A stretch of DNA of 64,000 nucleotides, from positions 1,399,501-1,463,500 of the forward strand of contig NZ_JASPFK010000001.1 of NCBI RefSeq assembly GCF_036855935.1, read 5' to 3'. The translations under genes and the position numbers were made by a program. Origin of the DNA: Sphingomonas sp. LR60 (GTDB lineage: Bacteria; Pseudomonadota; Alphaproteobacteria; Sphingomonadales; Sphingomonadaceae). Shown here piece after piece: positions 1 to 64,000 of the stretch. How positions within the stretch are numbered: the first letter of the stretch is position 1; each line of letters opens with the position of its first letter. A model generated the notes under the pieces. The model had not been told where the DNA came from and ran no database searches. It saw nothing but the letters and a program-made list of their open reading frames with translations.

Positions 1-971
1 TTGAGGCGCAGCCTCGAAATGCTCTCGCGAAGCTTCTCGAAGTCGTTGGCATCAACGGGAAAAAGTCCGCAAAAGACGACCGGCTGAACTTCCTTGAACC
101 CCGGCAGCGCTTCGGTGGCGGGGCGCTTGGCGTCGGTCAGCGTGTCGCCGACCCGCGCCTGCGCGACGTCCTTGATCTGCGCAGTGATGAAGCCAATCTC
201 ACCGGGGCCGAGGTCGGGAAGCTGCTCGATCTTGGGCCGGAAGCAGCCGACGCGGTCGATCAGATGCGTGGTGCCGGCCTGCATGAACTTGATCTGCTGA
301 CCCTTCTTCAGCACGCCTTCCATGACGCGCACGAGGATCACGACACCGAGATACGGGTCGTACCAGCTGTCGACCAGCATCGCCTTGAGCGGGGCCTCGG
401 CATCGCCCTTGGGCGCCGGGATCTTCTTGACGATCGCCTCGAGGATGTCGGGAATGCCGATCCCGGACTTGGCGCTGGCGAGGACCGCATCGGACGCGTC
501 GATGCCGATCACGTCCTCGATCTCGGCGCGGACCTTCTCGGGCTCGGCGGCGGGCAGGTCGATCTTGTTGATGACCGGCACGATCTCATGGTCGTGCTCG
601 ATCGACTGGTAGACGTTGGCGAGCGTCTGCGCCTCGACGCCCTGCGCGGCATCGACGACCAGCAACGCGCCCTCGCATGCCGCCAGCGACCGCGACACTT
701 CATAGGCGAAGTCGACGTGGCCGGGCGTGTCCATCAGGTTGAGCGTGTAGGTCTCACCGTCCTGCGCCTTATAGGCGAGGCGCACGGTCTGCGCCTTGAT
801 GGTGATCCCGCGCTCCTTCTCGATGTCCATATTGTCGAGCACCTGCTCGCTCATCTCGCGATCGGTGAGGCCGCCGGTCGCCTGGATCAGGCGGTCGGCG
901 AGCGTCGACTTGCCATGATCGATGTGCGCGATGATTGAAAAATTGCGGATCGTGTTGAGCGGGGTAGTCAT
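1..971 (-). CDS. lepA: Elongation factor 4 (LepA), 3' end cut by window edge
   Basis: This is the N-terminal ~323 residues of the ribosome back-translocating GTPase LepA/EF4; the rest lies beyond base 1. The start is the ATG at 969-971, giving [20 protein letters not shown]. The P-loop AHIDHGKST, the switch [10 protein letters not shown] and the NKID base-recognition motif are all visible, followed by the start of domain II. LepA is normally about 600 residues, so roughly half is missing. It is transcribed leftward and is separated by about 100 bp from the next gene, which lies on the same strand. Confidence 0.96.
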
Positions 972-1069
972 ATCCCCGCGCGCCTAGCGCAGCCGTGACG
1001 CGAGCGATAGGGGGCGAGCGTTCCGAGGCCGCCGCGGAAGCCGCGGAAATGCGCCGCCGCCGGGGCCGC

Positions 1070-1585
1070 TCACATCGCGGCGCGGATCGCCGCCACCGCG
1101 TTGAGGTAACGCCGCGAGCCTTCGCCCTGGATCAGCACCCATGGTACGTTGCGACGCTCCAGCTCGCGCCGCGACAGGTCGAAGAAGCGTTCGCGTGCGC
1201 GCTGCGTGCCGAACATGCGGGTGCCGTCCTCTACCCACGGCAGGTCGATGTCGAACAGCAAATAGAGGTCTGCGGTGGCGTCCCACCGATCGAACCACGG
1301 ATCGCGCCGCCCGAACATCATGTCCGCCCACACCGCGCTCATCAACGGATCGGTATCGAGGATCACCGGCCGCGCGCCGCTTTCCCGGGCGGTGCGTGCC
1401 TTGGCATCCTGCGTCCGCGCGATCATGACGAGATCAGCCATCGTCAGATCGATGCCATAGGTTTCGCAATAGGTTCGGCCGAATTCGGCGACGCTGACCG
1501 AATCGAACTGCTGCGCCAGCCGCGGGGCGACGGTCGACTTGCCGGTGCTCTCCGGCCCATGCAGGCATACGGTGCGCACGCTCAT
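1070..1585 (-). CDS. NadR-like ribosylnicotinamide kinase (P-loop ATPase)
   Basis: A 171-residue P-loop protein with a Walker A motif GPESTGKST at residues 10-18. It resembles the C-terminal ribosylnicotinamide kinase domain of NadR and lacks the N-terminal NMN adenylyltransferase and HTH domains. The expected reaction is ATP-dependent phosphorylation of nicotinamide riboside to NMN. The ATG overlaps the pnuC stop by four bases (ATGA at 1582-1585), so the pair is probably translationally coupled: PnuC imports the riboside and this kinase traps it. The longer upstream extension of the frame runs inside pnuC and was rejected. The kinase assignment rests on the motif plus the pnuC context. Confidence 0.88.
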   Translation of the reverse strand: MSVRTVCLHGPESTGKSTVAPRLAQQFDSVSVAEFGRTYCETYGIDLTMADLVMIARTQDAKARTARESGARPVILDTDPLMSAVWADMMFGRRDPWFDRWDATADLYLLFDIDLPWVEDGTRMFGTQRARERFFDLSRRELERRNVPWVLIQGEGSRRYLNAVAAIRAAM

Positions 1586-2160
1586 GCCGGCACCGTCCGC
1601 CAATCCGCACCGGCTGCGCGCCGCCAGTCGATCAACCCCCATAAAGCGAGCGCGAGATAGAAGAGGTAGAGCCCGGCAAAGGCATATAATCCCTTTGCCA
1701 GATAGAGCGGCACCGATGCGACGTCGACTGCGATCCACAGCCACCAATTTTCGAGCGCGCGCTTCGCCATGAGCAGCTGTGCGGCGACACTGGCCGCCGC
1801 AATCCCGGCATCCCACCACGGCAGCGCGGCATCGGTCCACCGGTGCATCGCGCTGCCCCATGCGAGCCAGCACAGGATGATGCCGCCCAGCCACAGGGTG
1901 CGGGCGCGGGTGTCGAGCGTGCGGACAGGGACGTCGCCGCTGCGCGCCTCCGCGCGTCGCCAGTTGATCCAGCCGTACAGGTTCGCCGCGGCGAAGAAGA
2001 GCTGGAGCAAGGCGTCCGAATAGAGCCGTGCGCGAAACACGACGAGCCCGAGCAACGCGACCGAGACGATCGCGGTCGGGAAGGTCCAGATGCTCCGTCT
2101 AGCCGCCAAAGCGACACAGGCGATCCCGAGGATGGTAGCGGTCCATTCAGCAAGCGACAT
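1582..2160 (-). CDS. pnuC: Nicotinamide riboside transporter PnuC
   Basis: A 192-residue integral membrane protein with about seven hydrophobic segments. It carries the conserved PnuC features: aromatic-rich helices with NLYGWINWRR near residues 60-69, and a C-terminal LALWGLIDWRR. PnuC proteins are facilitators for nicotinamide riboside, with accumulation driven by intracellular phosphorylation. The gene overlaps the downstream NadR-like kinase by four bases, which supports an NAD salvage role. It is the first gene of a leftward pair; the tRNA-Pro gene lies upstream on the other strand. A related PnuT or PnuX specificity cannot be excluded from sequence alone. Confidence 0.92.
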   Translation of the reverse strand: MSLAEWTATILGIACVALAARRSIWTFPTAIVSVALLGLVVFRARLYSDALLQLFFAAANLYGWINWRRAEARSGDVPVRTLDTRARTLWLGGIILCWLAWGSAMHRWTDAALPWWDAGIAAASVAAQLLMAKRALENWWLWIAVDVASVPLYLAKGLYAFAGLYLFYLALALWGLIDWRRAAGADWRTVPA

Positions 2161-2278
2161 CGCCGTGGAACCTAGCCGTGCGGGTATGTAAAAACAGCTA
2201 CGATTCCCCGCTTGCGCTGCAAATTTCCGCTGATATAAGCCGCGCCCTGTCGACGGTACATCCGACCGGCACCCTGGT

Positions 2279-2355
2279 CGGGGAATAGCTCAGCCTGGTA
2301 GAGCACTGCCTTCGGGAGGCAGGGGCCGGAGGTTCGAATCCTCTTTCCCCGACCA
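2279..2355 (+). tRNA. tRNA-Pro (anticodon CGG)
   Basis: A 77-nt cloverleaf. The seven-base acceptor stem CGGGGAA pairs with TTCCCCG, followed by discriminator A and an encoded CCA at 2353-2355. The D arm is GCTCAGCCTGGTAGAGC. The anticodon stem CTGCC/GGCAG encloses TTCGGGA with anticodon CGG, and the T arm contains GGTTCGAATCC. It reads the proline codon CCG, a frequent codon in a genome of this GC content. Confidence 0.97.
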
Positions 2356-2433
2356 TTTATCTCCGCCGCATTTGTGCGGCACGATCTTCCCGCTGATGCG
2401 TAGGAGCCGCTCACCTTCAGGAGCGTGTTTCCG

Positions 2434-3543
2434 ATGAGCGGACCCCGGTTATTCCAGCCAATCGAGATCGGCGGCCTGTCGCTCGCCAACCGCATCGTCA
2501 TTGCACCGATGTGCCAATATTCGGCGGTCGACGGCGGCATGACCGATTGGCACACGATCCATCTCGGTCATCTGGCGCTGTCGGGCGCGGGCGTGCTGAC
2601 GATCGAGGCGACCGCGGTCGAGCCGGTCGGGCGAGATCAGCTACGGTGATGTCGGGTTGTGGGACGATGCGACCGAGGCGGCGATGGCGCGCGTGCTCGA
2701 ATCGGTGCGCCGTCATTCGGACATGCCGATCGCGATCCAGTTGGCGCACGCCGGGCGCAAGGCGTCGACCGACCTGCCGTGGAAGGGCGAGCGCCAGATC
2801 CCGGCCAGCGATCCGCATGGCTGGGAGACGGTCGCACCGTCGGCATTGCCTTACGATCCCAAGAACCCGGCACCCGTAGCGCTCGATCGCAAGGGTCTGG
2901 CGCGCATCCGCGATGCGTTCGCCGCGTCGGCGAAGCGGTCGGCACGGCTTGGGCTCGACCTGATCCAGATCCATGCCGCGCACGGCTATCTGCTCCACCA
3001 ATTCCTATCGCCGCTCTCCAATCGTCGAGACGATGAATATGGCGGGTCGCTGGAGAACCGGATGCGCTTTCCGCTGGAAGTCTATGATGCGGTGCGTTCG
3101 GCCTTCCCGGCGGAGCGACCGGTGACAGTGCGTGTGTCGGGCAGCGACTGGGTCGAAGGCGGCTGGGATGCCGAGCAGACCGTCGTGTTCGCCAAGGCGC
3201 TGGCGGATCGCGGGTGCGCGGCGATCCATGTGTCGAGCGGGGGCTCGATCCGCGTCAGCAGATCCCGGTCGGCCCGAGCTACCAGGTGCCGCTGGCACGC
3301 GCCGTGAAGCAGGCGGTATCGATCCCGGTCGTCGCGGTCGGGCTGATCACCGAGCCGGAACAGGCCGAGGCGATCGTCGCGACCGGCGACGCGGATATGA
3401 TCGCGCTGGCGCGGACGATCCTCTACGATCCCCGCTGGCCGTGGCACGCCGCCGCCGAACTTGGCGCGCGGGTGAAGGCGCCCGACCAGTATCTCCGCTC
3501 GCAACCGCGGCAGTACAAGCACCTGTTCGATATCGACGATTGA
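2434..3543 (+). pseudogene. NADH:flavin oxidoreductase, Old Yellow Enzyme family (YqjM-like), two frameshifts
   Basis: Three consecutive frames together spell one OYE/YqjM-type FMN ene-reductase of about 370 residues, a normal family length. Piece 1 (2434-~2633) carries LFQPIEIGGLSLANRIVIAPMCQY. Piece 2 (~2634-3240) carries QLAHAGRK, the active-site region QIHAAHGYLLHQFLSP and NRRDDEYGGSLENR. Piece 3 (~3240-3543) carries the phosphate-binding end, VVAVGLI and DMIALARTIL. The first break is a one-base excess after GGGCGA near 2633. The second is one G too few in the G5 run at about 3239-3243, which restores the frame of a normal GGLDP. ATG 2434 is preceded by AGGAG; GTG 2425 is an alternative. 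As sequenced it is broken, but every domain is well preserved. Confidence 0.85.
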
Positions 3544-3589
3544 GGGGGCGATCGAGGGCGGCGCAATTGTCTTCGCGGGGGGCGGTGCC

Positions 3590-4354
3590 ATGAGCATCGT
3601 CATGCGCTTTCTGCTTTCGCTGCTCGCCCTTGTCACCTTGGCCTTGCCGGCGGCAGCGCAGGAGCGCGCGCCGCTCGTGCTGGCGGCGGCGAGTATGCAG
3701 GAGGCGTTGACCGACGCCGCCGACACATGGGCGAAAGCGGGGCATGAGCGGCCGCGATTGTCGTTCGCGGCGTCGTCGGCGCTCGCGCGGCAGATCGCGG
3801 CGGGCGGGCGCGCCGATCTGTTCATTTCCGCCGACAGCGACTGGATGGACGATGTCGCGAAACGCGGACTGATCGTGGCGGGGAGCCGCGCGGTGCTGGT
3901 GCGCAATCAGTTGGTGGTGGTGTCGCGGCCGGGGCTGCCGCGGGTCGTCGCGACCAAGGGGGCGGCGCTCGGCAAGCTGCTGGGCGGTGCGCCGCTGGCG
4001 ATGGCCGACCCGGACAGCGTTCCCGCGGGGAAATACGGTCGCGAGGCGCTGACGCGGCTCGGTGCGTGGGAGGCGGTGGCGCCGCGCGTCGTGCGGGCGG
4101 AAAATGTCCGCGCGGCCTTGGCGCTCGTCGAGCGTGGGGCGGCACCCTATGGCATCGTCTATGCCACCGACGCGCGCGCCGCGACCGGCGTGCAGGTCGC
4201 GGGGGTGTTCCCGCCGCGCAGCCATGCGCCGATTGTCTACCCGATCGCGCGGTTGACCGCCGGGACGAGCCCGGAGGCGGAAGGCTTCCGCCGCTTCCTG
4301 CTGTCGCGCGCCGGGCAGGCGATCCTCGCGCGGCGTGGCTTTTCGACGCGTTGA
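3590..4354 (+). CDS. modA: Molybdate ABC transporter substrate-binding protein ModA
   Basis: A 254-residue periplasmic binding protein. It has a Sec signal peptide (residues 1-24, ending LPAAAQ), then the typical ModA start VLAAASMQEALTDAADTWAK and FAASSALARQIAAGGRADLFISAD. Those Ser and Ala backbone positions form the oxyanion pocket in the family. It binds molybdate and delivers it to ModB. The TGA stop overlaps the TTG start of modB. First gene of the modABC transporter; the upstream reductase ends 46 bp earlier on the same strand. Confidence 0.95.
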   Translation: MSIVMRFLLSLLALVTLALPAAAQERAPLVLAAASMQEALTDAADTWAKAGHERPRLSFAASSALARQIAAGGRADLFISADSDWMDDVAKRGLIVAGSRAVLVRNQLVVVSRPGLPRVVATKGAALGKLLGGAPLAMADPDSVPAGKYGREALTRLGAWEAVAPRVVRAENVRAALALVERGAAPYGIVYATDARAATGVQVAGVFPPRSHAPIVYPIARLTAGTSPEAEGFRRFLLSRAGQAILARRGFSTR

Positions 4355-5031
4355 GCGAATTGCTGCCGATCGTTCGCCTGACCCTGCTGGTCGGCGGCAC
4401 CGCGACGCTGGGGGCGCTGCCGATCGCCTTCGTACTCGCGTGGGTGCTGGCGCGGTGGCGGTTTCCGGGCAAGGTGCTGCTCGACGGGCTGGTGCATCTG
4501 CCGCTCGTGGTGCCGCCGGTGGTGACGGGTTGGCTCCTGTTGCTGGCCTTCGCTCCCGCCGGGCCGATCGGACGCGTGCTGGAGGCCGGCTTCGGGATCA
4601 GCGTGCTGTTCCGCTGGACCGGCGCGGCGATCGCGGGGGTGATGGCGCTGCCGCTGATGGTGCGCGCGATGCGGCTGTCGATCGAGGCGGTCGACCGGCG
4701 GCTGGAGCAGGCGGCGCGGACGTTGGGTGCGACGCGTTGGCGCGCCTATGCGACGGTGACGCTACCGCTTGCCGCCCCCGGGATTGCGGCGGCGCTGGTG
4801 CTAGGGCTGGCCCGCGCGATCGGCGAGTTCGGGGCGACGATCACCTTCGTCTCGAACGTGCCCGGCGAGACGCAGACGTTGCCGCTCGCCATCTATGCCG
4901 CGCTTCAGCGGCCGGGGGGCGAGGCGGAAGTGTGGCGACTGGCGGCAGTGTCGGTCGGGCTGTCGCTGGTCGCGTTGATCGTGTCGGAGGCGCTGGTGCG
5001 CCGCGCGGGGCGGGGCGTGCATGTCCTTTGA
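4351..5031 (+). CDS. modB: Molybdate ABC transporter permease ModB
   Basis: A 226-residue inner-membrane permease with about five hydrophobic helices. The EAA loop is visible as LEQAARTLGATRWRAYATVTLP, and the family-typical GLARAIGEFGATITFVSN follows. The start is TTG at 4351, overlapping the modA stop (TTGA). The longer upstream reading is the modA shadow frame and was rejected. The 3' end overlaps the modC start by 11 bp, so the three genes form one tightly packed transcript. Confidence 0.94.
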   Translation: MSELLPIVRLTLLVGGTATLGALPIAFVLAWVLARWRFPGKVLLDGLVHLPLVVPPVVTGWLLLLAFAPAGPIGRVLEAGFGISVLFRWTGAAIAGVMALPLMVRAMRLSIEAVDRRLEQAARTLGATRWRAYATVTLPLAAPGIAAALVLGLARAIGEFGATITFVSNVPGETQTLPLAIYAALQRPGGEAEVWRLAAVSVGLSLVALIVSEALVRRAGRGVHVL

Positions 5032-5625
5032 CGTCGATGTCGAGGTGCAGCGGGGCGAGGCGATCGTCGGCGCACGCTTCGTGGCGGGCGACGGGCTTAC
5101 GGTGCTGGTTGGCGCGTCGGGGGCGGGGAAGACCAGCCTGCTCGACATGATCGCCGGGCTGCTGCGGCCGATGCGCGGGCATGTGCGGGTTGCCGGGCGG
5201 ACGTTGTTCGATGCCGATGCCGGGGTCGATGTGCCGCCGGAGCAGCGGGATGTCGGCTACGTGTTTCAGGACGCGCGCCTGTTTCCGCATCGGCGCGTGC
5301 AGGCGAATTTGCTGTACGGCGCGCGCGATGCTTCGCGGCTGGCGGAGGTGGCGGCGACGCTCGACATCGCGCCGTTGTTGCGGCGCTGGCCAAGGACGTT
5401 GTCGGGGGCGAGGCGCGGCGGGTGGCGATCGGGCGGGCGTTGCTCAGCGAGCCGGCGTTCCTGTTGCTGGATGAACCGCTGTCGTCGCTCGATCCGGTGC
5501 GGCGCGAGGAGGCGATGCTGGCGATCGAGCGTATTCGCGATGCGCGGGCGGTGCCGATCCTGATGGTGACGCATGATGTGCGCGAGGCGGAGCGGCTGGG
5601 GGATCGGGTGATTGCGATCGGGTGA
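5021..5625 (+). pseudogene. modC: Molybdate ABC transporter ATP-binding protein ModC, one frameshift
   Basis: The N-terminal frame (5021-~5408) has Walker A GASGAGKTS and the Q-loop VGYVFQDARLFPH. The remainder, in the next frame (~5409-5625), has AIGRALLSEPAFLLLDEPLSSLD (Walker B) and the H-loop VTHDV. The break lies inside the ABC signature. The DNA reads a G5 run at 5404-5408 where G6 would encode LSGGEARRVAIG. The reconstructed protein is only about 201 residues and stops after GDRVIAIG. It therefore lacks the C-terminal TOBE/Mop molybdate-binding domain found in the ~350-residue E. coli ModC. Domain preservation on both sides suggests a sequence error or a very recent mutation. Confidence 0.88.
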
Positions 5626-5650
5626 AATAAGGTCGGACCGTACCATCCCC

Positions 5651-5718
5651 GTTCGCCCTGAGCCTGTCGAAGGGCGTGCGACGGGGCACGTGCTTCGACA
5701 AGCTCAGCACGAGCGGGG
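5651..5718. repeat. Intergenic palindrome, family A
   Basis: The left arm GTTCGCCCTGAGCCTGTCGA (from 5651) and the right arm TTCGACAAGCTCAGCACGAG (to about 5715) are inverted copies of one motif separated by about 20 bp. Related copies occur at 16855-16935, 17138-17217 and 46004-46084. The element lies between the convergent modC and mtgA genes and could fold as a transcript-end hairpin. Confidence 0.85.
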
Positions 5719-5789
5719 TTGGTGTTGCGCCGATCTTCCCGGAAAGGAAGAGGCCGGTCCCCGAGTCCGGAGCAACTGCGCGGTGATGG

Positions 5790-6464
5790 TCAGCGAAGGC
5801 AGCTATCCAGCCCGGTGCGGCGGACCGCGCCGACGTAGCGCGCGATCTGGTTGCCGCGGCGGCGGACGAAGCCGGTCGGGGCGACCGCCTCGCGCTTCTT
5901 CGGGAGCGGCAGGACCGCGGCGATCCGTGCAGCCTCGACCGGGCTGAGCGTCGCGGCGCTATGGTGGAAGTAACGCTGCGCCGCCGCCTCTGCGCCGTAG
6001 GTGCCGATCCCGGTCTCGGCGATGTTGAGGTAGACTTCCATGATCCGCTTCTTGCCCCAGATCGTCTCGATCAGCAGCGTGAACCATGCCTCCAACGCCT
6101 TGCGGAGATAGCCGCCGCCCTGGAAGAGGAAGGCGTTCTTGGCGGTCTGCTGGCTGATCGTCGAGCCGCCGCGGATCCGCTGACCCTCGGCATTGTGCGC
6201 CGCTGCACCGGCGATCGCGCGCCAGTCGAAGCCGTGATGGCTGCAGAAGCGTGCGTCCTCACCGGCGATCGCCGCGCGCGGCATGTCGGGATCGATCCGC
6301 GACAGCGGCGTCCAATCCTTGGTGACCGAGTGACCGCCGACGAGGTCGCCCATCATCGTCATCGTGAAGGGGACGGGGACGATCGCGTACACGCCCACCC
6401 AGACGAGCGACAGCACGACGAAGCCGAGGACGATCTTGATGAGCAAGCGCAGCGCGGTGAACAT
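5790..6464 (-). CDS. mtgA: Monofunctional biosynthetic peptidoglycan transglycosylase MtgA
   Basis: A 224-residue GT51 enzyme that polymerises lipid II into glycan strands at the inner membrane. One N-terminal transmembrane segment (residues ~7-30) anchors it. The catalytic motif EDARFCSHHGFDW starts at Glu69, followed by GGSTISQQTAKN and the second catalytic region KKRIMEVYLNIAETG. Length matches MtgA. There is no transpeptidase domain. It is transcribed leftward, convergent with modABC, and ends next to a palindromic repeat. Confidence 0.96.
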   Translation of the reverse strand: MFTALRLLIKIVLGFVVLSLVWVGVYAIVPVPFTMTMMGDLVGGHSVTKDWTPLSRIDPDMPRAAIAGEDARFCSHHGFDWRAIAGAAAHNAEGQRIRGGSTISQQTAKNAFLFQGGGYLRKALEAWFTLLIETIWGKKRIMEVYLNIAETGIGTYGAEAAAQRYFHHSAATLSPVEAARIAAVLPLPKKREAVAPTGFVRRRGNQIARYVGAVRRTGLDSCLR

Positions 6465-6526
6465 GCCGCACGTCGTACCGGCACCGGGCGGGGTCGCTCA
6501 ACCCCTTCCCGGTGTCGTGCCGTGCA

Positions 6527-7429
6527 TCAGGCGGTGAGCAGTCGCTTGTCGCCCGCCAGCCGCATCATCGCGCGCTGGAGCTTCTCGAACGCGCGCACCT
6601 CGATCTGGCGCACGCGCTCACGCGAGACGCCATAGACCTGGCTGAGTTCCTCCAGCGTCTTGGGATCGTCGGTCAGCCGCCGCTCGGTCAGGATGTGCTT
6701 CTCGCGATCGTTGAGGTCGTCCATCGCGTTCATCAGCATGTCGTGGCGGACGTCCGCTTCCTGCTGATCGGCGACGACGCTGTCCTGCAACGGCGCATCG
6801 TCCTGCAACCAGTCCTGCCACTGGCCCTCGCCGTCCTCGCGCATCGAAACGTTGAGCGACGTGTCGCCGCCCATCGCCATGCGGCGGTTCATGCTGACCA
6901 CGTCCGCCTCGGTCACGCCGAGATCGGTGGCGATCTTCTGGACGTTCTCCGGCGTCAGGTCGCCGTCCTCGAACGCGTCGAGGCGTGCCTTCATGCGGCG
7001 AAGGTTGAAGAACAACTTCTTCTGCGCCGCGGTGGTGCCCATCTTCACGAGGCTCCACGAACGCAGGATGAACTCCTGGATCGACGCGCGAATCCACCAC
7101 ATCGCATAGGTGGCGAGACGGAAGCCGCGATCGGGCTCGAACTTCTTGACGCCCTGCATCAGGCCGATATTGCCCTCGGAGATCAGCTCGCTGACCGGCA
7201 GGCCATAGCCGCGATAACCCATCGCGATCTTCGCGACGAGCCGCAGGTGGCTGGTGACAAGCTGCGCCGCGGCATCGGTGTCGCCGTGCTCCTGAAAGCG
7301 CTTGGCGAGCATATATTCCTGCTCGGGCGCGAGGATCGGAAACTTCTTGATCTCCGACAGGTAGCGATTGAGGCTCTGCTCCCCGCCGAGCGCAGGAATC
7401 GTCGCGGGGACGTTGCTGCGGGTTGCCAT
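6527..7429 (-). CDS. rpoH: RNA polymerase sigma-32 factor RpoH
   Basis: A 300-residue sigma-70-family heat-shock sigma factor. Region 2 shows LVTSHLRLVAKIAMGYRGYGLPVSELISEGNIGLMQGVKKF and RLATYAMWWIRASIQEFIL, with the WSLVKMGTTAAQKKLFFNLRR segment characteristic of RpoH. Region 4 ends with GVSRERVRQIEVRAFEKLQ. It directs RNA polymerase to heat-shock and stress promoters. The ATG at 7427-7429 was chosen over a 17-residue upstream extension that lacks conservation. Region 2.4/2.5 identity to alphaproteobacterial RpoH is high by eye. Whether the genome has a second rpoH cannot be seen here. Confidence 0.95.
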   Translation of the reverse strand: MATRSNVPATIPALGGEQSLNRYLSEIKKFPILAPEQEYMLAKRFQEHGDTDAAAQLVTSHLRLVAKIAMGYRGYGLPVSELISEGNIGLMQGVKKFEPDRGFRLATYAMWWIRASIQEFILRSWSLVKMGTTAAQKKLFFNLRRMKARLDAFEDGDLTPENVQKIATDLGVTEADVVSMNRRMAMGGDTSLNVSMREDGEGQWQDWLQDDAPLQDSVVADQQEADVRHDMLMNAMDDLNDREKHILTERRLTDDPKTLEELSQVYGVSRERVRQIEVRAFEKLQRAMMRLAGDKRLLTA

Positions 7430-7500
7430 GATCCTAAGTCTCCCTTCCTTGCGGAATACGCGCGACGTGCCCGGTGGCAACGTCGACCCGCGTTCCGCTT

Positions 7501-8448
7501 CTATACGATAAGCTGACTGAACAGTTCCTGCATGTCCGGCGGCATCGCGCTGTCGAAACCCAGCGTTTCGCCGGTGATCGGATGCACGAAGCCAAGATGC
7601 GCGGCGTGAAGCGCCTGTCGCCGGAAATTCAGCGTGTCCAGCACCTGCTTGTGAGCATGTTTTGTTCTACCATAAACCGGATCGCCCAGCAAGGCGTGGC
7701 CGATCGACGCCATATGGACGCGCACCTGATGCGTGCGCCCGGTTTCAAGCCGGCACTCCACCAGGGTCGCATCACGCAGTAGCTCCAGCGTGCTGTAATG
7801 CGTCACCGCGCGCTTGCCGCCCTGCACGATCGCGACCTTCTTGCGATTATCGGGCGAGCGCGCGAGCGGAGCATCGACCGAGCTGGCCGCCGGCATCGGA
7901 CGCCCGCCGACGATCGCGCGGTAGCGCCGGTCGATGCTGTGTGCGGCGAATTGCTTGGCAAGACCCTCATGCGTGCGGTCGGTCTTGGCGGCGACCATCA
8001 GGCCGGAGGTGTCCTTGTCGATCCGGTGGACGATCCCCGGCCGCGCGACTCCGCCGATCCCCGAGAGCGAGCCGTGGCAATGGTGAAGGAGTGCGTTGAC
8101 CAACGTCCCGTCGAGGTTTCCCGCAGCGGGGTGGACGACCAGCCCGGCCGGCTTGTCGATCACGATCAGATGCTCGTCCTCATATGCGACGACGAGCGGG
8201 ATGGCCTGCGCCTCGTTATGCGCCGGCGTGGGGGCGGGGACCGCGACCGCGAACCGTTCGCCGCCGCGCGCCTTGCGCGACGGATCGCGCATCGCGGTGT
8301 CACCCTGCGTGACCTGCCCGGCGTTGATGAGCACCTTCAGCCGTTCGCGCGACAGCGTCGGCACCGCATCGGCGAGCGCACGGTCCACCCGCCAGCCATC
8401 CGCTGCCGGTGCGATCGTCGCTTCGAGAATGATGACCCCCCGGTCCAT
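7501..8448 (-). CDS. 23S rRNA pseudouridine synthase, RluA/RluD family
   Basis: A 315-residue enzyme with an N-terminal S4 RNA-binding domain (residues ~18-80) followed by the RluA-type catalytic core. The signature HRIDKDTSGLMV places the catalytic Asp at about residue 144, and ETGRTHQVRVHM follows. The length and S4 domain fit RluD, which modifies helix 69 of 23S rRNA, but RluC cannot be ruled out by reading alone. There is no clear ribosome-binding site before ATG 8448. Only 11 bp separate this start from the divergent JAMM peptidase start. Confidence 0.92.
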   Translation of the reverse strand: MDRGVIILEATIAPAADGWRVDRALADAVPTLSRERLKVLINAGQVTQGDTAMRDPSRKARGGERFAVAVPAPTPAHNEAQAIPLVVAYEDEHLIVIDKPAGLVVHPAAGNLDGTLVNALLHHCHGSLSGIGGVARPGIVHRIDKDTSGLMVAAKTDRTHEGLAKQFAAHSIDRRYRAIVGGRPMPAASSVDAPLARSPDNRKKVAIVQGGKRAVTHYSTLELLRDATLVECRLETGRTHQVRVHMASIGHALLGDPVYGRTKHAHKQVLDTLNFRRQALHAAHLGFVHPITGETLGFDSAMPPDMQELFSQLIV

Positions 8449-8459
8449 TGCTTTGCTAA

Positions 8460-8921
8460 ATGGCGATGATGGTCAGGATTACAATCGCTCAGCGAAACGA
8501 ACTGTGCGCGCGGGCCGCCGAAACGGATGACGAGATTTGCGGCTTGTTGCTCGGTTCCGGGAGCGACGTCGCGCGGCTGGTGCCATGCACGAATGTCGCC
8601 GCCGATCCGGGAGTTCGGTTCGAGATCGACCCGGGAGCATTGATCGCCGCCCATCGCGCGGCACGCGGCGGGGGCGAGCAGGTGATCGGTCATTATCATT
8701 CGCATCCCTCCGCCGTCGCCCGGCCCTCGCCGCGCGACGCGGCGGATGCGGCACCGGACGAGAGCATCTGGCTGATCGTCGCGGGCGAGGTGGTGACGGC
8801 GTGGCGCGCGGTGGCGGATGGCGCGGTGCACGGGCGGTTCGATCCGCTGCGGCTGGACGTAACCGGTTGCGCCGATCCGGGCGACTCGCCACAAGGCGTT
8901 AATCCTGTTTCGCCGAGGTAA
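8460..8921 (+). CDS. JAMM/Mov34 (MPN+) metallopeptidase, M67 family
   Basis: A 153-residue protein with a complete JAMM metal site: Glu25, then His80-x-His82, seven residues, Ser90-x2-Asp93 (in GHYHSHPSAVARPSPRD). Bacterial stand-alone JAMM proteins of this size remove peptides or small-molecule adducts, often in sulfur-carrier or ubiquitin-like pathways. No ThiS/MoaD-type partner is adjacent. It ends 8 bp before chpT, so the two may be co-transcribed. Starts at 8460, 8466 and 8469 are equally plausible. The substrate is unknown. Confidence 0.87.
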   Translation: MAMMVRITIAQRNELCARAAETDDEICGLLLGSGSDVARLVPCTNVAADPGVRFEIDPGALIAAHRAARGGGEQVIGHYHSHPSAVARPSPRDAADAAPDESIWLIVAGEVVTAWRAVADGAVHGRFDPLRLDVTGCADPGDSPQGVNPVSPR

Positions 8922-8929
8922 CCTCCCCG

Positions 8930-9577
8930 ATGTCCATCAGCCCGGTCGATTTTGCCTCGCTCCTTTGTTCGCGGCTTTGCCACGATCTGCTGTCGCCGGT
9001 CGGCGCGCTCAACAACGGGCTGGAGCTGCTGAACGACGAGACCGATCCCGAAATGCGCGCGCGGTGCCTCGATCTGCTGAACGAAAGCGCGCGCACGTCG
9101 GCGAACAAGTTGAAGTTCTTTCGGCTGGCGTTCGGCGCCGCGGGCGGATTCGGGGAGCGGGTCGACGTGCGCGAGGCGCGGCAGGCGGTCGAGGCGCTGC
9201 TGGGCGACAACAAGCGGCTGAACCTGCAATGGATGGTCGAGGCCGAAGAACTGCCGAAGGGGGCGGTCAAGGTGCTGCTCAACCTCGCGCTGATCGCGGG
9301 CGATACCCTGGTGCGCGGCGGTACGGTGACGATCGGCACCGAGGAAAGCCCCGAGGCGACCGAGATTGTGTTGCGCGCCGAAGGTCCGCGGATCGTGCTC
9401 GACCCCGATCTGCGCGCCACGCTGACCGACGGGCCGGCGGACGATGCCGCGGTTGCGCCGCGCGCCGCGGCGGCGTTCCTCATCCACGAACTGGTGCGCG
9501 AGGCCGGGGGATCGGTGGTGGTCAGCGAGCCGGTGGATGGCGCGCTGCTGTTCGGCGCGGCGCTGCCGCACCGCTAA
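8930..9577 (+). CDS. chpT: Histidine phosphotransferase ChpT
   Basis: A 215-residue dimeric phosphotransferase of the alphaproteobacterial CtrA phosphorelay, passing phosphate from CckA to CtrA or CpdR. The N-terminal DHp-like helix has the acceptor histidine at residue 18 in SRLCHDLLSPVGALNNGLE. The rest is a degenerate HATPase-like fold lacking the N-box and G-boxes. ATG 8930 follows GAGGTAACC. It sits directly upstream of cheA, with a 78-bp gap, in a chemotaxis cluster. No cckA or ctrA gene is in the window. Confidence 0.9.
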   Translation: MSISPVDFASLLCSRLCHDLLSPVGALNNGLELLNDETDPEMRARCLDLLNESARTSANKLKFFRLAFGAAGGFGERVDVREARQAVEALLGDNKRLNLQWMVEAEELPKGAVKVLLNLALIAGDTLVRGGTVTIGTEESPEATEIVLRAEGPRIVLDPDLRATLTDGPADDAAVAPRAAAAFLIHELVREAGGSVVVSEPVDGALLFGAALPHR

Positions 9578-9655
9578 GTTCAACGGTGGCGCGGTAAAGA
9601 CCCTTTTAACGCCTGTCGTGCGATGCCGTCTGCCTGACTTGGGCAATGGGACCGC

Positions 9656-11944
9656 ATGGACGATCTGCTGCAGGAATTCATTGCCGAGACGCGCGAGACG
9701 CTCGAGGCGATCTCGGGCGAGATCGTGGGTTGGGAGGCCGACCCCGGCGATCGCTCGCGGCTGGATGCGATTTTTCGGTTCGTCCACACGATAAAGGGCA
9801 GCTGCGGCTTCCTCGACCTGCCGCGGCTGGCGCGGCTGAGCCACGCCGCCGAGGACGCGCTCGCGGCGGTGCGCGCGGGCGAGCGTGCGCCGGATCAGGC
9901 CCTGGTGACGGTGATCCTCGCGATCATCGACCGGATCGGCGAGATCGTCGAGGCGATCGATGCCGGCGAGGCGCTGTCCGAGGCCGGCGAGGCGATGCTG
10001 ATCGCGGCGCTGGACGGCGCGATTGCGGGCGAGACGGGCACGCTGGCCGAACTGGCGGATGCGCCTGCGGTCCCGTCTGCGACACGCGCCGCGCCGAAGC
10101 GTTCGGTCCGCCTGTCGGTCGACCTTCTCGACCGGATGATGAGCGGCGTGTCGGATATGGTGCTGGCCCGCAACCAGCTGGCGCGCCACCTGCGGATGAT
10201 CGACGATCCGCGGCTCGAATCGATGCTGGAGCGGCTGAGCATCTCGGTCGACGAATTGCGCGACACGGTGACGCGGACGCGGATGCAGCGCGTCGAATCG
10301 CTGTTTTCGGCACTTCCGCGATTGGCGCGCGATTCGGCGGCGGCGCTCGACAAATCGGTGGTGCTGACGATCGAGGGCGGCGACGTCGAGCTGGACCGCG
10401 AGATGATCGAGCTGCTGCGCGATCCGCTCGTGCATCTGGTCCGCAACGCGGTCGATCACGGGATCGAGGATCGCGCCGGACGGATGCGTGCGGGCAAGCC
10501 CGCCGCCGGGCAATTGCGGATCGTCGCGCGACAGGCCGGCAACCTCATCATCATCGAGATCGTCGACGACGGACGCGGGATCGACAGCGAGCGATTGCTC
10601 GCCAAGGCGTTGCGCGAACAACCGGAGCGCGCCGCCGAACTCGCCGCCCTGGACGAGGAAGGGCGGCTGAAGCTGATCTTCGAGCCCGGCCTGTCGTCGC
10701 GCGACGAAGTGACCGCGCTGTCCGGACGCGGCGTCGGAATGGACGTGGTGAAGGCCAATGTCGAACAGGCCGGCGGACGCATCTCGCTGACGAGTCGACC
10801 GGGGCAGGGGCTGACGATCGCGCTGGAAGTGCCGTTGACGCTCGCGATCCTCAACGCGGTGCTGGTCGATGCCGCGGGCACGCGCTTCGCGATCCCGCGC
10901 CAATCGGTCGACGAGATCGTGGCGGTGGACGGCGGCGCGGTGCGGGTCGACCGTATCGCGGCCGGAGCGGTGGTGCTGCTGCGCGGGCAACGCCTGCCGA
11001 TGGTGTCGCTGCCGACGCTGCTGGGACAGGACGAGACTCAGGCGGCGCCCGGCTTCCTCGCGATCGTGTCGTTGCGCGAAGGGCGATTCGCGCTGGCGCT
11101 CGATGGCGTCCGCGATACGCAGGAATTGGTGGTCAAGCCTGCCGCCCCGGCGGTGATGTGCGCTGGCATCTATGCCGGCCAGATGTTGCCCGACGACGGG
11201 GCGCCGATCCTGCTGCTGGATTGCTCCGCGATTGCGGCGCGCGCGGCGCTGGCGTTCGAGCGCCCCGATGCCGCGGTGGCGGAGGCCGAGATGGTCGAGC
11301 CGGTCCGCGCCTTGCTGTTCGACGACATCGACGGCGTGCGCCGGATGATCGTGTCCGACGCGGTCGACCGGATCGAGGGCGTCGCGCCTGGCGCCGTGCG
11401 CGCGCTGGCTGGTGGTCTATGGCTGACGATCGGTGACCGTTCGATCCCAGTCTGGGCCGGAACCGGCGCCGTCGCGGGCGAGGTGCGGAAGGTGCTGCGC
11501 CTCCAGCTCGACGATCAGGAACTCGCCTATCCGATCGCCGATCCGATCGAGATCGTGCCGTTGCCACAGGAGATCGCACCGGCGGCCAACCCGCATGGTG
11601 TGATCGCAGGACTGGCGGTGATCGACGGAGAGCCGATCGAACTGGTCGATCCGCTCGCCTTGTTCGACGACGCGCCTGCGATCGCCGAGCGCCCGCTGTG
11701 CCTGCTCCACGGTGCCGAGAGCGGCTGGATGGAGGCGTTCCTGAAACCGGCGATCGAGCAGGCGGGATATCGTGTCGTCCGTCGCGCACCGCCGGGCACG
11801 CCGGTGACGCTGGCGCTGACGATGGAGGATGACGCCGACGCGCCACCGGTGCCGGCGCTGCGCCTTAGCCGCGAGCGCGGCAAACCGCTCTATCGGTTTG
11901 ATCGCGCCGCGTTGATCGCCGCACTGAAGGGATATGCCGCATGA
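9656..11944 (+). CDS. cheA: Chemotaxis histidine kinase CheA with two CheW-like domains and a degenerate C-terminal segment
   Basis: A 762-residue hybrid-like CheA. The HPt domain has acceptor His44 in VHTIKGSCGFL. The P3 dimerisation helices follow at ~135-220. The HATPase has an N-box HLVRNAVDHG (~259), a G1 box DDGRGID (~304) and a G2 box GRGVGMD (~358). There is a CheW-like domain at ~398-525 and a second, more divergent one at ~530-665. The last ~80 residues (PLCLLHGAESGWMEAF onward) have a receiver-like pattern but no acceptor aspartate. No P2 CheY-binding domain is evident. It phosphorylates CheY and CheB. It overlaps cheW by four bases (ATGA). Confidence 0.94.
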   Translation: MDDLLQEFIAETRETLEAISGEIVGWEADPGDRSRLDAIFRFVHTIKGSCGFLDLPRLARLSHAAEDALAAVRAGERAPDQALVTVILAIIDRIGEIVEAIDAGEALSEAGEAMLIAALDGAIAGETGTLAELADAPAVPSATRAAPKRSVRLSVDLLDRMMSGVSDMVLARNQLARHLRMIDDPRLESMLERLSISVDELRDTVTRTRMQRVESLFSALPRLARDSAAALDKSVVLTIEGGDVELDREMIELLRDPLVHLVRNAVDHGIEDRAGRMRAGKPAAGQLRIVARQAGNLIIIEIVDDGRGIDSERLLAKALREQPERAAELAALDEEGRLKLIFEPGLSSRDEVTALSGRGVGMDVVKANVEQAGGRISLTSRPGQGLTIALEVPLTLAILNAVLVDAAGTRFAIPRQSVDEIVAVDGGAVRVDRIAAGAVVLLRGQRLPMVSLPTLLGQDETQAAPGFLAIVSLREGRFALALDGVRDTQELVVKPAAPAVMCAGIYAGQMLPDDGAPILLLDCSAIAARAALAFERPDAAVAEAEMVEPVRALLFDDIDGVRRMIVSDAVDRIEGVAPGAVRALAGGLWLTIGDRSIPVWAGTGAVAGEVRKVLRLQLDDQELAYPIADPIEIVPLPQEIAPAANPHGVIAGLAVIDGEPIELVDPLALFDDAPAIAERPLCLLHGAESGWMEAFLKPAIEQAGYRVVRRAPPGTPVTLALTMEDDADAPPVPALRLSRERGKPLYRFDRAALIAALKGYAA

Positions 11945-12375
11945 ACGAGGCCCTGCATCTGGTCGCGCGGGTTGGTGACCGCGGGTTGCTGTTCGATGCC
12001 GAACGCGTCGATTCGGTGGTGGAGGTCCACAGCACCGTTCCCGCACCGGGCGCTGCTCCCGCAGTGGTCGGGCTAGCGGCGATGCGCAGTCGCGTCGCGA
12101 CGGTGATCGACGTGCGCGCGCTGTTCGGCGGTACGCCGATGGAGCGCGACGGCAAGGGCGGCCGCGCGGTCGCGACGCTGGTCGACGGGCATCTCTACGC
12201 CATCGCCGTCGACGCGCTGGAGGATGTCGCAACCTTCACGCTCGCGCCCGCGCCGATCGCACAGGGCGCGGCGGGCGAATGGGACTTCGTCACCGGCGTT
12301 GCGGAGGGCGATGGCGAAACGCTGATGGCGGTCGACATCGACCGGCTGGTCGCGCGCGCCAGTGCGCTGAGCTGA
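11941..12375 (+). CDS. cheW: Chemotaxis adaptor CheW
   Basis: A 144-residue single CheW domain (residues ~5-140). It has the expected beta-rich pattern LVARVGDRGLLFDAERVDSV, GLAAMRSRVATVIDVRALFG and YAIAVDALEDVATF. It couples methyl-accepting receptors to CheA. The ATG overlaps the cheA stop (ATGA at 11941-11944), so translation is probably coupled. The family is divergent, and some annotators would label it simply a CheW domain protein. Confidence 0.9.
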   Translation: MNEALHLVARVGDRGLLFDAERVDSVVEVHSTVPAPGAAPAVVGLAAMRSRVATVIDVRALFGGTPMERDGKGGRAVATLVDGHLYAIAVDALEDVATFTLAPAPIAQGAAGEWDFVTGVAEGDGETLMAVDIDRLVARASALS

Positions 12376-12446
12376 GCGCCTTCGTTAACTCCATCCTTAC
12401 TGCGGCGCGGCCAAGATCGGTCAGCACCAGAACTATCGGAAAAGAC

Positions 12447-12812
12447 ATGAAGACCTGCCTGATCGTCGATGATTCGAAGGTGATCCGCAAGGTGGCGCGT
12501 CACATTCTGGAGGCGCTCGACTTTTCCGTTTCGGAGGCGGGCGACGGTCGCGAGGCGCTGACGCAATGCCGGCAGTCGTGCCCCGACGTGATCCTGCTCG
12601 ACTGGAACATGCCGGTCATGAGCGGCATGGAATTCCTGCGCGCGCTCGGCGAGGAGCCGATGCCGCATCGTCCGAAGGTGGTGTTCTGCACCACCGAGAA
12701 CGGCATGGCGCACATCCGCGCCGCGATCGAGGCGGGTGCCGACGAATATGTGATGAAGCCGTTCGACCGGGAGACGTTGCACAGCAAGCTCCAGATCGTC
12801 GGCGTCGCCTGA
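12447..12812 (+). CDS. cheY: Chemotaxis response regulator CheY
   Basis: A 121-residue single receiver domain. The acidic pair is Asp8-Asp9 (LIVDDSKVIRK), the phosphoacceptor is Asp52 (VILLDWNMPVMSG), the switch Thr is in CTTENG at ~82-83, and the conserved Lys is 104 (YVMKPF). There is no output domain. Phosphorylated by CheA, it would signal to the flagellar motor or another target. A 71-bp gap separates it from cheW. Confidence 0.94.
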   Translation: MKTCLIVDDSKVIRKVARHILEALDFSVSEAGDGREALTQCRQSCPDVILLDWNMPVMSGMEFLRALGEEPMPHRPKVVFCTTENGMAHIRAAIEAGADEYVMKPFDRETLHSKLQIVGVA

Positions 12813-12826
12813 ACTAGACCGGGCAG

Positions 12827-13903
12827 GTGCCGGAACCCGTCATGATCCCGCGTAGCGACTCGGCCGGCTCGGCCCGGCGTGTGCCGCGTGTGCTGATCGT
12901 CGACGATTCGGCGGTCGCACGCGCCGCACTGTCGCGCTTCATCAGCGGCAGTGGTCGGTTCGATCTCGCCGCGGCGCTGCCGGACGCGCAGCGCGCGCTC
13001 GCTTTCCTGCGTACCGAACCAGTCGATTTCATCCTGCTCGACCTCATCATGCCGCATCAGAGCGGGATCGAGGCACTGCCCGAGCTGCTGAAGGCCGGCG
13101 CGGGCGCGCGCGTGCTGGTGGTATCGAGTTCGGCCGCCGAGGGGGCAGCGGTGACGATGCGCGCGCTGGCGCTCGGCGCCGCCGACACGTTGGTGAAGCC
13201 CAGCATCGGCGCCTTCGCCGGTCGGTTCGGCGAGACGTTGCTGGCGCGGCTGGATCTGCTCGCTGCTCACGGCGTCAATCGCCCGCTCCCACGCCGTGCG
13301 ACGATCATGACGCCGCCGCCGTTCGATGCGATCGCGATCGGCGCATCGACGGGTGGCATCCACGCGCTCGCGTCGTTGCTGGAGCAGGTGCCTGCGACGA
13401 TCACGCAGCCTATCTTCGTCACGCAGCATCTCCCGCCGTCCTTCTCGCCCTATTACGCCGCGCAGGTCGGCGTGTTCGCCAAGCGACCGTCATCGATCGC
13501 GCACGAGCGGCGACGCGTGGTCGGCGGCGAGGTGCTGATCGCGCCGGGCGACGCGCATCTGCTGGCCACTATGCAGCCCGATGGACATATCGCCACGCGC
13601 CTGTCGCAAACGCCGAGCCCGACCGGGAACCTGCCGTCGGTCGATCCGATGCTCACCAGTCTCGCGCAAACCTATGGCCCGCGCCTGCTGGCGATCGTGC
13701 TGACCGGTATGGGGCGCGACGGGCTCGAAGGTGCGCGCGCGGTGCGTGCCGCTGGCGGGACGATCGTGGTGCAGGATCGTGAGTCGTCGGTCGTCTGGGG
13801 TATGCCGGGCGCCGTGGCGGAGGCAGGGCTCGCCGACGCGGTGCTCGCGCCGCAGGAGATCGGCACGATGATCGCGGCGCGCCGCACCGGTGCGCGCGGC
13901 TGA
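12827..13903 (+). CDS. cheB: Chemotaxis response regulator / protein-glutamate methylesterase CheB
   Basis: A 358-residue two-domain protein. The N-terminal receiver has an acidic pair in VLIVDDSAVAR and acceptor Asp72 (FILLDLIMPHQSG). The C-terminal methylesterase has Ser (~174) in AIGASTGG, His (~201) in VTQHLPPSF and Asp (~298) in LTGMGRDGLEG, the three catalytic residues. It demethylates and deamidates receptor glutamates and glutamines. GTG 12827 is the longest start; ATG 12842 is an alternative. The stop overlaps the cheR ATG by one base. Confidence 0.95.
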   Translation: MPEPVMIPRSDSAGSARRVPRVLIVDDSAVARAALSRFISGSGRFDLAAALPDAQRALAFLRTEPVDFILLDLIMPHQSGIEALPELLKAGAGARVLVVSSSAAEGAAVTMRALALGAADTLVKPSIGAFAGRFGETLLARLDLLAAHGVNRPLPRRATIMTPPPFDAIAIGASTGGIHALASLLEQVPATITQPIFVTQHLPPSFSPYYAAQVGVFAKRPSSIAHERRRVVGGEVLIAPGDAHLLATMQPDGHIATRLSQTPSPTGNLPSVDPMLTSLAQTYGPRLLAIVLTGMGRDGLEGARAVRAAGGTIVVQDRESSVVWGMPGAVAEAGLADAVLAPQEIGTMIAARRTGARG

Positions 13904-14727
13904 TGGCGGAGATCGACCCCGGCTCGGCGCGCGTGTTCGCGGCGCTGCTGGAAGCGCGCACCGGGCAGCGGATCGCCAACGGCCGCAGCTGGCGCTTCGA
14001 AGCGTCACTGGGGCCGCTGCTGCAGGCCCATGCGCTCGACCGCGTCGACCAACTCGCCGCACGGCTCATCGAGGGCAAAGACAAGCAATTGGCGGACCGG
14101 ATCGTCGACGCGCTGCTCAACCAGGAGACCTCTTTCTTCCGCGACGCCGGCATCATCGAGGGGGCGGCGGAGGCGGTCGCCGGACGGGTGCCGCTCCGTG
14201 TGTGGTGCGCCGCCTGCGCGACGGGGCAGGAGCCATTGTCGCTGGCGATGCTGTTTGCCGAAGCGGGCGGCGCGATGCCGGAGATTGTCGCCACCGACGT
14301 TTCCGCTGCGGCGATCGCGCGGGCGCGCGAAGGCACTTACTCGCAATTCGAGATCCAGCGCGGGTTGCCGGTGCGGCGGATGGTCAAATGGTTCGAACCT
14401 GCGGCCGAAAACCATTGGCGCGCGTCGGCCGCGTTGCTGGGCGCGATCCATTTCCGCCGCCACAATCTGATCGTCGATATGCCGCCGGCCGGTGAGTTCG
14501 ACCTGATCCTCTGTCGTAACCTGTTGTTCTATTTCGCGCCCCATCAACGCGAGCAGGTGCTGGCGCGGCTGGCAGGCGCGCTGAAGCCCGATGGTTTGCT
14601 GTTGCTCGGCGCGGGCGAGACGGTGATCGGCCAGTCGGAACGGCTCCGCCCGAGCGTCCGCGCGCGCGGCTTCTACGAACGCGTTCCGAGCCCTGGCGAC
14701 AGCAACCGGGTTTACACCGGGCACTGA
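13903..14727 (+). CDS. cheR: Chemotaxis protein methyltransferase CheR
   Basis: A 274-residue SAM-dependent methyltransferase that methylates receptor glutamates. The N-terminal helical domain (residues 1-80) has NQETSFFRD, typical of CheR. The C-terminal Rossmann domain has RVWCAACATGQEPLSLAM (SAM site), ATDVSAAAIARAREGTYSQFEIQRG and FDLILCRNLLFYF. It follows cheB with a one-base overlap. Together with cheB it provides adaptation, but no receptor gene (MCP) is in the window. Confidence 0.95.
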   Translation: MAEIDPGSARVFAALLEARTGQRIANGRSWRFEASLGPLLQAHALDRVDQLAARLIEGKDKQLADRIVDALLNQETSFFRDAGIIEGAAEAVAGRVPLRVWCAACATGQEPLSLAMLFAEAGGAMPEIVATDVSAAAIARAREGTYSQFEIQRGLPVRRMVKWFEPAAENHWRASAALLGAIHFRRHNLIVDMPPAGEFDLILCRNLLFYFAPHQREQVLARLAGALKPDGLLLLGAGETVIGQSERLRPSVRARGFYERVPSPGDSNRVYTGH

Positions 14728-14809
14728 TTTCGCGAACGACGTCGCAACGGGTAATGGTGGCGAGGTCGATGGTGACAGGCGAGCAGCGTCGGACGGGCGG
14801 ATCGGGCGC

Positions 14810-15499
14810 ATGAGGTGCCGCGAGGTGCCGTCGCCGAACTCCAACGAGCGGTTGCTGCCGATCTCGATGATCGTGCTGCACTATACCGGCATGAAGACCG
14901 CGCAGGAGGCGCTCGACCGGCTCTGCGACCCGGCCGCCGAAGTGTCATGCCATTATTTCGTCGACGAGGACGGCACGATCACGCGGCTGGTGCCCGACGA
15001 AAAGCGCGCGTGGCACGCGGGTGCGGCGCATTGGCGTGGCGTGACCGACGTCAATTCCGCCGCGATCGGCATCGAGATCGTCAACCCCGGTCACGATCAT
15101 GGCTATCGCGCTTTCCCGGAGCCACAGGTCGATGCGGTGATCCGGCTCGTCGCGCATCTGAAGGATATGTACGAGATCACGCGCGGCAACATCGTCGGCC
15201 ATTCCGACGTCGCGCCGCTGCGCAAGCGCGATCCGGGCGAGCTGTTTCCTTGGCATCGGCTCGCGCGACTGCGGCTGGCGCTGCCGCGACCGACAAAGAA
15301 CCTTGTCGATCCGCTGTGGGGCGAGGCGGCATTCTGCCTCGCGCTGGAGCGGTTCGGTTACGACGTGAGCGACCGGATGGCGGCGATCATGGCGTTCCAG
15401 CGACGCTTCCGTCCCGAGTTGATCGACGGCGAGATGGACGCGGAATGCCGGATGATCCTGCTGGCGTTGCTGCTGCCGAAGCCGCAGGGGGATGATTGA
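14810..15499 (+). CDS. N-acetylmuramoyl-L-alanine amidase (Amidase_2, AmpD/AmiD type)
   Basis: A 229-residue zinc amidase that cleaves the muramic acid-peptide bond. The first zinc ligand His24 lies in IVLHYTG. The motifs GIEIVNPGHDHGY and GHSDVAPLRKRDPGELFPW supply the remaining ligands and the catalytic acid. Residues ~165-225 resemble a peptidoglycan-binding-1 domain, as in AmiD. No signal peptide is apparent, which favours cytoplasmic recycling of anhydro-muropeptides (AmpD role), although AmiD-type placement is possible. It fits with LdcA and Mpl near 57 kb. Confidence 0.9.
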   Translation: MRCREVPSPNSNERLLPISMIVLHYTGMKTAQEALDRLCDPAAEVSCHYFVDEDGTITRLVPDEKRAWHAGAAHWRGVTDVNSAAIGIEIVNPGHDHGYRAFPEPQVDAVIRLVAHLKDMYEITRGNIVGHSDVAPLRKRDPGELFPWHRLARLRLALPRPTKNLVDPLWGEAAFCLALERFGYDVSDRMAAIMAFQRRFRPELIDGEMDAECRMILLALLLPKPQGDD

Positions 15500-15550
15500 T
15501 CCGCCGTCGTAGTGCTTTCCTAATGCCCGTTGGCACGCTACGGCGTCCGC

Positions 15551-15942
15551 GCCAGAGGGCCGGGCGGCCGCGTCGCGCGCAAGCGTGCCGAGGAAAGTCC
15601 GGGCTCCACGGAACAACGGTGGCGGGTAACGCCCGCCGGCTCGGGCTTCGGTCCGCAGTCAGGGACAGTGCAACAGAGAGTAGACGGCCTGGGCCTCGGC
15701 CCGGTCATGGTGAAAGGGTGCGGTAAGAGCGCACCGCGCGGCCGGTAACGGTCGTGGCACGGTAAACCCCACCGGGAGCAAGACCGAATAGGGGCGGCAT
15801 GGCGGCGCTTGCGTCACCGGGGTGTGTTCCCACCCGCTGCCCGGGTTGGTTGCTGGAGCGCGTCGGCAACGGCGCGCCGAGAGGAATGGTCGCCTATCCC
15901 CGTTCGCGGGGTGGACAGAACCCGGCTTACAGGCCCTCTGGC
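15551..15942 (+). ncRNA. rnpB: RNase P RNA (bacterial type A)
   Basis: The ribozyme subunit of RNase P. The P1 stem is formed by GCCAGAGGGCC at the 5' end and GGCCCTCTGGC at the 3' end (15932-15942). The universally conserved core is present: GAGGAAAGTCCGGGCTCC near 15589, CAACAGAGAGTAGAC near 15669, GGTAAACCCCACCGGGAGCAAGACCGAATAG near 15761, and the terminal ACAGAACCCGGCTTAC. Boundaries are set by the P1 pairing. An open frame runs through the 3' half but is not a gene. Confidence 0.95.
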
Positions 15943-15999
15943 AAATTCGCAGGTACGATCGGTTGGCGCGGGCACGACGCGCCCCTATGTGCCGCAGGA

Positions 16000-16548
16000 A
16001 TGGCACGTATTCCCACCCGATCGAACGACTGGGGCTTTCCCCGCTGGCGCGGCTATGGCGCCAATCGCGAGGCGACGACCGTGCGGCTGTGCGACCGCCA
16101 CGGCTGTAACGAACCGGGGATCTGCCCCGCGCCCAAGTCGCCGAACAGTCCGGAGCGCTGGTATTTTTGCCAAGCGCATGCCGCCGAATACAATCGTGGC
16201 TGGAATTATTTCGAGGGCCTGTCCGCCGAGGAGGCCGCGCAGCGCGAGGCGAACGAGCGGCGCGATGCCGGCGGTTTCTCGCAGTCGAAGCATCAGGCCT
16301 GGGCCGGCTCGGGCGATGGCTCGCGTTCGCGCGACGAACTGCGCGCGCTGGAGGTGCTTGAGCTGGAGGTCGATGCGTCGTTCGACGATGTGCGGCTGGC
16401 GTGGCGACGGTTGGCGAAGTCGAACCATCCCGACGTGCGGCCCGGCGACAAGGACGCCGCGACGCGCTTCCAGGCGATCCAGGCCGCCTATGACGTGCTG
16501 CGCGTCGCTGAGGAGGCGCGGACGTGGAAGCCGCGCGCCGAGCCATGA
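16000..16548 (+). CDS. DnaJ (J-domain) protein with N-terminal Cys-rich segment
   Basis: A 182-residue protein. Residues ~20-60 have a cysteine pattern (RLCDRHGCNEPGICPAP and YFCQAHA) that could bind metal. The C-terminal J domain (~120-175) has the HPD motif in KSNHPDVRPGD and AIQAAYDVLR. It would stimulate an Hsp70 ATPase, but the client is unknown. The ATG at 16000 begins the conserved part (ARIPTRSNDWGFPRWRGYG); reading further upstream would enter rnpB. The stop overlaps the next gene (ATGA), suggesting coupling. Confidence 0.85.
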   Translation: MARIPTRSNDWGFPRWRGYGANREATTVRLCDRHGCNEPGICPAPKSPNSPERWYFCQAHAAEYNRGWNYFEGLSAEEAAQREANERRDAGGFSQSKHQAWAGSGDGSRSRDELRALEVLELEVDASFDDVRLAWRRLAKSNHPDVRPGDKDAATRFQAIQAAYDVLRVAEEARTWKPRAEP

Positions 16549-16841
16549 AGGATCAGGTGCGCGCCGGCTGGACGGGCGCGGTGCTGGTGTGCGGCAAATG
16601 TTCGAAGAAGCTGGGCGGCGGGTTCGGTGCGAAGGGCAAGACGTCGCTGGCGAAGGCGCTGCGCGGGGAGCCGGGGTTCGGCAAGGGTCGCAAGGCGGCG
16701 GTCGGGGTGGTTGAGGTGAAGTGTCTCGGGATTTGTCCGAAGGGGGCGGTGACGGTCGTCGACAGCCGGGCGCCAGGGTGCTGGCGGATCGTGCCGTTGG
16801 GGGTGGATGTCGGCGCGTTGGCGGGGCAGTTGAGCGAGTGA
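16545..16841 (+). CDS. Small (2Fe-2S) ferredoxin-like protein
   Basis: A 98-residue protein resembling thioredoxin-fold 2Fe-2S ferredoxins. Cysteines occur at VCGKCSKK and KCLGICPKG, four of them suitable for a cluster. The ATG at 16545 overlaps the J-domain gene stop by four bases. The partner and electron-transfer role are unknown. The coupling to a J-domain protein is suggestive of a role in cluster or redox handling, but this is inference. Confidence 0.8.
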   Translation: MKDQVRAGWTGAVLVCGKCSKKLGGGFGAKGKTSLAKALRGEPGFGKGRKAAVGVVEVKCLGICPKGAVTVVDSRAPGCWRIVPLGVDVGALAGQLSE

Positions 16842-17051
16842 GGGACACTCACGACCGTTCGCGCTAAGCTTGTCGAAGTACGCGCTCGAGGCGCTGTGCT
16901 GCCGGCACGTGCTTCGACAGGCTCAGCACGAACGGAAGGAGTGGCTTTCCACAACCTCGTCATTCCCGCGAAGGCGGGAATCAAGACGCGCGGATCTGTC
17001 GATAGAGGCGCAACGTCAGAGGTTCTGGATTCCCGCCTTCGCGGGAATGAC
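16840..17051. repeat. Composite palindromic unit, copy 1 (families A + B)
   Basis: A ~212-bp unit. It contains a family A palindrome (arms at 16855-16878 and 16912-16935), then a family B palindrome (GTCATTCCCGCGAAGGCGGG near 16960 and CCCGCCTTCGCGGGAATGAC ending at 17051). A near-identical second copy starts 283 bp downstream. It begins right at the stop of the ferredoxin-like gene. Confidence 0.9.
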
Positions 17052-17122
17052 GGTGGGGAGAGATGCGAGCCCACTTCCGCGATCACGCCACCGGCAATCT
17101 CCGGCAGGTCAGGTGACGGGCT

Positions 17123-17333
17123 GAGGGACACTCACGACCGTTCGCGCTGAGCTTGTCGAAGTACGTGTTCGCGGCGCTGTGTGGCGGCGCGTGCTTCGAG
17201 CGGCTCAGCACGAACGGAAGGAGTGGCTGTCCACAACTTCGTCATTCCCGCGAAGGCGGGAATCCAGACGCGCGGGTCTGTCGATAGAGGCGCGAGGTCA
17301 GAGGTTCTGGATTCCCGCCTTCGCGGGAATGAC
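17123..17333. repeat. Composite palindromic unit, copy 2 (families A + B)
   Basis: A direct repeat of 16840-17051, about 90 percent identical by eye. It has the same order of family A palindrome (arms 17138-17161 and 17192-17217) and family B palindrome (17241-17333). The terminal hairpin lies just after the paoC stop at 17345 and could end that leftward transcript. The ~70 bp between copies holds no gene. Confidence 0.9.
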
Positions 17334-17344
17334 GAACGTGGCCC

Positions 17345-19540
17345 TCACGCCATCGGCAATCCCTCCAGCACCTTGTCGAGCGTCAGCGGATAGTCGCGGA
17401 TGCGGACACCGCAGGCGTTGTAGACTGCGTTCGCCACTGCCGCGGCCGCGCCGCATAGCCCCAGTTCGCCGACGCCCTTCGCCTTCATCGGCGAGCTCTT
17501 GTCGTCGAGCGTGTCGAGGAACACGACCTCCTGATGCGGCACGTCGAGGTGCACAGGGACGTGATATTCGGCCAGATCGTGGTTCACGAAATAGCCGAAG
17601 CGCGGGTCGACCACTGCGTCTTCCATCAACGCCGCGCCGATCCCCATCGTCATGCCGCCGATCACCTGGCTGCGCGCCGATTTGGGATTGAGGATGCGTC
17701 CGGCATCATAAACGCCTGACATCCGGCGCACGCGGATTTCGCCGGTGTAGACGTTGACCGCAGCCTCGACGAAGTGCGCGCCGAAGGTCGCCTGTGCGTA
17801 GTCCTTTTCCAGCGTGCCATATTCCATCGTGTCTTCGCCGCTGATCCCCTCGTCGCCCGCCGCCTTGGCGAGATCGACCGAGCGGTTGCCGCTCGACACC
17901 TTGCCGTCGGCGAAGGTTGCGTCGTCGGAGTTGAAGCCGAGTTTCTGCGCGATGCGGCGGCGCAGGTCGAGGCAGGCGGCATAGACGCCGGCGGTCGAGC
18001 TGTTGCCGCCCCATTGCCCGCCCGACCCCGCCGAGACCGGGAAGCGGCTGTCGCCCAGCAGCACTACCACCTTGTCGAGCGGCACGCCCAGCATCTCTGC
18101 AGCAGTCTGTGCGATGATCGTATAGCTGCCGGTGCCGATGTCGGTCATGTCGGTGGCGACCGTCACCATGCCCTTGCGATCGACGCCGACCCGCGCGCCA
18201 GACTTCATGTTCATGTTGTTGCGGAACGCCGCCGCCATGCCCATGCCGACCAGCCAGTCACCGTCACGCACCTGTGCGGGCTTCGGGTTGCGGCGATCCC
18301 AGCCGAACTTCTCCGCCCCTTCCTCAAGGCATCGGACGAGGTTGCGATCGGAGAACTTCCGTTCGGGCTTCTCGGGGTCGACCATCGTGTCGTTGACGAT
18401 GCGGAAGCGCACGGGATCCATCCCGAGCTTCTCCGCCATCTCGTCCATCGCGACCTCCAGCGCCATCATGCCGGGGCCTTCGCCGGGCGCGCGCATCGCA
18501 TTGGCTTCGGGCAGGTCGAGCACCGCGAGATGCGTCTCGGTCAGCCGGTTCGCCCCGGCATAGAGGAGCTGCGTCTGGTTGGCCGCGGTCTCCGGTCCGC
18601 CGCCGGGCAGGTCGCCCGACCACGTCTGGTGCGCGATCGCGGTGATCTTGCCGGCCTTGTCCGCGCCGATGCGGATGCGCTGGATCGTCGCCGGACGATG
18701 GGTGGTGTTGTTCATCAATTGCGGCCGGGCGAGCGCGACCTTCACCGGTCGCCCCGCCGCCCTGGCGCCGAGCGAGGCCATTACTGCGTCCGACCGCACC
18801 CACAATTTTCCGCCGAACCCGCCGCCGACATAGGGCGAGACGACGCGAACCTTCTCCTTGGGGATCAGCAGCGTTTCGCTCATGTCGCGCACGGCCCAGG
18901 CGATCATCTGGTTGCTGGTCCACAACGTCAGTTCGTCGCCGTTCCATGCCGCGATCGTCGCGTGCGGCTCCATCATCATGTGGCTCTGGTCGGGCGTGGT
19001 ATAGGTCGCATCGAGCTTGACCGGCGCGCCTGCGAAGGCGCCCGCGAAGTCGCCGCGTGCGGTCTTCATCTTGTCGCCCTTGGCGATCGGCGCGCCGTCC
19101 TTGGCGGCCTTCAGCTCATACTTGCCCTTGACGCGCTCATAGTCGACGCGGACGCGCTTGGCGGCGTCGCGCGCCTGCTCGAACGTCTCTGCCACGACGA
19201 TCGCAACCGCTTGGTCGTAATGCTCGACCTCCGGACCCGCGAGCATCGTCGCAGTATGCGCCTTGGCCTTCCCGAGTTTGCCGGCATTCTCATAGGTCAC
19301 GATCGACAGTACGCCGGGCGCACGCTGCGCGTCCGTCGTGTCGATCCGCGTGATCCGCCCCTTGGCGACCGCCGCGCCGAGGATCACGCCATAAGCATGG
19401 TTCGGCGCCACGTCGTTGCGCTCGAAGGCATAAGGCGCGGTGCCGGTGACCTTGAGCGGACCGTCGATGCGATCGGTGGGCCGGCCGATGACCTTTTGCT
19501 GGTCGATCGGGTTGCGGCCGGCGGGAGTATCGAACTTCAT
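17345..19540 (-). CDS. paoC: Molybdopterin-binding subunit of periplasmic aldehyde oxidoreductase (PaoC/XdhA-like)
   Basis: A 731-residue large subunit of the xanthine dehydrogenase family. The N-terminal Ald_Xan_dh domain covers [13 protein letters not shown] onward. The molybdopterin-binding region includes [26 protein letters not shown] and the C-terminal active-site glutamate region [13 protein letters not shown]. It oxidises aldehydes, with electrons passing to FAD and 2Fe-2S clusters in the partner subunits. It overlaps the FAD subunit gene by four bases. The Tat signal on the partner PaoA suggests periplasmic action, with a molybdenum-cytosine dinucleotide cofactor as in E. coli PaoABC. 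No PaoD/XdhC-type chaperone is nearby. Confidence 0.9.
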
Positions 19541-20490
19541 GCTGCGCGTCCTTCGGCGAGCACCGCGGCCAGCGTGCGCTCGACCAGCGGGATTTTATAG
19601 GCGTTCTGCGGCGTCGGCGTGGCGCCGGCCAGTGCGGCGGCGGCGATGGCCTTTGCGCCACCATCCAGCCGCGCTTCGGCGGCGGTGACGCGCCACGGCT
19701 TGTGCGCGAGGCCACCGAAGGCGAAGCGCGGCGTGCCGCTTTCCGGCAGGATCGCGGCGACCGAGATCGTCGCGAAGGCATAGGAGGCGCGGTCGCGGAC
19801 CTTGCGGTAGATGTGCGTGCCGCGCACCGGCGCGGGAAGCGTGACCGCCGTAATCATCTCTCCCGGCGTGAGCGCCGTCTCGATCCAAGGTGTGCTGCCG
19901 GGCAGGCGATGGAAGTCGGCGATCGGGATCGTGCGGGTACGCCCGCCGCCGTCAACCGTCTCGACGATCGCGTCGAGCGTGCGCATCGCTACCGCCATGT
20001 CGCTGGGGTGGGTCGCGATGCAATCCTTACTGGTGCCGATCACCGCCAGCGCGCGGCTGTAGCCGCCGAGCGCGGCGCAGCCCGAGCCGGGCTTGCGCTT
20101 GTTGCACGCCTGATTGGTGTCGTAGAAATATGGGCAGCGCGTCCGCTGGAGCAGATTGCCCGCGGTCGTCGCCTTGTTGCGCAACTGCCCCGACGCGCCC
20201 GACAGCAAGGCGCGGCTGAGCACGCCATAGTCGCGGCGGACGCGCGGATCGGCGGCGAGCGCGGTATTGCGCACCAGGGCGCCGACGCGCAGGCCGCCAT
20301 CGGGAGTCGCCTCGATCGTGTCCAGCCCGAGCCGGTTGACGTCGACCAGATGCGTCGGTGCTTCGACCTGCAGCTTCATCAGGTCGAGCAGATTGGTGCC
20401 GCCCGCGACGAACTTCGCGCCTGGCGTCGCGGCGACCGCCGCGGCGGCGGCGGCGGGGGAGGTGGCGCGCTCGTAGGTGAAGGGCTTCAT
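19537..20490 (-). CDS. paoB: FAD-binding subunit of aldehyde oxidoreductase (PaoB-like)
   Basis: A 317-residue CO dehydrogenase flavoprotein-like subunit. The FAD-binding motif [13 protein letters not shown] is near residue 28-40, and the second motif is [20 protein letters not shown]. The cysteine-rich insert [25 protein letters not shown] matches the extra 4Fe-4S loop known in E. coli PaoB. It transfers electrons between the Mo subunit and the outer acceptor. It overlaps both neighbours by four bases, so all three subunits are coupled in one leftward operon. Confidence 0.9.
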
Positions 20491-21125
20491 GCGACGTCCT
20501 CCGCACCGGCGACATCGGCGATCGCGGCGACGATGTTCGAATAAGCGGCGCAGCGGCAGATGTTGCCGCTCATCCGCTCGCGGACTTCGTGCGCGTCGAT
20601 GCGTCCGGTGGCGGTGAGATCGGCTGAGACGTAGCTCGGCACACCGTCCTTCACTTCCTGCAACATCGCCACCGCGGCCATGATCTGGCCGGGCGTGCAA
20701 TAACCGCATTGGTATCCGTCGTGCTTGACGAACGCGGCCTGCATCGGGTGCAGGTCGCCGGGCTTGCCGAGCCCTTCGATCGTGGTGATGCTGTCGCCGT
20801 CGTGCATCACGGCCAGCGTCAGGCACGAGTTGATGCGCTTGCCCTCCACCATCACCGTGCACGCGCCGCACTGGCCGTGGTCGCAGCCCTTCTTGCTGCC
20901 GGTGAGGTACAGATGCTCGCGCAGCGCGTCGAGCAAGGTGACGCGCGGGTCGAGGTCTAGCGCGCGCTTCTTGCCGTTGACGGTGAAGGACACCGGCAAG
21001 GTCGCGGCGGGCGGCTCCGCGGGCAGCGGCTGCGCATCGAGCGGCAGCGCGGTGGTGGAAGCGGCGGCGACTCCGCTGACGAGCGCGCCGCGCCGCGTAA
21101 GGCTGAATCCGTTGGTGTCGGTCAT
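20487..21125 (-). CDS. paoA: 2Fe-2S subunit of aldehyde oxidoreductase with Tat signal (PaoA-like)
   Basis: A 212-residue small subunit. The N-terminus has a twin-arginine motif ([16 protein letters not shown], residues ~8-23), indicating folded export of the complex. The plant-type 2Fe-2S cysteines are in [16 protein letters not shown] and NSCLTLA. The second cluster lies in [11 protein letters not shown] and [12 protein letters not shown]. The ATG at 21125 begins a normal-length protein; the longer upstream frame was rejected. It is the first gene of the paoABC operon, divergent from the class II aldolase. Confidence 0.9.
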
Positions 21126-21282
21126 GTCGGTCCTGCTGCGGGAACGGGCAGGAAAGCCGCTCCCGTTCATGAAACGCAACCGATCCACGTTATATCCGGC
21201 TGCAACACAAGGATACATGCGCCGCTGGCGGGCGGCCAGCACCTGTATTAACATCCATGTCAAAAGCATGGAGAGGAAGCGC

Positions 21283-22053
21283 ATGGCAACGGCGGCGATG
21301 GTGGAATCCACGGCGATGGCACCCGGCGAATGGGAGGCACGGGTCGATCTCGCTGCTGCCTATCGGCTGGTGGCGCTCTATGGTTGGGACGACCTGATCT
21401 TCACGCATCTGTCGGCGCGCGTGCCGGGGCCGGAGCATCATTTTCTCATCAATCCCTATGACATGATGTTCGAGGAGATCACCGCCTCCTCGCTGGTCAA
21501 GATCGATGTCGAAGGTCAGCCGGTCGGCGCGAGCGCCCATCCGGTAAACCCGGCCGGGTTCACGATCCACTCCGCGATCCACATGGCGCGCGACGATGCG
21601 CAGGCGGTGATGCACCTTCACACGCCACACGGGCAGGCGGTGTCGGCGATGGCGTGCGGGCTGTTGCCGCATACGCAAACCGCGATGATCGCGTCGCACG
21701 ACGTCGCCTATCATGAATATGAGGGCATCGCGACCGACCTGGAGGAGCGCGAGCGGCTGGTCGCGGACCTCGGGTCGCGCCATGCGATGATCCTTCGCAA
21801 CCATGGCACGCTGACCGTCGGCGACTCGGTCGCGTCATGCTTCCTGCGGCTGTATTTCCTCGAACGCGCGTGCGAGGCGCAGGTGCTGATGCTCGCCGCC
21901 GGCATGGATGGCCTGCACACGCCGCCGCAGGGTGTCGAGGACAAGGTCGCGCGGCAATCGCCACCCGCCGGGGTGGGGATGCTGGCGCGCGGGCTGGCGT
22001 GGCCGGCATTGTTGCGCAAGCTCGACCGCATCGATCGCTCCTATCGCGATTGA
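21283..22053 (+). CDS. Class II aldolase/adducin family protein
   Basis: A 256-residue zinc-dependent aldolase-fold protein. The family core is visible as GWDDLIFTHLSARVPG, then the metal-binding HLHTPHGQAV and a later His in RNHGTLTVGD. Members include fuculose-phosphate aldolase and decarboxylases, so the substrate is unknown. The start at 21283 is preceded by GAGAGGAAG; the ATG at 21268 lacks a site. It is transcribed divergently from paoABC across a 157-bp gap that must hold both promoters. Confidence 0.85.
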   Translation: MATAAMVESTAMAPGEWEARVDLAAAYRLVALYGWDDLIFTHLSARVPGPEHHFLINPYDMMFEEITASSLVKIDVEGQPVGASAHPVNPAGFTIHSAIHMARDDAQAVMHLHTPHGQAVSAMACGLLPHTQTAMIASHDVAYHEYEGIATDLEERERLVADLGSRHAMILRNHGTLTVGDSVASCFLRLYFLERACEAQVLMLAAGMDGLHTPPQGVEDKVARQSPPAGVGMLARGLAWPALLRKLDRIDRSYRD

Positions 22054-22113
22054 CGCTTGGCGAGTCCCCGCCGGGTGCGATACGCGAGCGCTAACAAAGC
22101 AATGGAGGGGATG

Positions 22114-24054
22114 ATGGCGATGTGGCGCATGTTGATGGCGGGATCGGCTATGGCGCTCGCCGCGCCGGCGGTGGCGCAGGACGCGACGCCGCGCTTCGCG
22201 CATATCTTTGCGGATCATGCCGTGCTGCAACGTGACCGGCCGATCGCAATCTGGGGGCAGGGTAAGCCGAACACCGCCGTGACGGTGCGGCTCGGCCAGC
22301 AGAGCACCGGCGCGACCGCCGACGCGCAAGGGCGGTGGCGCGCGACGCTGCCGGCGCAAGCCGCGGGCGGCCCGTACACGCTGACGGTCGATGGCGGACA
22401 GACGCTGAGCGACATCATGGTCGGTGATGTCTTCCTCTGCGGTGGCCAGTCGAACATGGAGTTCATGGTCAAGCAGTCGACCAATGCTTGGGGCGCGTTG
22501 CAGACGCCTGCCGATCCCGACCTGCGCTACGCCACGATCCCCGACACCAGTCGCGCGCGGGCGCTCGGCGATCTCGAAGCGCCCGCCAAATGGCAGCGCG
22601 TCGGGCCGGAGACGGTCGGCGACGCCTCGGCGGTCTGTTACTACATGGCGCGCTCGCTGCGACAGAGCGAGAAGGTGCCGATCGGCTTCATCAATTCCGA
22701 ATGGGGCGGCACGCGGATCGAGAGCTGGATCAGCCCTGCGTCGCTCGCGACCCTTCCACGGCTGAAGGACGGGATCGCGGCGGTCGATCTCTACGGGCGT
22801 GATCCGGCGAAGGCGCTGGCGCAGGACGGCGCACGGCGTGAGGCGTGGTGGAAGGCGCATGATCCCGCCGCTGCGCGACAGGCGGCATTTCGGCGTCCCG
22901 ACTTCGACGATGGCAAATGGGCGACCATCCCCACTTCGGCGTGGAAGCAGGCGGGCGTGCCCGCGCTCGCGGCGTTCGAGGGGGTGATGTGGCTGCGTGG
23001 CACGATCGACCTGACCGCCGAACAGGTCGCGGCGGCCAAGACGCTGCGTCTCGGGCCGATCGACCAATATGAGGAAACCTGGGTCAACGGCCGTTATGTC
23101 GGCGGCGGTAGCGTCAATTGGGCGTGGCGCCATTATGACGCGCCGGCCGGTACGTGGAAGGTCGGCCGCAATGTCGTCGCGATGCGCGTGCTGGGCGGCG
23201 CGAATGGTGGCGGGCTGACCGGTGCTGCGCCGCGCGGGCTGGAACTGGCCGACGGGACGTTGGTGCCGTTCGCCGGGCCGTGGCGCTATTATCAGGGCCG
23301 GGCGCTGACCGGCGAGAAGATCGCGCCCGCGCCGTGGGATGTGCCGAACAGCCTCGCGACGCTCCACAACGGCATGATCGCGCCGTTCGCCGGCTACGGG
23401 CTGAAGCTTGCCGCCTGGTATCAGGGCGAGTCGAATGCGGGTGAGGCGTCGACCTATCGCGAATTGATGACGCTGTTGATGGCGGACTGGCGGCGGACCT
23501 TCGCGGCGCCGGAATTGCCGTTCTTCGTCGTCCAGCTCACTTCCTATGGCAAGCCGTCCACCGCCCCGCTGCAATCAGGCTGGGCGGAACTGCGCGAGGC
23601 GCAGGCGCAGGCGGTCGCGCAGGATGCGCACGCCGGGCTGGCGGTGACGCTGGACGTCGGTGATCGGTTCGACATTCACCCGACGCAGAAGACCGTGGTC
23701 GGCGAGCGGCTGGCGCGGCTTGCGCGCGTGATCGCTTACGGTCAGCCGGGGCTGCGCAGTGGACCCGAAGTGGCGGGCGTGTCGCGGAGCGGCAGCGATC
23801 TGGTGGTGCGCTATCGCAACGTCACCGATGGGCTGCACACGTATAGCGCGGGGCAGGCGATCGGGTTCGAGGCGTGCGCGGGCGATGCGTGCCGCTACGT
23901 GCCGGCGGAGGCGCGCGGCGATACGGTGGTGTTGCCGGGCGCGAATGCCGGCGGGGTGACGAAGGTGCGCTATGCGTGGAGCGATGCGCCGTTCACGAAT
24001 TTGTTCGATGGCGCGGATCTGCCGGCGGCGCCGTTCGAGCGGGTGGTGGAGTAG
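22114..24054 (+). CDS. Sialate O-acetylesterase-like secreted esterase
   Basis: A ~646-residue exported protein. A signal peptide ends at AAPAVAQD. The SGNH-type catalytic block FLCGGQSNMEF gives the serine at about residue 113, and DRFDIHPTQKTVVGERLARL supplies the catalytic Asp/His pair. Beta-sandwich segments surround a jelly-roll-like insert (~250-400, with FDDGKWATIPTS). It removes acetyl groups from sugars; the natural glycan is unknown. GGAGG at 22104-22108 could serve ATG 22114 or 22120. It ends next to a palindromic repeat. Confidence 0.88.
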   Translation: MAMWRMLMAGSAMALAAPAVAQDATPRFAHIFADHAVLQRDRPIAIWGQGKPNTAVTVRLGQQSTGATADAQGRWRATLPAQAAGGPYTLTVDGGQTLSDIMVGDVFLCGGQSNMEFMVKQSTNAWGALQTPADPDLRYATIPDTSRARALGDLEAPAKWQRVGPETVGDASAVCYYMARSLRQSEKVPIGFINSEWGGTRIESWISPASLATLPRLKDGIAAVDLYGRDPAKALAQDGARREAWWKAHDPAAARQAAFRRPDFDDGKWATIPTSAWKQAGVPALAAFEGVMWLRGTIDLTAEQVAAAKTLRLGPIDQYEETWVNGRYVGGGSVNWAWRHYDAPAGTWKVGRNVVAMRVLGGANGGGLTGAAPRGLELADGTLVPFAGPWRYYQGRALTGEKIAPAPWDVPNSLATLHNGMIAPFAGYGLKLAAWYQGESNAGEASTYRELMTLLMADWRRTFAAPELPFFVVQLTSYGKPSTAPLQSGWAELREAQAQAVAQDAHAGLAVTLDVGDRFDIHPTQKTVVGERLARLARVIAYGQPGLRSGPEVAGVSRSGSDLVVRYRNVTDGLHTYSAGQAIGFEACAGDACRYVPAEARGDTVVLPGANAGGVTKVRYAWSDAPFTNLFDGADLPAAPFERVVE

Positions 24055-24058
24055 GGGG

Positions 24059-24138
24059 CGTCATTACGAGCGTGGCGAAGCAATCCAGCGCGTCCTGGTC
24101 CGACCCTGGATTGCTTCGCTACGCTCGCAAAGACGGGG
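24059..24138. repeat. Intergenic palindrome, family D
   Basis: The left arm CGTCATTACGAGCGTGGCGA with AGCAATCCAG and the right arm TGGATTGCTTCGCTACGCTC with GCAA form an inverted pair. Relatives occur at 56371-56449 and 63565-63640. It starts 4 bp after the sialate esterase stop. Confidence 0.85.
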
Positions 24139-24219
24139 TTGTTCTACCTCTTCGACCTGAATTTGATCCGAAGACGGGCCTTCTTTGATTGGGCCATACG
24201 GCTGGCGCGATATCATGTC

Positions 24220-24324
24220 GTCACACCGGCGAAGGCCGGGGCCCCAGTTGGGAGGGGCAGTGGAACGAAGCGCGACGCGCCTCACCAGCGTCCCCAAACT
24301 GGGCCCCGGCCTTCGCCGGGGTGA
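24220..24324. repeat. Intergenic palindrome, family C
   Basis: The left arm contains GGCGAAGGCCGGGGCCCCAG and the right arm CTGGGCCCCGGCCTTCGCCG; they are separated by about 40 bp. Copies also occur at 48668-48757 and 63198-63302. The rest of the 24055-24417 gap holds this element, the family D palindrome and the pnp terminator, and no gene. Confidence 0.88.
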
Positions 24325-24356
24325 CGGCCTAGAAGTCCGAAGCGACGAGCACTCAA

Positions 24357-24390
24357 ACGAAAATGGCCCCGGCATCGCTGCCGGGGCCAT
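24357..24390 (-). terminator. Rho-independent terminator of pnp
   Basis: On the minus strand a 12-bp perfect stem (ATGGCCCCGGCA pairing with TGCCGGGGCCAT, 24363-24390, loop GCGA) is followed by TTTTCGTTT. It lies 27 bp after the pnp stop codon. Confidence 0.88.
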
Positions 24391-24417
24391 TCGCTTGCTG
24401 CACGCAAAGCGAAACGC

Positions 24418-26766
24418 TTAGTCGCGGTCGCCCGTCAGGAAGGCCGGGGCGAAAGCGGGCGCATCGCCCTCTTCCTTGCCGCCTTCGCTGCGCTCGCGAC
24501 GCGGGCCGCGGCCTTCGCGACGCGGACCACGGTCGCCGCCACGATCGCCGCCGCGGCCACCACCGTCACGGCTACCGCCGTCACGACGCGGGCCACGATC
24601 GCCACCACGGCCACCGCCGTCACGGTCGCCGCGCGGCTCGCGCGCCGGGCGGGTGTCTTCCAGCTCGGCGCCGGTTTCCTGATCGACGACGCGCATCGAC
24701 AGGCGGACCTTGCCGCGCGGATCGATCTCGAGGACCTTGACCTTGACCTCCTGGCCCTCGGTCACGACGTCGCCCGGCTTCTCGACACGCTCGTTCTTCA
24801 TTTCGCTGACGTGGACGAGACCGTCCTTGCCGCCCATGAAGTTCACGAACGCGCCGAAGTCGACGATGTTGACGACCTTGCCGTTGTAGATCTTGCCGAC
24901 CTCGGCCTCTTCGACCAGGCCCTTGATCCAGTTGATCGCGGCCTCGATCTGCGACGAGTCCGACGACGACACCTTGATGACGCCCTCGTCGTCGATGTCG
25001 ACCTTCGCGCCGGTGGTGGCGACGATCTCGCGGATCACCTTGCCGCCGGTGCCGATCACTTCACGGATCTTCGACTTGTCGATCGAGAAGGTCTCGATGC
25101 GCGGTGCGTGTGCCGACAGCTCGGTACGCGTCGAGTCGAGCGCCTTGGCCATTTCGGCCAGGATGTGCGCGCGGCCTTCATGCGCCTGTGCCAGCGCGAC
25201 CTTCATGATCTCCTCGGTGATGCCGGAGATCTTGATGTCCATCTGCAGCGCGGTGATGCCCTCGCTGGTGCCGGCCACCTTGAAGTCCATGTCGCCGAGG
25301 TGATCCTCGTCGCCAAGGATGTCCGACAGGACGGCGAAGTCCTTGCCCTCGAGGATCAGCCCCATCGCGATGCCCGAGACCGGGCGCTTCAGCGGCACGC
25401 CCGCGTCCATCATCGCCAGCGAACCGCCGCAGACCGTCGCCATCGACGACGAGCCGTTGCTCTCCGTGATGTCGCTGGTGACGCGGATCGTGTAGGGGAA
25501 CTCTTCCTTCGTCGGCAGCACCGGGTGCAGCGCCCGCCACGCCAGCTTGCCGTGACCGACTTCGCGACGGCCCGGCGCGCCGAAGCGGCCCACTTCACCG
25601 ACCGAATAGGGCGGGAAGTTATAGTGCAGCATGAAATGCTGGTACGACAGGCCGTTCAGACCGTCGATCATCTGCTCCGCGTCGCGGGTACCCAGCGTTG
25701 TGGTCGCGATCGTCTGCGTCTCGCCACGCGTGAACAGCGCCGAACCGTGCGAGCGCGGCAGGAAGTGGACTTCCGCCTCGATCGGACGGACCGTCTTGGT
25801 GTCGCGCCCGTCGATGCGGCGGCCGGTCTTCAGGATCGCGGTGCGGACGATATCCGCCTCCAGCTTCTTCACCAGCTTCAGGCTGGCGAGATAGGCTTGC
25901 GGATCGCTGTCCTTCAGGTCGGCCATGCCGTCGCGCGCCTTGGTGCGCGCGGCGTTGATCGCGGTCTGGCGCTGCTGCTTGTCGGTCAGCTTGTAAGCCG
26001 CCTCCAGATCCTTGCCGATCAGCTTCTTGAGCTTGGTCTTGACGGCAGCGCTGTCGGCCTGGACCTTCAGCTCCCACGGCTCCTTCGCCGCCTGCTCGGC
26101 CAGATCGATGATCGCGTTGATGATGTCCTGCGACGCCTTGTGCGCGAACATCACCGCGCCCAGCATCACGTCCTCGGACAGCTCCTTGGCCTCCGACTCG
26201 ACCATCATCACCGCGTCGTGCGTTGCGGCGACCATCAGGTCCAGCTCGCCCTCGACGACCTGCGCGTCCGACGGGTTCAGGATATATTCGCCGTCCTGAT
26301 AGCCGACGCGCGCCGCGCCGATCGGGCCCATGAACGGCACGCCCGACAGCGTCATCGCTGCCGAGGCGGCGATCATCGCCAGCAGATCGGGCTCGTTCTC
26401 GCCGTCATACGACATCACCTGCGCGATGCAGTTGATCTCGTTGTAGAACCCTTCCGGGAACAACGGGCGGATCGGGCGATCGATCAGGCGGCTGACCAGC
26501 GTCTCACGCTCGGTCGCGCCACGCTCGCGCTTGAAGAAGCCGCCGGGGATGCGGCCGCTGGCGGAGAACTTCTCCTGATAGTGAACGGTGAGCGGGAAGA
26601 AATCCTGCCCTTCCTTCACGTTCTTGGCGGCGGTCACGGCGCACAGCACCACCGTTTCGCCGAGCGTCGCGATCACCGCGCCGTCGGCCTGGCGGGCGAC
26701 CTTGCCCGTCTCCAGGGTCAGCGTCTTGCCGCCCCACTGGATTTCCACCTTCTTGGTATCGAACAT
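24418..26766 (-). CDS. pnp: Polynucleotide phosphorylase
   Basis: A 782-residue 3'-5' exoribonuclease/polymerase, the trimeric core of the degradosome. Two RNase PH domains are separated by the all-helical domain (~245-325). The second catalytic domain has [15 protein letters not shown] and [23 protein letters not shown] domain (~555-615) contains [15 protein letters not shown], and an S1 domain (~620-690) [21 protein letters not shown]. The last ~75 residues are a low-complexity Arg/Gly/Asp tract made of repeated RGGDRG and PRRDG-type units, longer than the short tail of E. coli Pnp. It follows rpsO on the same strand, the conserved rpsO-pnp order. Confidence 0.97.
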
Positions 26767-26907
26767 ATGATTTCCTTCACTCCCCGCACCCGATGCGCGG
26801 GGGCCTGCGTACGGGCCGGTAGTGGCCCGGGAAGATGTGGCCGTATTGCCGTCTCTTCCGTCCCGGCTCCAGCGGGCCGGGGAGGGGTGCCGTCTGGCGC
26901 CCCTTCA

Positions 26908-26936
26908 TGCTGGACCCGGCTTACGCCGGGATGACA
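26908..26936. repeat. Half palindrome related to family E
   Basis: The stretch GGACCCGGCTTACGCCGGGA followed by TGAC resembles one arm of the family E element, with its own short inner stem CCGGC/GCCGG. It lies between rpsO and pnp. The rest of the 26767-26948 gap is the pnp leader; no second arm is seen. Confidence 0.6.
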
Positions 26937-26948
26937 AAGAGGAATGAC

Positions 26949-26977
26949 AAAAGGGGCGACCTTGCGGGCCGCCCCTT
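26949..26977 (-). terminator. Terminator downstream of rpsO
   Basis: On the minus strand GAAGGGGCGGCCCGCAAGG with TCGCCCCTTTT forms a GC-rich stem ending in T4. It begins only about 5 bp after the rpsO stop. It would partly insulate pnp from rpsO transcription. Confidence 0.75.
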
Positions 26978-26981
26978 CATG

Positions 26982-27251
26982 TTACTTGCGGAGTCCGAGC
27001 TTCGCGATGAGCGCCAGATAACGATCACCGTCCTTCTTGCGGAGATAGTCGAGCAGCGAGCGCCGCTTGTTGACCATCATCAGCAGGCCGCGGCGGGAAT
27101 GGTTGTCCTTGGCGTGGCCCTTGAAGTGCTCGGTCAGGTTCTTGATCCGCTCCGTCAGGATCGCAACCTGGACCTCGGGCGAACCGGTATCGCCTTCGGC
27201 GCGGGCGTTGTCGGTGATGACTTCCTGGCGGCGTTCTGCGGTAATCGACAT
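26982..27251 (-). CDS. rpsO: 30S ribosomal protein S15
   Basis: An 89-residue protein of exact family length. The 16S rRNA-binding signature is complete: [20 protein letters not shown], then [23 protein letters not shown]. It binds the central domain of 16S rRNA early in 30S assembly. It lies 20 bp downstream of truB, with its own terminator before pnp. Confidence 0.98.
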
Positions 27252-27271
27252 ATGTGTTCCTACGACATCTT

Positions 27272-28171
27272 CTACAAGTTGAAGCCACGGACGACGCGGA
27301 CGGAGCCATGCTCCACCTCGACCAGTGCGACGGGCAATTCCCCCAGCATGGCAAAGGCCTGACCGTCGTCGGCGGCGATCCCGGCCAGCACACGCCCCTG
27401 ACGGAGCGCCCCTGCCTGGTCGGGCGTGAGTGCGAGAGCCGGGATGTCGTCCAGCCCTGCGCTCAATGGCAGGAGAGAGTGTTCAAGGCTGCGCGCCTTA
27501 GCGACTTCGTCCAATTTGTCCAGCGTAATCGCCTGATCGAGGGAGAACGGCCCGGCCTTGGTACGGCGCAGATAGGTGACATGGCCGACGGTGCCTAGCG
27601 CCAGTGCGATGTCGCGCGCGAGGCTGCGGATATAGGTGCCCTTCGAGACATGCGCGGTCAGCGTGACGGCCTCGAGCGGCGCGTCGCCCGGTGCGGTCGC
27701 CAACGTGAGCGCGTGGATCGTCACGTCGCGCGTCGCCAGCACCACCTCCTCGCCAGCGCGCGCGAGATCATAGGCGCGCTGCCCGCCGACCTTCAGCGCG
27801 GAGTAAGCGGGGGGCATCTGCGCGATCGGGCCGGTGAAGCGCGGCAGGATCGCCGTCAACGCTGCCGCGGTCGGGCGCACGTCGCTGGTGGCGATCACCT
27901 TGCCTTCTGCGTCGAGCGTGTCGGTCTGCTCGCCGAAACGGATCGTGAAATCATAGATCTTGTCGCTGTCGAGCAACCGCCCGGCCAGCTTGGTCGCCTC
28001 ACCGATCGCGATCGGCAGCACCCCGGTCGCCAAAGGGTCGAGCGTGCCGCCATGTCCAACCTTGGCCTTAGCATAACCGCCGGTGCGCAGCGCACGTTTC
28101 GCCGCCGAGACACCCTGCGTCGAGCCGAGTTCCAGCGGCTTGTCTAGGATCAGCCATCCGTGCAACGTCAC
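27272..28171 (-). CDS. truB: tRNA pseudouridine-55 synthase TruB
   Basis: A 299-residue enzyme making pseudouridine 55 in the tRNA T-loop. The catalytic Asp lies at residue 45 in [31 protein letters not shown] precedes it, and [16 protein letters not shown] and [15 protein letters not shown] follow. GTG 28171 is preferred because it makes a four-base GTGA overlap with the upstream site-2 protease stop at 28168; the ATG at 28204 would add 11 residues. The gene order with rpsO is the usual rbfA-truB-rpsO-pnp series, but here the series is interrupted between rbfA and truB. Confidence 0.96.
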
Positions 28172-28860
28172 CGTCCGATCGCCCCTGCGAGCGCGAGATA
28201 CCATTCGGCAAGCGCCTGCGCCGGTGGCGCGACCAGCCGCTGGACGATGTTCGCCCCCGGCATCAGCATTGGCAGGACCAGCAGCAGCACGATCAGCAAT
28301 GGGAAGCCGAAGCGCGCCAGCCGGTCCCAGCGCTGTGCCAGCCGCTCGGGAAGCAGCCCGGCGACGACATGCCCGCCGTCGAACGGTGGCAGCGGGATCA
28401 GGTTGAAGATGGCGAGAAAGACGTTGATGATGACGAAGTTGAGCAGGTTGGCCGCCACGAACGCGCTGATGCTGCCCGCTGCGACCCCGTAGATGTCGCG
28501 CGTGAACAGGCCGAGCAGCACTGCACCGATCAGCGCGAGCACGAGGTTCGATCCCGGACCGGCGAGCGCGACCAGCATCATGTCACGACGGGGGTGTGGC
28601 AGGCGGTTCGAGTCGACGGGCACAGGCTTCGCCCAGCCGAACACCGGCGCCTTGGCGATCGCGAGCAGCAACGGCAGCGCGACCGTTCCGATCGGATCGA
28701 CGTGGCGCAGCGGGTTGAGCGACAATCGCCGCTGCTCCTGCGCGGTCGGATCGCCGAGCGCGCGCGCGGCGAGGCCATGCGCGACCTCGTGAAAGACGAT
28801 CGCGATGACGAGCGGGATGATCCAGATCGCCGCCGACCAGATGATGCCGTTGGGGTTCAT
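28168..28860 (-). CDS. Site-2 protease family protein (M50)
   Basis: A 230-residue intramembrane zinc metalloprotease. The zinc motif is HEVAH at 24-28 (VFHEVAHGLAARALGDPTA). The third ligand Asp161 lies in LPPFDGGHV. There are about six transmembrane segments and no PDZ domain, unlike RseP. Members cleave membrane-bound regulators; the target is unknown. It overlaps truB by four bases. Confidence 0.9.
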   Translation of the reverse strand: MNPNGIIWSAAIWIIPLVIAIVFHEVAHGLAARALGDPTAQEQRRLSLNPLRHVDPIGTVALPLLLAIAKAPVFGWAKPVPVDSNRLPHPRRDMMLVALAGPGSNLVLALIGAVLLGLFTRDIYGVAAGSISAFVAANLLNFVIINVFLAIFNLIPLPPFDGGHVVAGLLPERLAQRWDRLARFGFPLLIVLLLVLPMLMPGANIVQRLVAPPAQALAEWYLALAGAIGR

Positions 28861-28916
28861 GGTGGCGCAGATAGGGCGGGGGAGGGGGAAGGCTAGGTGT
28901 GTGGTTGTCGGCCAAC

Positions 28917-29225
28917 CTATTCATCCTCGGGCAGTGGATGGACGGCCCAAGGCGATTGAGCATCGATCCTTTCGGCCAGATGGCCGAGCTCAACGTTTGG
29001 AAGCGATGCTAGGTCTGGTTGTTCGTCAAGGATGTGCGTGGCGTGAACGAACTGGCAGTCTTTCTCGAAGTCGTGATCGTCAACGCCACACATGAATTGA
29101 AGGTCGCCGTTACCCTCGTGAAGAAACAGGAGAACAGGCGCGCCGTCGATCACGTGGATGCAGGTGAAACATCCTTTGTCGGCATCGAAGGTATAGCCTG
29201 CAAAACTAATGGTGGAGGTGTCCAC
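28917..29225 (-). CDS. Hypothetical protein, 102 aa, Cys-containing
   Basis: A soluble, acidic 102-residue protein of no recognised family. CFTCIH near residue 19-24 has a CxxC-like pair, and LLFLHEGNGDLQFMCG suggests a small beta-rich fold. Its codons look less GC-rich than its neighbours, by eye. There is no signal peptide. It lies between the site-2 protease and tdk, both on the same strand, with gaps of 56 and 49 bp. A resemblance to small immunity-like proteins is only impressionistic. Confidence 0.65.
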   Translation of the reverse strand: MDTSTISFAGYTFDADKGCFTCIHVIDGAPVLLFLHEGNGDLQFMCGVDDHDFEKDCQFVHATHILDEQPDLASLPNVELGHLAERIDAQSPWAVHPLPEDE

Positions 29226-29274
29226 GGCCTCATTCTAACACAGATACGGGTAAGAAAACGATCAGGAACCGGCA

Positions 29275-29859
29275 TTACGCACGGTTATGGAGCGCCTCGC
29301 TAAAATGCCGTCGGCACATCGCGACGTAGCGATCATTGCCGCCGATCTCGGTCTGCCGACCTTCTGCGACCGGACGGCCTTCAGCATCAACGCGCAGGTT
29401 CATCGTCGCCTTGCGCCCGCACGCGCAGACCGACTTGATCTCGACCAGCGAGTCCGCCAGCGCCAGCAGCCGCGCCGATCCCTCGAATAGTGCCCCGCGG
29501 AAATCGGTGCGCAGGCCGTACGCGAGCACCGGTATCCCCGCGCGATCCGCCAGCGCGGCGAGTTGATCGACCTGCGCCGCGGTCAGGAATTGCGCCTCGT
29601 CGACCAGCACGCAGGCGAGCGGGGTCTCGGCGTGACGCTGAAGCACGCAGGCGGCGATGTCGGTCGCGGGGTCGAACATCGTCGCAGGCGCTGACAAGCC
29701 GATCCGCGACGCGACCGTTCCCGCGGCAAAGCGATCGTCGACCGCCGCGGTGAACAGCATCGTCGCCATCCCGCGCTCGCGATAGTTGAAGTCGGCTTGC
29801 AGCAGGTTGGTCGATTTGCCGGCGTTCATGCTGGCATAATAGAAATAGAGCTTGGCCAT
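29275..29859 (-). CDS. tdk: Thymidine kinase, type II (TK1-like)
   Basis: A 194-residue enzyme phosphorylating thymidine with ATP in pyrimidine salvage. Walker A is YASMNAGKSTNLL (residues 8-20), Walker B is VLVDEAQFL, and the zinc-binding cysteines are in SVCACGRKA and MCRRHF near the C-terminus. The length is typical for the bacterial enzyme. The start overlaps the vapC stop by one base. Confidence 0.96.
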   Translation of the reverse strand: MAKLYFYYASMNAGKSTNLLQADFNYRERGMATMLFTAAVDDRFAAGTVASRIGLSAPATMFDPATDIAACVLQRHAETPLACVLVDEAQFLTAAQVDQLAALADRAGIPVLAYGLRTDFRGALFEGSARLLALADSLVEIKSVCACGRKATMNLRVDAEGRPVAEGRQTEIGGNDRYVAMCRRHFSEALHNRA

Positions 29860-30248
29860 CAGGCGAGTGTTTCGATGGTGAGCGGGCAGTAGTCGCCGGC
29901 CGCCGGGGCGATGCCACGATCGAAGGTGACGAAGCGATTGGCGGGCTCCGCAGCTGCGATGTGAAGAAGGTCCGCAATATCGCCACCGCTGCGGTAACGT
30001 GCCAAGGCCCAGCGTACACCGGTCTCCGCCTGCGCCAGGACGTTCGGATAGTCCAGAAAGGCACTCAGCAGCCCCGCGACGGTCGCGCGATCAAAGCCGT
30101 AACGCGAGCGCAGGACCCATGCGCTCTCGATCATGACGGTGATCGTCACCAATACTGGCTCGCTTATCAATGCCCGGGCCGTTGCCTGTTGCGCAGGATC
30201 GTCGCCGATCAACAGTCGGATCACGACATTGGTGTCGATCGCCTTCAT
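29859..30248 (-). CDS. vapC: PIN-domain ribonuclease toxin (VapC-like)
   Basis: A 129-residue PIN domain with the acidic site Asp5 (AIDTNVVIR), Glu41, Asp90/Asp93 (GGDIADLLH) and Asp110 (TFDRG). VapC toxins cut tRNA or rRNA, and the target here is unknown. It is encoded directly after its AbrB-type antitoxin with a four-base overlap, the normal toxin-antitoxin arrangement, and abuts tdk with a one-base overlap. Confidence 0.9.
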   Translation of the reverse strand: MKAIDTNVVIRLLIGDDPAQQATARALISEPVLVTITVMIESAWVLRSRYGFDRATVAGLLSAFLDYPNVLAQAETGVRWALARYRSGGDIADLLHIAAAEPANRFVTFDRGIAPAAGDYCPLTIETLA

Positions 30249-30520
30249 TGCCGGCCGCTAGCTGCCCAGTGCTCCGCGACCGTCGCGTTCATGTCATCGA
30301 TTGACACGACCGGGCCTTGATATGAGGCTGCGAGTTCACGAACACGAGCGGCGACCTCGTCAGCCGACTGGCCGCTTTTCGTCGGTGCCGGACGGAGGAG
30401 CACAGAATCGCCGCAGCGAATGACATCGAGCTGTTGCCCGGGACGAAGGGCCAGCGCTTCACGTACATCCTTGGGGATGACGACCTGCCCTTTAGCCGAC
30501 AATGTCGTCCGCGCGCTCAT
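30245..30520 (-). CDS. vapB: AbrB/MazE-type antitoxin (VapB-like)
   Basis: A 91-residue protein. The N-terminal SpoVT/AbrB swapped-hairpin domain (TTLSAKGQVVIPKDVREALALRPGQ) should bind operator DNA, and the C-terminal tail (~50-91) should mask the toxin. It precedes vapC with a four-base overlap. The pair is probably autoregulated from the short gap after rbfA. Confidence 0.9.
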   Translation of the reverse strand: MSARTTLSAKGQVVIPKDVREALALRPGQQLDVIRCGDSVLLRPAPTKSGQSADEVAARVRELAASYQGPVVSIDDMNATVAEHWAASGRQ

Positions 30521-30541
30521 ACCGGTAAGATGCGTCTTACC

Positions 30542-30928
30542 TCATTCCCCGTCAAGATCGCGCGCCACCTCGGGCTTGCGGAGCAACGCGTCGATGTGGC
30601 TGCCCTCGTCGAAGCTTTCGTCCGCCAGGAACTTGAGCCGCGCGGCATATTTCATCTTCACGCGCGTCGCGACCTCCCGCTGCAGATAGGCGGTGTTGGT
30701 GCGCAACGCCTTCAGCACCGCTTCCTCGTCCTTGCCGAGCAGTGGCTTCACGAACACCGTCGCGTGGCGCAGGTCGGGCGACATGCGAACCTCGGTGATG
30801 CTGACCATATGGCTGGCCAGCGTCTCGTCGTGCACGTCACCGCGCTGGAGGACTTCCGAAAGGATATGACGGACTTGCTCGCCGACGCGCAGCGTGCGGA
30901 CCGAGCGTTCGCCGCTTTGCTCATTCAT
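30542..30928 (-). CDS. rbfA: Ribosome-binding factor A
   Basis: A 128-residue KH-fold factor for 30S maturation. Family features: [18 protein letters not shown] at the start, [18 protein letters not shown] in the middle and [19 protein letters not shown] at the end. The ATG at 30928 overlaps the VOC gene stop. It belongs to the infB-rbfA-truB series. Confidence 0.95.
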
Positions 30929-31307
30929 TGCCGTCACCGTTCACAGGGGTGAAGAAGGTCAGCCGGTTGTACGACGGATCATGGACGCCGATCTCCAGCG
31001 TGCCCCATGGCGTTCGCTGCGGCTCGCCGGGGCGGGCGTTCTCGAACCCACGCGCGCGCAGCGTCGCGGCATAGGCCACGACGTCGTCACACGCGATCCG
31101 CACCGACGACCCGGGCGCACCATCGCCGTAATGTTCCGACAGGTGGAGCGTACAATCGCCGGACCTGACGCCCATGTAGAGCGGCATCCCCGACTCGAAC
31201 CGGTGTTCGAACACCAAGTCGAAGCCGAGGAAGTCCAGGTAGAACGCCCGCGTCCGCGCCGCATCGAAGCTGCGCAGGACGGGCGTGACCGTACCGAGCG
31301 TCGTCAT
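30921..31307 (-). CDS. VOC-fold protein (glyoxalase/bleomycin-resistance-like)
   Basis: A 128-residue single VOC module pair (vicinal oxygen chelate fold): [38 protein letters not shown] and [18 protein letters not shown]. It resembles bleomycin-binding-type members, which often lack catalysis. It sits 3 bp after infB and overlaps rbfA, an insertion in a conserved translation operon. Confidence 0.85.
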
Positions 31308-31310
31308 CCC

Positions 31311-34124
31311 TTACAGCGTGCGCTCGCGCAGTTCGACTTCGAAGGTTTCGAGATAATCCCCGGCCTTGATGTCGATGAAGTTCTGCGTGAACGTGACACC
31401 GCACTCCAGACCGGCGCGCACTTCCGGCACGTCGTCCTTGAAGCGCCGCAGCGACGCGATCTCACCGCTGTAGATGATGACGTCGTTGCGCGTGATGCGC
31501 GCTTTGAGCGCCTTGCGAATGACGCCCTCGGTGACCAGCAGACCGGCGGCCTTGCCGTGCTTGCCCGCCGAGAAGACCTCGCGGATTTCCGCACGACCGA
31601 CGACCGTCTCGAACGCTTCCGGCCCAAGCTCGCCTGCCATACCGGCGCGGATCTCGTCGATCAGGTCATAGATGACGTCGTAATATTTCAACGCCACCTT
31701 CTGCCGCTCGGCGATCTCGCGGGCCTTGGCATTGGCGCGGACGTGGAAGCCGATGATCGGCGCGCCGCTGGCACCCGCCAGCGTCACGTCGCTCTCGGTG
31801 ATCCCGCCGACGCCCGAGTGCAACACCCGCGCGCGGATCAGATCGGTCGAGATCTTGTTGATCGATGCGACGATCGCCTCGACCGTGCCCTGCGTATCGG
31901 CCTTCACGACCAGCGGATATTCGATCGCAGCATTCGCACGCAGCGCCGAGAACATGTTCTCGAGGCTGGTCGGCGCCGAGGTCGTGCGCTTCTGCGTGAG
32001 CACGCTCTGGCGATATTCCGCGACTTCACGCGCGCGCTGCTCGTTCTCGACGACCTGCAACTGGTCGCCCGCCGACGGCGTGCCCGACAGGCCGAGCACC
32101 TCGACCGGCATCGACGGACCCGCGACCTTGAGCTGACGCCCCTTGTCGTCGACCAATGCACGAACCTTGCCGCTCTCCGCGCCGACGACGAACACGTCGC
32201 CGACCCGCAGCGTGCCGCGCGTGACGAGCACGGTCGCGACCGGACCACGGCCCTTGTCGAGTTTGGCCTCGATCACGCTGCCCTCGGCGGCACGATCCGG
32301 GTTCGCGCGCAGGTCGAGCAATTCGGCCTGGAGCTGGATCTTCTCGATCAGTTCGTCGAGCCCGATCTTCTTGAGCGCGGAAACTTCGACGTCCTGCGTC
32401 TCGCCGCCCATCATCTCGACCTGGATGTTGTGCTCCAGCAGACGCTCGCGGACACGCTGCGCATTCGCCTCGTGCTTGTCGATCTTGTTGATCGCCACGA
32501 TCATCGGCTTGCCCGACGCCTTGGTGTGATTGATCGCCTCGATCGTCTGCGGCATCAGCCCGTCGTCGGCGGCGACCACCAGCACCACGATATCGGTCAC
32601 GTCGGCACCGCGCGCCCGCATCGCGGTGAACGCTTCGTGGCCCGGCGTGTCGAGGAAGGTGATCTTCGACTTGTCCTTCAGCGTGACCTGATAGGCGCCG
32701 ATATGCTGCGTGATGCCACCGGCCTCGCCACGTACCACATCGGTGCCGCGCAGCGCGTCGAGCAGCGAGGTCTTGCCGTGGTCGACATGGCCCATGATCG
32801 TCACGACCGGCGGGCGCGTCTGCAACGTCTCCGCCGCATCCTCGGTGGTGTCCATCGCCAGATCGATGTCCGAATCCGAGACGCGGACGATGTTGTGGCC
32901 GAATTCGGTCACCAGCAGCTCGGCGGTGTCCTGGTCGATCGTCTGCGTCATCGTGACGGGCATGCCCATCTTGAACAGCGTCTTGACCAGATCGGCCCCA
33001 CGCTCCGCCATGCGGTTCGCGAGTTCCTGCACCGTGATCGCCTCGGGCACCTGCACGTCGCGGACCTGCTTGGCCTGCGGCTCGCGCGGGCCGCCGAAGC
33101 CACGCTTCTCCTTCTCGCGCGCGCGCTTCAGCGCGGCGAGGCTGCGGGCGCGCGCACCGTCTTCGTTGAGCGCGCGCGTGACGGTCAGCTTGCCGCCACG
33201 ACGCTCGTCACCCTTGCGGTCACGCTGCTGCGGACGTGCCGGGCTGTTGTTGCGCGGCGTCGCCTGACCACTGGGCAAACTGCGCGATGCGGCGCTGCCA
33301 CCGGCAGTCGGCGCGTTTGTCGACGCGGCAGGAGCCGAAGCGGCGGCCGGCGCAGGCGCCGGCTTGGGTTGCGGCTTCGGGATTTCGGGACGCGCGACCG
33401 GCGAGAAGCGGCGCGGCGCGGGCATCGACGGATCGCGACCCAGCCCAAGTGTCGGGGCGGGAGCGGGCGTCGGTGCGGCACGCGGCGCGGGAGCCGGCTT
33501 CGGTGCCGGGCTCGGCGCGGGAGCTGGCGCTGCCTCGGCAACCGGGGCAGGCGCGGGCGTCGGCGCTACCACCGGGGCAGGCGCAGGGGTCGCGGCCTCG
33601 ACTGGTGCGGGAGCGGGCGTCGGCGCCGGCTCGGGGGCATGCTGCGCGGCAACCGGTTCCGGTGCCGCCGGGGCAGGCGTCGGCTCCGCAGCCTTGGCAG
33701 TCGCCTCGGCTTCAGCACGCGCGCGCTCGTCGACGCGACGACGCTCTTCATCGGCAGCGCGGTGACGCTCGGCATCCTCGCGACGGCGGCTTTCCTCCAG
33801 CGTGTGCATGCGCTGGTCTTCAGCCTCGCGAAGCAGGCGTGCCTGACGCTCCTGCGCGGTCTCGTTCGAAACCGGCGGGCGCGGTGCGGGACGCGCAGGG
33901 GCGACCGGCGCGGTGGGCGCAGGGGTCGGCTCAGGCGCGGGGGTCACTGCCTCGGGCGCACCGCCCTGCGGACCGAGTACGCGGCGACGCTTCACCTCGA
34001 CCACCACCGTATTGCTACGGCCGTGGCTGAAGCTCTGCTTCACCTTGCCGGTCTCGACCGTGCGCTTGAGCCCCAGCGGCTGGCGCATTCCGAGTTTCGG
34101 CTTGTCGTTGTCGGTCTCGCTCAC
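31311..34124 (-). CDS. infB: Translation initiation factor IF-2
   Basis: A 937-residue GTPase that positions initiator tRNA. An N-terminal IF2-associated region ([29 protein letters not shown]) is followed by a charged coiled coil (~95-150) and a long Ala/Pro-rich linker (~150-300). The IF2-N domain starts near [18 protein letters not shown]. The G domain has [14 protein letters not shown] (~441), [15 protein letters not shown] and [12 protein letters not shown], and domains II-IV complete the protein. The GTG start at 34124 follows the ylxR stop with no gap. Confidence 0.97.
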
Positions 34125-34832
34125 TCAAATTCCTCGTGCATTCTCACGGCCGGTAGCGGTCGCCTCGGCAATGCCGGGCGCCGATGCGCCTTGCGCGGCC
34201 GTAGCGCAAGGTGCTGGATTCAGATCAGGGCCGATAAAGTGCAGCCAACGATCGAGCGCTTCGCTGAGTCGTGTGGCCGCAGCGCGGTCGATGACGCCGA
34301 CGTGTACCACATTTTCGCGGCCCAGCGCCAATGACAATATGGGGCGCGCCACCGGCAGTGCCAAGCCCCTGACGTCCGAACCTTCGCGATCGGACCCGAC
34401 GCGCCACGCCTGCGCCAGTTTGCGGCAGCCGTCCTCGGCCGCGTCGGCAGCGTGATAAAGCGCCCGAAGCTTGCCCGAGCGCGCAGCGGTCTCGATCCGC
34501 TCGGAGCCGGTAAGGATCGTCCCACCGCGCGACTCCAGCCCGAGCCGGTCGAGCGCATTGCGCTCCAGCGCGGCGGCGATCAGCGCGGGCAGGTCGTCGG
34601 GGATGGTCAACTCGCCGGTCTTGAACGCGCGTGCGAGCGCGCCGCGCAGCTTGCCCTTGGCGATCGCCTGTTCCAGCTCGGCGCGGTCAACCCCGATCCA
34701 CGCGCCACGGCCGGGAGCCTTGGCGCGCACGTCCGGCAACACCCGCCCGTCGGGGGCGAGCGCCAACCGAATCAGCGCCGCGGGCGACGCACGCTCGCGG
34801 GTGAGGATGCAGGAGCGTTCGGGAGCGGTCAT
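34125..34832 (-). CDS. YlxR/DUF448 RNA-binding protein with C-terminal L7Ae-like region
   Basis: A 235-residue protein. The N-terminal YlxR domain (residues 1-75) shows RSCILTRERASPAALIRLALAPDGRVLPDV and GRGAWIGVDRAELEQAI. The middle part (~95-180) is L7Ae-like (LDRLGLESRGGTILTGSERIETAARSGKLRALYHAADAAED). The family is usually encoded between nusA and infB, as here, and YlxR homologues bind RNA and influence RNase P or transcription. The YlxR cysteine is retained at residue 8. It joins infB with no gap. Confidence 0.9.
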   Translation of the reverse strand: MTAPERSCILTRERASPAALIRLALAPDGRVLPDVRAKAPGRGAWIGVDRAELEQAIAKGKLRGALARAFKTGELTIPDDLPALIAAALERNALDRLGLESRGGTILTGSERIETAARSGKLRALYHAADAAEDGCRKLAQAWRVGSDREGSDVRGLALPVARPILSLALGRENVVHVGVIDRAAATRLSEALDRWLHFIGPDLNPAPCATAAQGASAPGIAEATATGRENARGI

Positions 34833-34857
34833 GCGCGTACCCCAGACATCACAATCG

Positions 34858-34950
34858 TCACTCCGGACTTGTTCCGGGGTCCACCGTGCCGCACCATCTT
34901 ACGGCGGCGGATTCGCGGAAGAGTGGATGCCGGGACAGGCCCGGCATGAC
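34858..34950. repeat. Intergenic palindrome, family E, upstream of GIY-YIG gene
   Basis: The left arm contains TCCGGACTTGTTCCGGGGTC and CACCG, and the right arm GTGGATGCCGGGACAGGCCC and GGCATGAC. A relative lies at 63349-63442. The ATG of the downstream GIY-YIG gene is formed by the right arm. Confidence 0.82.
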
Positions 34951-35275
34951 GGGGGAAGAGGAAGTGAGAGAACGGCAACCCTGCGTCTACATTATGGCCA
35001 GTAGTAAGAACGGCACGCTCTACATCGGCGTCACGTCCAACCTGCTCGGCCGCATCATGCAGCACCGCAACGGCGCCTTCGGTGGGTTCACCGAGCGCTA
35101 CGCCGTCAAACATCTCGTCTGGTACGAAATGGCCGATACGATGGAGGCCGCCATTGCGGCCGAGAAGCGCATTAAGAAATGGCCGCGCCAATGGAAGCTC
35201 AACCTGATCGAGCGCGACAATCCGCAGTGGCACGATCTCGCGATCGCACTCGGGCTGGATGTCGTGCGCAACTGA
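34946..35275 (+). CDS. GIY-YIG nuclease-domain protein
   Basis: A 109-residue UvrC/GIY-YIG-like nuclease domain. It has CVYIMASSKNGTLYIGVTS (the Y-x-x/YIG elements), an Arg in NLLGRIMQHRNG and a catalytic Glu in AAIAAEKRIKKWPR. ATG 34946 lies inside the palindrome; GTG 34964, which follows a GGGGGAAGAGGAA purine tract, is also plausible and would remove six residues. It is antisense to the nusA-infB operon and bracketed by family E palindromes (34858-34950 and 35318-35347). Such small proteins occur in multiple copies in many alphaproteobacteria; function and targets are unknown. Confidence 0.85.
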   Translation: MTGEEEVRERQPCVYIMASSKNGTLYIGVTSNLLGRIMQHRNGAFGGFTERYAVKHLVWYEMADTMEAAIAAEKRIKKWPRQWKLNLIERDNPQWHDLAIALGLDVVRN

Positions 35276-35317
35276 TCGCCCCTCTCGCAAAGGCGCGGGC
35301 AGGAAGGTCGTGATAGC

Positions 35318-35347
35318 GGTGGATGCCGGGACGAGCCCCGCATGACG
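35318..35347. repeat. Half palindrome, family E
   Basis: The stretch GGTGGATGCCGGGACGAGCC followed by CCGCATGAC matches the right arm of the 34858-34950 palindrome in the same orientation. It lies 43 bp after the GIY-YIG gene. No left arm is recognised here. Confidence 0.65.
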
Positions 35348-35363
35348 ATGAAGCGTCAGCGTC

Positions 35364-35594
35364 TCATTGTCGGGGGTCCGCATGCGCGTCTCCCTTGGCA
35401 ACAGGCGCGTCGCGGTCGGCCAGCAACTGGCCGCCCGCACCGTAATTTTCGGTCGACACTTCCTCGATCACGATCTGCACCGCGGCCGGGTTCTTGGCCA
35501 GCCGCGTGACCAGCGACGTCGTAACGTCTGCCACGATCGCCGCTTTCTGCTCGCGCGTCGCCGCGCCGGCCAGTCGGATCGACACGAACGGCAT
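35364..35594 (-). CDS. 4-oxalocrotonate tautomerase family protein
   Basis: A 76-residue tautomerase fold. After removal of Met the N-terminal Pro is the catalytic base (MPFVSIRLAGAATREQKAAIV), and VIEEVSTENYGAGGQLL gives the C-terminal strand region. Its substrate is unknown; close family members act on phenylpyruvate or muconate-type ketones. It follows nusA with a one-base overlap, an unusual position in the nusA-infB operon. Confidence 0.87.
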   Translation of the reverse strand: MPFVSIRLAGAATREQKAAIVADVTTSLVTRLAKNPAAVQIVIEEVSTENYGAGGQLLADRDAPVAKGDAHADPRQ

Positions 35595-37225
35595 CAGGCG
35601 TCCTGATCCTCCGACGCCTGCTCGGCGGGCTGTTCGGCGGCCGGCTCGTCCTCGAACCAGTGCGCGCGTGCGGCCATGATGATCTCATTGCCCTGTTCGT
35701 CGCTGAGCCCGTACTCGCCCAGCACGCCGCCCTTGTTCTCGGGACGATCGGTGCGACGCGGCGCATCGTCGTTGCGGCGGCGCGGCTCGGCGCGCTTCTT
35801 CTCGACCAGCTCGTCGGTCGCGAGATCGGCGAGGTCGTCAAGCGTCTTGATCCCGGCCTTGCCGAGCGTGACGAGCATCGCTTCGGTCAGATACGGCAGC
35901 TCGGCCAGCGCGTCCTCGACGCCCAGCGCCTGCCGCTCCTCGCGGTTGGCCTGTTCGCGACGATCGAGCGCTTCCTGCGCGCGGCTCTGCAATTCCTGCG
36001 CGAGATCCTCGTCGAAGCCCTCGATGCCCGCCAGCTCGTCGAGCTCGACATAGGCGACCTCTTCCAGCGCGCCGAAGCCTTCGGCGACCAGCAGCTGTGC
36101 CAGCGTCTCGTCGACATCCAGCTCGTTCTGGAAGGTCTCGGAATTCTTGACGAACTCCTGCTGACGCTTCTCGCTGGCGTCGGTCTCGGTCAGGATGTCG
36201 ATCGCCTTGGCGGTCAACTGGCTGGCGAGGCGGACGTTCTGGCCGCGGCGACCGATCGCGAGGCTGAGCTGATCGTCGGGGACGACCACCTCGATGCGAT
36301 CCTCTTCCTCGTCGATCACCACGCGCGCGACGTTCGCCGGCTGCAACGCATTGACGACGAAGGTCGCGGTGTCGGGCGACCAGGGGATGATGTCGATCTT
36401 CTCGCCCTGCATCTCCTGCACGACCGCCTGCACGCGGCTGCCCTTCATGCCGACGCACGCGCCGACCGGGTCGATGCTGGAGTCATGCGAGATGACGCCG
36501 ATCTTGGCGCGGCTGCCCGGATCGCGCGCGGCGGCCTTGATCTCGATGATGCCGTCGTAGATTTCGGGCACTTCCTGCGCGAACAGCTTCTTCATGAAGT
36601 CGGGATGCGCGCGGCTCAGGAAGATCTGCGGGCCGCGGTTCTCGCGCACCACCTTCAGGATCAGCGAGCGGATGCGATCGTTGACGCGCACCACTTCGCG
36701 CGGGATCTGCGCGTCGCGGCGGATGACGCCCTCGGCGCGGCCGAGGTCGACGACGATATGGCCGAACTCGACGCGCTTGACGACGCCGGTGATGATCTCG
36801 CCGGCGCGCTCCTTGAATTCTTCATACTGGCGCTCGCGCTCGGCATCGCGGACCTTCTGGAAGATCGTCTGCTTGGCGGCCTGCGCCTGGATGCGGCCGA
36901 ACTCGATCGGGGGCAGCGGATCGACCAGATAGTCGCCGACGGTCGCGCCCGGCTGCAGCTTCTGCGCGCCGTTGACGTCGACCTGCTTGTAGATGTCGTC
37001 GACCAGCTCGACCACCTCGACGACGCGCCACAGGCGCAGGTCGCCGTTGTTCGAATCCAGCTTCGCGCGGATGTCCATTTCCTGGCCGTAGCGGGTGCGC
37101 GCGGCGCGCTGGATCGCATCTTCCATCGCCTCGATGACGATCGCCTTGTCGATCATCTTCTCCGAAGCGACCGAATTGGCGATCGCGATCAGCTCCGCAC
37201 GATTGGCGGTGACGCCGGTGGCCAT
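35594..37225 (-). CDS. nusA: Transcription termination/antitermination factor NusA
   Basis: A 543-residue RNA polymerase-associated factor. The N-terminal RNAP-binding domain runs to about 125. The S1 domain (RAGEIITGVVKRVEFGHIVVDLGRAEG) is near 140-205, and two KH domains include VGMKGSRVQAVVQEMQGEKIDIIPW and SLAIGRRGQNVRLASQLT. The C-terminal acidic repeats (~360-430) follow, with a low-complexity tail. The start overlaps the rimP stop by one base. Confidence 0.97.
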   Translation of the reverse strand: MATGVTANRAELIAIANSVASEKMIDKAIVIEAMEDAIQRAARTRYGQEMDIRAKLDSNNGDLRLWRVVEVVELVDDIYKQVDVNGAQKLQPGATVGDYLVDPLPPIEFGRIQAQAAKQTIFQKVRDAERERQYEEFKERAGEIITGVVKRVEFGHIVVDLGRAEGVIRRDAQIPREVVRVNDRIRSLILKVVRENRGPQIFLSRAHPDFMKKLFAQEVPEIYDGIIEIKAAARDPGSRAKIGVISHDSSIDPVGACVGMKGSRVQAVVQEMQGEKIDIIPWSPDTATFVVNALQPANVARVVIDEEEDRIEVVVPDDQLSLAIGRRGQNVRLASQLTAKAIDILTETDASEKRQQEFVKNSETFQNELDVDETLAQLLVAEGFGALEEVAYVELDELAGIEGFDEDLAQELQSRAQEALDRREQANREERQALGVEDALAELPYLTEAMLVTLGKAGIKTLDDLADLATDELVEKKRAEPRRRNDDAPRRTDRPENKGGVLGEYGLSDEQGNEIIMAARAHWFEDEPAAEQPAEQASEDQDA

Positions 37226-37836
37226 CAGTGGGTTTCCTCTTCTTCCCCGTCCGCGTGCGCGGACATGTCGTCACTATCGTCCGTGGACGTATCTTGGATC
37301 TCTTCTTCCGCGCCCTCCATCGAGAGCGGGACGGTGGCCTCGATCAGGCGATCGGTCAGCACCAGCTTGGCATCGGCGATCAGCGCGAACGGCACCTGCT
37401 CGACCACGCCGGTGCGCGGGTGGCGGATCGCGATCAGGCCGTCGGCATCGATGCCTTCGAGGTCACCCTTGAACTGCTTCTGCCCGTCGACCGCCTCGGT
37501 TAGCACGATACGTGCCTCATGCCCGGCCCAGTCGGTGAAGTCCTGCTTGCGGGTCAGCGGGCGGTCGATGCCCGGCGACGACACTTCCAGCCGGTAGGCA
37601 CCCTCGATCGGGTCCTTGCCGGCTTCCTCCAGCGCGTCGAGCTTATCCGAGATGCGGCGCGACAATTCGGCGCAATCGTCGATGTTCAGCTGCCGTGTCT
37701 CGGGCCGCTCGGCCATGATCTGCAGCGTGCGCTCGTCGTCCTTGCCGAACAGCCGGACGCGCACCAGCGCGAAACCGAGCGCACCGGCCTCTGGCTCGAT
37801 CAACCGGACGAGGGGAGTGATATCGTTCAAAAGCAC
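37225..37836 (-). CDS. rimP: Ribosome maturation factor RimP
   Basis: A 203-residue protein for 30S assembly. Core motifs: IDDCAELSRRISDKLDALEEAGKDPIEGAYRLEVSSPGIDRPLTRKQDF, which is the RimP signature. The C-terminal ~25 residues are strongly acidic (EEEIQDTSTDDSDD and EEEETH), longer than in E. coli. The GTG start at 37836 was chosen for the family N-terminus. It is the first gene of the rimP-nusA-infB operon; the 170-bp region upstream must hold the promoter. Confidence 0.95.
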   Translation of the reverse strand: MLLNDITPLVRLIEPEAGALGFALVRVRLFGKDDERTLQIMAERPETRQLNIDDCAELSRRISDKLDALEEAGKDPIEGAYRLEVSSPGIDRPLTRKQDFTDWAGHEARIVLTEAVDGQKQFKGDLEGIDADGLIAIRHPRTGVVEQVPFALIADAKLVLTDRLIEATVPLSMEGAEEEIQDTSTDDSDDMSAHADGEEEETH

Positions 37837-38006
37837 CTACCGCACATGCGTTTCTCGCCGCCGCGGAGCGAGCCCCGCAGCCCCTTATCACCTGACGATG
37901 TAAGAGAAAGCACGGTCCATATAGCGCCAGTGCGTCACCCTAGCAAGCACCTAGGCCAAGGTAGCGGAACAATGGCGTAAGCACGGGTTTGTTTGATGAA
38001 ATCGAC

Positions 38007-39230
38007 ATGAAAAGGAGAAAAGGGTTGCTGTACCGTATCGCCTTCGCCGCCGTCGCGCTGAGCGCTGCCGCGGCTTGCAACGGTGAGGATTCGGCGGCGG
38101 TGCAGCCGATCGCGGACGCCCCGGTCGCGCCCGCGCCCCAGCCCGCCCCGACGCCGAGCCCGTCGCCTTCGCCAAGCGGCACGCCGATCGCCGGCACTCC
38201 CTTCGCACGCGCGGTCATCGCCGACTTCGACGCTCCCTGGGCGATGACGTTCCTTCCCGATCGGCGGATGCTCGTCACCGAGAAGAAGGGCGAAATGGTG
38301 CTCGTCACCGCCGATGGCGCGTCCAAGCGGACGATCGCGACGATCGACGTCGATTCTGCCGGGCAGGGCGGATTGATGGACGTGGTGCTCGCCCCCGATT
38401 TCGCGAGCAGCAAGCGCGTCTATTTCAGCTATTCGGCGGCCGGGCGGGGCGGAAAGGGCGTGGTGCTCGCGCGCGGTGTCCTGTCAGGCGAGGCGGGTGC
38501 GGAGCGGCTGGCGTCGATCGAGACGCTGTACCGCGCCACGCCGCTGGTGACGGGTGACGGCCATTATTCGGGGCGCATCGCCTTCTCGCCCGATGGCCAA
38601 TATCTGTTCTTCACCAACGGCGACCGGCAGAAGTTCACGCCGGCGCAGGACAAGAGCGGTTCGCTCGGCAAGGTGCTGCGGCTCACGCCAGACGGCAAGC
38701 CGGCGGCGAACAACCCGCTGGCGGCACAGGGCTTCCTTCCCGAGGTGTGGAGCTATGGTCACCGCAACCTGCTCGGCCTCGCCTTCGATCCGCAGGGAAA
38801 TCTCTGGCAACAGGAGATGGGGCCAAAGGGTGGGGACGAGCTGAACCTCGTGCTGTCCGGACGCAATTATGGCTGGCCGAACGCCTCGAACGGCTCGAAC
38901 TACGACGGCAGCGACATCCCCGATCACGCGCCCGGCGACGGCTATGAAGCGCCCAAGGTGTGGTGGAATCCGGTGATCTCGCCCGGCGGGCTGATGATCT
39001 ATTCGGGGGATCTGTTCCCGCAATTTAAGGGCGATGCGTTCATCGGCGGGTTGTCGTCGCAGTCGCTGGTGCGCGTCGACCTCAACGGAACGAACGCGAG
39101 CAAGGGCGACCAATGGTCGATGGGCGCGCGGATCCGCGAGGTCGAGCAGGGGCCGGACGGCGCGATCTACGTGCTGGAGGACGGTGGCGACTCGCAGGGG
39201 CGGTTGCTGCGGCTGACGCCGGCGGCGTGA
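38007..39230 (+). CDS. PQQ-dependent aldose sugar dehydrogenase (YliI/Asd-like), lipoprotein
   Basis: A ~407-residue six-bladed beta-propeller. The signal sequence ends in LSAAAACNG, with a lipobox-like Cys at about residue 23. A Pro/Ser/Ala linker (~32-58) precedes the catalytic domain, with PWAMTFLPDRRMLVTEKKG, DGHYSGRIAFSPDG (catalytic His), VWSYGHRNLLGLAF and LEDGGDSQGRLLRL. It oxidises free aldoses in the periplasm using PQQ. ATG 38007 is chosen; TTG 38024, after AAGGAG, is an alternative in-frame start. Confidence 0.85.
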   Translation: MKRRKGLLYRIAFAAVALSAAAACNGEDSAAVQPIADAPVAPAPQPAPTPSPSPSPSGTPIAGTPFARAVIADFDAPWAMTFLPDRRMLVTEKKGEMVLVTADGASKRTIATIDVDSAGQGGLMDVVLAPDFASSKRVYFSYSAAGRGGKGVVLARGVLSGEAGAERLASIETLYRATPLVTGDGHYSGRIAFSPDGQYLFFTNGDRQKFTPAQDKSGSLGKVLRLTPDGKPAANNPLAAQGFLPEVWSYGHRNLLGLAFDPQGNLWQQEMGPKGGDELNLVLSGRNYGWPNASNGSNYDGSDIPDHAPGDGYEAPKVWWNPVISPGGLMIYSGDLFPQFKGDAFIGGLSSQSLVRVDLNGTNASKGDQWSMGARIREVEQGPDGAIYVLEDGGDSQGRLLRLTPAA

Positions 39231-39547
39231 ACCGTCGCAAGCCTGCTTGCTAGCAGAAGAAGCGGGATTCCGGATCAAGTCTTGGATGACGATAGTGGTG
39301 CAGGTGACTGTCCCACCGCATCGTCGCCCCTGCGCAGGCAGGGGCCCATGTCTGTCGAGTGTCGCACAGAGGCTGACACATTCGCCGAGCCTTGTGTGTC
39401 AAACGCTCAGCGCCTCCACTAACGGACATAAGCTCCTGCCTACACAGGAACGATCGCGGCCTTCTCAAACGATCGCAGCACTTGACGCTGCACCGCAGCA
39501 TCGCCAGCTATGCGGTTCACCAGAAAAGTCGAAAACGGGGAATTCGC
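39231..39547. other. Non-coding gap with repeat remnants
   Basis: This 317-bp stretch has no supported gene. It holds a partial arm (near 39262-39295, GATTCCGGATCAAGTCTTGG) related to the family E element and a short palindrome CCCCTGCGCAGGCAGGGG near 39330. The remainder is presumably the leader of the MFS gene. Confidence 0.5.
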
Positions 39548-40732
39548 ATGGCCACCGCCATCGCCGACGTGCGCAATGCACCCGTCGGCTTGATCCATTT
39601 GTCGCTCGCGGTCGGCGGGTTCGCGATCGGCACGACCGAATTCGCGACGATGAGCCTGCTGCCCGACATGGCGCGCGATCTCGGTGTCGACGCCCCGACC
39701 GCGGGGCATGTCATCAGCGCTTATGCATTGGGAGTGGTGGTCGGGGCGCCGTTGCTCGCGGTACTCGGCGCGCGGATGGCGCGGCGGCATCTGCTGATCG
39801 CGCTCATGACCTTGTTCGCGCTCGGCAATGGCCTGTCGGCACTCGCGCCCACCTATGGCTGGATGATGCTGTTCCGCTTCATGGCCGGGCTTCCGCACGG
39901 TGCGTATTTCGGCATCGCGATGCTCGTCGCGGCGTCGCTCGTCGATGCGGGCAAGCGGACGCAGGCGGTAGCGCGCGTCATGCTGGGGCTGACGGTCGCG
40001 ACGATCGTCGGTGTGCCGCTGGCCAATTTCATGGGGCAATTGCTCGGCTGGCGGTCGTGCTTCATCGTCGTCGCGGGGCTGGCGGCACTCACCGCCGGGC
40101 TGGTCGCCTTCTTCGCGCCGCGCGACCGCGGCGATCCGCAGGCAAGTCCGCTATCGGAACTGCGGGCGCTCAAGCGGCCGCAGGTGTGGCTGACGCTCGG
40201 GATCGGCGCGATCGGCTTCGGGGGGCTGTTTGCGGTCTACACCTATCTGGCGGACACGATGGCCGATGTGACGCACGTCGGCCCGCGCATGGTGCCGTTC
40301 GCGCTGGCGGCCTTCGGCGTCGGCATGACCGCTGGAAATCTGATCGTTCCGAAATTTGCCGACCGCGCGTTGCTGCCGACCGCGGCCGTCGTGCTGTTGT
40401 GGAGCATCGCCGCGCTGCTGCTCTGGCCGTTGGCGGCGCAACATTTCGCGACCGTGCTGGTGGCGATGGTGGCGATCGGGATCGGCGGATCGCTCGGCAC
40501 CGTGCTCCAGACCCGGCTGATGGACGTGGCGGGCGATGCGCAGGCGCTTGCGGCCGCCCTGAACCATTCGGCCTTCAACACCGCCAATGCGCTGGGGCCG
40601 TGGCTGGGCGGAATGGCGATCGCCGCCGGTTGGGGCTGGACGTCGACGGGTCCGGTCGGGGCAGCGCTCGCGGTGGCCGGGCTGGCGGTGCTGGCCGTGT
40701 CCTGGGCCGTGGACCGCCGCGTCGCTACATGA
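39548..40732 (+). CDS. MFS transporter, AraJ-like (DHA1)
   Basis: A 394-residue membrane protein with 12 predicted helices. Helix 1 reads LIHLSLAVGGFAIGTTEFATMSLLPDMARDLG, typical of AraJ-like drug/sugar-efflux members. The cytoplasmic loop 2-3 motif is GARMARRHLLIAL. The substrate is unknown. ATG 39548 was used because upstream residues in the longer frame look non-coding. The 3' end overlaps the convergent small gene by eight bases. Confidence 0.87.
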   Translation: MATAIADVRNAPVGLIHLSLAVGGFAIGTTEFATMSLLPDMARDLGVDAPTAGHVISAYALGVVVGAPLLAVLGARMARRHLLIALMTLFALGNGLSALAPTYGWMMLFRFMAGLPHGAYFGIAMLVAASLVDAGKRTQAVARVMLGLTVATIVGVPLANFMGQLLGWRSCFIVVAGLAALTAGLVAFFAPRDRGDPQASPLSELRALKRPQVWLTLGIGAIGFGGLFAVYTYLADTMADVTHVGPRMVPFALAAFGVGMTAGNLIVPKFADRALLPTAAVVLLWSIAALLLWPLAAQHFATVLVAMVAIGIGGSLGTVLQTRLMDVAGDAQALAAALNHSAFNTANALGPWLGGMAIAAGWGWTSTGPVGAALAVAGLAVLAVSWAVDRRVAT

Positions 40733-40988
40733 CGATGCCCGGCTTCGCCTCCGCGATCGCCGCCAGCACCATCCGCTCCCATACCGCGACATCGCCCGCC
40801 GCCGCCATTGCCAGGCTTGGCGCACGCATCGTGTGCAGCACCGCGATCGCATCGTCGCGGTGATCCTTCCATTGCGCATCGACCAGCGCGCTGGGCGACT
40901 CGACGGTACCGTGACCATTGGCGCTCAGGTGCTGCGCGGCCAATACCCGTGCGATCCGCTCCACGACCGGGGAGGTGGCAGTGTCCAT
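40725..40988 (-). CDS. Hypothetical protein, 87 aa
   Basis: A small soluble protein (MDTATSPVVERIARVLAAQH start) with no recognised domain. A good ribosome-binding site AAGGAG lies 7 bp before the ATG. It is divergent from the glycine riboswitch, only ~120 bp upstream of it, and convergent with the MFS gene with an 8-bp overlap. A helical protein with a conserved-looking SALVDAQWKDHRDDAIAVLH segment. Confidence 0.7.
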   Translation of the reverse strand: MDTATSPVVERIARVLAAQHLSANGHGTVESPSALVDAQWKDHRDDAIAVLHTMRAPSLAMAAAGDVAVWERMVLAAIAEAKPGIVM

Positions 40989-41104
40989 TGGCGATCTCCT
41001 TCTCCTGCACGATGAACGTGCCCCGCGCGTAACGGCTCCACTGAGCGATTGACTCCCGCTCCGGCGGGCGTAGACGGCAATGCAGTCGATGCCGCGCAAG
41101 GGGC

Positions 41105-41315
41105 ATGGGCCAGCGCGGGAGAGCGCGGCCGGCCTTCCAGGTCACCAGCCGCCGCCGAAGGAGCAACCACCCCGGAATCTCTCAGGCAGCAGGGACCGCG
41201 CCGGCCGATCGACACTCTGGAAAGCGGTATGTGGGCTTTTGCCTGCACGCCCACCGAAGGGGTAACTCGGCGCGCCCGAGGAAAGCTCTCAGGTTCCGTG
41301 ACAGAGGGGGACATT
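41105..41315 (+). promoter_or_regulatory. Tandem glycine riboswitch upstream of gcvT
   Basis: Two adjacent aptamers. The first (about 41110-41200) contains GCGGGAGAGCGCGG, GCCGCCGAAGGAGCAACCAC and AATCTCTCAGGCAGCAGGGA. The second (about 41213-41312) contains ACTCTGGAAAGCG, CCACCGAAGGGGTAACTCGG and AAAGCTCTCAGGTTCCGTGA. Both show the conserved GGAGAG/CTCTGGAAAG and CCGAAGGGG-type cores. Glycine binding would activate the gcv operon. It ends about 65 bp before gcvT. A long open frame across it is not a gene. Confidence 0.95.
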
Positions 41316-41378
41316 CGGATCGCCAGCGGGCTTAGGCTCCGTCTGCGACCGGCCTCTTGTGACGGAAGACCGAGAACG

Positions 41379-42527
41379 ATGAGCGACGCCCCCGTTCAAT
41401 CCGAAGACGATGGTTTCGAGCCGCTCGAAATCCTGACGCTCCCGCTCGACGCCTGGCATCGTGCGAAGGGCGGCCGGATGGTCGAGTTCGCCGGCTATCA
41501 CATGCCCGTCCAGTACGAAGGCATCATGGCCGAGCACCTCTGGACGCGCGAGAATGCCGGGCTGTTCGACGTCAGCCACATGGGCCAGCTGTCGATCACC
41601 GGCGACAACGTTGCGACCGCACTGGAGTCCTTGATGCCCGCAGCGATCACCGATGCGCCGCTCAACAAGGCGCGCTACTCGCTGCTCCTCAATGACGAGG
41701 GCGGGGTGCTCGACGACCTGATGCTGACGCCGCAAGCCGCGGATCGCATCTACATGGTCGTCAACGGCGCAACCAAATATGACGATGTCGCGCACATGAT
41801 CGAGCATCTGCCCGACGACGTGACGCTCAACATGATGGAAGATCATGCGCTGCTGGCGGTGCAGGGCCCGAAGGCGGTCGAGGCGGTCGCGCGGCTGGTG
41901 CCCGGCGTCGCGGCGCTGACCTTCATGCAGGCGGGCGCGTTCGAGTGGAACGGCCATGAACTCTGGGTCAGCCGCTCGGGCTATACCGGCGAGGACGGCG
42001 TCGAGATGTCGGTGCCCGCCGAGGCCGCCGAAGCCTTCGCCGATGCGCTGGTCGCCCAGCCGGAGATCAAGCCGATCGGCCTCGGCGCACGCGACTCGCT
42101 GCGGCTGGAGGCGGGATTGCCGCTCTACGGCCATGACCTCGATCCCGCGATCACGCCGGTTCAGGCCGATCTCGGCTTCGCCCTGTTCAAGCGCCGCCGC
42201 GAGGCCGGTGATTTCCCCGGTGCCGCGCGCATCCTCGCCGAGCGCGAGAACGGCCCCGCCACCAAGCGCGTTGGCCTGCTGGTCGATGGGCGTCAACCGG
42301 TCCGCGAGGGCGCCGATGTCGTCGATGCCTCGAGCGCGGTCGTCGGCCGCGTCACCAGCGGCGGCTTCGCGCCCACGGTCGGCGCGCCGATCGCGATGGC
42401 CTATGTCCCGCTCGCCGATGCCGTCCCTGGCACCGTCGTCACCTTGTCACAGCGGGGCAAGGCGCATCGCGCCACCGTCACCGCCATGCCGTTCGTTCCC
42501 CACCGCTACTTCCGAGGAGTGAAGTAA
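41379..42527 (+). CDS. gcvT: Glycine cleavage system aminomethyltransferase (T protein)
   Basis: A 382-residue folate-dependent T protein. It transfers the methylene group from aminomethyl-lipoyl H protein to tetrahydrofolate, releasing ammonia. Motifs include [50 protein letters not shown] (folate site) and [23 protein letters not shown] 41379 follows the riboswitch; a ~20-residue N-terminal extension relative to typical T proteins precedes LTLPLDAWH. It is the first gene of the gcv operon, two bases before gcvH. Confidence 0.96.
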
Positions 42528-42529
42528 AG

Positions 42530-42901
42530 ATGAGCCGTTATTTCACCGAGGACCATGAGTGGATCGATGTCGATGGCGACATCGGCACGGTCGGCATCAG
42601 CGACTATGCGCAGAGCCAGCTGGGCGACATCGTGTTCGTCGAGGTGCCCGATGCGGGCCGTTCGCTCGGCAAGGGAGACGAGGCCGCGGTCGTCGAGAGC
42701 GTGAAGGCCGCGTCGGACGTCTATTCGCCCGTCTCCGGCAATGTGCTGGAAGGCAATCCGGCGCTGACCGACGAGCCGGCGCTGGTGAACAGCGATCCCG
42801 AAGGCGAGGGCTGGTTCTTCAAGATCACGCTGTCGGATGCCTCCGAGCTCGACGCGCTGATGGACGAAACCGCCTACGCGGCCTTCGTCGCGAAGCTCTG
42901 A
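42530..42901 (+). CDS. gcvH: Glycine cleavage system H protein
   Basis: A 123-residue lipoyl carrier shuttling the aminomethyl group between P, T and L proteins. Lipoylation Lys59 lies in [43 protein letters not shown] is the typical N-terminal half. It follows gcvT by two bases and precedes an intergenic region with two hairpins before gcvPA. Confidence 0.97.
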
Positions 42902-42911
42902 CGACAAGAAG

Positions 42912-42935
42912 CCCCCTCCCTTTCAAGGGAGGGGG
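42912..42935. repeat. Palindrome, family G, downstream of gcvH
   Basis: CCCCCTCCCTT and AAGGGAGGGGG form an 11-bp stem with a TC loop. It is the first of two similar hairpins in the gcvH-gcvPA gap; the second is at 43016-43036. Confidence 0.75.
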
Positions 42936-43015
42936 TTGGGGGTGGGTGGTGTGCTCATATGCGGCCAGTGCCGTGCGACGCCGATCCCGTACCCCCGGAC
43001 GCTGACCCTCCCCGA

Positions 43016-43045
43016 CCCCTCCCTGTCAGGGAGGGGGAGTTTTTT
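43016..43045 (+). terminator. Hairpin plus T6 directly before gcvPA
   Basis: CCCCTCCCTG (43016-43025) pairs with CAGGGAGGGG (43027-43036), then GAG and TTTTTT (43040-43045). This looks like a rho-independent terminator, yet it lies 4 bp before the gcvPA ATG. The same 3' arm (GGGAGGGGGAG) is the only Shine-Dalgarno-like sequence for gcvPA. Confidence 0.65.
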
Positions 43046-43049
43046 GACC

Positions 43050-44408
43050 ATGCGCTACCTGCCCCTTACCCCCACCGACCGCCACGACATGCTGGCCATG
43101 ATCGGCGCATCGTCGATCGACGAGCTGTTCGCCGACGTTCCCGAAGCGGCGCGGCTCGATGGCCCGATCCACGACCTGCCGATGCACGCCAGCGAGCTGT
43201 CGGTCGAGCGCCACATGTCGGCGCTCGCACGTCAGAACACGGTCGCCGGCGAAGTGCCGTTCTTCCTGGGGGCCGGGGCCTATCGCCATCACGTCCCCGC
43301 CAGCGTCGATCACCTGATCCAGCGCGGCGAGTTCCTGACCGCCTATACGCCATATCAGCCGGAGATCGCGCAGGGCACGCTCCAGATGCTGTTCGAGTTC
43401 CAGACGCAGGTCGCCGCGCTGCTCGGCACCGATGTCGCGAACGCCAGCATGTACGACGGCTCGACCGCGTGTTGGGAAGCGATCGGCATGGCACGCCGGA
43501 TCACGCGGCGGGGCAAGGCGATCCTTTCGGGCGGGCTGCATCCGCATTACGTCTCGGTCGCCAAGACGATGGCGAAGTACACCGGCGACGTGCTCGACAC
43601 CACGCTGCCGGTGCTGGGGGCGGAGACCGATCTCGACGCGCTGATCGGCAAGATCGACGACGACACCTCCTGCGTCGTCGTCCAATATCCGGATATCCTC
43701 GGCCGCATCGCCGATCTGACCCCGCTGGCCGATGCCTGCCATGCGAACAAGGCGTTGCTGATCGCGGTCGTCACCGAGCCTGTGGCGCTGGGCGCGCTGC
43801 GTTCCCCGGGCGAGATGGATGCCGATATCGTTGTCGGTGAGGGCCAGTCGCTCGGCGTCGGCCTCCAGTTCGGCGGTCCCTATGTCGGGCTGTTCGGCTG
43901 CAAGGAAAAATACGTTCGCCAGATGCCGGGCCGGTTGTGCGGGCAGACGGTGGATGCCGAGGGGCGGCGCGGCTTTGTGCTGACACTGTCGACCCGCGAG
44001 CAGCATATCCGCCGCGAGAAGGCGACCAGCAACATCTGCACCAACTCCGGGCTGTGTGCGCTGGCCTTTTCGATCCACATGACCCTGCTGGGCGAGGCGG
44101 GTCTGCGGCAATTGGCAGCGCTCAACCACGCCGGTGCGTGTCGTGCCGCCGACCGGCTGGCGAAGGTGCCGGGCGTGAAGGTCGTCAACGACACCTTCTT
44201 CAACGAATTCACGATCGACATCGGGCAGGAGGCGCGCCCGGTCGTGCGTGCGCTGGCCGACAAGGGCGTGCTGGCGGGCGTATCGCTCGGGCGGCTCTAT
44301 CCGGGCGAGGATGCGCTCGCCAACGGGCTGATCGTCGCCGTCACCGAGACCGCGACCGACGAGGACATCGAGGCGCTGGCGACCGCGCTTCAGGAGGCAC
44401 TGGCATGA
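43050..44408 (+). CDS. gcvPA: Glycine dehydrogenase (decarboxylating) subunit 1 (P protein, N-terminal half)
   Basis: A 452-residue alpha subunit of the two-subunit P protein. Typical start: [30 protein letters not shown]. Further motifs: [46 protein letters not shown] and [18 protein letters not shown]. It decarboxylates glycine with PLP together with subunit 2. It overlaps gcvPB by four bases (ATGA). The hairpin immediately upstream may limit its expression relative to gcvTH. Confidence 0.96.
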
Positions 44409-45979
44409 GCATCAACGCAAGCGGCTGGAAGCCGACCGCACCCGTCAAGGGCGAGGGCGCGGCCCCGACCTTCACCGGCAACAAGGCATTGATGCTCGAA
44501 GAGCCGCTGATCTTCGAGATCGGCTCGACCGAGACGACCGGCGTCGATTTCGCCAATGGCGACGTCGCGGGTTCGCGGCTGGGCGACCTGACCCGCAAGA
44601 GCGCGATCGGCCTGCCCGGCCTGTCGGAGCAGGAGACGGTGCGCCACTACACCCGCCTCAGCCGGCAAAATTACGCGATCGACCTCGGGCTGTTCCCGCT
44701 CGGCTCGTGCACGATGAAGCACAATCCCCGCCTGAACGAGAAGGTCGCGCGGATGCCGGGCTTTGCCGACGTCCACCCGCTCCAGCCGGTCGATACCGTG
44801 CAGGGCGCGCTCGGCGTCATCAACGAACTGGCGGTGTGGCTGATCAAGCTGACCGGTATGTACGGTGTCGCGATGAGCCCGAAGGCGGGCGCACATGGCG
44901 AATTGTGCGGCATCCTCTGCATCAAGGCGGCGCTGGAGAAGCGCGGCGAGGGGCACCGCAAGGTCGTGCTGGTCCCCGAGAGCGCACACGGCACCAACCC
45001 GGCGACCGCGGCCTTCGCGGGCTTCACGGTCGAGGACATCCCCGCCACCGCCGACGGTCGCGTCGATACCGCGGCGCTGAAGGCGCGGCTGGGGCCGGAC
45101 GTCGCGGCGGTGATGATCACCAACCCGAACACCTGCGGGCTGTTCGAGCGCGATCTCAAGGAGATCAGCGACGCGGTCCATGCCGCGGGCGGCTATGTCT
45201 ATTGCGACGGCGCGAACTTCAACGCGATCGTCGGGCGCGTGCGGCCGGGCGATCTCGGCGTCGACGCGATGCACATCAACCTGCACAAGACCTTCTCGAC
45301 CCCGCACGGCGGCGGCGGGCCGGGCTCGGGGCCGGTCGTGCTGTCGGAGGCGCTCGCGCCGTTCGGCCCGCTGCCGTTCACCGCGCGGATGGCCGATGGG
45401 CACATCCAGCTCATTGAAGAGGAAACCGCCGGCGACGACCACCCCGATACGTTCGGTCGGATGGTCGCCTTCCACGGCCAGATGGGCATGTTCACCCGCG
45501 CGCTGGCGTACATCCTCAGCCACGGCGCGGACGGGCTCCGCCAAGTCGCCGAGGATGCGGTGCTGAACGCCAATTACGTGCTGCGCTCGCTGGAGGACGT
45601 GCTCGACGCGCCCTTCGCGCCGTCGGGGCCGTGCATGCACGAGGCGATCTTCTCGGATAAGGGCTTTGCGGCCGGCTTCTCGACGATCGACGCTGCCAAG
45701 GCGCTGATCGACGAGGGTTTCCACCCGATGACCATGTACTTCCCGCTGGTCGTTCATGGTGCGATGCTGATCGAGCCGACCGAAACCGAGAGCCGCGCCG
45801 CGCTTGACCAGTTCATCGGCGCGCTGCGCTCGGTAGCGGAACGCGCCAAGGCAGGCGACCCGTCGCTCAAGACCGCCCCGCACTTCGCCCCTCGCGCACG
45901 CCTCGACGAGACGCTCGCGGCGCGCAAGCCGATCCTGACGTGGAAGCCGTCGGTCGTGCAGGCCGAAGCGGCGGAGTAG
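44405..45979 (+). CDS. gcvPB: Glycine dehydrogenase (decarboxylating) subunit 2 (P protein, C-terminal half)
   Basis: A 524-residue beta subunit. The PLP-binding lysine (~295) is in [20 protein letters not shown]. Other motifs: [20 protein letters not shown] [27 protein letters not shown] and [13 protein letters not shown]. It forms the heterotetramer with GcvPA. The ATG overlaps the gcvPA stop. It is the last gene of the operon, followed by a palindrome. Confidence 0.97.
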
Positions 45980-46003
45980 GCACGGAGCGCGGAGCCCTGA
46001 ACA

Positions 46004-46084
46004 CCGTTCGCACTGAGCTTGTCGAAGTGCGTGTTCCAAGCGCTCCGCCTCTTTCACGTGCTTCGACAAGCTCAGCACGAACGG
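46004..46084. repeat. Intergenic palindrome, family A
   Basis: The left arm CCGTTCGCACTGAGCTTGTC with GAAG (46004-46027) and the right arm CTTCGACAAGCTCAGCACGA with ACGG (46061-46084) are 24-bp inverted copies. It lies between the convergent gcvPB and DMT transporter genes. Confidence 0.88.
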
Positions 46085-46133
46085 AGAGTGTGACCACGCG
46101 GCGGTCGAGCCGTGCCTGCGGAGGAACGGCCGT

Positions 46134-47033
46134 TCAATCCTCCGGCGCGGCCGTCACCGTCTGCTGCTTGCCCAGCCGCTGTTCGCGCCACACGATGAAC
46201 AGCCCGCTGGCGATGATCACCGGCGCGCCCACCCAGGTCATCGTGCTCGGCAGCACCCCGAACAGCAGCCAGCCGTAGATCGTCGCCCAGATCAGCCCCG
46301 AATAGTCCATCGGCACCACGCTGGTCACCGGCGCCAGCTTCGCCGCCCCGGTCAGCGCCAGCTGTCCGCACCCGCCGACCAAGCCGATCGCGGCGAGATT
46401 CAGCCATGTCAGCGGGTCGTGCGCCTTGAGGTGGAAGGCATAAGGCACCGCGATCAGCGGCAGCGTCAGCACCGAGAACCAGAACACCGTCGTCCCTGAC
46501 GGCTCGTCGCGTAATTGCCGCAACAGGATCGCCACCAGCGCGACGAACAGCGCCGCCAGCAACCCGACGATGGCGCCGAACAACGGAACATGCGTCCCGC
46601 CGCTGGGCTGCGCGACGATCAGCACGCCCGCGAACCCGATCAGCACCGCACTCCAGCGCTGAACCCCGGTCCGCTCGCCCAGCACCAAAGCGCCCAGGAT
46701 CGTCGCGAAGATCGGCACCGTAAACTGGAAGGTCGTCGCCTCGGCAAGCGGGAGCAGCAACACCGCGCCGAACGTGAACACCATCCCCACCACGCCGACC
46801 AGCGACCGCGCCAGATGCCCCTTGATCCGCGTCGTGCGCAGCGATCCCAACCCGCGCGTCGCCGCGACGAACCCCAGCACGACCGGCAGCGCGCACGCCT
46901 GTCGCCAGAACATCGTCTCGGGCAACGACGCCCCGCGCGTCTCGGCGAGCTTCACCAGCGCCGACATCGTGGAGAGGAAGAAGATCGCCAGCAGGCGTAG
47001 GGCGATGCCCTTCAGGACGCGATCACCCGACAT
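46134..47033 (-). CDS. EamA/DMT-superfamily transporter
   Basis: A 299-residue protein with ten hydrophobic helices forming two EamA repeats (residues ~10-140 and ~150-285). Repeat 2 ends with VPMDYSGLIWATIYGWLLFGVLPSTMTWVGAPVIIASG, a typical EamA pattern. The substrate is unknown; members export amino acids or metabolites. ATG 47033 was chosen over a 37-residue extension. It is divergent from proS across 88 bp. Confidence 0.9.
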   Translation of the reverse strand: MSGDRVLKGIALRLLAIFFLSTMSALVKLAETRGASLPETMFWRQACALPVVLGFVAATRGLGSLRTTRIKGHLARSLVGVVGMVFTFGAVLLLPLAEATTFQFTVPIFATILGALVLGERTGVQRWSAVLIGFAGVLIVAQPSGGTHVPLFGAIVGLLAALFVALVAILLRQLRDEPSGTTVFWFSVLTLPLIAVPYAFHLKAHDPLTWLNLAAIGLVGGCGQLALTGAAKLAPVTSVVPMDYSGLIWATIYGWLLFGVLPSTMTWVGAPVIIASGLFIVWREQRLGKQQTVTAAPED

Positions 47034-47121
47034 GCGGTCGTCCCTAACCGCCGCACCCCGCCAAAGGAACCCCGCGCGTTGCCGCTTGGCGAGTGGGCGC
47101 TTTGCCGCTATCGCCGCGCGC

Positions 47122-48651
47122 ATGAAACATGCGCTACCCGTCACCCGCGAGGCCGATTTCGCCGCCTGGTATCAATCCGTCATCACCGAGGCCGACATGG
47201 CCGAGGAGTCGGGCGTACGTGGCTGCATGGTCATCCGGCCATGGGGTTATGGCATCTGGGAGCGGTTCCAGCGGCTGCTCGACGATCGCATCAAGGCGAC
47301 CGGTCACGAGAATTGCTATTTTCCGGTCTTCATCCCGCTCAGCTATTTCGAGCAGGAAGCGAGCCATGTCGAAGGCTTCGCAAAGGAAATGGCGGTCGTC
47401 ACCCACCACCGGCTGATCGCGGACGGGAAGGGCGGGCTGGTCCCCGATCCCGCCGCCAAGCTGGAAGAGCCGCTGGTCGTCCGCCCGACCAGCGAGACGG
47501 TGATCGGCCATGCCTTCGCGCGTTGGGTGCAGTCGTGGCGCGACCTGCCGGTGCTCATCAACCAATGGGCGAACGTCGTCCGCTGGGAGATGCGCACCCG
47601 CATGTTCTTGCGCACCGCGGAATTTCTGTGGCAGGAAGGGCATACCGCGCACGCCACCGCTGACGAGGCGCGCGAGGAAACGCTCAAGATGCTCGAGGTC
47701 TATCGCGACTTCGCCGAAAATTGCGTCGCGGTCCCGGTGATCGCTGGTGAGAAGCCAGAGAACGAGCGCTTCCCCGGCGCGGTCGGCACCTGGTCGATCG
47801 AGGCGATGATGCAGGACGGCAAGGCGCTTCAGGCGGGCACCTCGCACTTTCTCGGCACGAACTTCGCCAAGGCGCAGAACATCCGTTTCCAGAACGCCGA
47901 CGGGCAGCTGGAACATGCGCAGACGACCAGCTGGGGCGTGTCGACGCGGATGATCGGCGCGCTGATCATGGTGCATGGCGACGACGACGGCCTGCGCGTC
48001 CCGCCGCGCGTCGCGCCGTGGCAGGTGGTGATCGTGCCGATGCTGCGCGACACACCCGAGGACGAAGCGCTGGTGAGCTATTGCCGCGAGTTGCAGCAGG
48101 CGCTGGCGGCGGAGAGCGCGTTCGGGGAGCCGGTGCGTGCCCTGCTCGATCTCAAGCCGGTCAAGGCCACGAACAAGCGCTGGGGCTGGATCAAGAAGGG
48201 TGCGCCGCTCGTGATCGAGGTCGGCGGGCGCGACATGGCGGCGGGCAACATCTCGGTGATCCGCCGCGATCGCCTGTACCGCGCGGACGGCAAGCTCGAC
48301 AGCGCCGCGGTGGCGCGTGACGGCTTCGCGGGCGAGGTCGCGGCGCTGCTGACGGATATTCAGCAGACGCTGTTCGATCAGGCCAAGGCGCGGCTGGAGT
48401 CGAACATCGCACCAGCCGACGGTTGGTCGCAGGTCGAAGCGCATTTCGCCGACGGGGCGAAGAACCCGGGGTGGCTCGAGGTGCAATGGTCGCGCCCGAC
48501 CGGCGCGGGACTCGAGGCGGTGGTCGAGCGGCTGAAGGCGCTCAAGCTGACGCTGCGCAACGCGCCGATGGGGCAGGCGGCGGCTGACGGCCCGTGCATC
48601 TTCACCGGCGACGTGGCGGTGGAGCGCGTTTTGGTAGGGCGGGCGTACTGA
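47122..48651 (+). CDS. proS: Proline-tRNA ligase, type 3 (archaeal/eukaryote-like)
   Basis: A 509-residue class II synthetase of the ProS type 3 architecture: no editing INS insert, with a C-terminal anticodon-binding domain plus a zinc-like/C-terminal extension ending in a Tyr (VERVLVGRAY). Motif 1 region: GCMVIRPWGYGIWERFQRLLDDRI. Motif 2: VVRPTSETVIGHAFARWVQSWRDLPVLINQWANVVRWEMRTRMFLRTAEFLWQEGHTAHAT. Motif 3: TSWGVSTRMIGALIMVHGDDDGLRVPP. It charges tRNA-Pro, such as the one at 2279-2355. The terminal Tyr is typical of this type. Confidence 0.95.
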   Translation: MKHALPVTREADFAAWYQSVITEADMAEESGVRGCMVIRPWGYGIWERFQRLLDDRIKATGHENCYFPVFIPLSYFEQEASHVEGFAKEMAVVTHHRLIADGKGGLVPDPAAKLEEPLVVRPTSETVIGHAFARWVQSWRDLPVLINQWANVVRWEMRTRMFLRTAEFLWQEGHTAHATADEAREETLKMLEVYRDFAENCVAVPVIAGEKPENERFPGAVGTWSIEAMMQDGKALQAGTSHFLGTNFAKAQNIRFQNADGQLEHAQTTSWGVSTRMIGALIMVHGDDDGLRVPPRVAPWQVVIVPMLRDTPEDEALVSYCRELQQALAAESAFGEPVRALLDLKPVKATNKRWGWIKKGAPLVIEVGGRDMAAGNISVIRRDRLYRADGKLDSAAVARDGFAGEVAALLTDIQQTLFDQAKARLESNIAPADGWSQVEAHFADGAKNPGWLEVQWSRPTGAGLEAVVERLKALKLTLRNAPMGQAAADGPCIFTGDVAVERVLVGRAY

Positions 48652-48667
48652 GGTTTCTCACCTGACC

Positions 48668-48757
48668 GTTCCCGGCGAAGGCCGGGGTCCAGTTGGGTGC
48701 CGCTCATTGTTATACGGCGACGTTCGCCAACTGGACCCCGGCCTTCGCCGGGGAACA
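48668..48757. repeat. Intergenic palindrome, family C
   Basis: The left arm CCCGGCGAAGGCCGGGGTCC with AGTTGG and the right arm CCAACTGGACCCCGGCCTTC with GCCGGGG. The element fills the gap between the convergent proS and TonB-dependent receptor genes. Confidence 0.88.
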
Positions 48758-48784
48758 GCGGAAGAATAAGCCTTTTATCCTACC

Positions 48785-51598
48785 TCAGAACCGCGTCCGC
48801 AGCGTCAGTCCATAGGTCCGCGGCTCCGCGAGGAACGACGCGAACAGCTGGTTGCCGACCCCGCCGAACGACTGCACCTGCTGCTGGCTGCCCGCTCCCT
48901 GGAACGGCGCGTTGAACGCCACCTGCTCGTAATTGGTGTTGAGCAGGTTCTGCGCCCAGACCTCGATCGCCCAGCGATCCTGATTGCCGCGCAAGCCGAT
49001 GCGCGCGTTCATCAAAGTGAACCCGTCCTGCGTCTTCTCGACGAACAGGTCGGAGCCGGTGTTATAGTCCGACACCGTCCGCTGATCGACGTAGAACAAC
49101 GCCGACATCCCGCTGCTCCCGATCGGCGGGTTCCAGCTCACCGACGTGGTGATGACGTTGCGCGGTGCGTTCGACATCTGCGATCCCGACAGCAGGAACA
49201 ATGCCGGATCAAGCGCCGCACCCGCATCCGATCCGACCAGATTACGGCGATACTTCGTATCCGCAAACGTATAGCCCATGTTGATCGCGAGATGCTCGAC
49301 CGGATAGATTCCGGCTTCGGCCTCGAAACCCTGGCTGACCACGCCGTAGCGTACGTCGCCGGTGCAGGCACCGGTCGCCAGCGAATTGTCGCGGTCCGCA
49401 CCGTTCAACCCGGCCGAGCACGATCCGATATTCTCGACGACATAGTTGGTGCCGTTAAAGGTGTTGAGCTGGAAGTTCTTGAACTCGGACCGGAAGCCGG
49501 CAAGGTTGAACGTGAACTGCCGGCTCGAATATTTGAGCCCGACCTCATAGGCATTCACCGTCTCGGGATCGAAGCGCAGCCGGCTGCCGTCGATATTGGC
49601 GATCGTTGCGGGATTATAGGCGTCGCCGAGGTCCGATCGGTCGAGATTATACCCGCCCGCCTTATAACCGCGCGAATAGCTGGCATAGGTCATCAGCCGG
49701 TCGGTCGGCTTCCAGCTCAGCACCGCAGTGCCGGTTACCTGGTTCTCGCGCAGCTTGTCGTCGATCGTCCGCCCGTTGAGCGCGCTGGACGAATTGCCGG
49801 TGCAGGCGAGGGTAGCGATCCCGCGGGTCAGCGCGGCCAACTGCGGGTTATTGAACAAATTGCCGCCCGGCCCGGCGCCCAGCAACGCCTGCACCTGCGG
49901 ACAGACGGTGTTGTTGTTGCCGAAGGTCGCGTCGAAGTCCTTCTGTTCGCGGGTCCAGCGCAGGCCGGCGGTCAGCGACAGTCGGTCGGACAGCCGGAAG
50001 ATGTTGTGCGTGAAGACCGCGAAGCTCTTGCTGTTCTGGTTGTAGACGTCGCGCGTCGTGCCCAGATCGTTGAGCGTCGAGAGCAGGCGGATGCTGCCCA
50101 GCACGATCGGAGTCGCCGCCCCGAACGCCGCGGTCGTGCCCGGCACTTGCCCCTGCAGGATCGCCGACCCCGCCGCGCTCAGACAGCCCGGATTGGCGGG
50201 ATTGCGCAATGCGGCGTTCGGATTGATCGTCGCGACGATCCGGCACGCCGCGAACGCGCCATAGTCACGCCCGAACTTCAGATTGTCGACGACCTGTAGG
50301 TTCTCATTGCTGAAGAAGCCGCCGATCAACCAATTGAGCCGGTCACCGAATGCCTCGCCGTTCAATCGCAATTCCTGCGTGAAGGTGTGGAACTGCCGGT
50401 AGTTGTTGCCGTCGTTCGGACGGTATCCGATGTCGAGGACATTGGCGTCGATGTCGTTCGCGCCGTCCGACTTGTACTCACGGTAAGCGGTGATCGAGGT
50501 CAGCGCCGCGCCGCCCAGGTTCCAGTCGATCTGCCCAGAGCCGCCGTAATCCTTGGTGACGTTCGAATAAGCGCGGCCGGGGGTGAAGGCGATGCGGCGG
50601 CTGTAGGGATCGTTGCCCGCCGGGAAGACGCTGCCTGCCGGATAGCCGCGCAGCGCCGCGATCTGCTGCATGACGCTGACGATGCGATTGCCCGCCGGAT
50701 TGATCGCATAGTCGCCCGGCGTGCCCGGCGTCGGATCGATCTTCTCGCGCGTGTCTACATAGACCGCGCCGCAGCACTTCTCGTTGCGCCACGTATAGTC
50801 GCCGATCAGCCGCACCGAGAAATCGGGTGACGGCTCCAGCAGCAATTGCCCCCGCACGAACCAGCGGTTGCGATCGTTGTAATCGGTGTTGTTGACGACA
50901 TCGCGATAGAAGCCGTCGCGCTTCGAGGCGACGCCATCGATGCGGAAGGCGAGCAGGTCCTTGACGATCGGCCCGGTGATCGCGCCCGCAACGCGGTAAA
51001 AGTCGTAATTGCCGTACGTGCCCTCGGCATAGCCGCCGAAGTCGAACGATGGCGCCTTGGTATAGATGTTGATCGCACCCGCGGAGGAATTTCGCCCGGA
51101 AAGCGTGCCCTGCGGACCGCGCAGCACCTCCACGCGGTCGACCTCGCCGAGGTCGTTGAGGCCGGAACCGGTGCGGCTGCGATAGACGCCGTCGATGAAC
51201 ACCGTCACCGAGCTTTCGAGCCCCGGATTGTCGCCGACGGTGCCGATGCCGCGGACCCGCGCGGAGGCATTGGCCTCAGATCCGGTCGAGGACACGTTCA
51301 GCGAGGGTGCGAGCTGCGCCAATTGGCGAATATCGGTTGCGCCCGAATTCTGTAGCGCAGCCTGGCTGACCGCATTGATCGAAATCGGAACGTCGGCAAG
51401 GCGCTCGGCACGGCGGGTGGCGGTGACCACGATGTCGCCGGCGTTGAGCATTCCGGTATCGCCGGCCTGCGCCGAAGCGGTGTCGCTTTGCCCGGCGACC
51501 GCGGCGTTAGTGGTTACGGGGCTCGTCTGGTCCTGCGCCAGGGCCGGCATTGCCAGCACCGCGGCGGCGGTGGACAGAAGGGTGGCGGTAAGACGCAT
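48785..51598 (-). CDS. TonB-dependent receptor
   Basis: A 937-residue outer-membrane transporter. The signal peptide ends MPALAQD (~22). A spacer of ~35 residues precedes the TonB box-like region DIVVTATRRAERLADVPISI. The plug domain (~55-180) includes VSSTGSEANASARVRGIGTVGDNPG and VDRVEVLRGPQGTLSGRNSSAGAINI. The beta-barrel follows and ends with Phe (LTLRTRF), as needed for BAM. The ligand is not inferable. An inverted repeat about 84 bp upstream may be an operator. Confidence 0.95.
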   Translation of the reverse strand: MRLTATLLSTAAAVLAMPALAQDQTSPVTTNAAVAGQSDTASAQAGDTGMLNAGDIVVTATRRAERLADVPISINAVSQAALQNSGATDIRQLAQLAPSLNVSSTGSEANASARVRGIGTVGDNPGLESSVTVFIDGVYRSRTGSGLNDLGEVDRVEVLRGPQGTLSGRNSSAGAINIYTKAPSFDFGGYAEGTYGNYDFYRVAGAITGPIVKDLLAFRIDGVASKRDGFYRDVVNNTDYNDRNRWFVRGQLLLEPSPDFSVRLIGDYTWRNEKCCGAVYVDTREKIDPTPGTPGDYAINPAGNRIVSVMQQIAALRGYPAGSVFPAGNDPYSRRIAFTPGRAYSNVTKDYGGSGQIDWNLGGAALTSITAYREYKSDGANDIDANVLDIGYRPNDGNNYRQFHTFTQELRLNGEAFGDRLNWLIGGFFSNENLQVVDNLKFGRDYGAFAACRIVATINPNAALRNPANPGCLSAAGSAILQGQVPGTTAAFGAATPIVLGSIRLLSTLNDLGTTRDVYNQNSKSFAVFTHNIFRLSDRLSLTAGLRWTREQKDFDATFGNNNTVCPQVQALLGAGPGGNLFNNPQLAALTRGIATLACTGNSSSALNGRTIDDKLRENQVTGTAVLSWKPTDRLMTYASYSRGYKAGGYNLDRSDLGDAYNPATIANIDGSRLRFDPETVNAYEVGLKYSSRQFTFNLAGFRSEFKNFQLNTFNGTNYVVENIGSCSAGLNGADRDNSLATGACTGDVRYGVVSQGFEAEAGIYPVEHLAINMGYTFADTKYRRNLVGSDAGAALDPALFLLSGSQMSNAPRNVITTSVSWNPPIGSSGMSALFYVDQRTVSDYNTGSDLFVEKTQDGFTLMNARIGLRGNQDRWAIEVWAQNLLNTNYEQVAFNAPFQGAGSQQQVQSFGGVGNQLFASFLAEPRTYGLTLRTRF

Positions 51599-51680
51599 GG
51601 CGCTATCTCTCTCCCAATGTCATCCGAACTCTTTGAAGGTTCGGTATTGGAAGAGCGTAACGTCGATGCCGCGCTCGTCC

Positions 51681-51697
51681 AGCCATTTTATATGGCT
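51681..51697. promoter_or_regulatory. Palindrome upstream of the TonB-dependent receptor
   Basis: AGCCAT-TTTAT-ATGGCT is a perfect six-base inverted repeat with a five-base AT-rich spacer, 83 bp before the receptor start. It could be an operator or promoter element. The 194-bp gap (51599-51792) holds no gene. Confidence 0.4.
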
Positions 51698-51792
51698 GTC
51701 CCGAGTTTTTCGAAAACGCTGTCGGATAAATACAACGCCGCCGCGCTGGTCGGGCGCGGCGGACGTTACGGCAGGCTCGGCAAATTCACGCG

Positions 51793-52336
51793 TTACTTCG
51801 GCGCGAGCACCATCAGCATCTGACGACCTTCCATACGCGGATAGGCCTCCACCTTGGCGATTTCCTGCACCTGCTCGGCGACTCGCTGCAGCACGTTCAT
51901 GCCGAGCTGGCCGTGGCTCAGCTCACGGCCGCGGAATCGCATCGTGACCTTGACCTTGTCACCTTCCTCGATGAACTCGGCGACCTTCTTCATCTTGGTG
52001 TCGTAATCGTGGTCGTCGATGTTCGGACGCATCTTGATCTCTTTGATCTCCTGCGTCTTTTGTGACTTACGCGCGAGGTTCGCCTTCTTCTGCGCCTCGT
52101 ACTTGAACTTGCCGACGTCGAGGAACTTGGCCACGGGCGGATCGGCGTTGGGCGACACTTCGACTAGGTCGAGGCCGACTTCGCGCGCCTGCTCCATCGC
52201 CTCGCGCGTGTACATCACGCCGAGATTCTTCCTCGTGGTCGATCACGCGGACTTTTTGGCTCTGGATCCACTCGTTGAACCGCGGGCCGTTCATCGGAGG
52301 CGCCTGCATCGGCCGGCGCGTCATGGGAGGACGTAT
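51793..52336 (-). CDS. infC: Translation initiation factor IF-3, frameshifted as sequenced
   Basis: The C-terminal part (51793-~52222) is complete IF-3: [39 protein letters not shown] and [46 protein letters not shown]. The N-terminal ~30 residues ([29 protein letters not shown]) lie in another frame, ending at about 52232. A net shift of two bases lost, or one gained, in GAGGAAGAATCTC joins them. The start appears to be AUA at 52336 with CAGGAG eight bases upstream; AUG 52324 has no correctly spaced site. IF-3 is essential, so a sequence error is more likely than a null gene. It follows thrS, a conserved order. Confidence 0.82.
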
Positions 52337-52366
52337 GGGTATTGCTCCTGAAGTGATTACGCTTGC

Positions 52367-52395
52367 AATATACGGCATCCCGTCGCGTTTTGGAA
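52367..52395 (-). promoter_or_regulatory. Candidate infC promoter
   Basis: On the minus strand TTCCAA (52395-52390) and TATATT (52372-52367) are separated by 17 bp, a sigma-70-like spacing. Transcription would begin about 25 nt before the probable infC start. The -35 match is weak. Confidence 0.35.
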
Positions 52396-52527
52396 TAGCT
52401 CCCGCTCCCCGCCCGAGAGAGAGCCGAGGTGAGGGACCGATGTCGAGCAGAGAGCGTCCTGTCGGCGTGTCTCGCGAGTGGCGAGACCGGATCGGAAGCT
52501 CGGTCCAGATCCGCCGCGTGACGTCGT

Positions 52528-52848
52528 TCAATCCTTCGGTGCGCTACGTGCCGGCGCGTCCAAAATGCTTCGCATCGCATTGTTGCGGTTCGTTACTTCG
52601 GTTTGCTCGTTATCGGTGATGCGACCATCGCTCGCGTAGCGATCGGACAGCGAGTCATTCACGGCATTCTCGCTCTTCGCCCGGCGCGCATCGCGGCGCG
52701 ACAGCCGCCCGGCGGAATGCTCCCGGTCAATCCGTGCGTTCTTGTCGCGCACCCCGCGCTCGACGGGGACGATCCGCCCATTGATCCCGGTCTGCGCGCC
52801 AGCGGGCAGCGAAAGCGACAAGGCGAGGGTCGCCAGCAAGATACGCAT
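52528..52848 (-). CDS. Hypothetical secreted protein, 106 aa
   Basis: A small exported protein with a signal peptide (MRILLATLALSLSLPAGAQ, cut after residue 19). The mature part is highly charged (RDKNARIDREHSAGRLSRRDARRAK) and helical. No family is recognised. It sits between thrS and infC on the same strand. The ATG at 52848 was chosen over an upstream start that has no signal context. Confidence 0.72.
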   Translation of the reverse strand: MRILLATLALSLSLPAGAQTGINGRIVPVERGVRDKNARIDREHSAGRLSRRDARRAKSENAVNDSLSDRYASDGRITDNEQTEVTNRNNAMRSILDAPARSAPKD

Positions 52849-52905
52849 CGGTCCGCTCCCTAGGTGCCCACGCATCATATGGGAGCGGACCGATCACGTC
52901 GAGCG

Positions 52906-54909
52906 TCAGCGCAGATCGGGCGCCCGTGCCTCGTCGCGCAACATCTGCACCGCCTCCTCCAGCGTCAGGAACGTCTGCGCCTGGCTGCCGAGCCGCCGCA
53001 GCGCGACCTTGCCTTCCTCGGCCTCGCGCTTGCCGACCACCAGCAGGTTCGGGACCTTGGCGACCGAGTGCTCGCGGACCTTGTAGTTGATCTTCTCGTT
53101 GCGCAGGTCGGTTTCGACGCGGATGCCCGCCGCGCGCAGCTTCGCGGCCACCTCATGCGCATAATCGTCGGCGTCCGACACGATCGTCGCCACCACCGCC
53201 TGCACCGGGCTGAGCCACAGCGGGAACCGGCCGGCGTGATGCTCGATCAGGATGCCGATGAACCGCTCGAACGTGCCGAGGATCGCGCGGTGGAGCATCA
53301 CCGGGCGATGCCGGTTGCCGTCCTCGCCCACGTAGCTCGCGTCGAGCCGGTCGGGCAGCACGCGATCGGACTGGATCGTGCCGACCTGCCACGTCCGCCC
53401 GATCGCATCGGTCAAATGGAACTCCAGCTTCGGCGCGTAGAAAGCGCCTTCGCCCGGCAGCTCCTCGAACTTGTCCTTGATGTCCTGCGGCAGGTTCGAC
53501 GCCTGCACCGCCTCGCGCAATTCCTGCTCGGAGCGGTCCCACATTTCGTCCGAGCCGAAGCGCTTCTCGGGGCGCAGCGCCAGCTTCACCGCATAATCGG
53601 TGAAGCCGAGATCCTGATAGACCGAGTGGAGCAGTTCGCAGAACTTACGCACCTCCTCGACCAACTGGTCCTCGCGCACGAAGATATGCGCGTCGTCCTG
53701 CGTGAACTGGCGGACGCGCATGATGCCATGCAGTGCGCCATGCGGCTCGTTGCGGTGACAGCAGCCGAACTCCGCCATGCGGATCGGCAGATCGCGATAC
53801 GATTTGATCCCCTGCTTGAAGATCAGCACGTGCGCCGGACAATTCATCGGCTTCAGCGCCATCATGTCGGCATCACCCGAAATGACCGCGCCCTCATCCT
53901 CGGTATTGGGGATTTCGTCGGGGACGACGAACATGTTCTCGCGATACTTGCCCCAGTGGCCGGACTGCTCCCACTGGCGTGCGTCCATCAGCTGCGGCGT
54001 CTTCACCTCGGCATAATCGGCGGCATCCAGACGGCGGCGCATATACGCCTCCATCTGCCGCCACAGGATATAGCCCTTGGGGTGCCAGAAGACCGACCCT
54101 TGCGCCTCGGACTGGAGGTGGAACAGGTCCATCTCCGCGCCGATCTTGCGATGGTCGCGCTTGGCGGCTTCCTCCAGCATCGTCAGATGCGCGTCGAGCT
54201 GCTTCTTGTTGAGCCAGCCGGTGCCATAGACGCGGCTGAGCATCGCGTTCTTCTGGTCGCCGCGCCAATACGCGCCCGACACGCGCGTCAGCTTGAAGGC
54301 GTTCGGATCGAGCCGCCCCGTCGACGGCATGTGCGGCCCGCGACACATGTCGAGCCACGCGCCCTGACGATAGATCGTCAGTTCCTCACCGTCTGGCAGT
54401 TCGGCGGCCCATTCGGCCTTGAACGTCTCACCCTGCTTCTGCCACGTCTCGATCAACTGCTCGCGCGACCAGACTTCGCGCGTGAACGGCTCGTTCTTCG
54501 CGATGATCCGCCGCATCTCGGCCTCGATCGCGGGCAGATCCTCGTCGGTGAACGGGCGATCCTTCGGCGCGAAGTCGTAATAGAAGCCGTCATCGGTCGC
54601 CGGGCCGAAGGTGATCTGCGTGCCCGGGAACAGATGCTGCACCGCTTCGGCCATCACATGCGCGAAGTCGTGGCGCGCCAGCTCCAGCGCATCCGCCTCG
54701 TCCTTCTGCGTCACCAACGACAGCCGCGCATCCTGCGTCAGCGGACGCGACAGGTCGCGCAGCTCGCCCCCTTGGCCTTCATCCACCCGCGCGGCGATCG
54801 CCGCCTTGGCGAGCCCCGGCCCGATCGCGGCAGCGATGTCGGCGGGGGTGGTGCCGGACGCGACCTCGCGGACCGAACCGTCGGGCAGCGTGATCGAGAG
54901 CATTTCCAT
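52906..54909 (-). CDS. thrS: Threonine-tRNA ligase
   Basis: A 667-residue class II synthetase. The N-terminal TGS domain (residues 1-66) is followed by the editing domain with the His80-x3-His84 motif ([13 protein letters not shown]). The catalytic domain includes [19 protein letters not shown] linker [46 protein letters not shown] (motif 2, zinc Cys), [13 protein letters not shown] and [25 protein letters not shown] (motif 3). The anticodon-binding domain (~570-660) completes it. A strong hairpin lies ~97 bp upstream. It precedes infC, the ancestral order. Confidence 0.97.
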
Positions 54910-55005
54910 CGGAGGTCTTCCTGCACAAAGTCGAGGTGTCGGCCTAGCGATGCCGTGCCCCGACGAAAAGAGCGGCGTGGGTGATCGTCAGGGTGGAAAG
55001 CCGCC

Positions 55006-55036
55006 GCACCGTTCCCCCGGTCCGGGTGGGCGGTGC
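55006..55036. other. Long GC-rich hairpin in the thrS leader
   Basis: GCACCG pairs with CGGTGC and the inner CCCCCGG/CCGGG-type bases extend it to a nearly perfect 31-nt hairpin, 97 bp upstream of thrS. It may be a regulatory leader structure. The rest of the 54910-55217 gap (308 bp) contains a 16-bp tandem repeat and no gene. Confidence 0.4.
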
Positions 55037-55147
55037 CGTGCGTCAGAGAATGACGCGGGCGCCGGCCCCCGGACATGGCCGGGTAGTGGTGGTAGTGAGC
55101 ATCGTCTTCACCTCACCGACATAGCGCGCACGCCCGACATGCGCCAG

Positions 55148-55191
55148 CCATTCTCCAGCCCGGCCATTCTCCAGCCCGGCCATTCTCCAGC
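55148..55191. repeat. 16-bp tandem repeat, 2.75 copies
   Basis: CCATTCTCCAGCCCGG is repeated at 55148-55163 and 55164-55179, with a truncated copy at 55180-55191. Copy number may vary among strains. It ends 26 bp before the retropepsin-like gene and probably lies in its leader. Confidence 0.85.
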
Positions 55192-55217
55192 AAGGTTGCC
55201 GTCCCTATATCACGATC

Positions 55218-55844
55218 ATGCCCGTCGAGATTTCGGCCAACCCGCATTTCTATTTGCTGCTCGGCGCGCTGTTCGTCGCTGCACTGGTGGCGCGACGCAT
55301 TCCGATCCTGCGCACCCTGGTCAGCCTCGCATTGTGGGTCGGGGCCGGGCTGCTGCTCTACGCGACGATCGCCGAGCGCGGTCGCTTCGACCCGTGGCTC
55401 GGCCGTGCGGCGGCGGCGCTCGACATGGACGATCAGAAGGTCGCGGGCGAGGAAACGCGCATCCGCATGAGCCGCGATGGCCATTTCTACGTCCGCGCGC
55501 AGATCGGCGGGGCCGAGCGTCGCTTGCTGGTCGACAGCGGTGCGACGATCACCGCGCTGTCCCCGGCGACCGCCGCGGCGGCCGGGGTCGAGGTTAAGCC
55601 CGCCGTCTTCCCGGTGCTGCTGAAGACCGCCAACGGCACGATCCGCGCCGACACCGGCGAGGTGCGCGAGTTGCGCTTCGGCAACGTCATTGCGCGCGAT
55701 CTTGCAGTGGTGGTGTCGCCTGCATTCGGTGATGTCGACGTGCTGGGGATGAACTTCCTGTCGCGGCTCAAAAGCTGGCGGGTCGAGGGCCGCACGCTGA
55801 TCCTCACCCCGCATCATCCGCAGGAGACGCCCGCGAAGGCGTGA
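55218..55844 (+). CDS. Retropepsin-like aspartic protease, membrane anchored (TIGR02281 family)
   Basis: A 208-residue protein with two N-terminal hydrophobic helices (~10-26 and ~31-51) and a single aspartyl-protease domain. The catalytic motif is LLVDSGATITAL (Asp106), and the C-terminal hydrophobic element is VDVLGMNFLSRLKSWR. Retropepsins are dimers, so each chain supplies one Asp. The catalytic domain should face the periplasm. The substrate is unknown. Confidence 0.9.
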   Translation: MPVEISANPHFYLLLGALFVAALVARRIPILRTLVSLALWVGAGLLLYATIAERGRFDPWLGRAAAALDMDDQKVAGEETRIRMSRDGHFYVRAQIGGAERRLLVDSGATITALSPATAAAAGVEVKPAVFPVLLKTANGTIRADTGEVRELRFGNVIARDLAVVVSPAFGDVDVLGMNFLSRLKSWRVEGRTLILTPHHPQETPAKA

Positions 55845-55885
55845 GACGTCGGCGGCGGGCCGTACCCGCCGCCGATCATGTTTGC

Positions 55886-56245
55886 TCAGGCCGTTCGCGC
55901 CCGGGCAACCGCGGTGTCGAAGTGGTTGCCCGGTGCCACGGTGCAGGCATCTACCGCCACCGGGATGATCCGCGCATCGTCGATCACCTCTTCGGTCGTC
56001 ACCTTCTTGCCATGGCGCATCGCGGTGTCGAACGCGATCCCTTCGGGACGCAGCTTCACGAGTGCGTCCGCGGTGTCGCGGCACACCACGGTCTTCTCGG
56101 TATTGCCGTTCTTCACCAGCGCGATGGCCACCATGCCGTTCGACAGCGGCACCTGCGCCGCCTGCGCCACCCAAGGTGCCGCCGACGCGCCGGTGGCGGC
56201 GATCAGGCTGGAGAAAGCGACAACTGCGGTGAGCATCTTGTTCAT
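55886..56245 (-). CDS. Hypothetical secreted protein, 119 aa
   Basis: An exported protein with a signal peptide (MNKMLTAVVAFSSLIAATGASA, ~22 residues) and a mature domain of ~97 residues. AQVPLSNGMVAIALVKNG and EKTVVCRDTADALVKLRPEG are visible; two cysteines could form a disulfide. No family is recognised. ATG 56245 has an ideal AGGAGG site. It converges with the retropepsin-like gene. Confidence 0.8.
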   Translation of the reverse strand: MNKMLTAVVAFSSLIAATGASAAPWVAQAAQVPLSNGMVAIALVKNGNTEKTVVCRDTADALVKLRPEGIAFDTAMRHGKKVTTEEVIDDARIIPVAVDACTVAPGNHFDTAVARARTA

Positions 56246-56370
56246 CGTGCCCTCCTCTTGGCTAGGGTTAGGCCCAAAAAACGACGGATTTGCGGGGTGG
56301 TTTCGTTCCCGTATCGACATTGACAAATGTTAATCCGGGGTTTGGAAACCGTTCATTGCGTGCCCCGTAC

Positions 56371-56449
56371 CGTCATGGCGAGCGTAGCGAAGCAACCCAG
56401 GGCGTCCTGATCCAACGCGGGATGGCTCCGCTACGCTCGCAAGGACGAA
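56371..56449. repeat. Intergenic palindrome, family D
   Basis: The left arm CGTCATGGCGAGCGTAGCGA with AGCAACCCAG and the right arm CGCTACGCTCGCAAGGACG. It resembles 24059-24138 and 63565-63640. Confidence 0.82.
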
Positions 56450-56478
56450 GAAGACAAACCCGCGGGCCAAGGGCGCGC

Positions 56479-57294
56479 TCACGTCACCCCGAACGGCACC
56501 ACATGGTTCGCCTGCGTATGCCCGATCTCTGCGCGCCCGAGATACGGCACGCCCAGATCGCGGCACCAGCGCGTCATCATCTCGTCGAGCGGTTCGCTCC
56601 ATTCGGGCTCATTGGGCTGCACCGCGGTCACCGCGCCCAGCCGGACGCCTGCGATGCTGCGCAATTGCGTGGCGTTGCCGAGCGTGAACAGCATTCGGTC
56701 GATCGCATACATCGGCTCCGACACTTCCTCGACGATCAGCACATGGTCGGCAAGGTCGGGGAGGTAGGGCGTCCCGACCAGTGCGGCGAGGATCGACAGG
56801 TTGAAGGCCGCGGCCGGACGTCCGTCGAGCCCCGGCTCCAGCCCCGCGCGATCGCCGCGTGCCAACCAACCCAGCGCCCGCGCCACCGTCGCATCGCCGC
56901 CATGCCGTCGGATATCGCTCGCCATCGGCCCATGCACCGCACGCCCGATCCGCCGCGCATAGAGCGCTCCCAGCAGGAACCCGACGTCGGAATAACCGAG
57001 ATAGGTCTTGGTCCGCGCCGCCGCCCCGAGGTGCGGCATGATCGTCGCCAGCAACCGGTTCGACCCATAACCGCCGCGCAGGAACCAGATCGCATCGAAC
57101 GCAGGATCGTTGGCGTATTCGAGGAACGCCGCCGCGCGTACCGCGTCGGACCCGGCAAAATGCCCGTCATGCGCATAGCATTGCGGATGAAAGACGAGGT
57201 CGATTTCGGGGTAGGCGACCGCTGCGAACGCGGACACCGGCGCGATCACGTCCGGGTTGGCGACGCTGCTCGCCGCCAGCACTCCGATCCGCAT
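56479..57294 (-). CDS. ldcA: LD-carboxypeptidase (LdcA, peptidase S66)
   Basis: A 271-residue cytoplasmic serine peptidase that trims the terminal D-Ala from recycled murein tetrapeptides. The nucleophile Ser78 lies in IWFLRGGYGSNRLL. The Glu is in LIVEEVSEPMYAIDRML, and the His in LGRAEIGHTQANHVVPFG. ATG 57294 starts at MRIGVLAASS. It is divergent from mpl, with 50 bp between starts, consistent with one recycling pathway. Confidence 0.93.
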   Translation of the reverse strand: MRIGVLAASSVANPDVIAPVSAFAAVAYPEIDLVFHPQCYAHDGHFAGSDAVRAAAFLEYANDPAFDAIWFLRGGYGSNRLLATIMPHLGAAARTKTYLGYSDVGFLLGALYARRIGRAVHGPMASDIRRHGGDATVARALGWLARGDRAGLEPGLDGRPAAAFNLSILAALVGTPYLPDLADHVLIVEEVSEPMYAIDRMLFTLGNATQLRSIAGVRLGAVTAVQPNEPEWSEPLDEMMTRWCRDLGVPYLGRAEIGHTQANHVVPFGVT

Positions 57295-57344
57295 CGCCAC
57301 CTCCTGCTTGTCACGCCCGCGCAAAGCGCCGATAGCCCGCCGCC

Positions 57345-58763
57345 ATGCATGACGGCAACCTATCGGGCCAGCGCTTCTTTCTGGTCGGGATCGGCGGATC
57401 GGGAATGATGCCGCTGGCGATGATCCTCCGCGGGCGCGGCGCGATCGTCGCGGGCAGCGACCGGGGCCTCGACCAGGGGCGTGTGCCCGCCAAGTTCGAC
57501 GGACTGCGCACGCTGGGTGTCGAGCTGTTCGCGCAGGACGGCGGCGGCGTGACCGCTCCCGAGCAGATCGTGGTGGCGTCCGCCGCGGTCGAGGACACCG
57601 TCGCCGACATCGTCGCCGCGAGCCGGCTCGGTTGCCGTCGTCTGTCGCGTGCCGATCTCAACGCCGCGCTGTTCAACGCCGCCGCGCAGCCGATCGGCGT
57701 CGCGGGAACCAGCGGCAAGTCGACGGTCACGGGCATGATCGCGACGATCCTCGACGCCGCCGGACGCGATCCGACCGTGATGAACGGCGCGGTGATGAAG
57801 GATTTCGCCAGCCCCGACCGCCCGTTCGCCAGCGCGCTGGTCGGGCAGGGCGATTCCTATGTTAGCGAGGTAGACGAAAGCGACGGCTCGATCGCGCTCT
57901 ATCGCCCGCAGGTCGCGGTGCTCAACAACGTTAGCCTCGATCACAAGTCGCTCGACGAGCTGAACCGCCTGTTCGGCGATTTCATCGGCCATGCGCGCAC
58001 CGCAGTGGTCAACGCCGACAATATGGACGCCGCTCGGCTGGCGATGGCGTTGCCCCCGGCGCGCGTGACGCGCTTCTCGCTGGTCGATCGAAGCGCCGAC
58101 CTGTTCGCAACAGACATGGTCGCCGAGCCGTTCGCGATCCGCTTCACGCTGGTTCACGACGGCCGACAAGCACCCGTGGCGCTCAAGGTGCCCGGCCGCC
58201 ACAACGTGTCCAACGCTTTGGGTGCGATCGGCGCGACGCTCGCCGCCGGTCTCTTGCTCGAACAAGCGGTGGCGGGCATCGAGCGCTTCACCGGCCTGCG
58301 CCGCCGTTTCGATCTGGTCGGCGAGGCGAACGGCGTCGCAGTGATCGACGATTTCGGCCACAACCCGGACAAGATCGCCGCGACGCTCGACACGCTCCAC
58401 GCCTTCCCCGGCCGGGTGATCGCTTTGTTTCAGCCGCACGGCTACGGCCCGCTCAAGGTGATGCGCGCCGAACTCGCCGCGATGTTCGCGACACACCTGC
58501 GCGCCGACGACCTGCTCGTGCTGCCCGACCCCGTCTATCAGGGCGGCACCGTCTCGCGCGAGGTGACCAGCGCCGATGTCGTCCATGACGTGACGATTGC
58601 CGGGGGAAACGCGCTCCACATCCCCGATCGCGCCGCGGCGGCGGCGCATTGCGTCGCGCAGGCGCGCCCCGGCGACCGCATCGTCGTCATGGGCGCACGC
58701 GACGACACCTTGTCCCTGCTCGCCGGCGAGATGGTGCAGATGCTCGGTGTAAAGCACGCTTGA
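57345..58763 (+). CDS. mpl: UDP-N-acetylmuramate:tripeptide ligase (Mpl), Mur ligase family
   Basis: A 472-residue Mur-fold ligase. The N-terminal nucleotide-binding motif is FLVGIGGSGMMPLAMILRGRG. The ATP motif VAGTSGKSTVTGMIATIL (~120) and VSLDHKSLDEL come next. The C-terminal domain includes VIDDFGHNPDKIAATL. It reattaches recycled L-Ala-gamma-D-Glu-meso-DAP to UDP-MurNAc. The similarity to MurC is real; assignment to Mpl rests on the GTSGKST type and the adjacency to ldcA. Confidence 0.85.
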   Translation: MHDGNLSGQRFFLVGIGGSGMMPLAMILRGRGAIVAGSDRGLDQGRVPAKFDGLRTLGVELFAQDGGGVTAPEQIVVASAAVEDTVADIVAASRLGCRRLSRADLNAALFNAAAQPIGVAGTSGKSTVTGMIATILDAAGRDPTVMNGAVMKDFASPDRPFASALVGQGDSYVSEVDESDGSIALYRPQVAVLNNVSLDHKSLDELNRLFGDFIGHARTAVVNADNMDAARLAMALPPARVTRFSLVDRSADLFATDMVAEPFAIRFTLVHDGRQAPVALKVPGRHNVSNALGAIGATLAAGLLLEQAVAGIERFTGLRRRFDLVGEANGVAVIDDFGHNPDKIAATLDTLHAFPGRVIALFQPHGYGPLKVMRAELAAMFATHLRADDLLVLPDPVYQGGTVSREVTSADVVHDVTIAGGNALHIPDRAAAAAHCVAQARPGDRIVVMGARDDTLSLLAGEMVQMLGVKHA

Positions 58764-58817
58764 CGTAAAGCAGCCTTGACTTGTAAAGCTTCCTTCACAT
58801 GATGAGGGAGAGTCGAG

Positions 58818-59234
58818 ATGCACGTCCAGCCCGAGATCAAGCGCTATAGCTACCGGCTCGCCGCGACGATGACCGTCTACGTCGTGACGCTGATCGGCGT
58901 GAACCTGTGGTTTCGCGCGGCGCCGCCGTCCGGCGCGCTCGCCTATCTCGCGGCGGTGCTGCCCGCACTGCCGATCGCGGGCGTGTTCGTCGTCATCGGA
59001 CGCTTGATGGTAGAATTGCGTGACGAATATATCCGCGCGCAATTCGTTCGCCAGTCGCTGATCGCAACCGCGGTGACGCTGTCGATCACGACCGGCTGGG
59101 GATTCCTCGAAGGCTTCGGCCTCGCGCCGCACGTCGCCGGCTATTATGCCGCGACGATCTGGTTCGTGGTCTTCGGCGTCATCGCCACCAGCAACGCCTT
59201 GCTGACGTGGCGCGCATGCCGGGCGGCGCGATGA
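58818..59234 (+). CDS. Four-helix membrane protein, function unknown
   Basis: A 138-residue membrane protein with about four hydrophobic helices (e.g. TMTVYVVTLIGVNLWF and LPIAGVFVVIGRLMVEL), no signal peptide and no recognised family. It is encoded directly before an XRE regulator with a four-base overlap (ATGA), a common bacterial pair. A sensing or transport role is speculative. Confidence 0.78.
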   Translation: MHVQPEIKRYSYRLAATMTVYVVTLIGVNLWFRAAPPSGALAYLAAVLPALPIAGVFVVIGRLMVELRDEYIRAQFVRQSLIATAVTLSITTGWGFLEGFGLAPHVAGYYAATIWFVVFGVIATSNALLTWRACRAAR

Positions 59235-59431
59235 CCAATCACCTGCGCGCATTGCGCGCCGAGCGCGGCTGGAGCCAGCAGGAACTCGCCACGCGGCTGG
59301 ACGTCAGCCGTCAAAGCGTGATCGCGATCGAGAACGGGCGCTACGATCCGTCGCTGCCGCTCGCCTTCCGCATTGCCGAGACCTTCGGCAAGCGCATCGA
59401 AGAGGTGTTCGTCAGCCCCTCGGCAAGCTGA
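59231..59431 (+). CDS. XRE-family helix-turn-helix regulator
   Basis: A 66-residue single HTH domain of the YgzD/SinR type. Helices: LRALRAERGWSQQELATRLDVSRQSVIAIENGRYDPSLPLAFRIAETFG. The ATG overlaps the membrane protein stop. It probably represses its own small operon. The C-terminus IEEVFVSPS is a typical family ending. Confidence 0.88.
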   Translation: MTNHLRALRAERGWSQQELATRLDVSRQSVIAIENGRYDPSLPLAFRIAETFGKRIEEVFVSPSAS

Positions 59432-59460
59432 CCCGCTTTCCTGACTCGCCCGCCGTTCCT

Positions 59461-60198
59461 ATGTCCGCGCGCATGAGCATCGTCACAACGCAACCGCCGC
59501 GCCCGCGGCTCGTGTATCACCACACGCAAGGCACGTCGCCGACGATCGTCTTCCTGCCCGGCTATGCCTCCGATATGACCGGCAGCAAGGCGGTCGCGCT
59601 CGAGGAATGGGCCAAGGCGCAGGGCCGGGCCTATCTGCGCTTCGACTATGGCGGTTGCGGCGCCAGCGAGGGCAAGTTCGAGGATCAGTCGCTGGCCGAC
59701 TGGCGCGACGACGCGCTTGCGATGATCGATCATGTCGATGGCCCGGTCGTGCTGGTCGGCTCGTCGATGGGCGGGTGGATCGCCTTGCTCGCCGCGCTTG
59801 CCCGGCCGGAGCGGGTCGCGGCGCTGGTCGGCATCGCCCCCGCGCCGGACTTCACCGACTGGGGCTTCTCGCAGGACGAGAAGATGTACCTGCTCCAGCA
59901 CGGCCGTCTGGAGCGTCCGAACCCTTATGGCCCCGAGCCGACCGTCTATACGCGCCGCTTCTGGCAATCCGGTGAGGCCAACCGCCTGATGGGCGGGACG
60001 ATCGCCTTCGACGGCCCGATGCGGCTGCTGCAAGGTCAGCAGGATCCCGACGTGCCGTGGCATCGCACCTGCCGGCTTGCCGAACTGATCCGCTCGCCGC
60101 ACGTTCAGACGTGGTTGGTCAAGGACGGCGACCACCGGCTCTCGCGCGAGGACGATATCGCGTTGCTGATCCGCGCCGTCGAGGACGTGGTGCCCTGA
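59461..60198 (+). CDS. Alpha/beta hydrolase (palmitoyl-thioesterase/ABHD10-like)
   Basis: A 245-residue hydrolase. HG-like YHHTQGTSPTIVFLPGYASDM forms the oxyanion strand, the nucleophile Ser lies in VLVGSSMGGWIAL (~102), the Asp in QGQQDPDVPWH and the His in VKDGDHRLS. Similarity to mitochondrial ABHD10-type thioesterases suggests thioesters or esters as substrates. ATG 59461 or 59473 is possible. Confidence 0.83.
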   Translation: MSARMSIVTTQPPRPRLVYHHTQGTSPTIVFLPGYASDMTGSKAVALEEWAKAQGRAYLRFDYGGCGASEGKFEDQSLADWRDDALAMIDHVDGPVVLVGSSMGGWIALLAALARPERVAALVGIAPAPDFTDWGFSQDEKMYLLQHGRLERPNPYGPEPTVYTRRFWQSGEANRLMGGTIAFDGPMRLLQGQQDPDVPWHRTCRLAELIRSPHVQTWLVKDGDHRLSREDDIALLIRAVEDVVP

Positions 60199-60215
60199 CG
60201 GGCGGGAGCAAGACG

Positions 60216-60650
60216 TTGAAATATCTGCACACGATGATCCGGGTCAGCGATCCCGGCAAGACGATCGCCTTCTTCGAGGTGCTCGGGCTCAAGGAAGTCC
60301 GCCGCCTCGACAATGAGGCGGGGCGCTTCACGCTGATCTTTCTTGCCACGCCCGAGGACATGAACGCGCCCGGCGAACGCGCCAACGCCGAGGTCGAGCT
60401 GACCCACAATTGGGACCCGGAGGAATATGCCGGCGGCCGCAACTTCGGCCATCTCGCCTACCGCGTCGAAGATATCTACGAGACCTGTCAGCGGATGCTC
60501 GATCACGGCTACGTCGTCCACCGCCCGCCGCGCGACGGGCACATGGCGTTCGTAAAGACGCCCGACGGCATCTCGATCGAGCTGCTGCAGAACGGCAGGC
60601 TCGAACCCGCCGAGCCATGGGCGTCGATGCCCAACACCGGGACGTGGTGA
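60216..60650 (+). CDS. gloA: Lactoylglutathione lyase (glyoxalase I)
   Basis: A 144-residue VOC-family enzyme converting the methylglyoxal-glutathione hemithioacetal to S-lactoylglutathione. Metal ligands are in KYLHTMIRV (His5), VELTHNWDPEEY (Glu), NFGHLAYRV (His) and SIELLQNG (Glu). The TTG start at 60216 restores the conserved KYLHTMIRVSDP; ATG 60234 would lose a metal ligand. It lies one base before gloB. Confidence 0.93.
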   Translation: MKYLHTMIRVSDPGKTIAFFEVLGLKEVRRLDNEAGRFTLIFLATPEDMNAPGERANAEVELTHNWDPEEYAGGRNFGHLAYRVEDIYETCQRMLDHGYVVHRPPRDGHMAFVKTPDGISIELLQNGRLEPAEPWASMPNTGTW

Positions 60651-60651
60651 G

Positions 60652-61368
60652 ATGCTAGAGATCGTCCGCGTCCCCGTGCTCAGCGACAATTATGCGTGGC
60701 TGCTCAACGACGGGACGCATACCGTGGCGCTCGACCCGGGTGAGGCGCAGCCGGTGCTCGACGCAGCGGCGGCGCGCGGCTGGACGATCGGCGCGGTGTG
60801 GCTGACGCATTGGCACGCCGATCACGTCGGCGGCGCGGCGGCGATCAAGCAGGCGACCGGCGCACCGGTCATTGGCCCGGAAGCCGAGCGCGCCAGGATC
60901 GAAGCGCTGGACGATGGTGTGGGGCAGGGCGATACCGTCATGCTCGGCGATCGTCGCGCCGAGGTGTGGCACGTGCCCGGCCACACCGCCGGCAACATCG
61001 CCTTCCACTTCGCGGACGACGCCGTGATCTTCACCGGCGATACCTTGTTCGCGATGGGCTGCGGCCGGCTCTTCGAGGGCACGCCGGCCGAGATGTTCGC
61101 GAACATGCAGCGCTACGCCACACTCGACGATGCGACCCGCGTTTATTGCGGGCACGAATATACGCAATCGAACGGTCGCTTCGCGCTGACGGTCGAGCCT
61201 GACAATCAGGCGCTCGTGCAGCGGATGCAGCAGGTCGACCGGCTCCGTGCAGCGGGCGAAGCAACGATCCCGACCACGATCGGTCTCGAACGTGCGACCA
61301 ATCCGTTCCTGCGCGCGCCCGACGTCGCGACGTTCACGGAACGCCGCTTGCGCAAGGATCAGAGCTGA
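60652..61368 (+). CDS. gloB: Hydroxyacylglutathione hydrolase (glyoxalase II)
   Basis: A 238-residue metallo-beta-lactamase-fold enzyme hydrolysing S-lactoylglutathione. Binuclear metal motif: TTHWHADHVGG-type LTHWHADHVGGAA (His53, His55, Asp57, His58). More ligands in VPGHTAGNIAFHF and FTGDTLFAMGCGRLFEG. The C-terminal glutathione-binding part has CGHEYTQSNGRFALTVEP and ERATNPFLRA. It completes the glyoxalase pathway with gloA. Confidence 0.95.
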   Translation: MLEIVRVPVLSDNYAWLLNDGTHTVALDPGEAQPVLDAAAARGWTIGAVWLTHWHADHVGGAAAIKQATGAPVIGPEAERARIEALDDGVGQGDTVMLGDRRAEVWHVPGHTAGNIAFHFADDAVIFTGDTLFAMGCGRLFEGTPAEMFANMQRYATLDDATRVYCGHEYTQSNGRFALTVEPDNQALVQRMQQVDRLRAAGEATIPTTIGLERATNPFLRAPDVATFTERRLRKDQS

Positions 61369-61424
61369 CGATATGGTATCGCACGTAACCATGTCGGTGC
61401 GTGCGGATGGAAGGAGAGAAAGCG

Positions 61425-61832
61425 ATGCGTTTCCTCGTCACCTTCGCCGCTGCGGCGGCGCTCGGGGCCGTAGCGGTGGTCGCCGCTCCGGCACAGAACA
61501 CCGACAAGCCCGACAAGAACCGCATCGCTTATGAGAAGCTGCTCGCCGGCAAGACCCCCGGCAAGCCGCAGGATTGTATCGATACCCGCTTCACCCGACC
61601 GCAGCTGACCGCCTACGACGGCAAGCTGCTGTACCGTGTCAGCGGCAAGCTGGTCTATGTCACCGATACCGGTGGCGGCTGCGAGGCGGTAGCGCGCGGC
61701 GACGCGATCGTCACCCGCCAGTTCCAGACCCGGTTGTGCCGCGGCGACATCGCCCAGACCGTCAACCTCCCGGCGCGCATCCCCAGCGGTAGCTGCGCGA
61801 TGGGCCAGTTCGTTCCTTATCGCTCGCAATAG
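61425..61832 (+). CDS. Hypothetical secreted protein, 135 aa
   Basis: An exported protein with a signal peptide (MRFLVTFAAAAALGAVAVVAA, ~21 residues). The mature domain has four cysteines (DCIDTRF, GGCEAVARGD, TRLCRGDIAQ and SGSCAMGQF), likely two disulfides. AAGGAGAG precedes ATG 61425. No family is recognised; similar small proteins occur widely in Sphingomonadaceae. Confidence 0.8.
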   Translation: MRFLVTFAAAAALGAVAVVAAPAQNTDKPDKNRIAYEKLLAGKTPGKPQDCIDTRFTRPQLTAYDGKLLYRVSGKLVYVTDTGGGCEAVARGDAIVTRQFQTRLCRGDIAQTVNLPARIPSGSCAMGQFVPYRSQ

Positions 61833-61843
61833 GTGAGACTGCC

Positions 61844-63163
61844 ATGACCAAGCCGACCGAAGACGATCTGACCGGCGTCGAGACGCGCCGGTCGCCCAAG
61901 GCTCAGATCGATTCGATCGGCGGGCGCAAGCTCAAGCCGGCGACGCTGATGATGGGTCACGGTTACGACCCGGCGCTGTCGGAAGGCGCGCTCAAGCCGC
62001 CGGTCTTCCTCACCTCGACCTTCGTCTTCCCCAACGCCGCGGCGGGCAAGCGCCATTTCGAGGGCGTCACCGGCAAGCGGCCCGGTGGTGCGGAGGGGCT
62101 GGTCTATTCGCGCTTCAACGGCCCCAATCAGGAAATCCTCGAAGACCGGCTCGGCATCTGGGAGGGCGCGGAGGATGCGCTGACCTTCTCCAGCGGCATG
62201 TCGGCGATCGCGACCTTGTTCCTGTCGCTGGTGCGACCGGGTGACACGATCGTCCACTCCGGCCCGCTCTATGCCGCGACCGAAACGCTGATCGCACGCG
62301 TGCTGGGTCGCTTCGGGGTCAATTGGCTCGACTTTCCGGCGGGCGCGACCCGCGAGGAGATCGACGCGGTCATGAAGAAGGCCAACGACGCCGGTCGTGT
62401 GGCGTTGATCTATCTCGAGAGCCCAGCCAACCCGACCAACGCGCTGGTCGACGTCGAGGCGGTACGCGCCAGTCGAGACGCCATCTTCGCCGATGCCGAG
62501 GAACTGCCGCCGATCGCGATCGACAACACCTTCCTCGGCCCACTCTGGTCGCAGCCGCTCCAGCATGGTGCCGATGCGGTGGTCTACAGCCTCACCAAAT
62601 ACGCCGGCGGCCATTCCGATCTGGTCGCGGGCGCGGTGCTGGGGGCCAAGCCGCTCATCAACACGATCCGCGCGATGCGCAACACGATCGGGACGATCTG
62701 CGACCCGAATACCGCGTGGATGCTGATGCGCAGCCTCGAAACGCTGGAATTGCGGATGAGCCGCGCTGGCGAGAATGCCGCCAAGGTCTGTGCCTTCCTG
62801 CGCGATCAGGAGAAGGTCGAACTTGTCGGCTATCTCGGCTTCCTCGCCGAGGCGGAGGGCCGACAGGCCGACATCTACCGCCGCCACTGCACGGGCGGGG
62901 GCTCGACCTTCTCGCTCTACCTGAAGGGCGGCGAGCCCGAGGCATTCCGCTTCCTCGACGCGCTGAAGATCGCCAAGCTCGCGGTCAGCCTCGGCGGCAC
63001 CGAGACGCTCGCCAGCCACCCGGCGGGCATGACGCACCTGTCGGTCGCGGACGAGCGCAAGCAGGCGCTCGGCATCACCGACAATCTCGTCCGCATCTCG
63101 ATCGGCGTCGAGGACGCCGACGATCTGGTCGCCGACATGGAACAGGCGCTGGCGGCGATCTAG
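61844..63163 (+). CDS. Cystathionine gamma-synthase-family PLP enzyme
   Basis: A 439-residue Cys/Met-metabolism PLP enzyme. PLP Lys252 lies in VYSLTKYAGGHSDLVAG. Other motifs: YSRFNGPNQEILEDRL, FSSGMSAIATLFLSLVRPGD and VSLGGTETLASHPAGMTHL. Members catalyse gamma-synthase, beta/gamma-lyase or O-acetylhomoserine reactions. An N-terminal extension of ~30 residues is unlike MetB. Specificity cannot be set from sequence alone. Confidence 0.9.
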   Translation: MTKPTEDDLTGVETRRSPKAQIDSIGGRKLKPATLMMGHGYDPALSEGALKPPVFLTSTFVFPNAAAGKRHFEGVTGKRPGGAEGLVYSRFNGPNQEILEDRLGIWEGAEDALTFSSGMSAIATLFLSLVRPGDTIVHSGPLYAATETLIARVLGRFGVNWLDFPAGATREEIDAVMKKANDAGRVALIYLESPANPTNALVDVEAVRASRDAIFADAEELPPIAIDNTFLGPLWSQPLQHGADAVVYSLTKYAGGHSDLVAGAVLGAKPLINTIRAMRNTIGTICDPNTAWMLMRSLETLELRMSRAGENAAKVCAFLRDQEKVELVGYLGFLAEAEGRQADIYRRHCTGGGSTFSLYLKGGEPEAFRFLDALKIAKLAVSLGGTETLASHPAGMTHLSVADERKQALGITDNLVRISIGVEDADDLVADMEQALAAI

Positions 63164-63197
63164 AGTTTGATCCACCCGGTTTGCACACTTATTCATC

Positions 63198-63302
63198 GTC
63201 ACCCCGGCGAAGGCCGGGGCCCAGTTGGGAAGGTCGACGAAATTAGGCGCAACCTACATCATTAGCGTCCCCCAACTGGGCCCCGGCCTTCGCCGGGATG
63301 AC
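63198..63302. repeat. Intergenic palindrome, family C
   Basis: The left arm GTCACCCCGGCGAAGGCCGG and the right arm CGGCCTTCGCCGGGATGAC, each extended by CCCAGTTGGG or CCCAACTGGG. It starts 35 bp after the PLP enzyme stop. The 531-bp gap 63164-63694 holds this element and two more palindromes but no gene. Confidence 0.88.
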
Positions 63303-63348
63303 GCTTCTGCTTGGATGGATCACCCTCTAGGGTAACCGCGGCTTCATC

Positions 63349-63442
63349 CGTCATGCCGGACTCGTTCCGGCATCCACCGTTCCGCTAACGGGTAAGTGTT
63401 GATCCTGCGGAACGGTGGACCCCGGAACAAGTCCGGGGTTAC
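63349..63442. repeat. Intergenic palindrome, family E
   Basis: The left arm CGTCATGCCGGACTCGTTCC with GGCATCCACC and the right arm GGTGGACCCCGGAACAAGTC with CGGGGTTACG. It is the complete relative of the half copies around the GIY-YIG gene. Confidence 0.82.
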
Positions 63443-63564
63443 GGAATGATCGGGACAGTGTTTTCGAGTTGATTCGAGGAGCTTTCCTGCGGCCTGTCAA
63501 AAAAGCATCGTCACCGGTTCGATGCCGAAGCGATGGTGGCAAGCGACCAAAATCAAACGCCTTC

Positions 63565-63640
63565 CGTCATTGCGAGCGTAGCGAAGCAATCCAGGACGTC
63601 CTGATCCGGCGCTGAATTGCGTCGCTCCGCTCGCAAGGAC
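63565..63640. repeat. Intergenic palindrome, family D
   Basis: The left arm CGTCATTGCGAGCGTAGCGA with AGCAATCCAG and the right arm GAATTGCGTCGCTCCGCTCG with CAAGGAC. It lies ~55 bp before the flavoprotein start. Confidence 0.82.
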
Positions 63641-63694
63641 AACCGAGGCTCGACCGGCATCGACTTCGCCGCGCGCCTATGACACGGCCGCGCG

Positions 63695-64000
63695 ATGGAA
63701 ACATTCGACGCGATCGTGCTGGGCGCGGGCGGGGCAGGGTTGATGGCGGCGGCGGTCGCCGGGCAGCGCGGCCGGCGCGTCGTCGTACTCGATCATGCCG
63801 AGGCGCCGGGCAAGAAGATCCTGATCTCCGGTGGCGGCCGCTGCAACTTCACCAACCTGCACACCGCGCCCGACCGCTACCTCTCCGCCAACCCGCATTT
63901 CGCCAAGTCCGCGCTCGGCCGCTACACCGCGCGCGACTTTCTCGACATGGTCGAACGCCACGGCATCGCCTGGCACGAAAAGACGCTCGGACAATTGTTC
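63695..64000 (+). CDS. NAD(P)/FAD-dependent oxidoreductase, HI0933/BaiN-like, 3' end cut by window edge
   Basis: The first 102 residues of a flavoprotein, truncated by the end of the window. The Rossmann FAD motif reads AIVLGAGGAGLMAAAVAGQRGRRVVVLDH. The HI0933 signature GKKILISGGGRCNFTN is at residues ~40-55. These proteins are about 390-410 residues. The function of the family is poorly defined; BaiN acts on bile acids, most members are unassigned. Confidence 0.9.
   Translation, partial: METFDAIVLGAGGAGLMAAAVAGQRGRRVVVLDHAEAPGKKILISGGGRCNFTNLHTAPDRYLSANPHFAKSALGRYTARDFLDMVERHGIAWHEKTLGQLF

Follow-up and report, generated by a model that had tools for sequence, protein, structure and literature searches.

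The window, a stretch of 64,000 nucleotides from the genome of Sphingomonas sp. LR60, contains a gene for a small single-domain GIY-YIG nuclease on the + strand (34946..35275). Its reading frame has an in-frame ATG at 34946, a stop codon at 35273-35275 and 109 codons. In a profile search the gene is matched by PF01541 (E 2.5e-16, 60.2 bits). The cassette is located inside nusA-infB, between ylxR (34125..34832, - strand, PF04296) and a tautomerase-family gene (35364..35594, - strand, PF01361) that adjoins nusA (35594..37225, - strand). Both nusA and infB (31311..34124, - strand) were assigned by family search. The GIY-YIG gene is antisense to infB, ylxR, the tautomerase gene and nusA and is bracketed by palindromes, which agrees with the preliminary description of this DNA.

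These palindromes are three CGTC-tagged REPs. The outer left REP (34856..34882, + strand) has its head outward, an 8-bp stem with one G-T position, a CTTGT loop and a CCA tail, as seen by eye. The second REP (34925..34951, - strand) has a perfect 8-bp stem and pairs head-to-head with the first in a REPIN-like arrangement of 94 nt. The outer right REP (35321..35347, - strand), located by palindrome search, carries one stem mismatch and also has its head outward. A head-to-head pair is therefore present before the gene and a single REP behind it, with the outermost heads facing outward. The three REPs are imperfect copies of one another. Visual inspection showed that the CGTC tag is unpaired and terminal in all three and that they fit the CGTC super-family, with an 8-bp stem (one non-Watson-Crick position in two of the three), a 5-nt loop and a CCA tail. 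The window cassette has a flank-to-flank inverted-repeat score of 9 and misses the threshold of 14, which most relatives pass, and the REP type pattern catches the cassette on the 5' side only (label E). A gene-less head-to-head pair of the same variant (93 nt) is located at 63350..63442, in a region where the window and its close relative G137 differ. At 16959-17333, two pairs of A-type REPs are separated by 282 nt and apparently represent one duplicated pair.

It had also been claimed that the ATG of the gene lies in a palindrome. ATG 34946 does lie in the second REP, but it is probably not the real start, because seven relatives (L120, L131, L135, L142, L147, L151, L152) read MRER.. from an ATG where the window has an in-frame GTG (34964; aligned by eye) and because an ATG in or at the palindrome is found in only 8 of the 109 loci having an upstream palindrome and an in-frame ATG. 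Judged from these sequences, the true start is probably GTG 34964 (MRERQPCVYI...). As a rule for such genes, a start within the palindrome is not supported.

Two Tyr, an Arg, a Glu and an Asn have roles in the active site of GIY-YIG nucleases. All five are present in the window protein and, together with the PF01541 match, place it in the GIY-YIG superfamily. Residues Y15, Y26, G28, R36, E73 and N92 are conserved at 99-100% across 141 relatives. As judged from substitution rates, the GIY-YIG genes are under purifying selection (median dN/dS 0.15; 82 of 91 pairs gave a value and the pairs are non-independent). The sole solved relatives by sequence search are the UPF0213 proteins with PDB entries 1zg2 (E 1.2e-8) and 1ywl (E 8.9e-6), which are likewise single-domain GIY-YIG proteins but distant. 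The four best named matches are from Sphingomonas, and in Sphingomonas sp. Leaf242 (L271) a GIY-YIG gene occupies the identical nusA-ylxR position.

Alignment to contig C8 of G137 revealed an inserted segment of about 520 bp in the window (34829..35352) that is missing in this relative. G137 belongs to the same genus; its tautomerase is 99% identical, its NusA 98% over the compared part and its DNA about 90%. The G137 flanks, about 90% identical to the window, abut at one base of the empty site. In G137 there is an overlap between the tautomerase gene and ylxR, and a possible ylxR start lies in the last part of the tautomerase gene, whereas the ylxR start codon of the window (34830-34832) falls inside the inserted DNA. 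No clear target duplication was seen by eye in this one close pair of empty and occupied sites, only a 9-nt similarity.

Empty sites, which the preliminary description had proposed to look for, exist, and the cassette does not occur here in every relative, an outcome that the description had named as refuting its idea. Among 43 matched places, 30 same-genus nusA-ylxR loci were examined (LR60's own included); the GIY-YIG gene is present in 6 and absent in 24, G137 among the latter. On the NusA tree six changes are required for the six occupied sites, which is not below the mean for shuffled labels (5.6). Thus, the presence of the gene at nusA-ylxR is patchy. By eye, the gene-less sites of L119, L136 and L145 carry a REP or REP remnant, and those of L128, L146, L144 and L123 are clean, without a REP pair. 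Five nusA-ylxR genes (window, L148, L149, L150, L167) fall into one seven-row GIY-YIG clade together with L151 and L152, which are located in other neighbourhoods. The nusA-ylxR genes may result from repeated gain, or from an old gain with repeated loss. In the tautomerase-ylxR gaps of L129, L134, L137, L138, L141 and L143 the cassette is absent and other long inverted repeats are seen by eye (CTCCCGC...GCGGGAGGGG kind). Since gaps without the cassette hold such repeats, several repeat families seem to be drawn to the nusA-ylxR junction.

The LR60 genome (3.94 Mb) contains seven PF01541 matches, and a protein search adds one broken copy. Of the seven, four are small genes like that of the window, and each adjoins a different REP variant: the window gene (E), L003 (D), L004 (B) and L005 (A). 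L004 lies between mdh and sucD and L005 beside pheS, these names being taken from ORF reading without a family search. A TAG occurs within the aligned part of L005. The flank-to-flank scores are 22 for L004, 8 for L003 and 9 each for L005 and the window; only L004 passes 14. The three further genes L001, L006 and L007 have no directly adjacent palindrome. L001 and L007, GIY-YIG genes of another kind, lie in loci of 3.1-3.2 kb without a CGTC hairpin, and at L006 one relaxed-pattern CGTC hairpin is present 219 nt from the GIY-YIG domain. The preliminary description had counted GIY-YIG genes away from family E palindromes as evidence against its idea. Read to the letter, this speaks against family E as the only partner: family E is one of several variants adjoining different small GIY-YIG clades, and three LR60 genes have no palindrome directly beside them. 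The broken copy (L360, LR60 C1:3023800-3026800, about 1175-1710) is a P-type GIY-YIG cassette with P-type REPs at both ends; by eye, it is interrupted by DNA bearing a B-type REP pair.

The strict pattern finds 220 REPs in LR60, the reversed control pattern none. Head-to-head dimers dominate: among 46 REPs up to position 770897 of C1, 32 form 16 pairs, 15 of them with a length of 91-95 nt (counted by eye). N-type repeats (GTCATTGCGAG...GCAATCC), whose hairpin is longer than the plan of an 8-9 bp stem and 4-5 nt loop, number 153, and no intact N-type gene is found among the LR60 GIY-YIG matches.

Across the family Sphingomonadaceae, a GIY-YIG match is present in 89 of 119 genomes. The numbers given for loci rest on a fetched subset of the matches, which includes 30 given as loci and 80 further places; 113 loci were used for the flank scores, and 28 more same-genus loci bring the set to 141. 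A REP-type palindrome lies within 180 nt on at least one side in 134 of the 141 loci and on both sides in 98, with the same type on both sides in 87 of these 98. Counted by side, it is present at 125 of 140 related loci (5') and 106 of 141 (3'). Farther out, between 180 and 1080 nt, a 180-nt bin contains one in only 2-10 (5') and 3-12 (3') of about 140 loci, part of this near/far contrast being that of intergenic versus coding DNA, as the control DNA is mostly coding. By our estimate, the REPs of LR60 are far too few to adjoin nearly every such gene by chance. Inverted repeats between the flanks reach a score of at least 14 in 94 of 113 family loci versus 0 of 112 controls at 700-860 nt; this threshold was chosen after the first controls, with a maximum of 13, had been seen.

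The REP heads point outward. At the 5' flank they are on the + strand in 93 and on the - strand in 33 of 140 loci, at the 3' flank in 27 and 79 of 141 loci, respectively, and the farther bins hold 1-9. An orientation derived from symmetric stem patterns was set aside and the head-based count used instead. Many cassettes share sites. The neighbourhood of L005 (pheS by ORF reading) is a hot spot that holds 20 of the 141 loci, with 11 A, 3 B, 3 D and 3 unlabelled REP assignments. The GIY-YIG gene itself therefore moves rarely or homes to the same places.

The REP variant follows the clade of the GIY-YIG protein. On the protein tree, whose resolution is weak (stars on 11 of 138 inner branches), the REP type of 134 labelled loci requires 24 changes compared with a mean of 84.5 for shuffled labels, and none of 200 shuffles is as low. 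The types are patterns made by the analysts; 7 of the 141 loci are unlabelled, and L150 is labelled N beside an E-type sequence. When only one locus per neighbourhood is kept (50 or 54 loci, 20 draws each), 10-14 changes are needed versus shuffled means of 31.1 and 33.4, the lowest shuffle being 23. Since the pairing persists, shared synteny does not explain it.

The number of REPs tracks the genes as well. GIY-YIG matches and strict REPs correlate over the 119 genomes with a Spearman coefficient of 0.67 (the REP count of G002 was entered as 11, the actual number being 22). Strict REPs have a median of 0.5 (maximum 12) in the 30 genomes that lack a match and of 9 in the 89 that have one; 8 of these 89 contain no REP. 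Co-occurrence, which the preliminary description had proposed to test for family E palindromes, is observed for the genes and REPs in general. Counted by type, with fetched genes only and ignoring phylogeny, T-type REPs are present in 29 of 31 genomes with a T-type gene (median 12) versus 20 of 88 others (median 0), and more than 4 copies in 23 of 31 versus 10 of 88. N-type REPs are found in 10 of 10 genomes with an N-type gene (median 13) versus 22 of 109 others; without a fetched N-type gene, LR60 has 153, G103 54, G075 38 and G018 25. The P-type REPs (11 of 11 versus 9 of 108) are largely cassette-flanking copies and add little. Some REP-rich genomes have weak matches only (G045, 91 strict REPs, best E 4.8e-10; G024, 55, 2.5e-12), and G066 has 12 T-type REPs and no GIY-YIG match.

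The similarity between cassettes ends at CGTC. Between loci in distinct neighbourhoods, the identity is 0.87-0.98 in the 26 nt from GTC on, in part by construction because the alignment is anchored on the REP, and drops to 0.26-0.29 at 11-40 nt before GTC. This applies to the T, P, A and E types; D and N comprise too few loci. A C directly precedes GTC in the 5' REPs of 14 of 15 T, 9 of 9 P, 9 of 11 A and 12 of 14 E loci. Terminal inverted repeats bound the unit across the family and are weak in the window's own copy (score 9).

P-type copies are numerous in G067 (L351-L359). Five are full-length cassettes of 388-389 bp, one of which has lost 1 nt; four others (two of 252 bp, two of 342 bp) are internally deleted but keep the ends of the full-length ones. 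The copies are 96-100% identical. As seen by eye, their common sequence extends beyond the cassette by about 28 nt (left) and 48 nt (right), so a larger unit was copied. The copies may have spread inside a larger, perhaps nested, repeat, and for this common flank they were set aside as a clean proof of transposition. The exact right-hand flank motif was found in no other fetched locus, and flank queries over 400 kb of that genome matched only at the two cassette sites located in this part.

The REPs described here resemble a known group. The CGTC REP super-family was defined by Di Nocera, De Gregorio and Rocco in 2013 (PMC3733652), whose main text describes it in all alphaproteobacterial orders and five phyla, apparently without a dedicated transposase, and closes on the question which enzyme, if any, moves these REPs. 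The CGTC tag, the 8-9 bp stem, the 4-5 nt loop, the CCA-like tail and the head-to-head dimers are the same, as is the occurrence mostly in Alphaproteobacteria, including S. wittichii and S. chlorophenolicum. The difference is that no transposase is given there, whereas here a clade-matched GIY-YIG gene lies between the REPs; the string 'giy' is absent from the main text of that paper. Among the papers listed in searches of an open-access library, none dealt with a link between GIY-YIG genes and CGTC REPs; an earlier description elsewhere is possible.

REPIN-RAYT systems, also called REPtrons, were reportedly treated by Nunvar in 2010. The RAYT-REPIN model as laid out in the text of Bertels and Rainey 2011 (PMC3116915) shares with the present cassettes a small enzyme gene matched to a variant of short palindromes, inverted pairs as the proposed spreading unit and the possibility of several distinct gene-repeat pairs per genome. 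RAYTs are described as single-copy in that text, whereas G067 has five copies of one gene kind. Furthermore, the enzyme here is a GIY-YIG protein and not an HUH Y1 protein (PF01797, no match in the LR60 genome), and the tag is CGTC instead of GTAG. The enzyme gene is flanked by its cognate REP variant in both cases, so that the cassette appears to work like a REPIN-RAYT system without being a member. The earlier suggestion of a nuclease-palindrome unit analogous to REPs and RAYTs is thus supported in a wider form by linkage and pairing; that the nuclease mobilises the unit is what we infer.

These results point to the GIY-YIG gene as the missing partner enzyme of the large CGTC REP family. Most likely, the window gene encodes the dedicated nuclease of a CGTC-type REP family, as RAYTs do for GTAG REPs. 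The single-domain GIY-YIG gene and the outward-headed REPs on both sides would form a compact cassette. The gene-less REPs, in LR60 mostly head-to-head pairs of about 93 nt, would be its non-autonomous companions, comparable to REPINs for RAYTs. The nuclease may recognise its cognate REP folded into a hairpin or cruciform and cut at or near the CGTC end. Host repair would then copy the REP pair, and less often the cassette with its gene, to another intergenic position. Branched DNA is cut by single-domain nucleases of the SLX1 kind, an activity that would suit a cruciform or hairpin. The 153 N-type REPs of LR60 without an intact gene, the lack of a clear target duplication and the shared fixed sites count against this model. 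So do the REP-rich genomes with weak matches (G045, G024), the genomes having REPs but no match or a match but no REPs, and the loci, inside LR60 and outside the family, that score under 14.

Alternatively, a selfish GIY-YIG gene could cut REP pairs and have been inserted into the spacer of its own target, with the REPs spreading by other means. Free-standing GIY-YIG homing endonucleases exist; they have the same active site, are located in intergenic positions and show patchy occupation of shared sites, as observed here. The cassette is laid out like a REP pair whose spacer has been exchanged, identical sites are occupied repeatedly, and a pairing with cognate REPs would be expected in this case too. 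However, homing endonucleases differ in that genome-wide matched repeat families and inverted REP ends are found here. The clean empty nusA-ylxR sites (L128, L146, L144, L123) have no REP pair, although L119, L136 and L145 hold a REP or remnant. Additionally, only one gene copy, intact or broken, was found in LR60 per REP type despite 220 strict-pattern REPs. Homing is judged unlikely, while keeping an appreciable chance.

The nuclease could instead restrain the REPs by removing REP cruciforms and be retained for that service rather than for spreading. The purifying selection on the gene and its retention at shared sites are consistent with such a role, but REPs are fewer, not more numerous, in genomes that lack the gene, and this explanation is improbable. 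A slightly smaller chance is given to the REPs being regulatory or insulating hairpins around a small, horizontally acquired intergenic gene without any enzymatic link. The mostly coding DNA of the distance controls leaves room for this explanation. It is opposed by the clade-specific REP variants, the outward geometry of the heads and the genome-wide REP copy number that tracks the cognate gene, as well as by L001 and L007, which have no CGTC hairpin in their loci, and L006 with its single distant match. Movement of the REPs in trans by RAYT-type (Y1 HUH) transposases, with the GIY-YIG gene as a passenger, is very improbable: a Y1_Tnp match exists in 22 of the 119 family genomes, but not in REP-rich LR60 nor, by eye, in 17 of the 22 genomes with at least 30 strict REPs, and Di Nocera et al. 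(PMC3733652) found no tyrosine transposase gene flanked by CGTC repeats.

If the window gene is the dedicated nuclease of its REPs, this would add a second, independent example of a small nuclease maintained with a palindrome population, and a function would be suggested for many unnamed small GIY-YIG genes. To our knowledge, the GIY-YIG fold is not known as a bacterial transposase. With a clade-matched nuclease beside the repeats, one small protein and one hairpin are enough to test the question of the CGTC REP enzyme directly. There is about an even chance that, in general, single-domain GIY-YIG nucleases of roughly 95-110 residues are CGTC REP transposases acting on hairpin ends, which would constitute a class of mobile elements with GIY-YIG as the only enzyme and with several clade-matched pairs coexisting per genome.

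Outside the family, a phylum draw gave a GIY-YIG match in 234 of 397 genomes. The loci comprise 19 and 60 further places (79), of which L247 was dropped for its short flank. A flank score of at least 14 is reached in 44 of the 78 scored loci versus 0 of 71 controls, and 34 of the 78 score under 14. A set of 80 named loci and one viral contig, which overlaps the phylum set in a few genomes, is similar, with 43 of 81 at 14 or above versus 0 of 63 controls and 38 of 81 below. The named loci that fail include several Rhizobium, both Patescibacteria bins (13 and 10) and a Latescibacterota bin. Those that pass include other Rhizobium, Kaistia, Lysobacter, Dyella and bins labelled Anaerolineae, Sedimentisphaerales and Bacteroidia. 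The viral contig (L350, IMGVR_UViG_3300041964_000165) is the only relative in the viral collection, which was searched for close relatives only. Its flank score is only 10; its GIY-YIG gene is 72% identical, and CGTC-type palindromes are seen nearby by eye.
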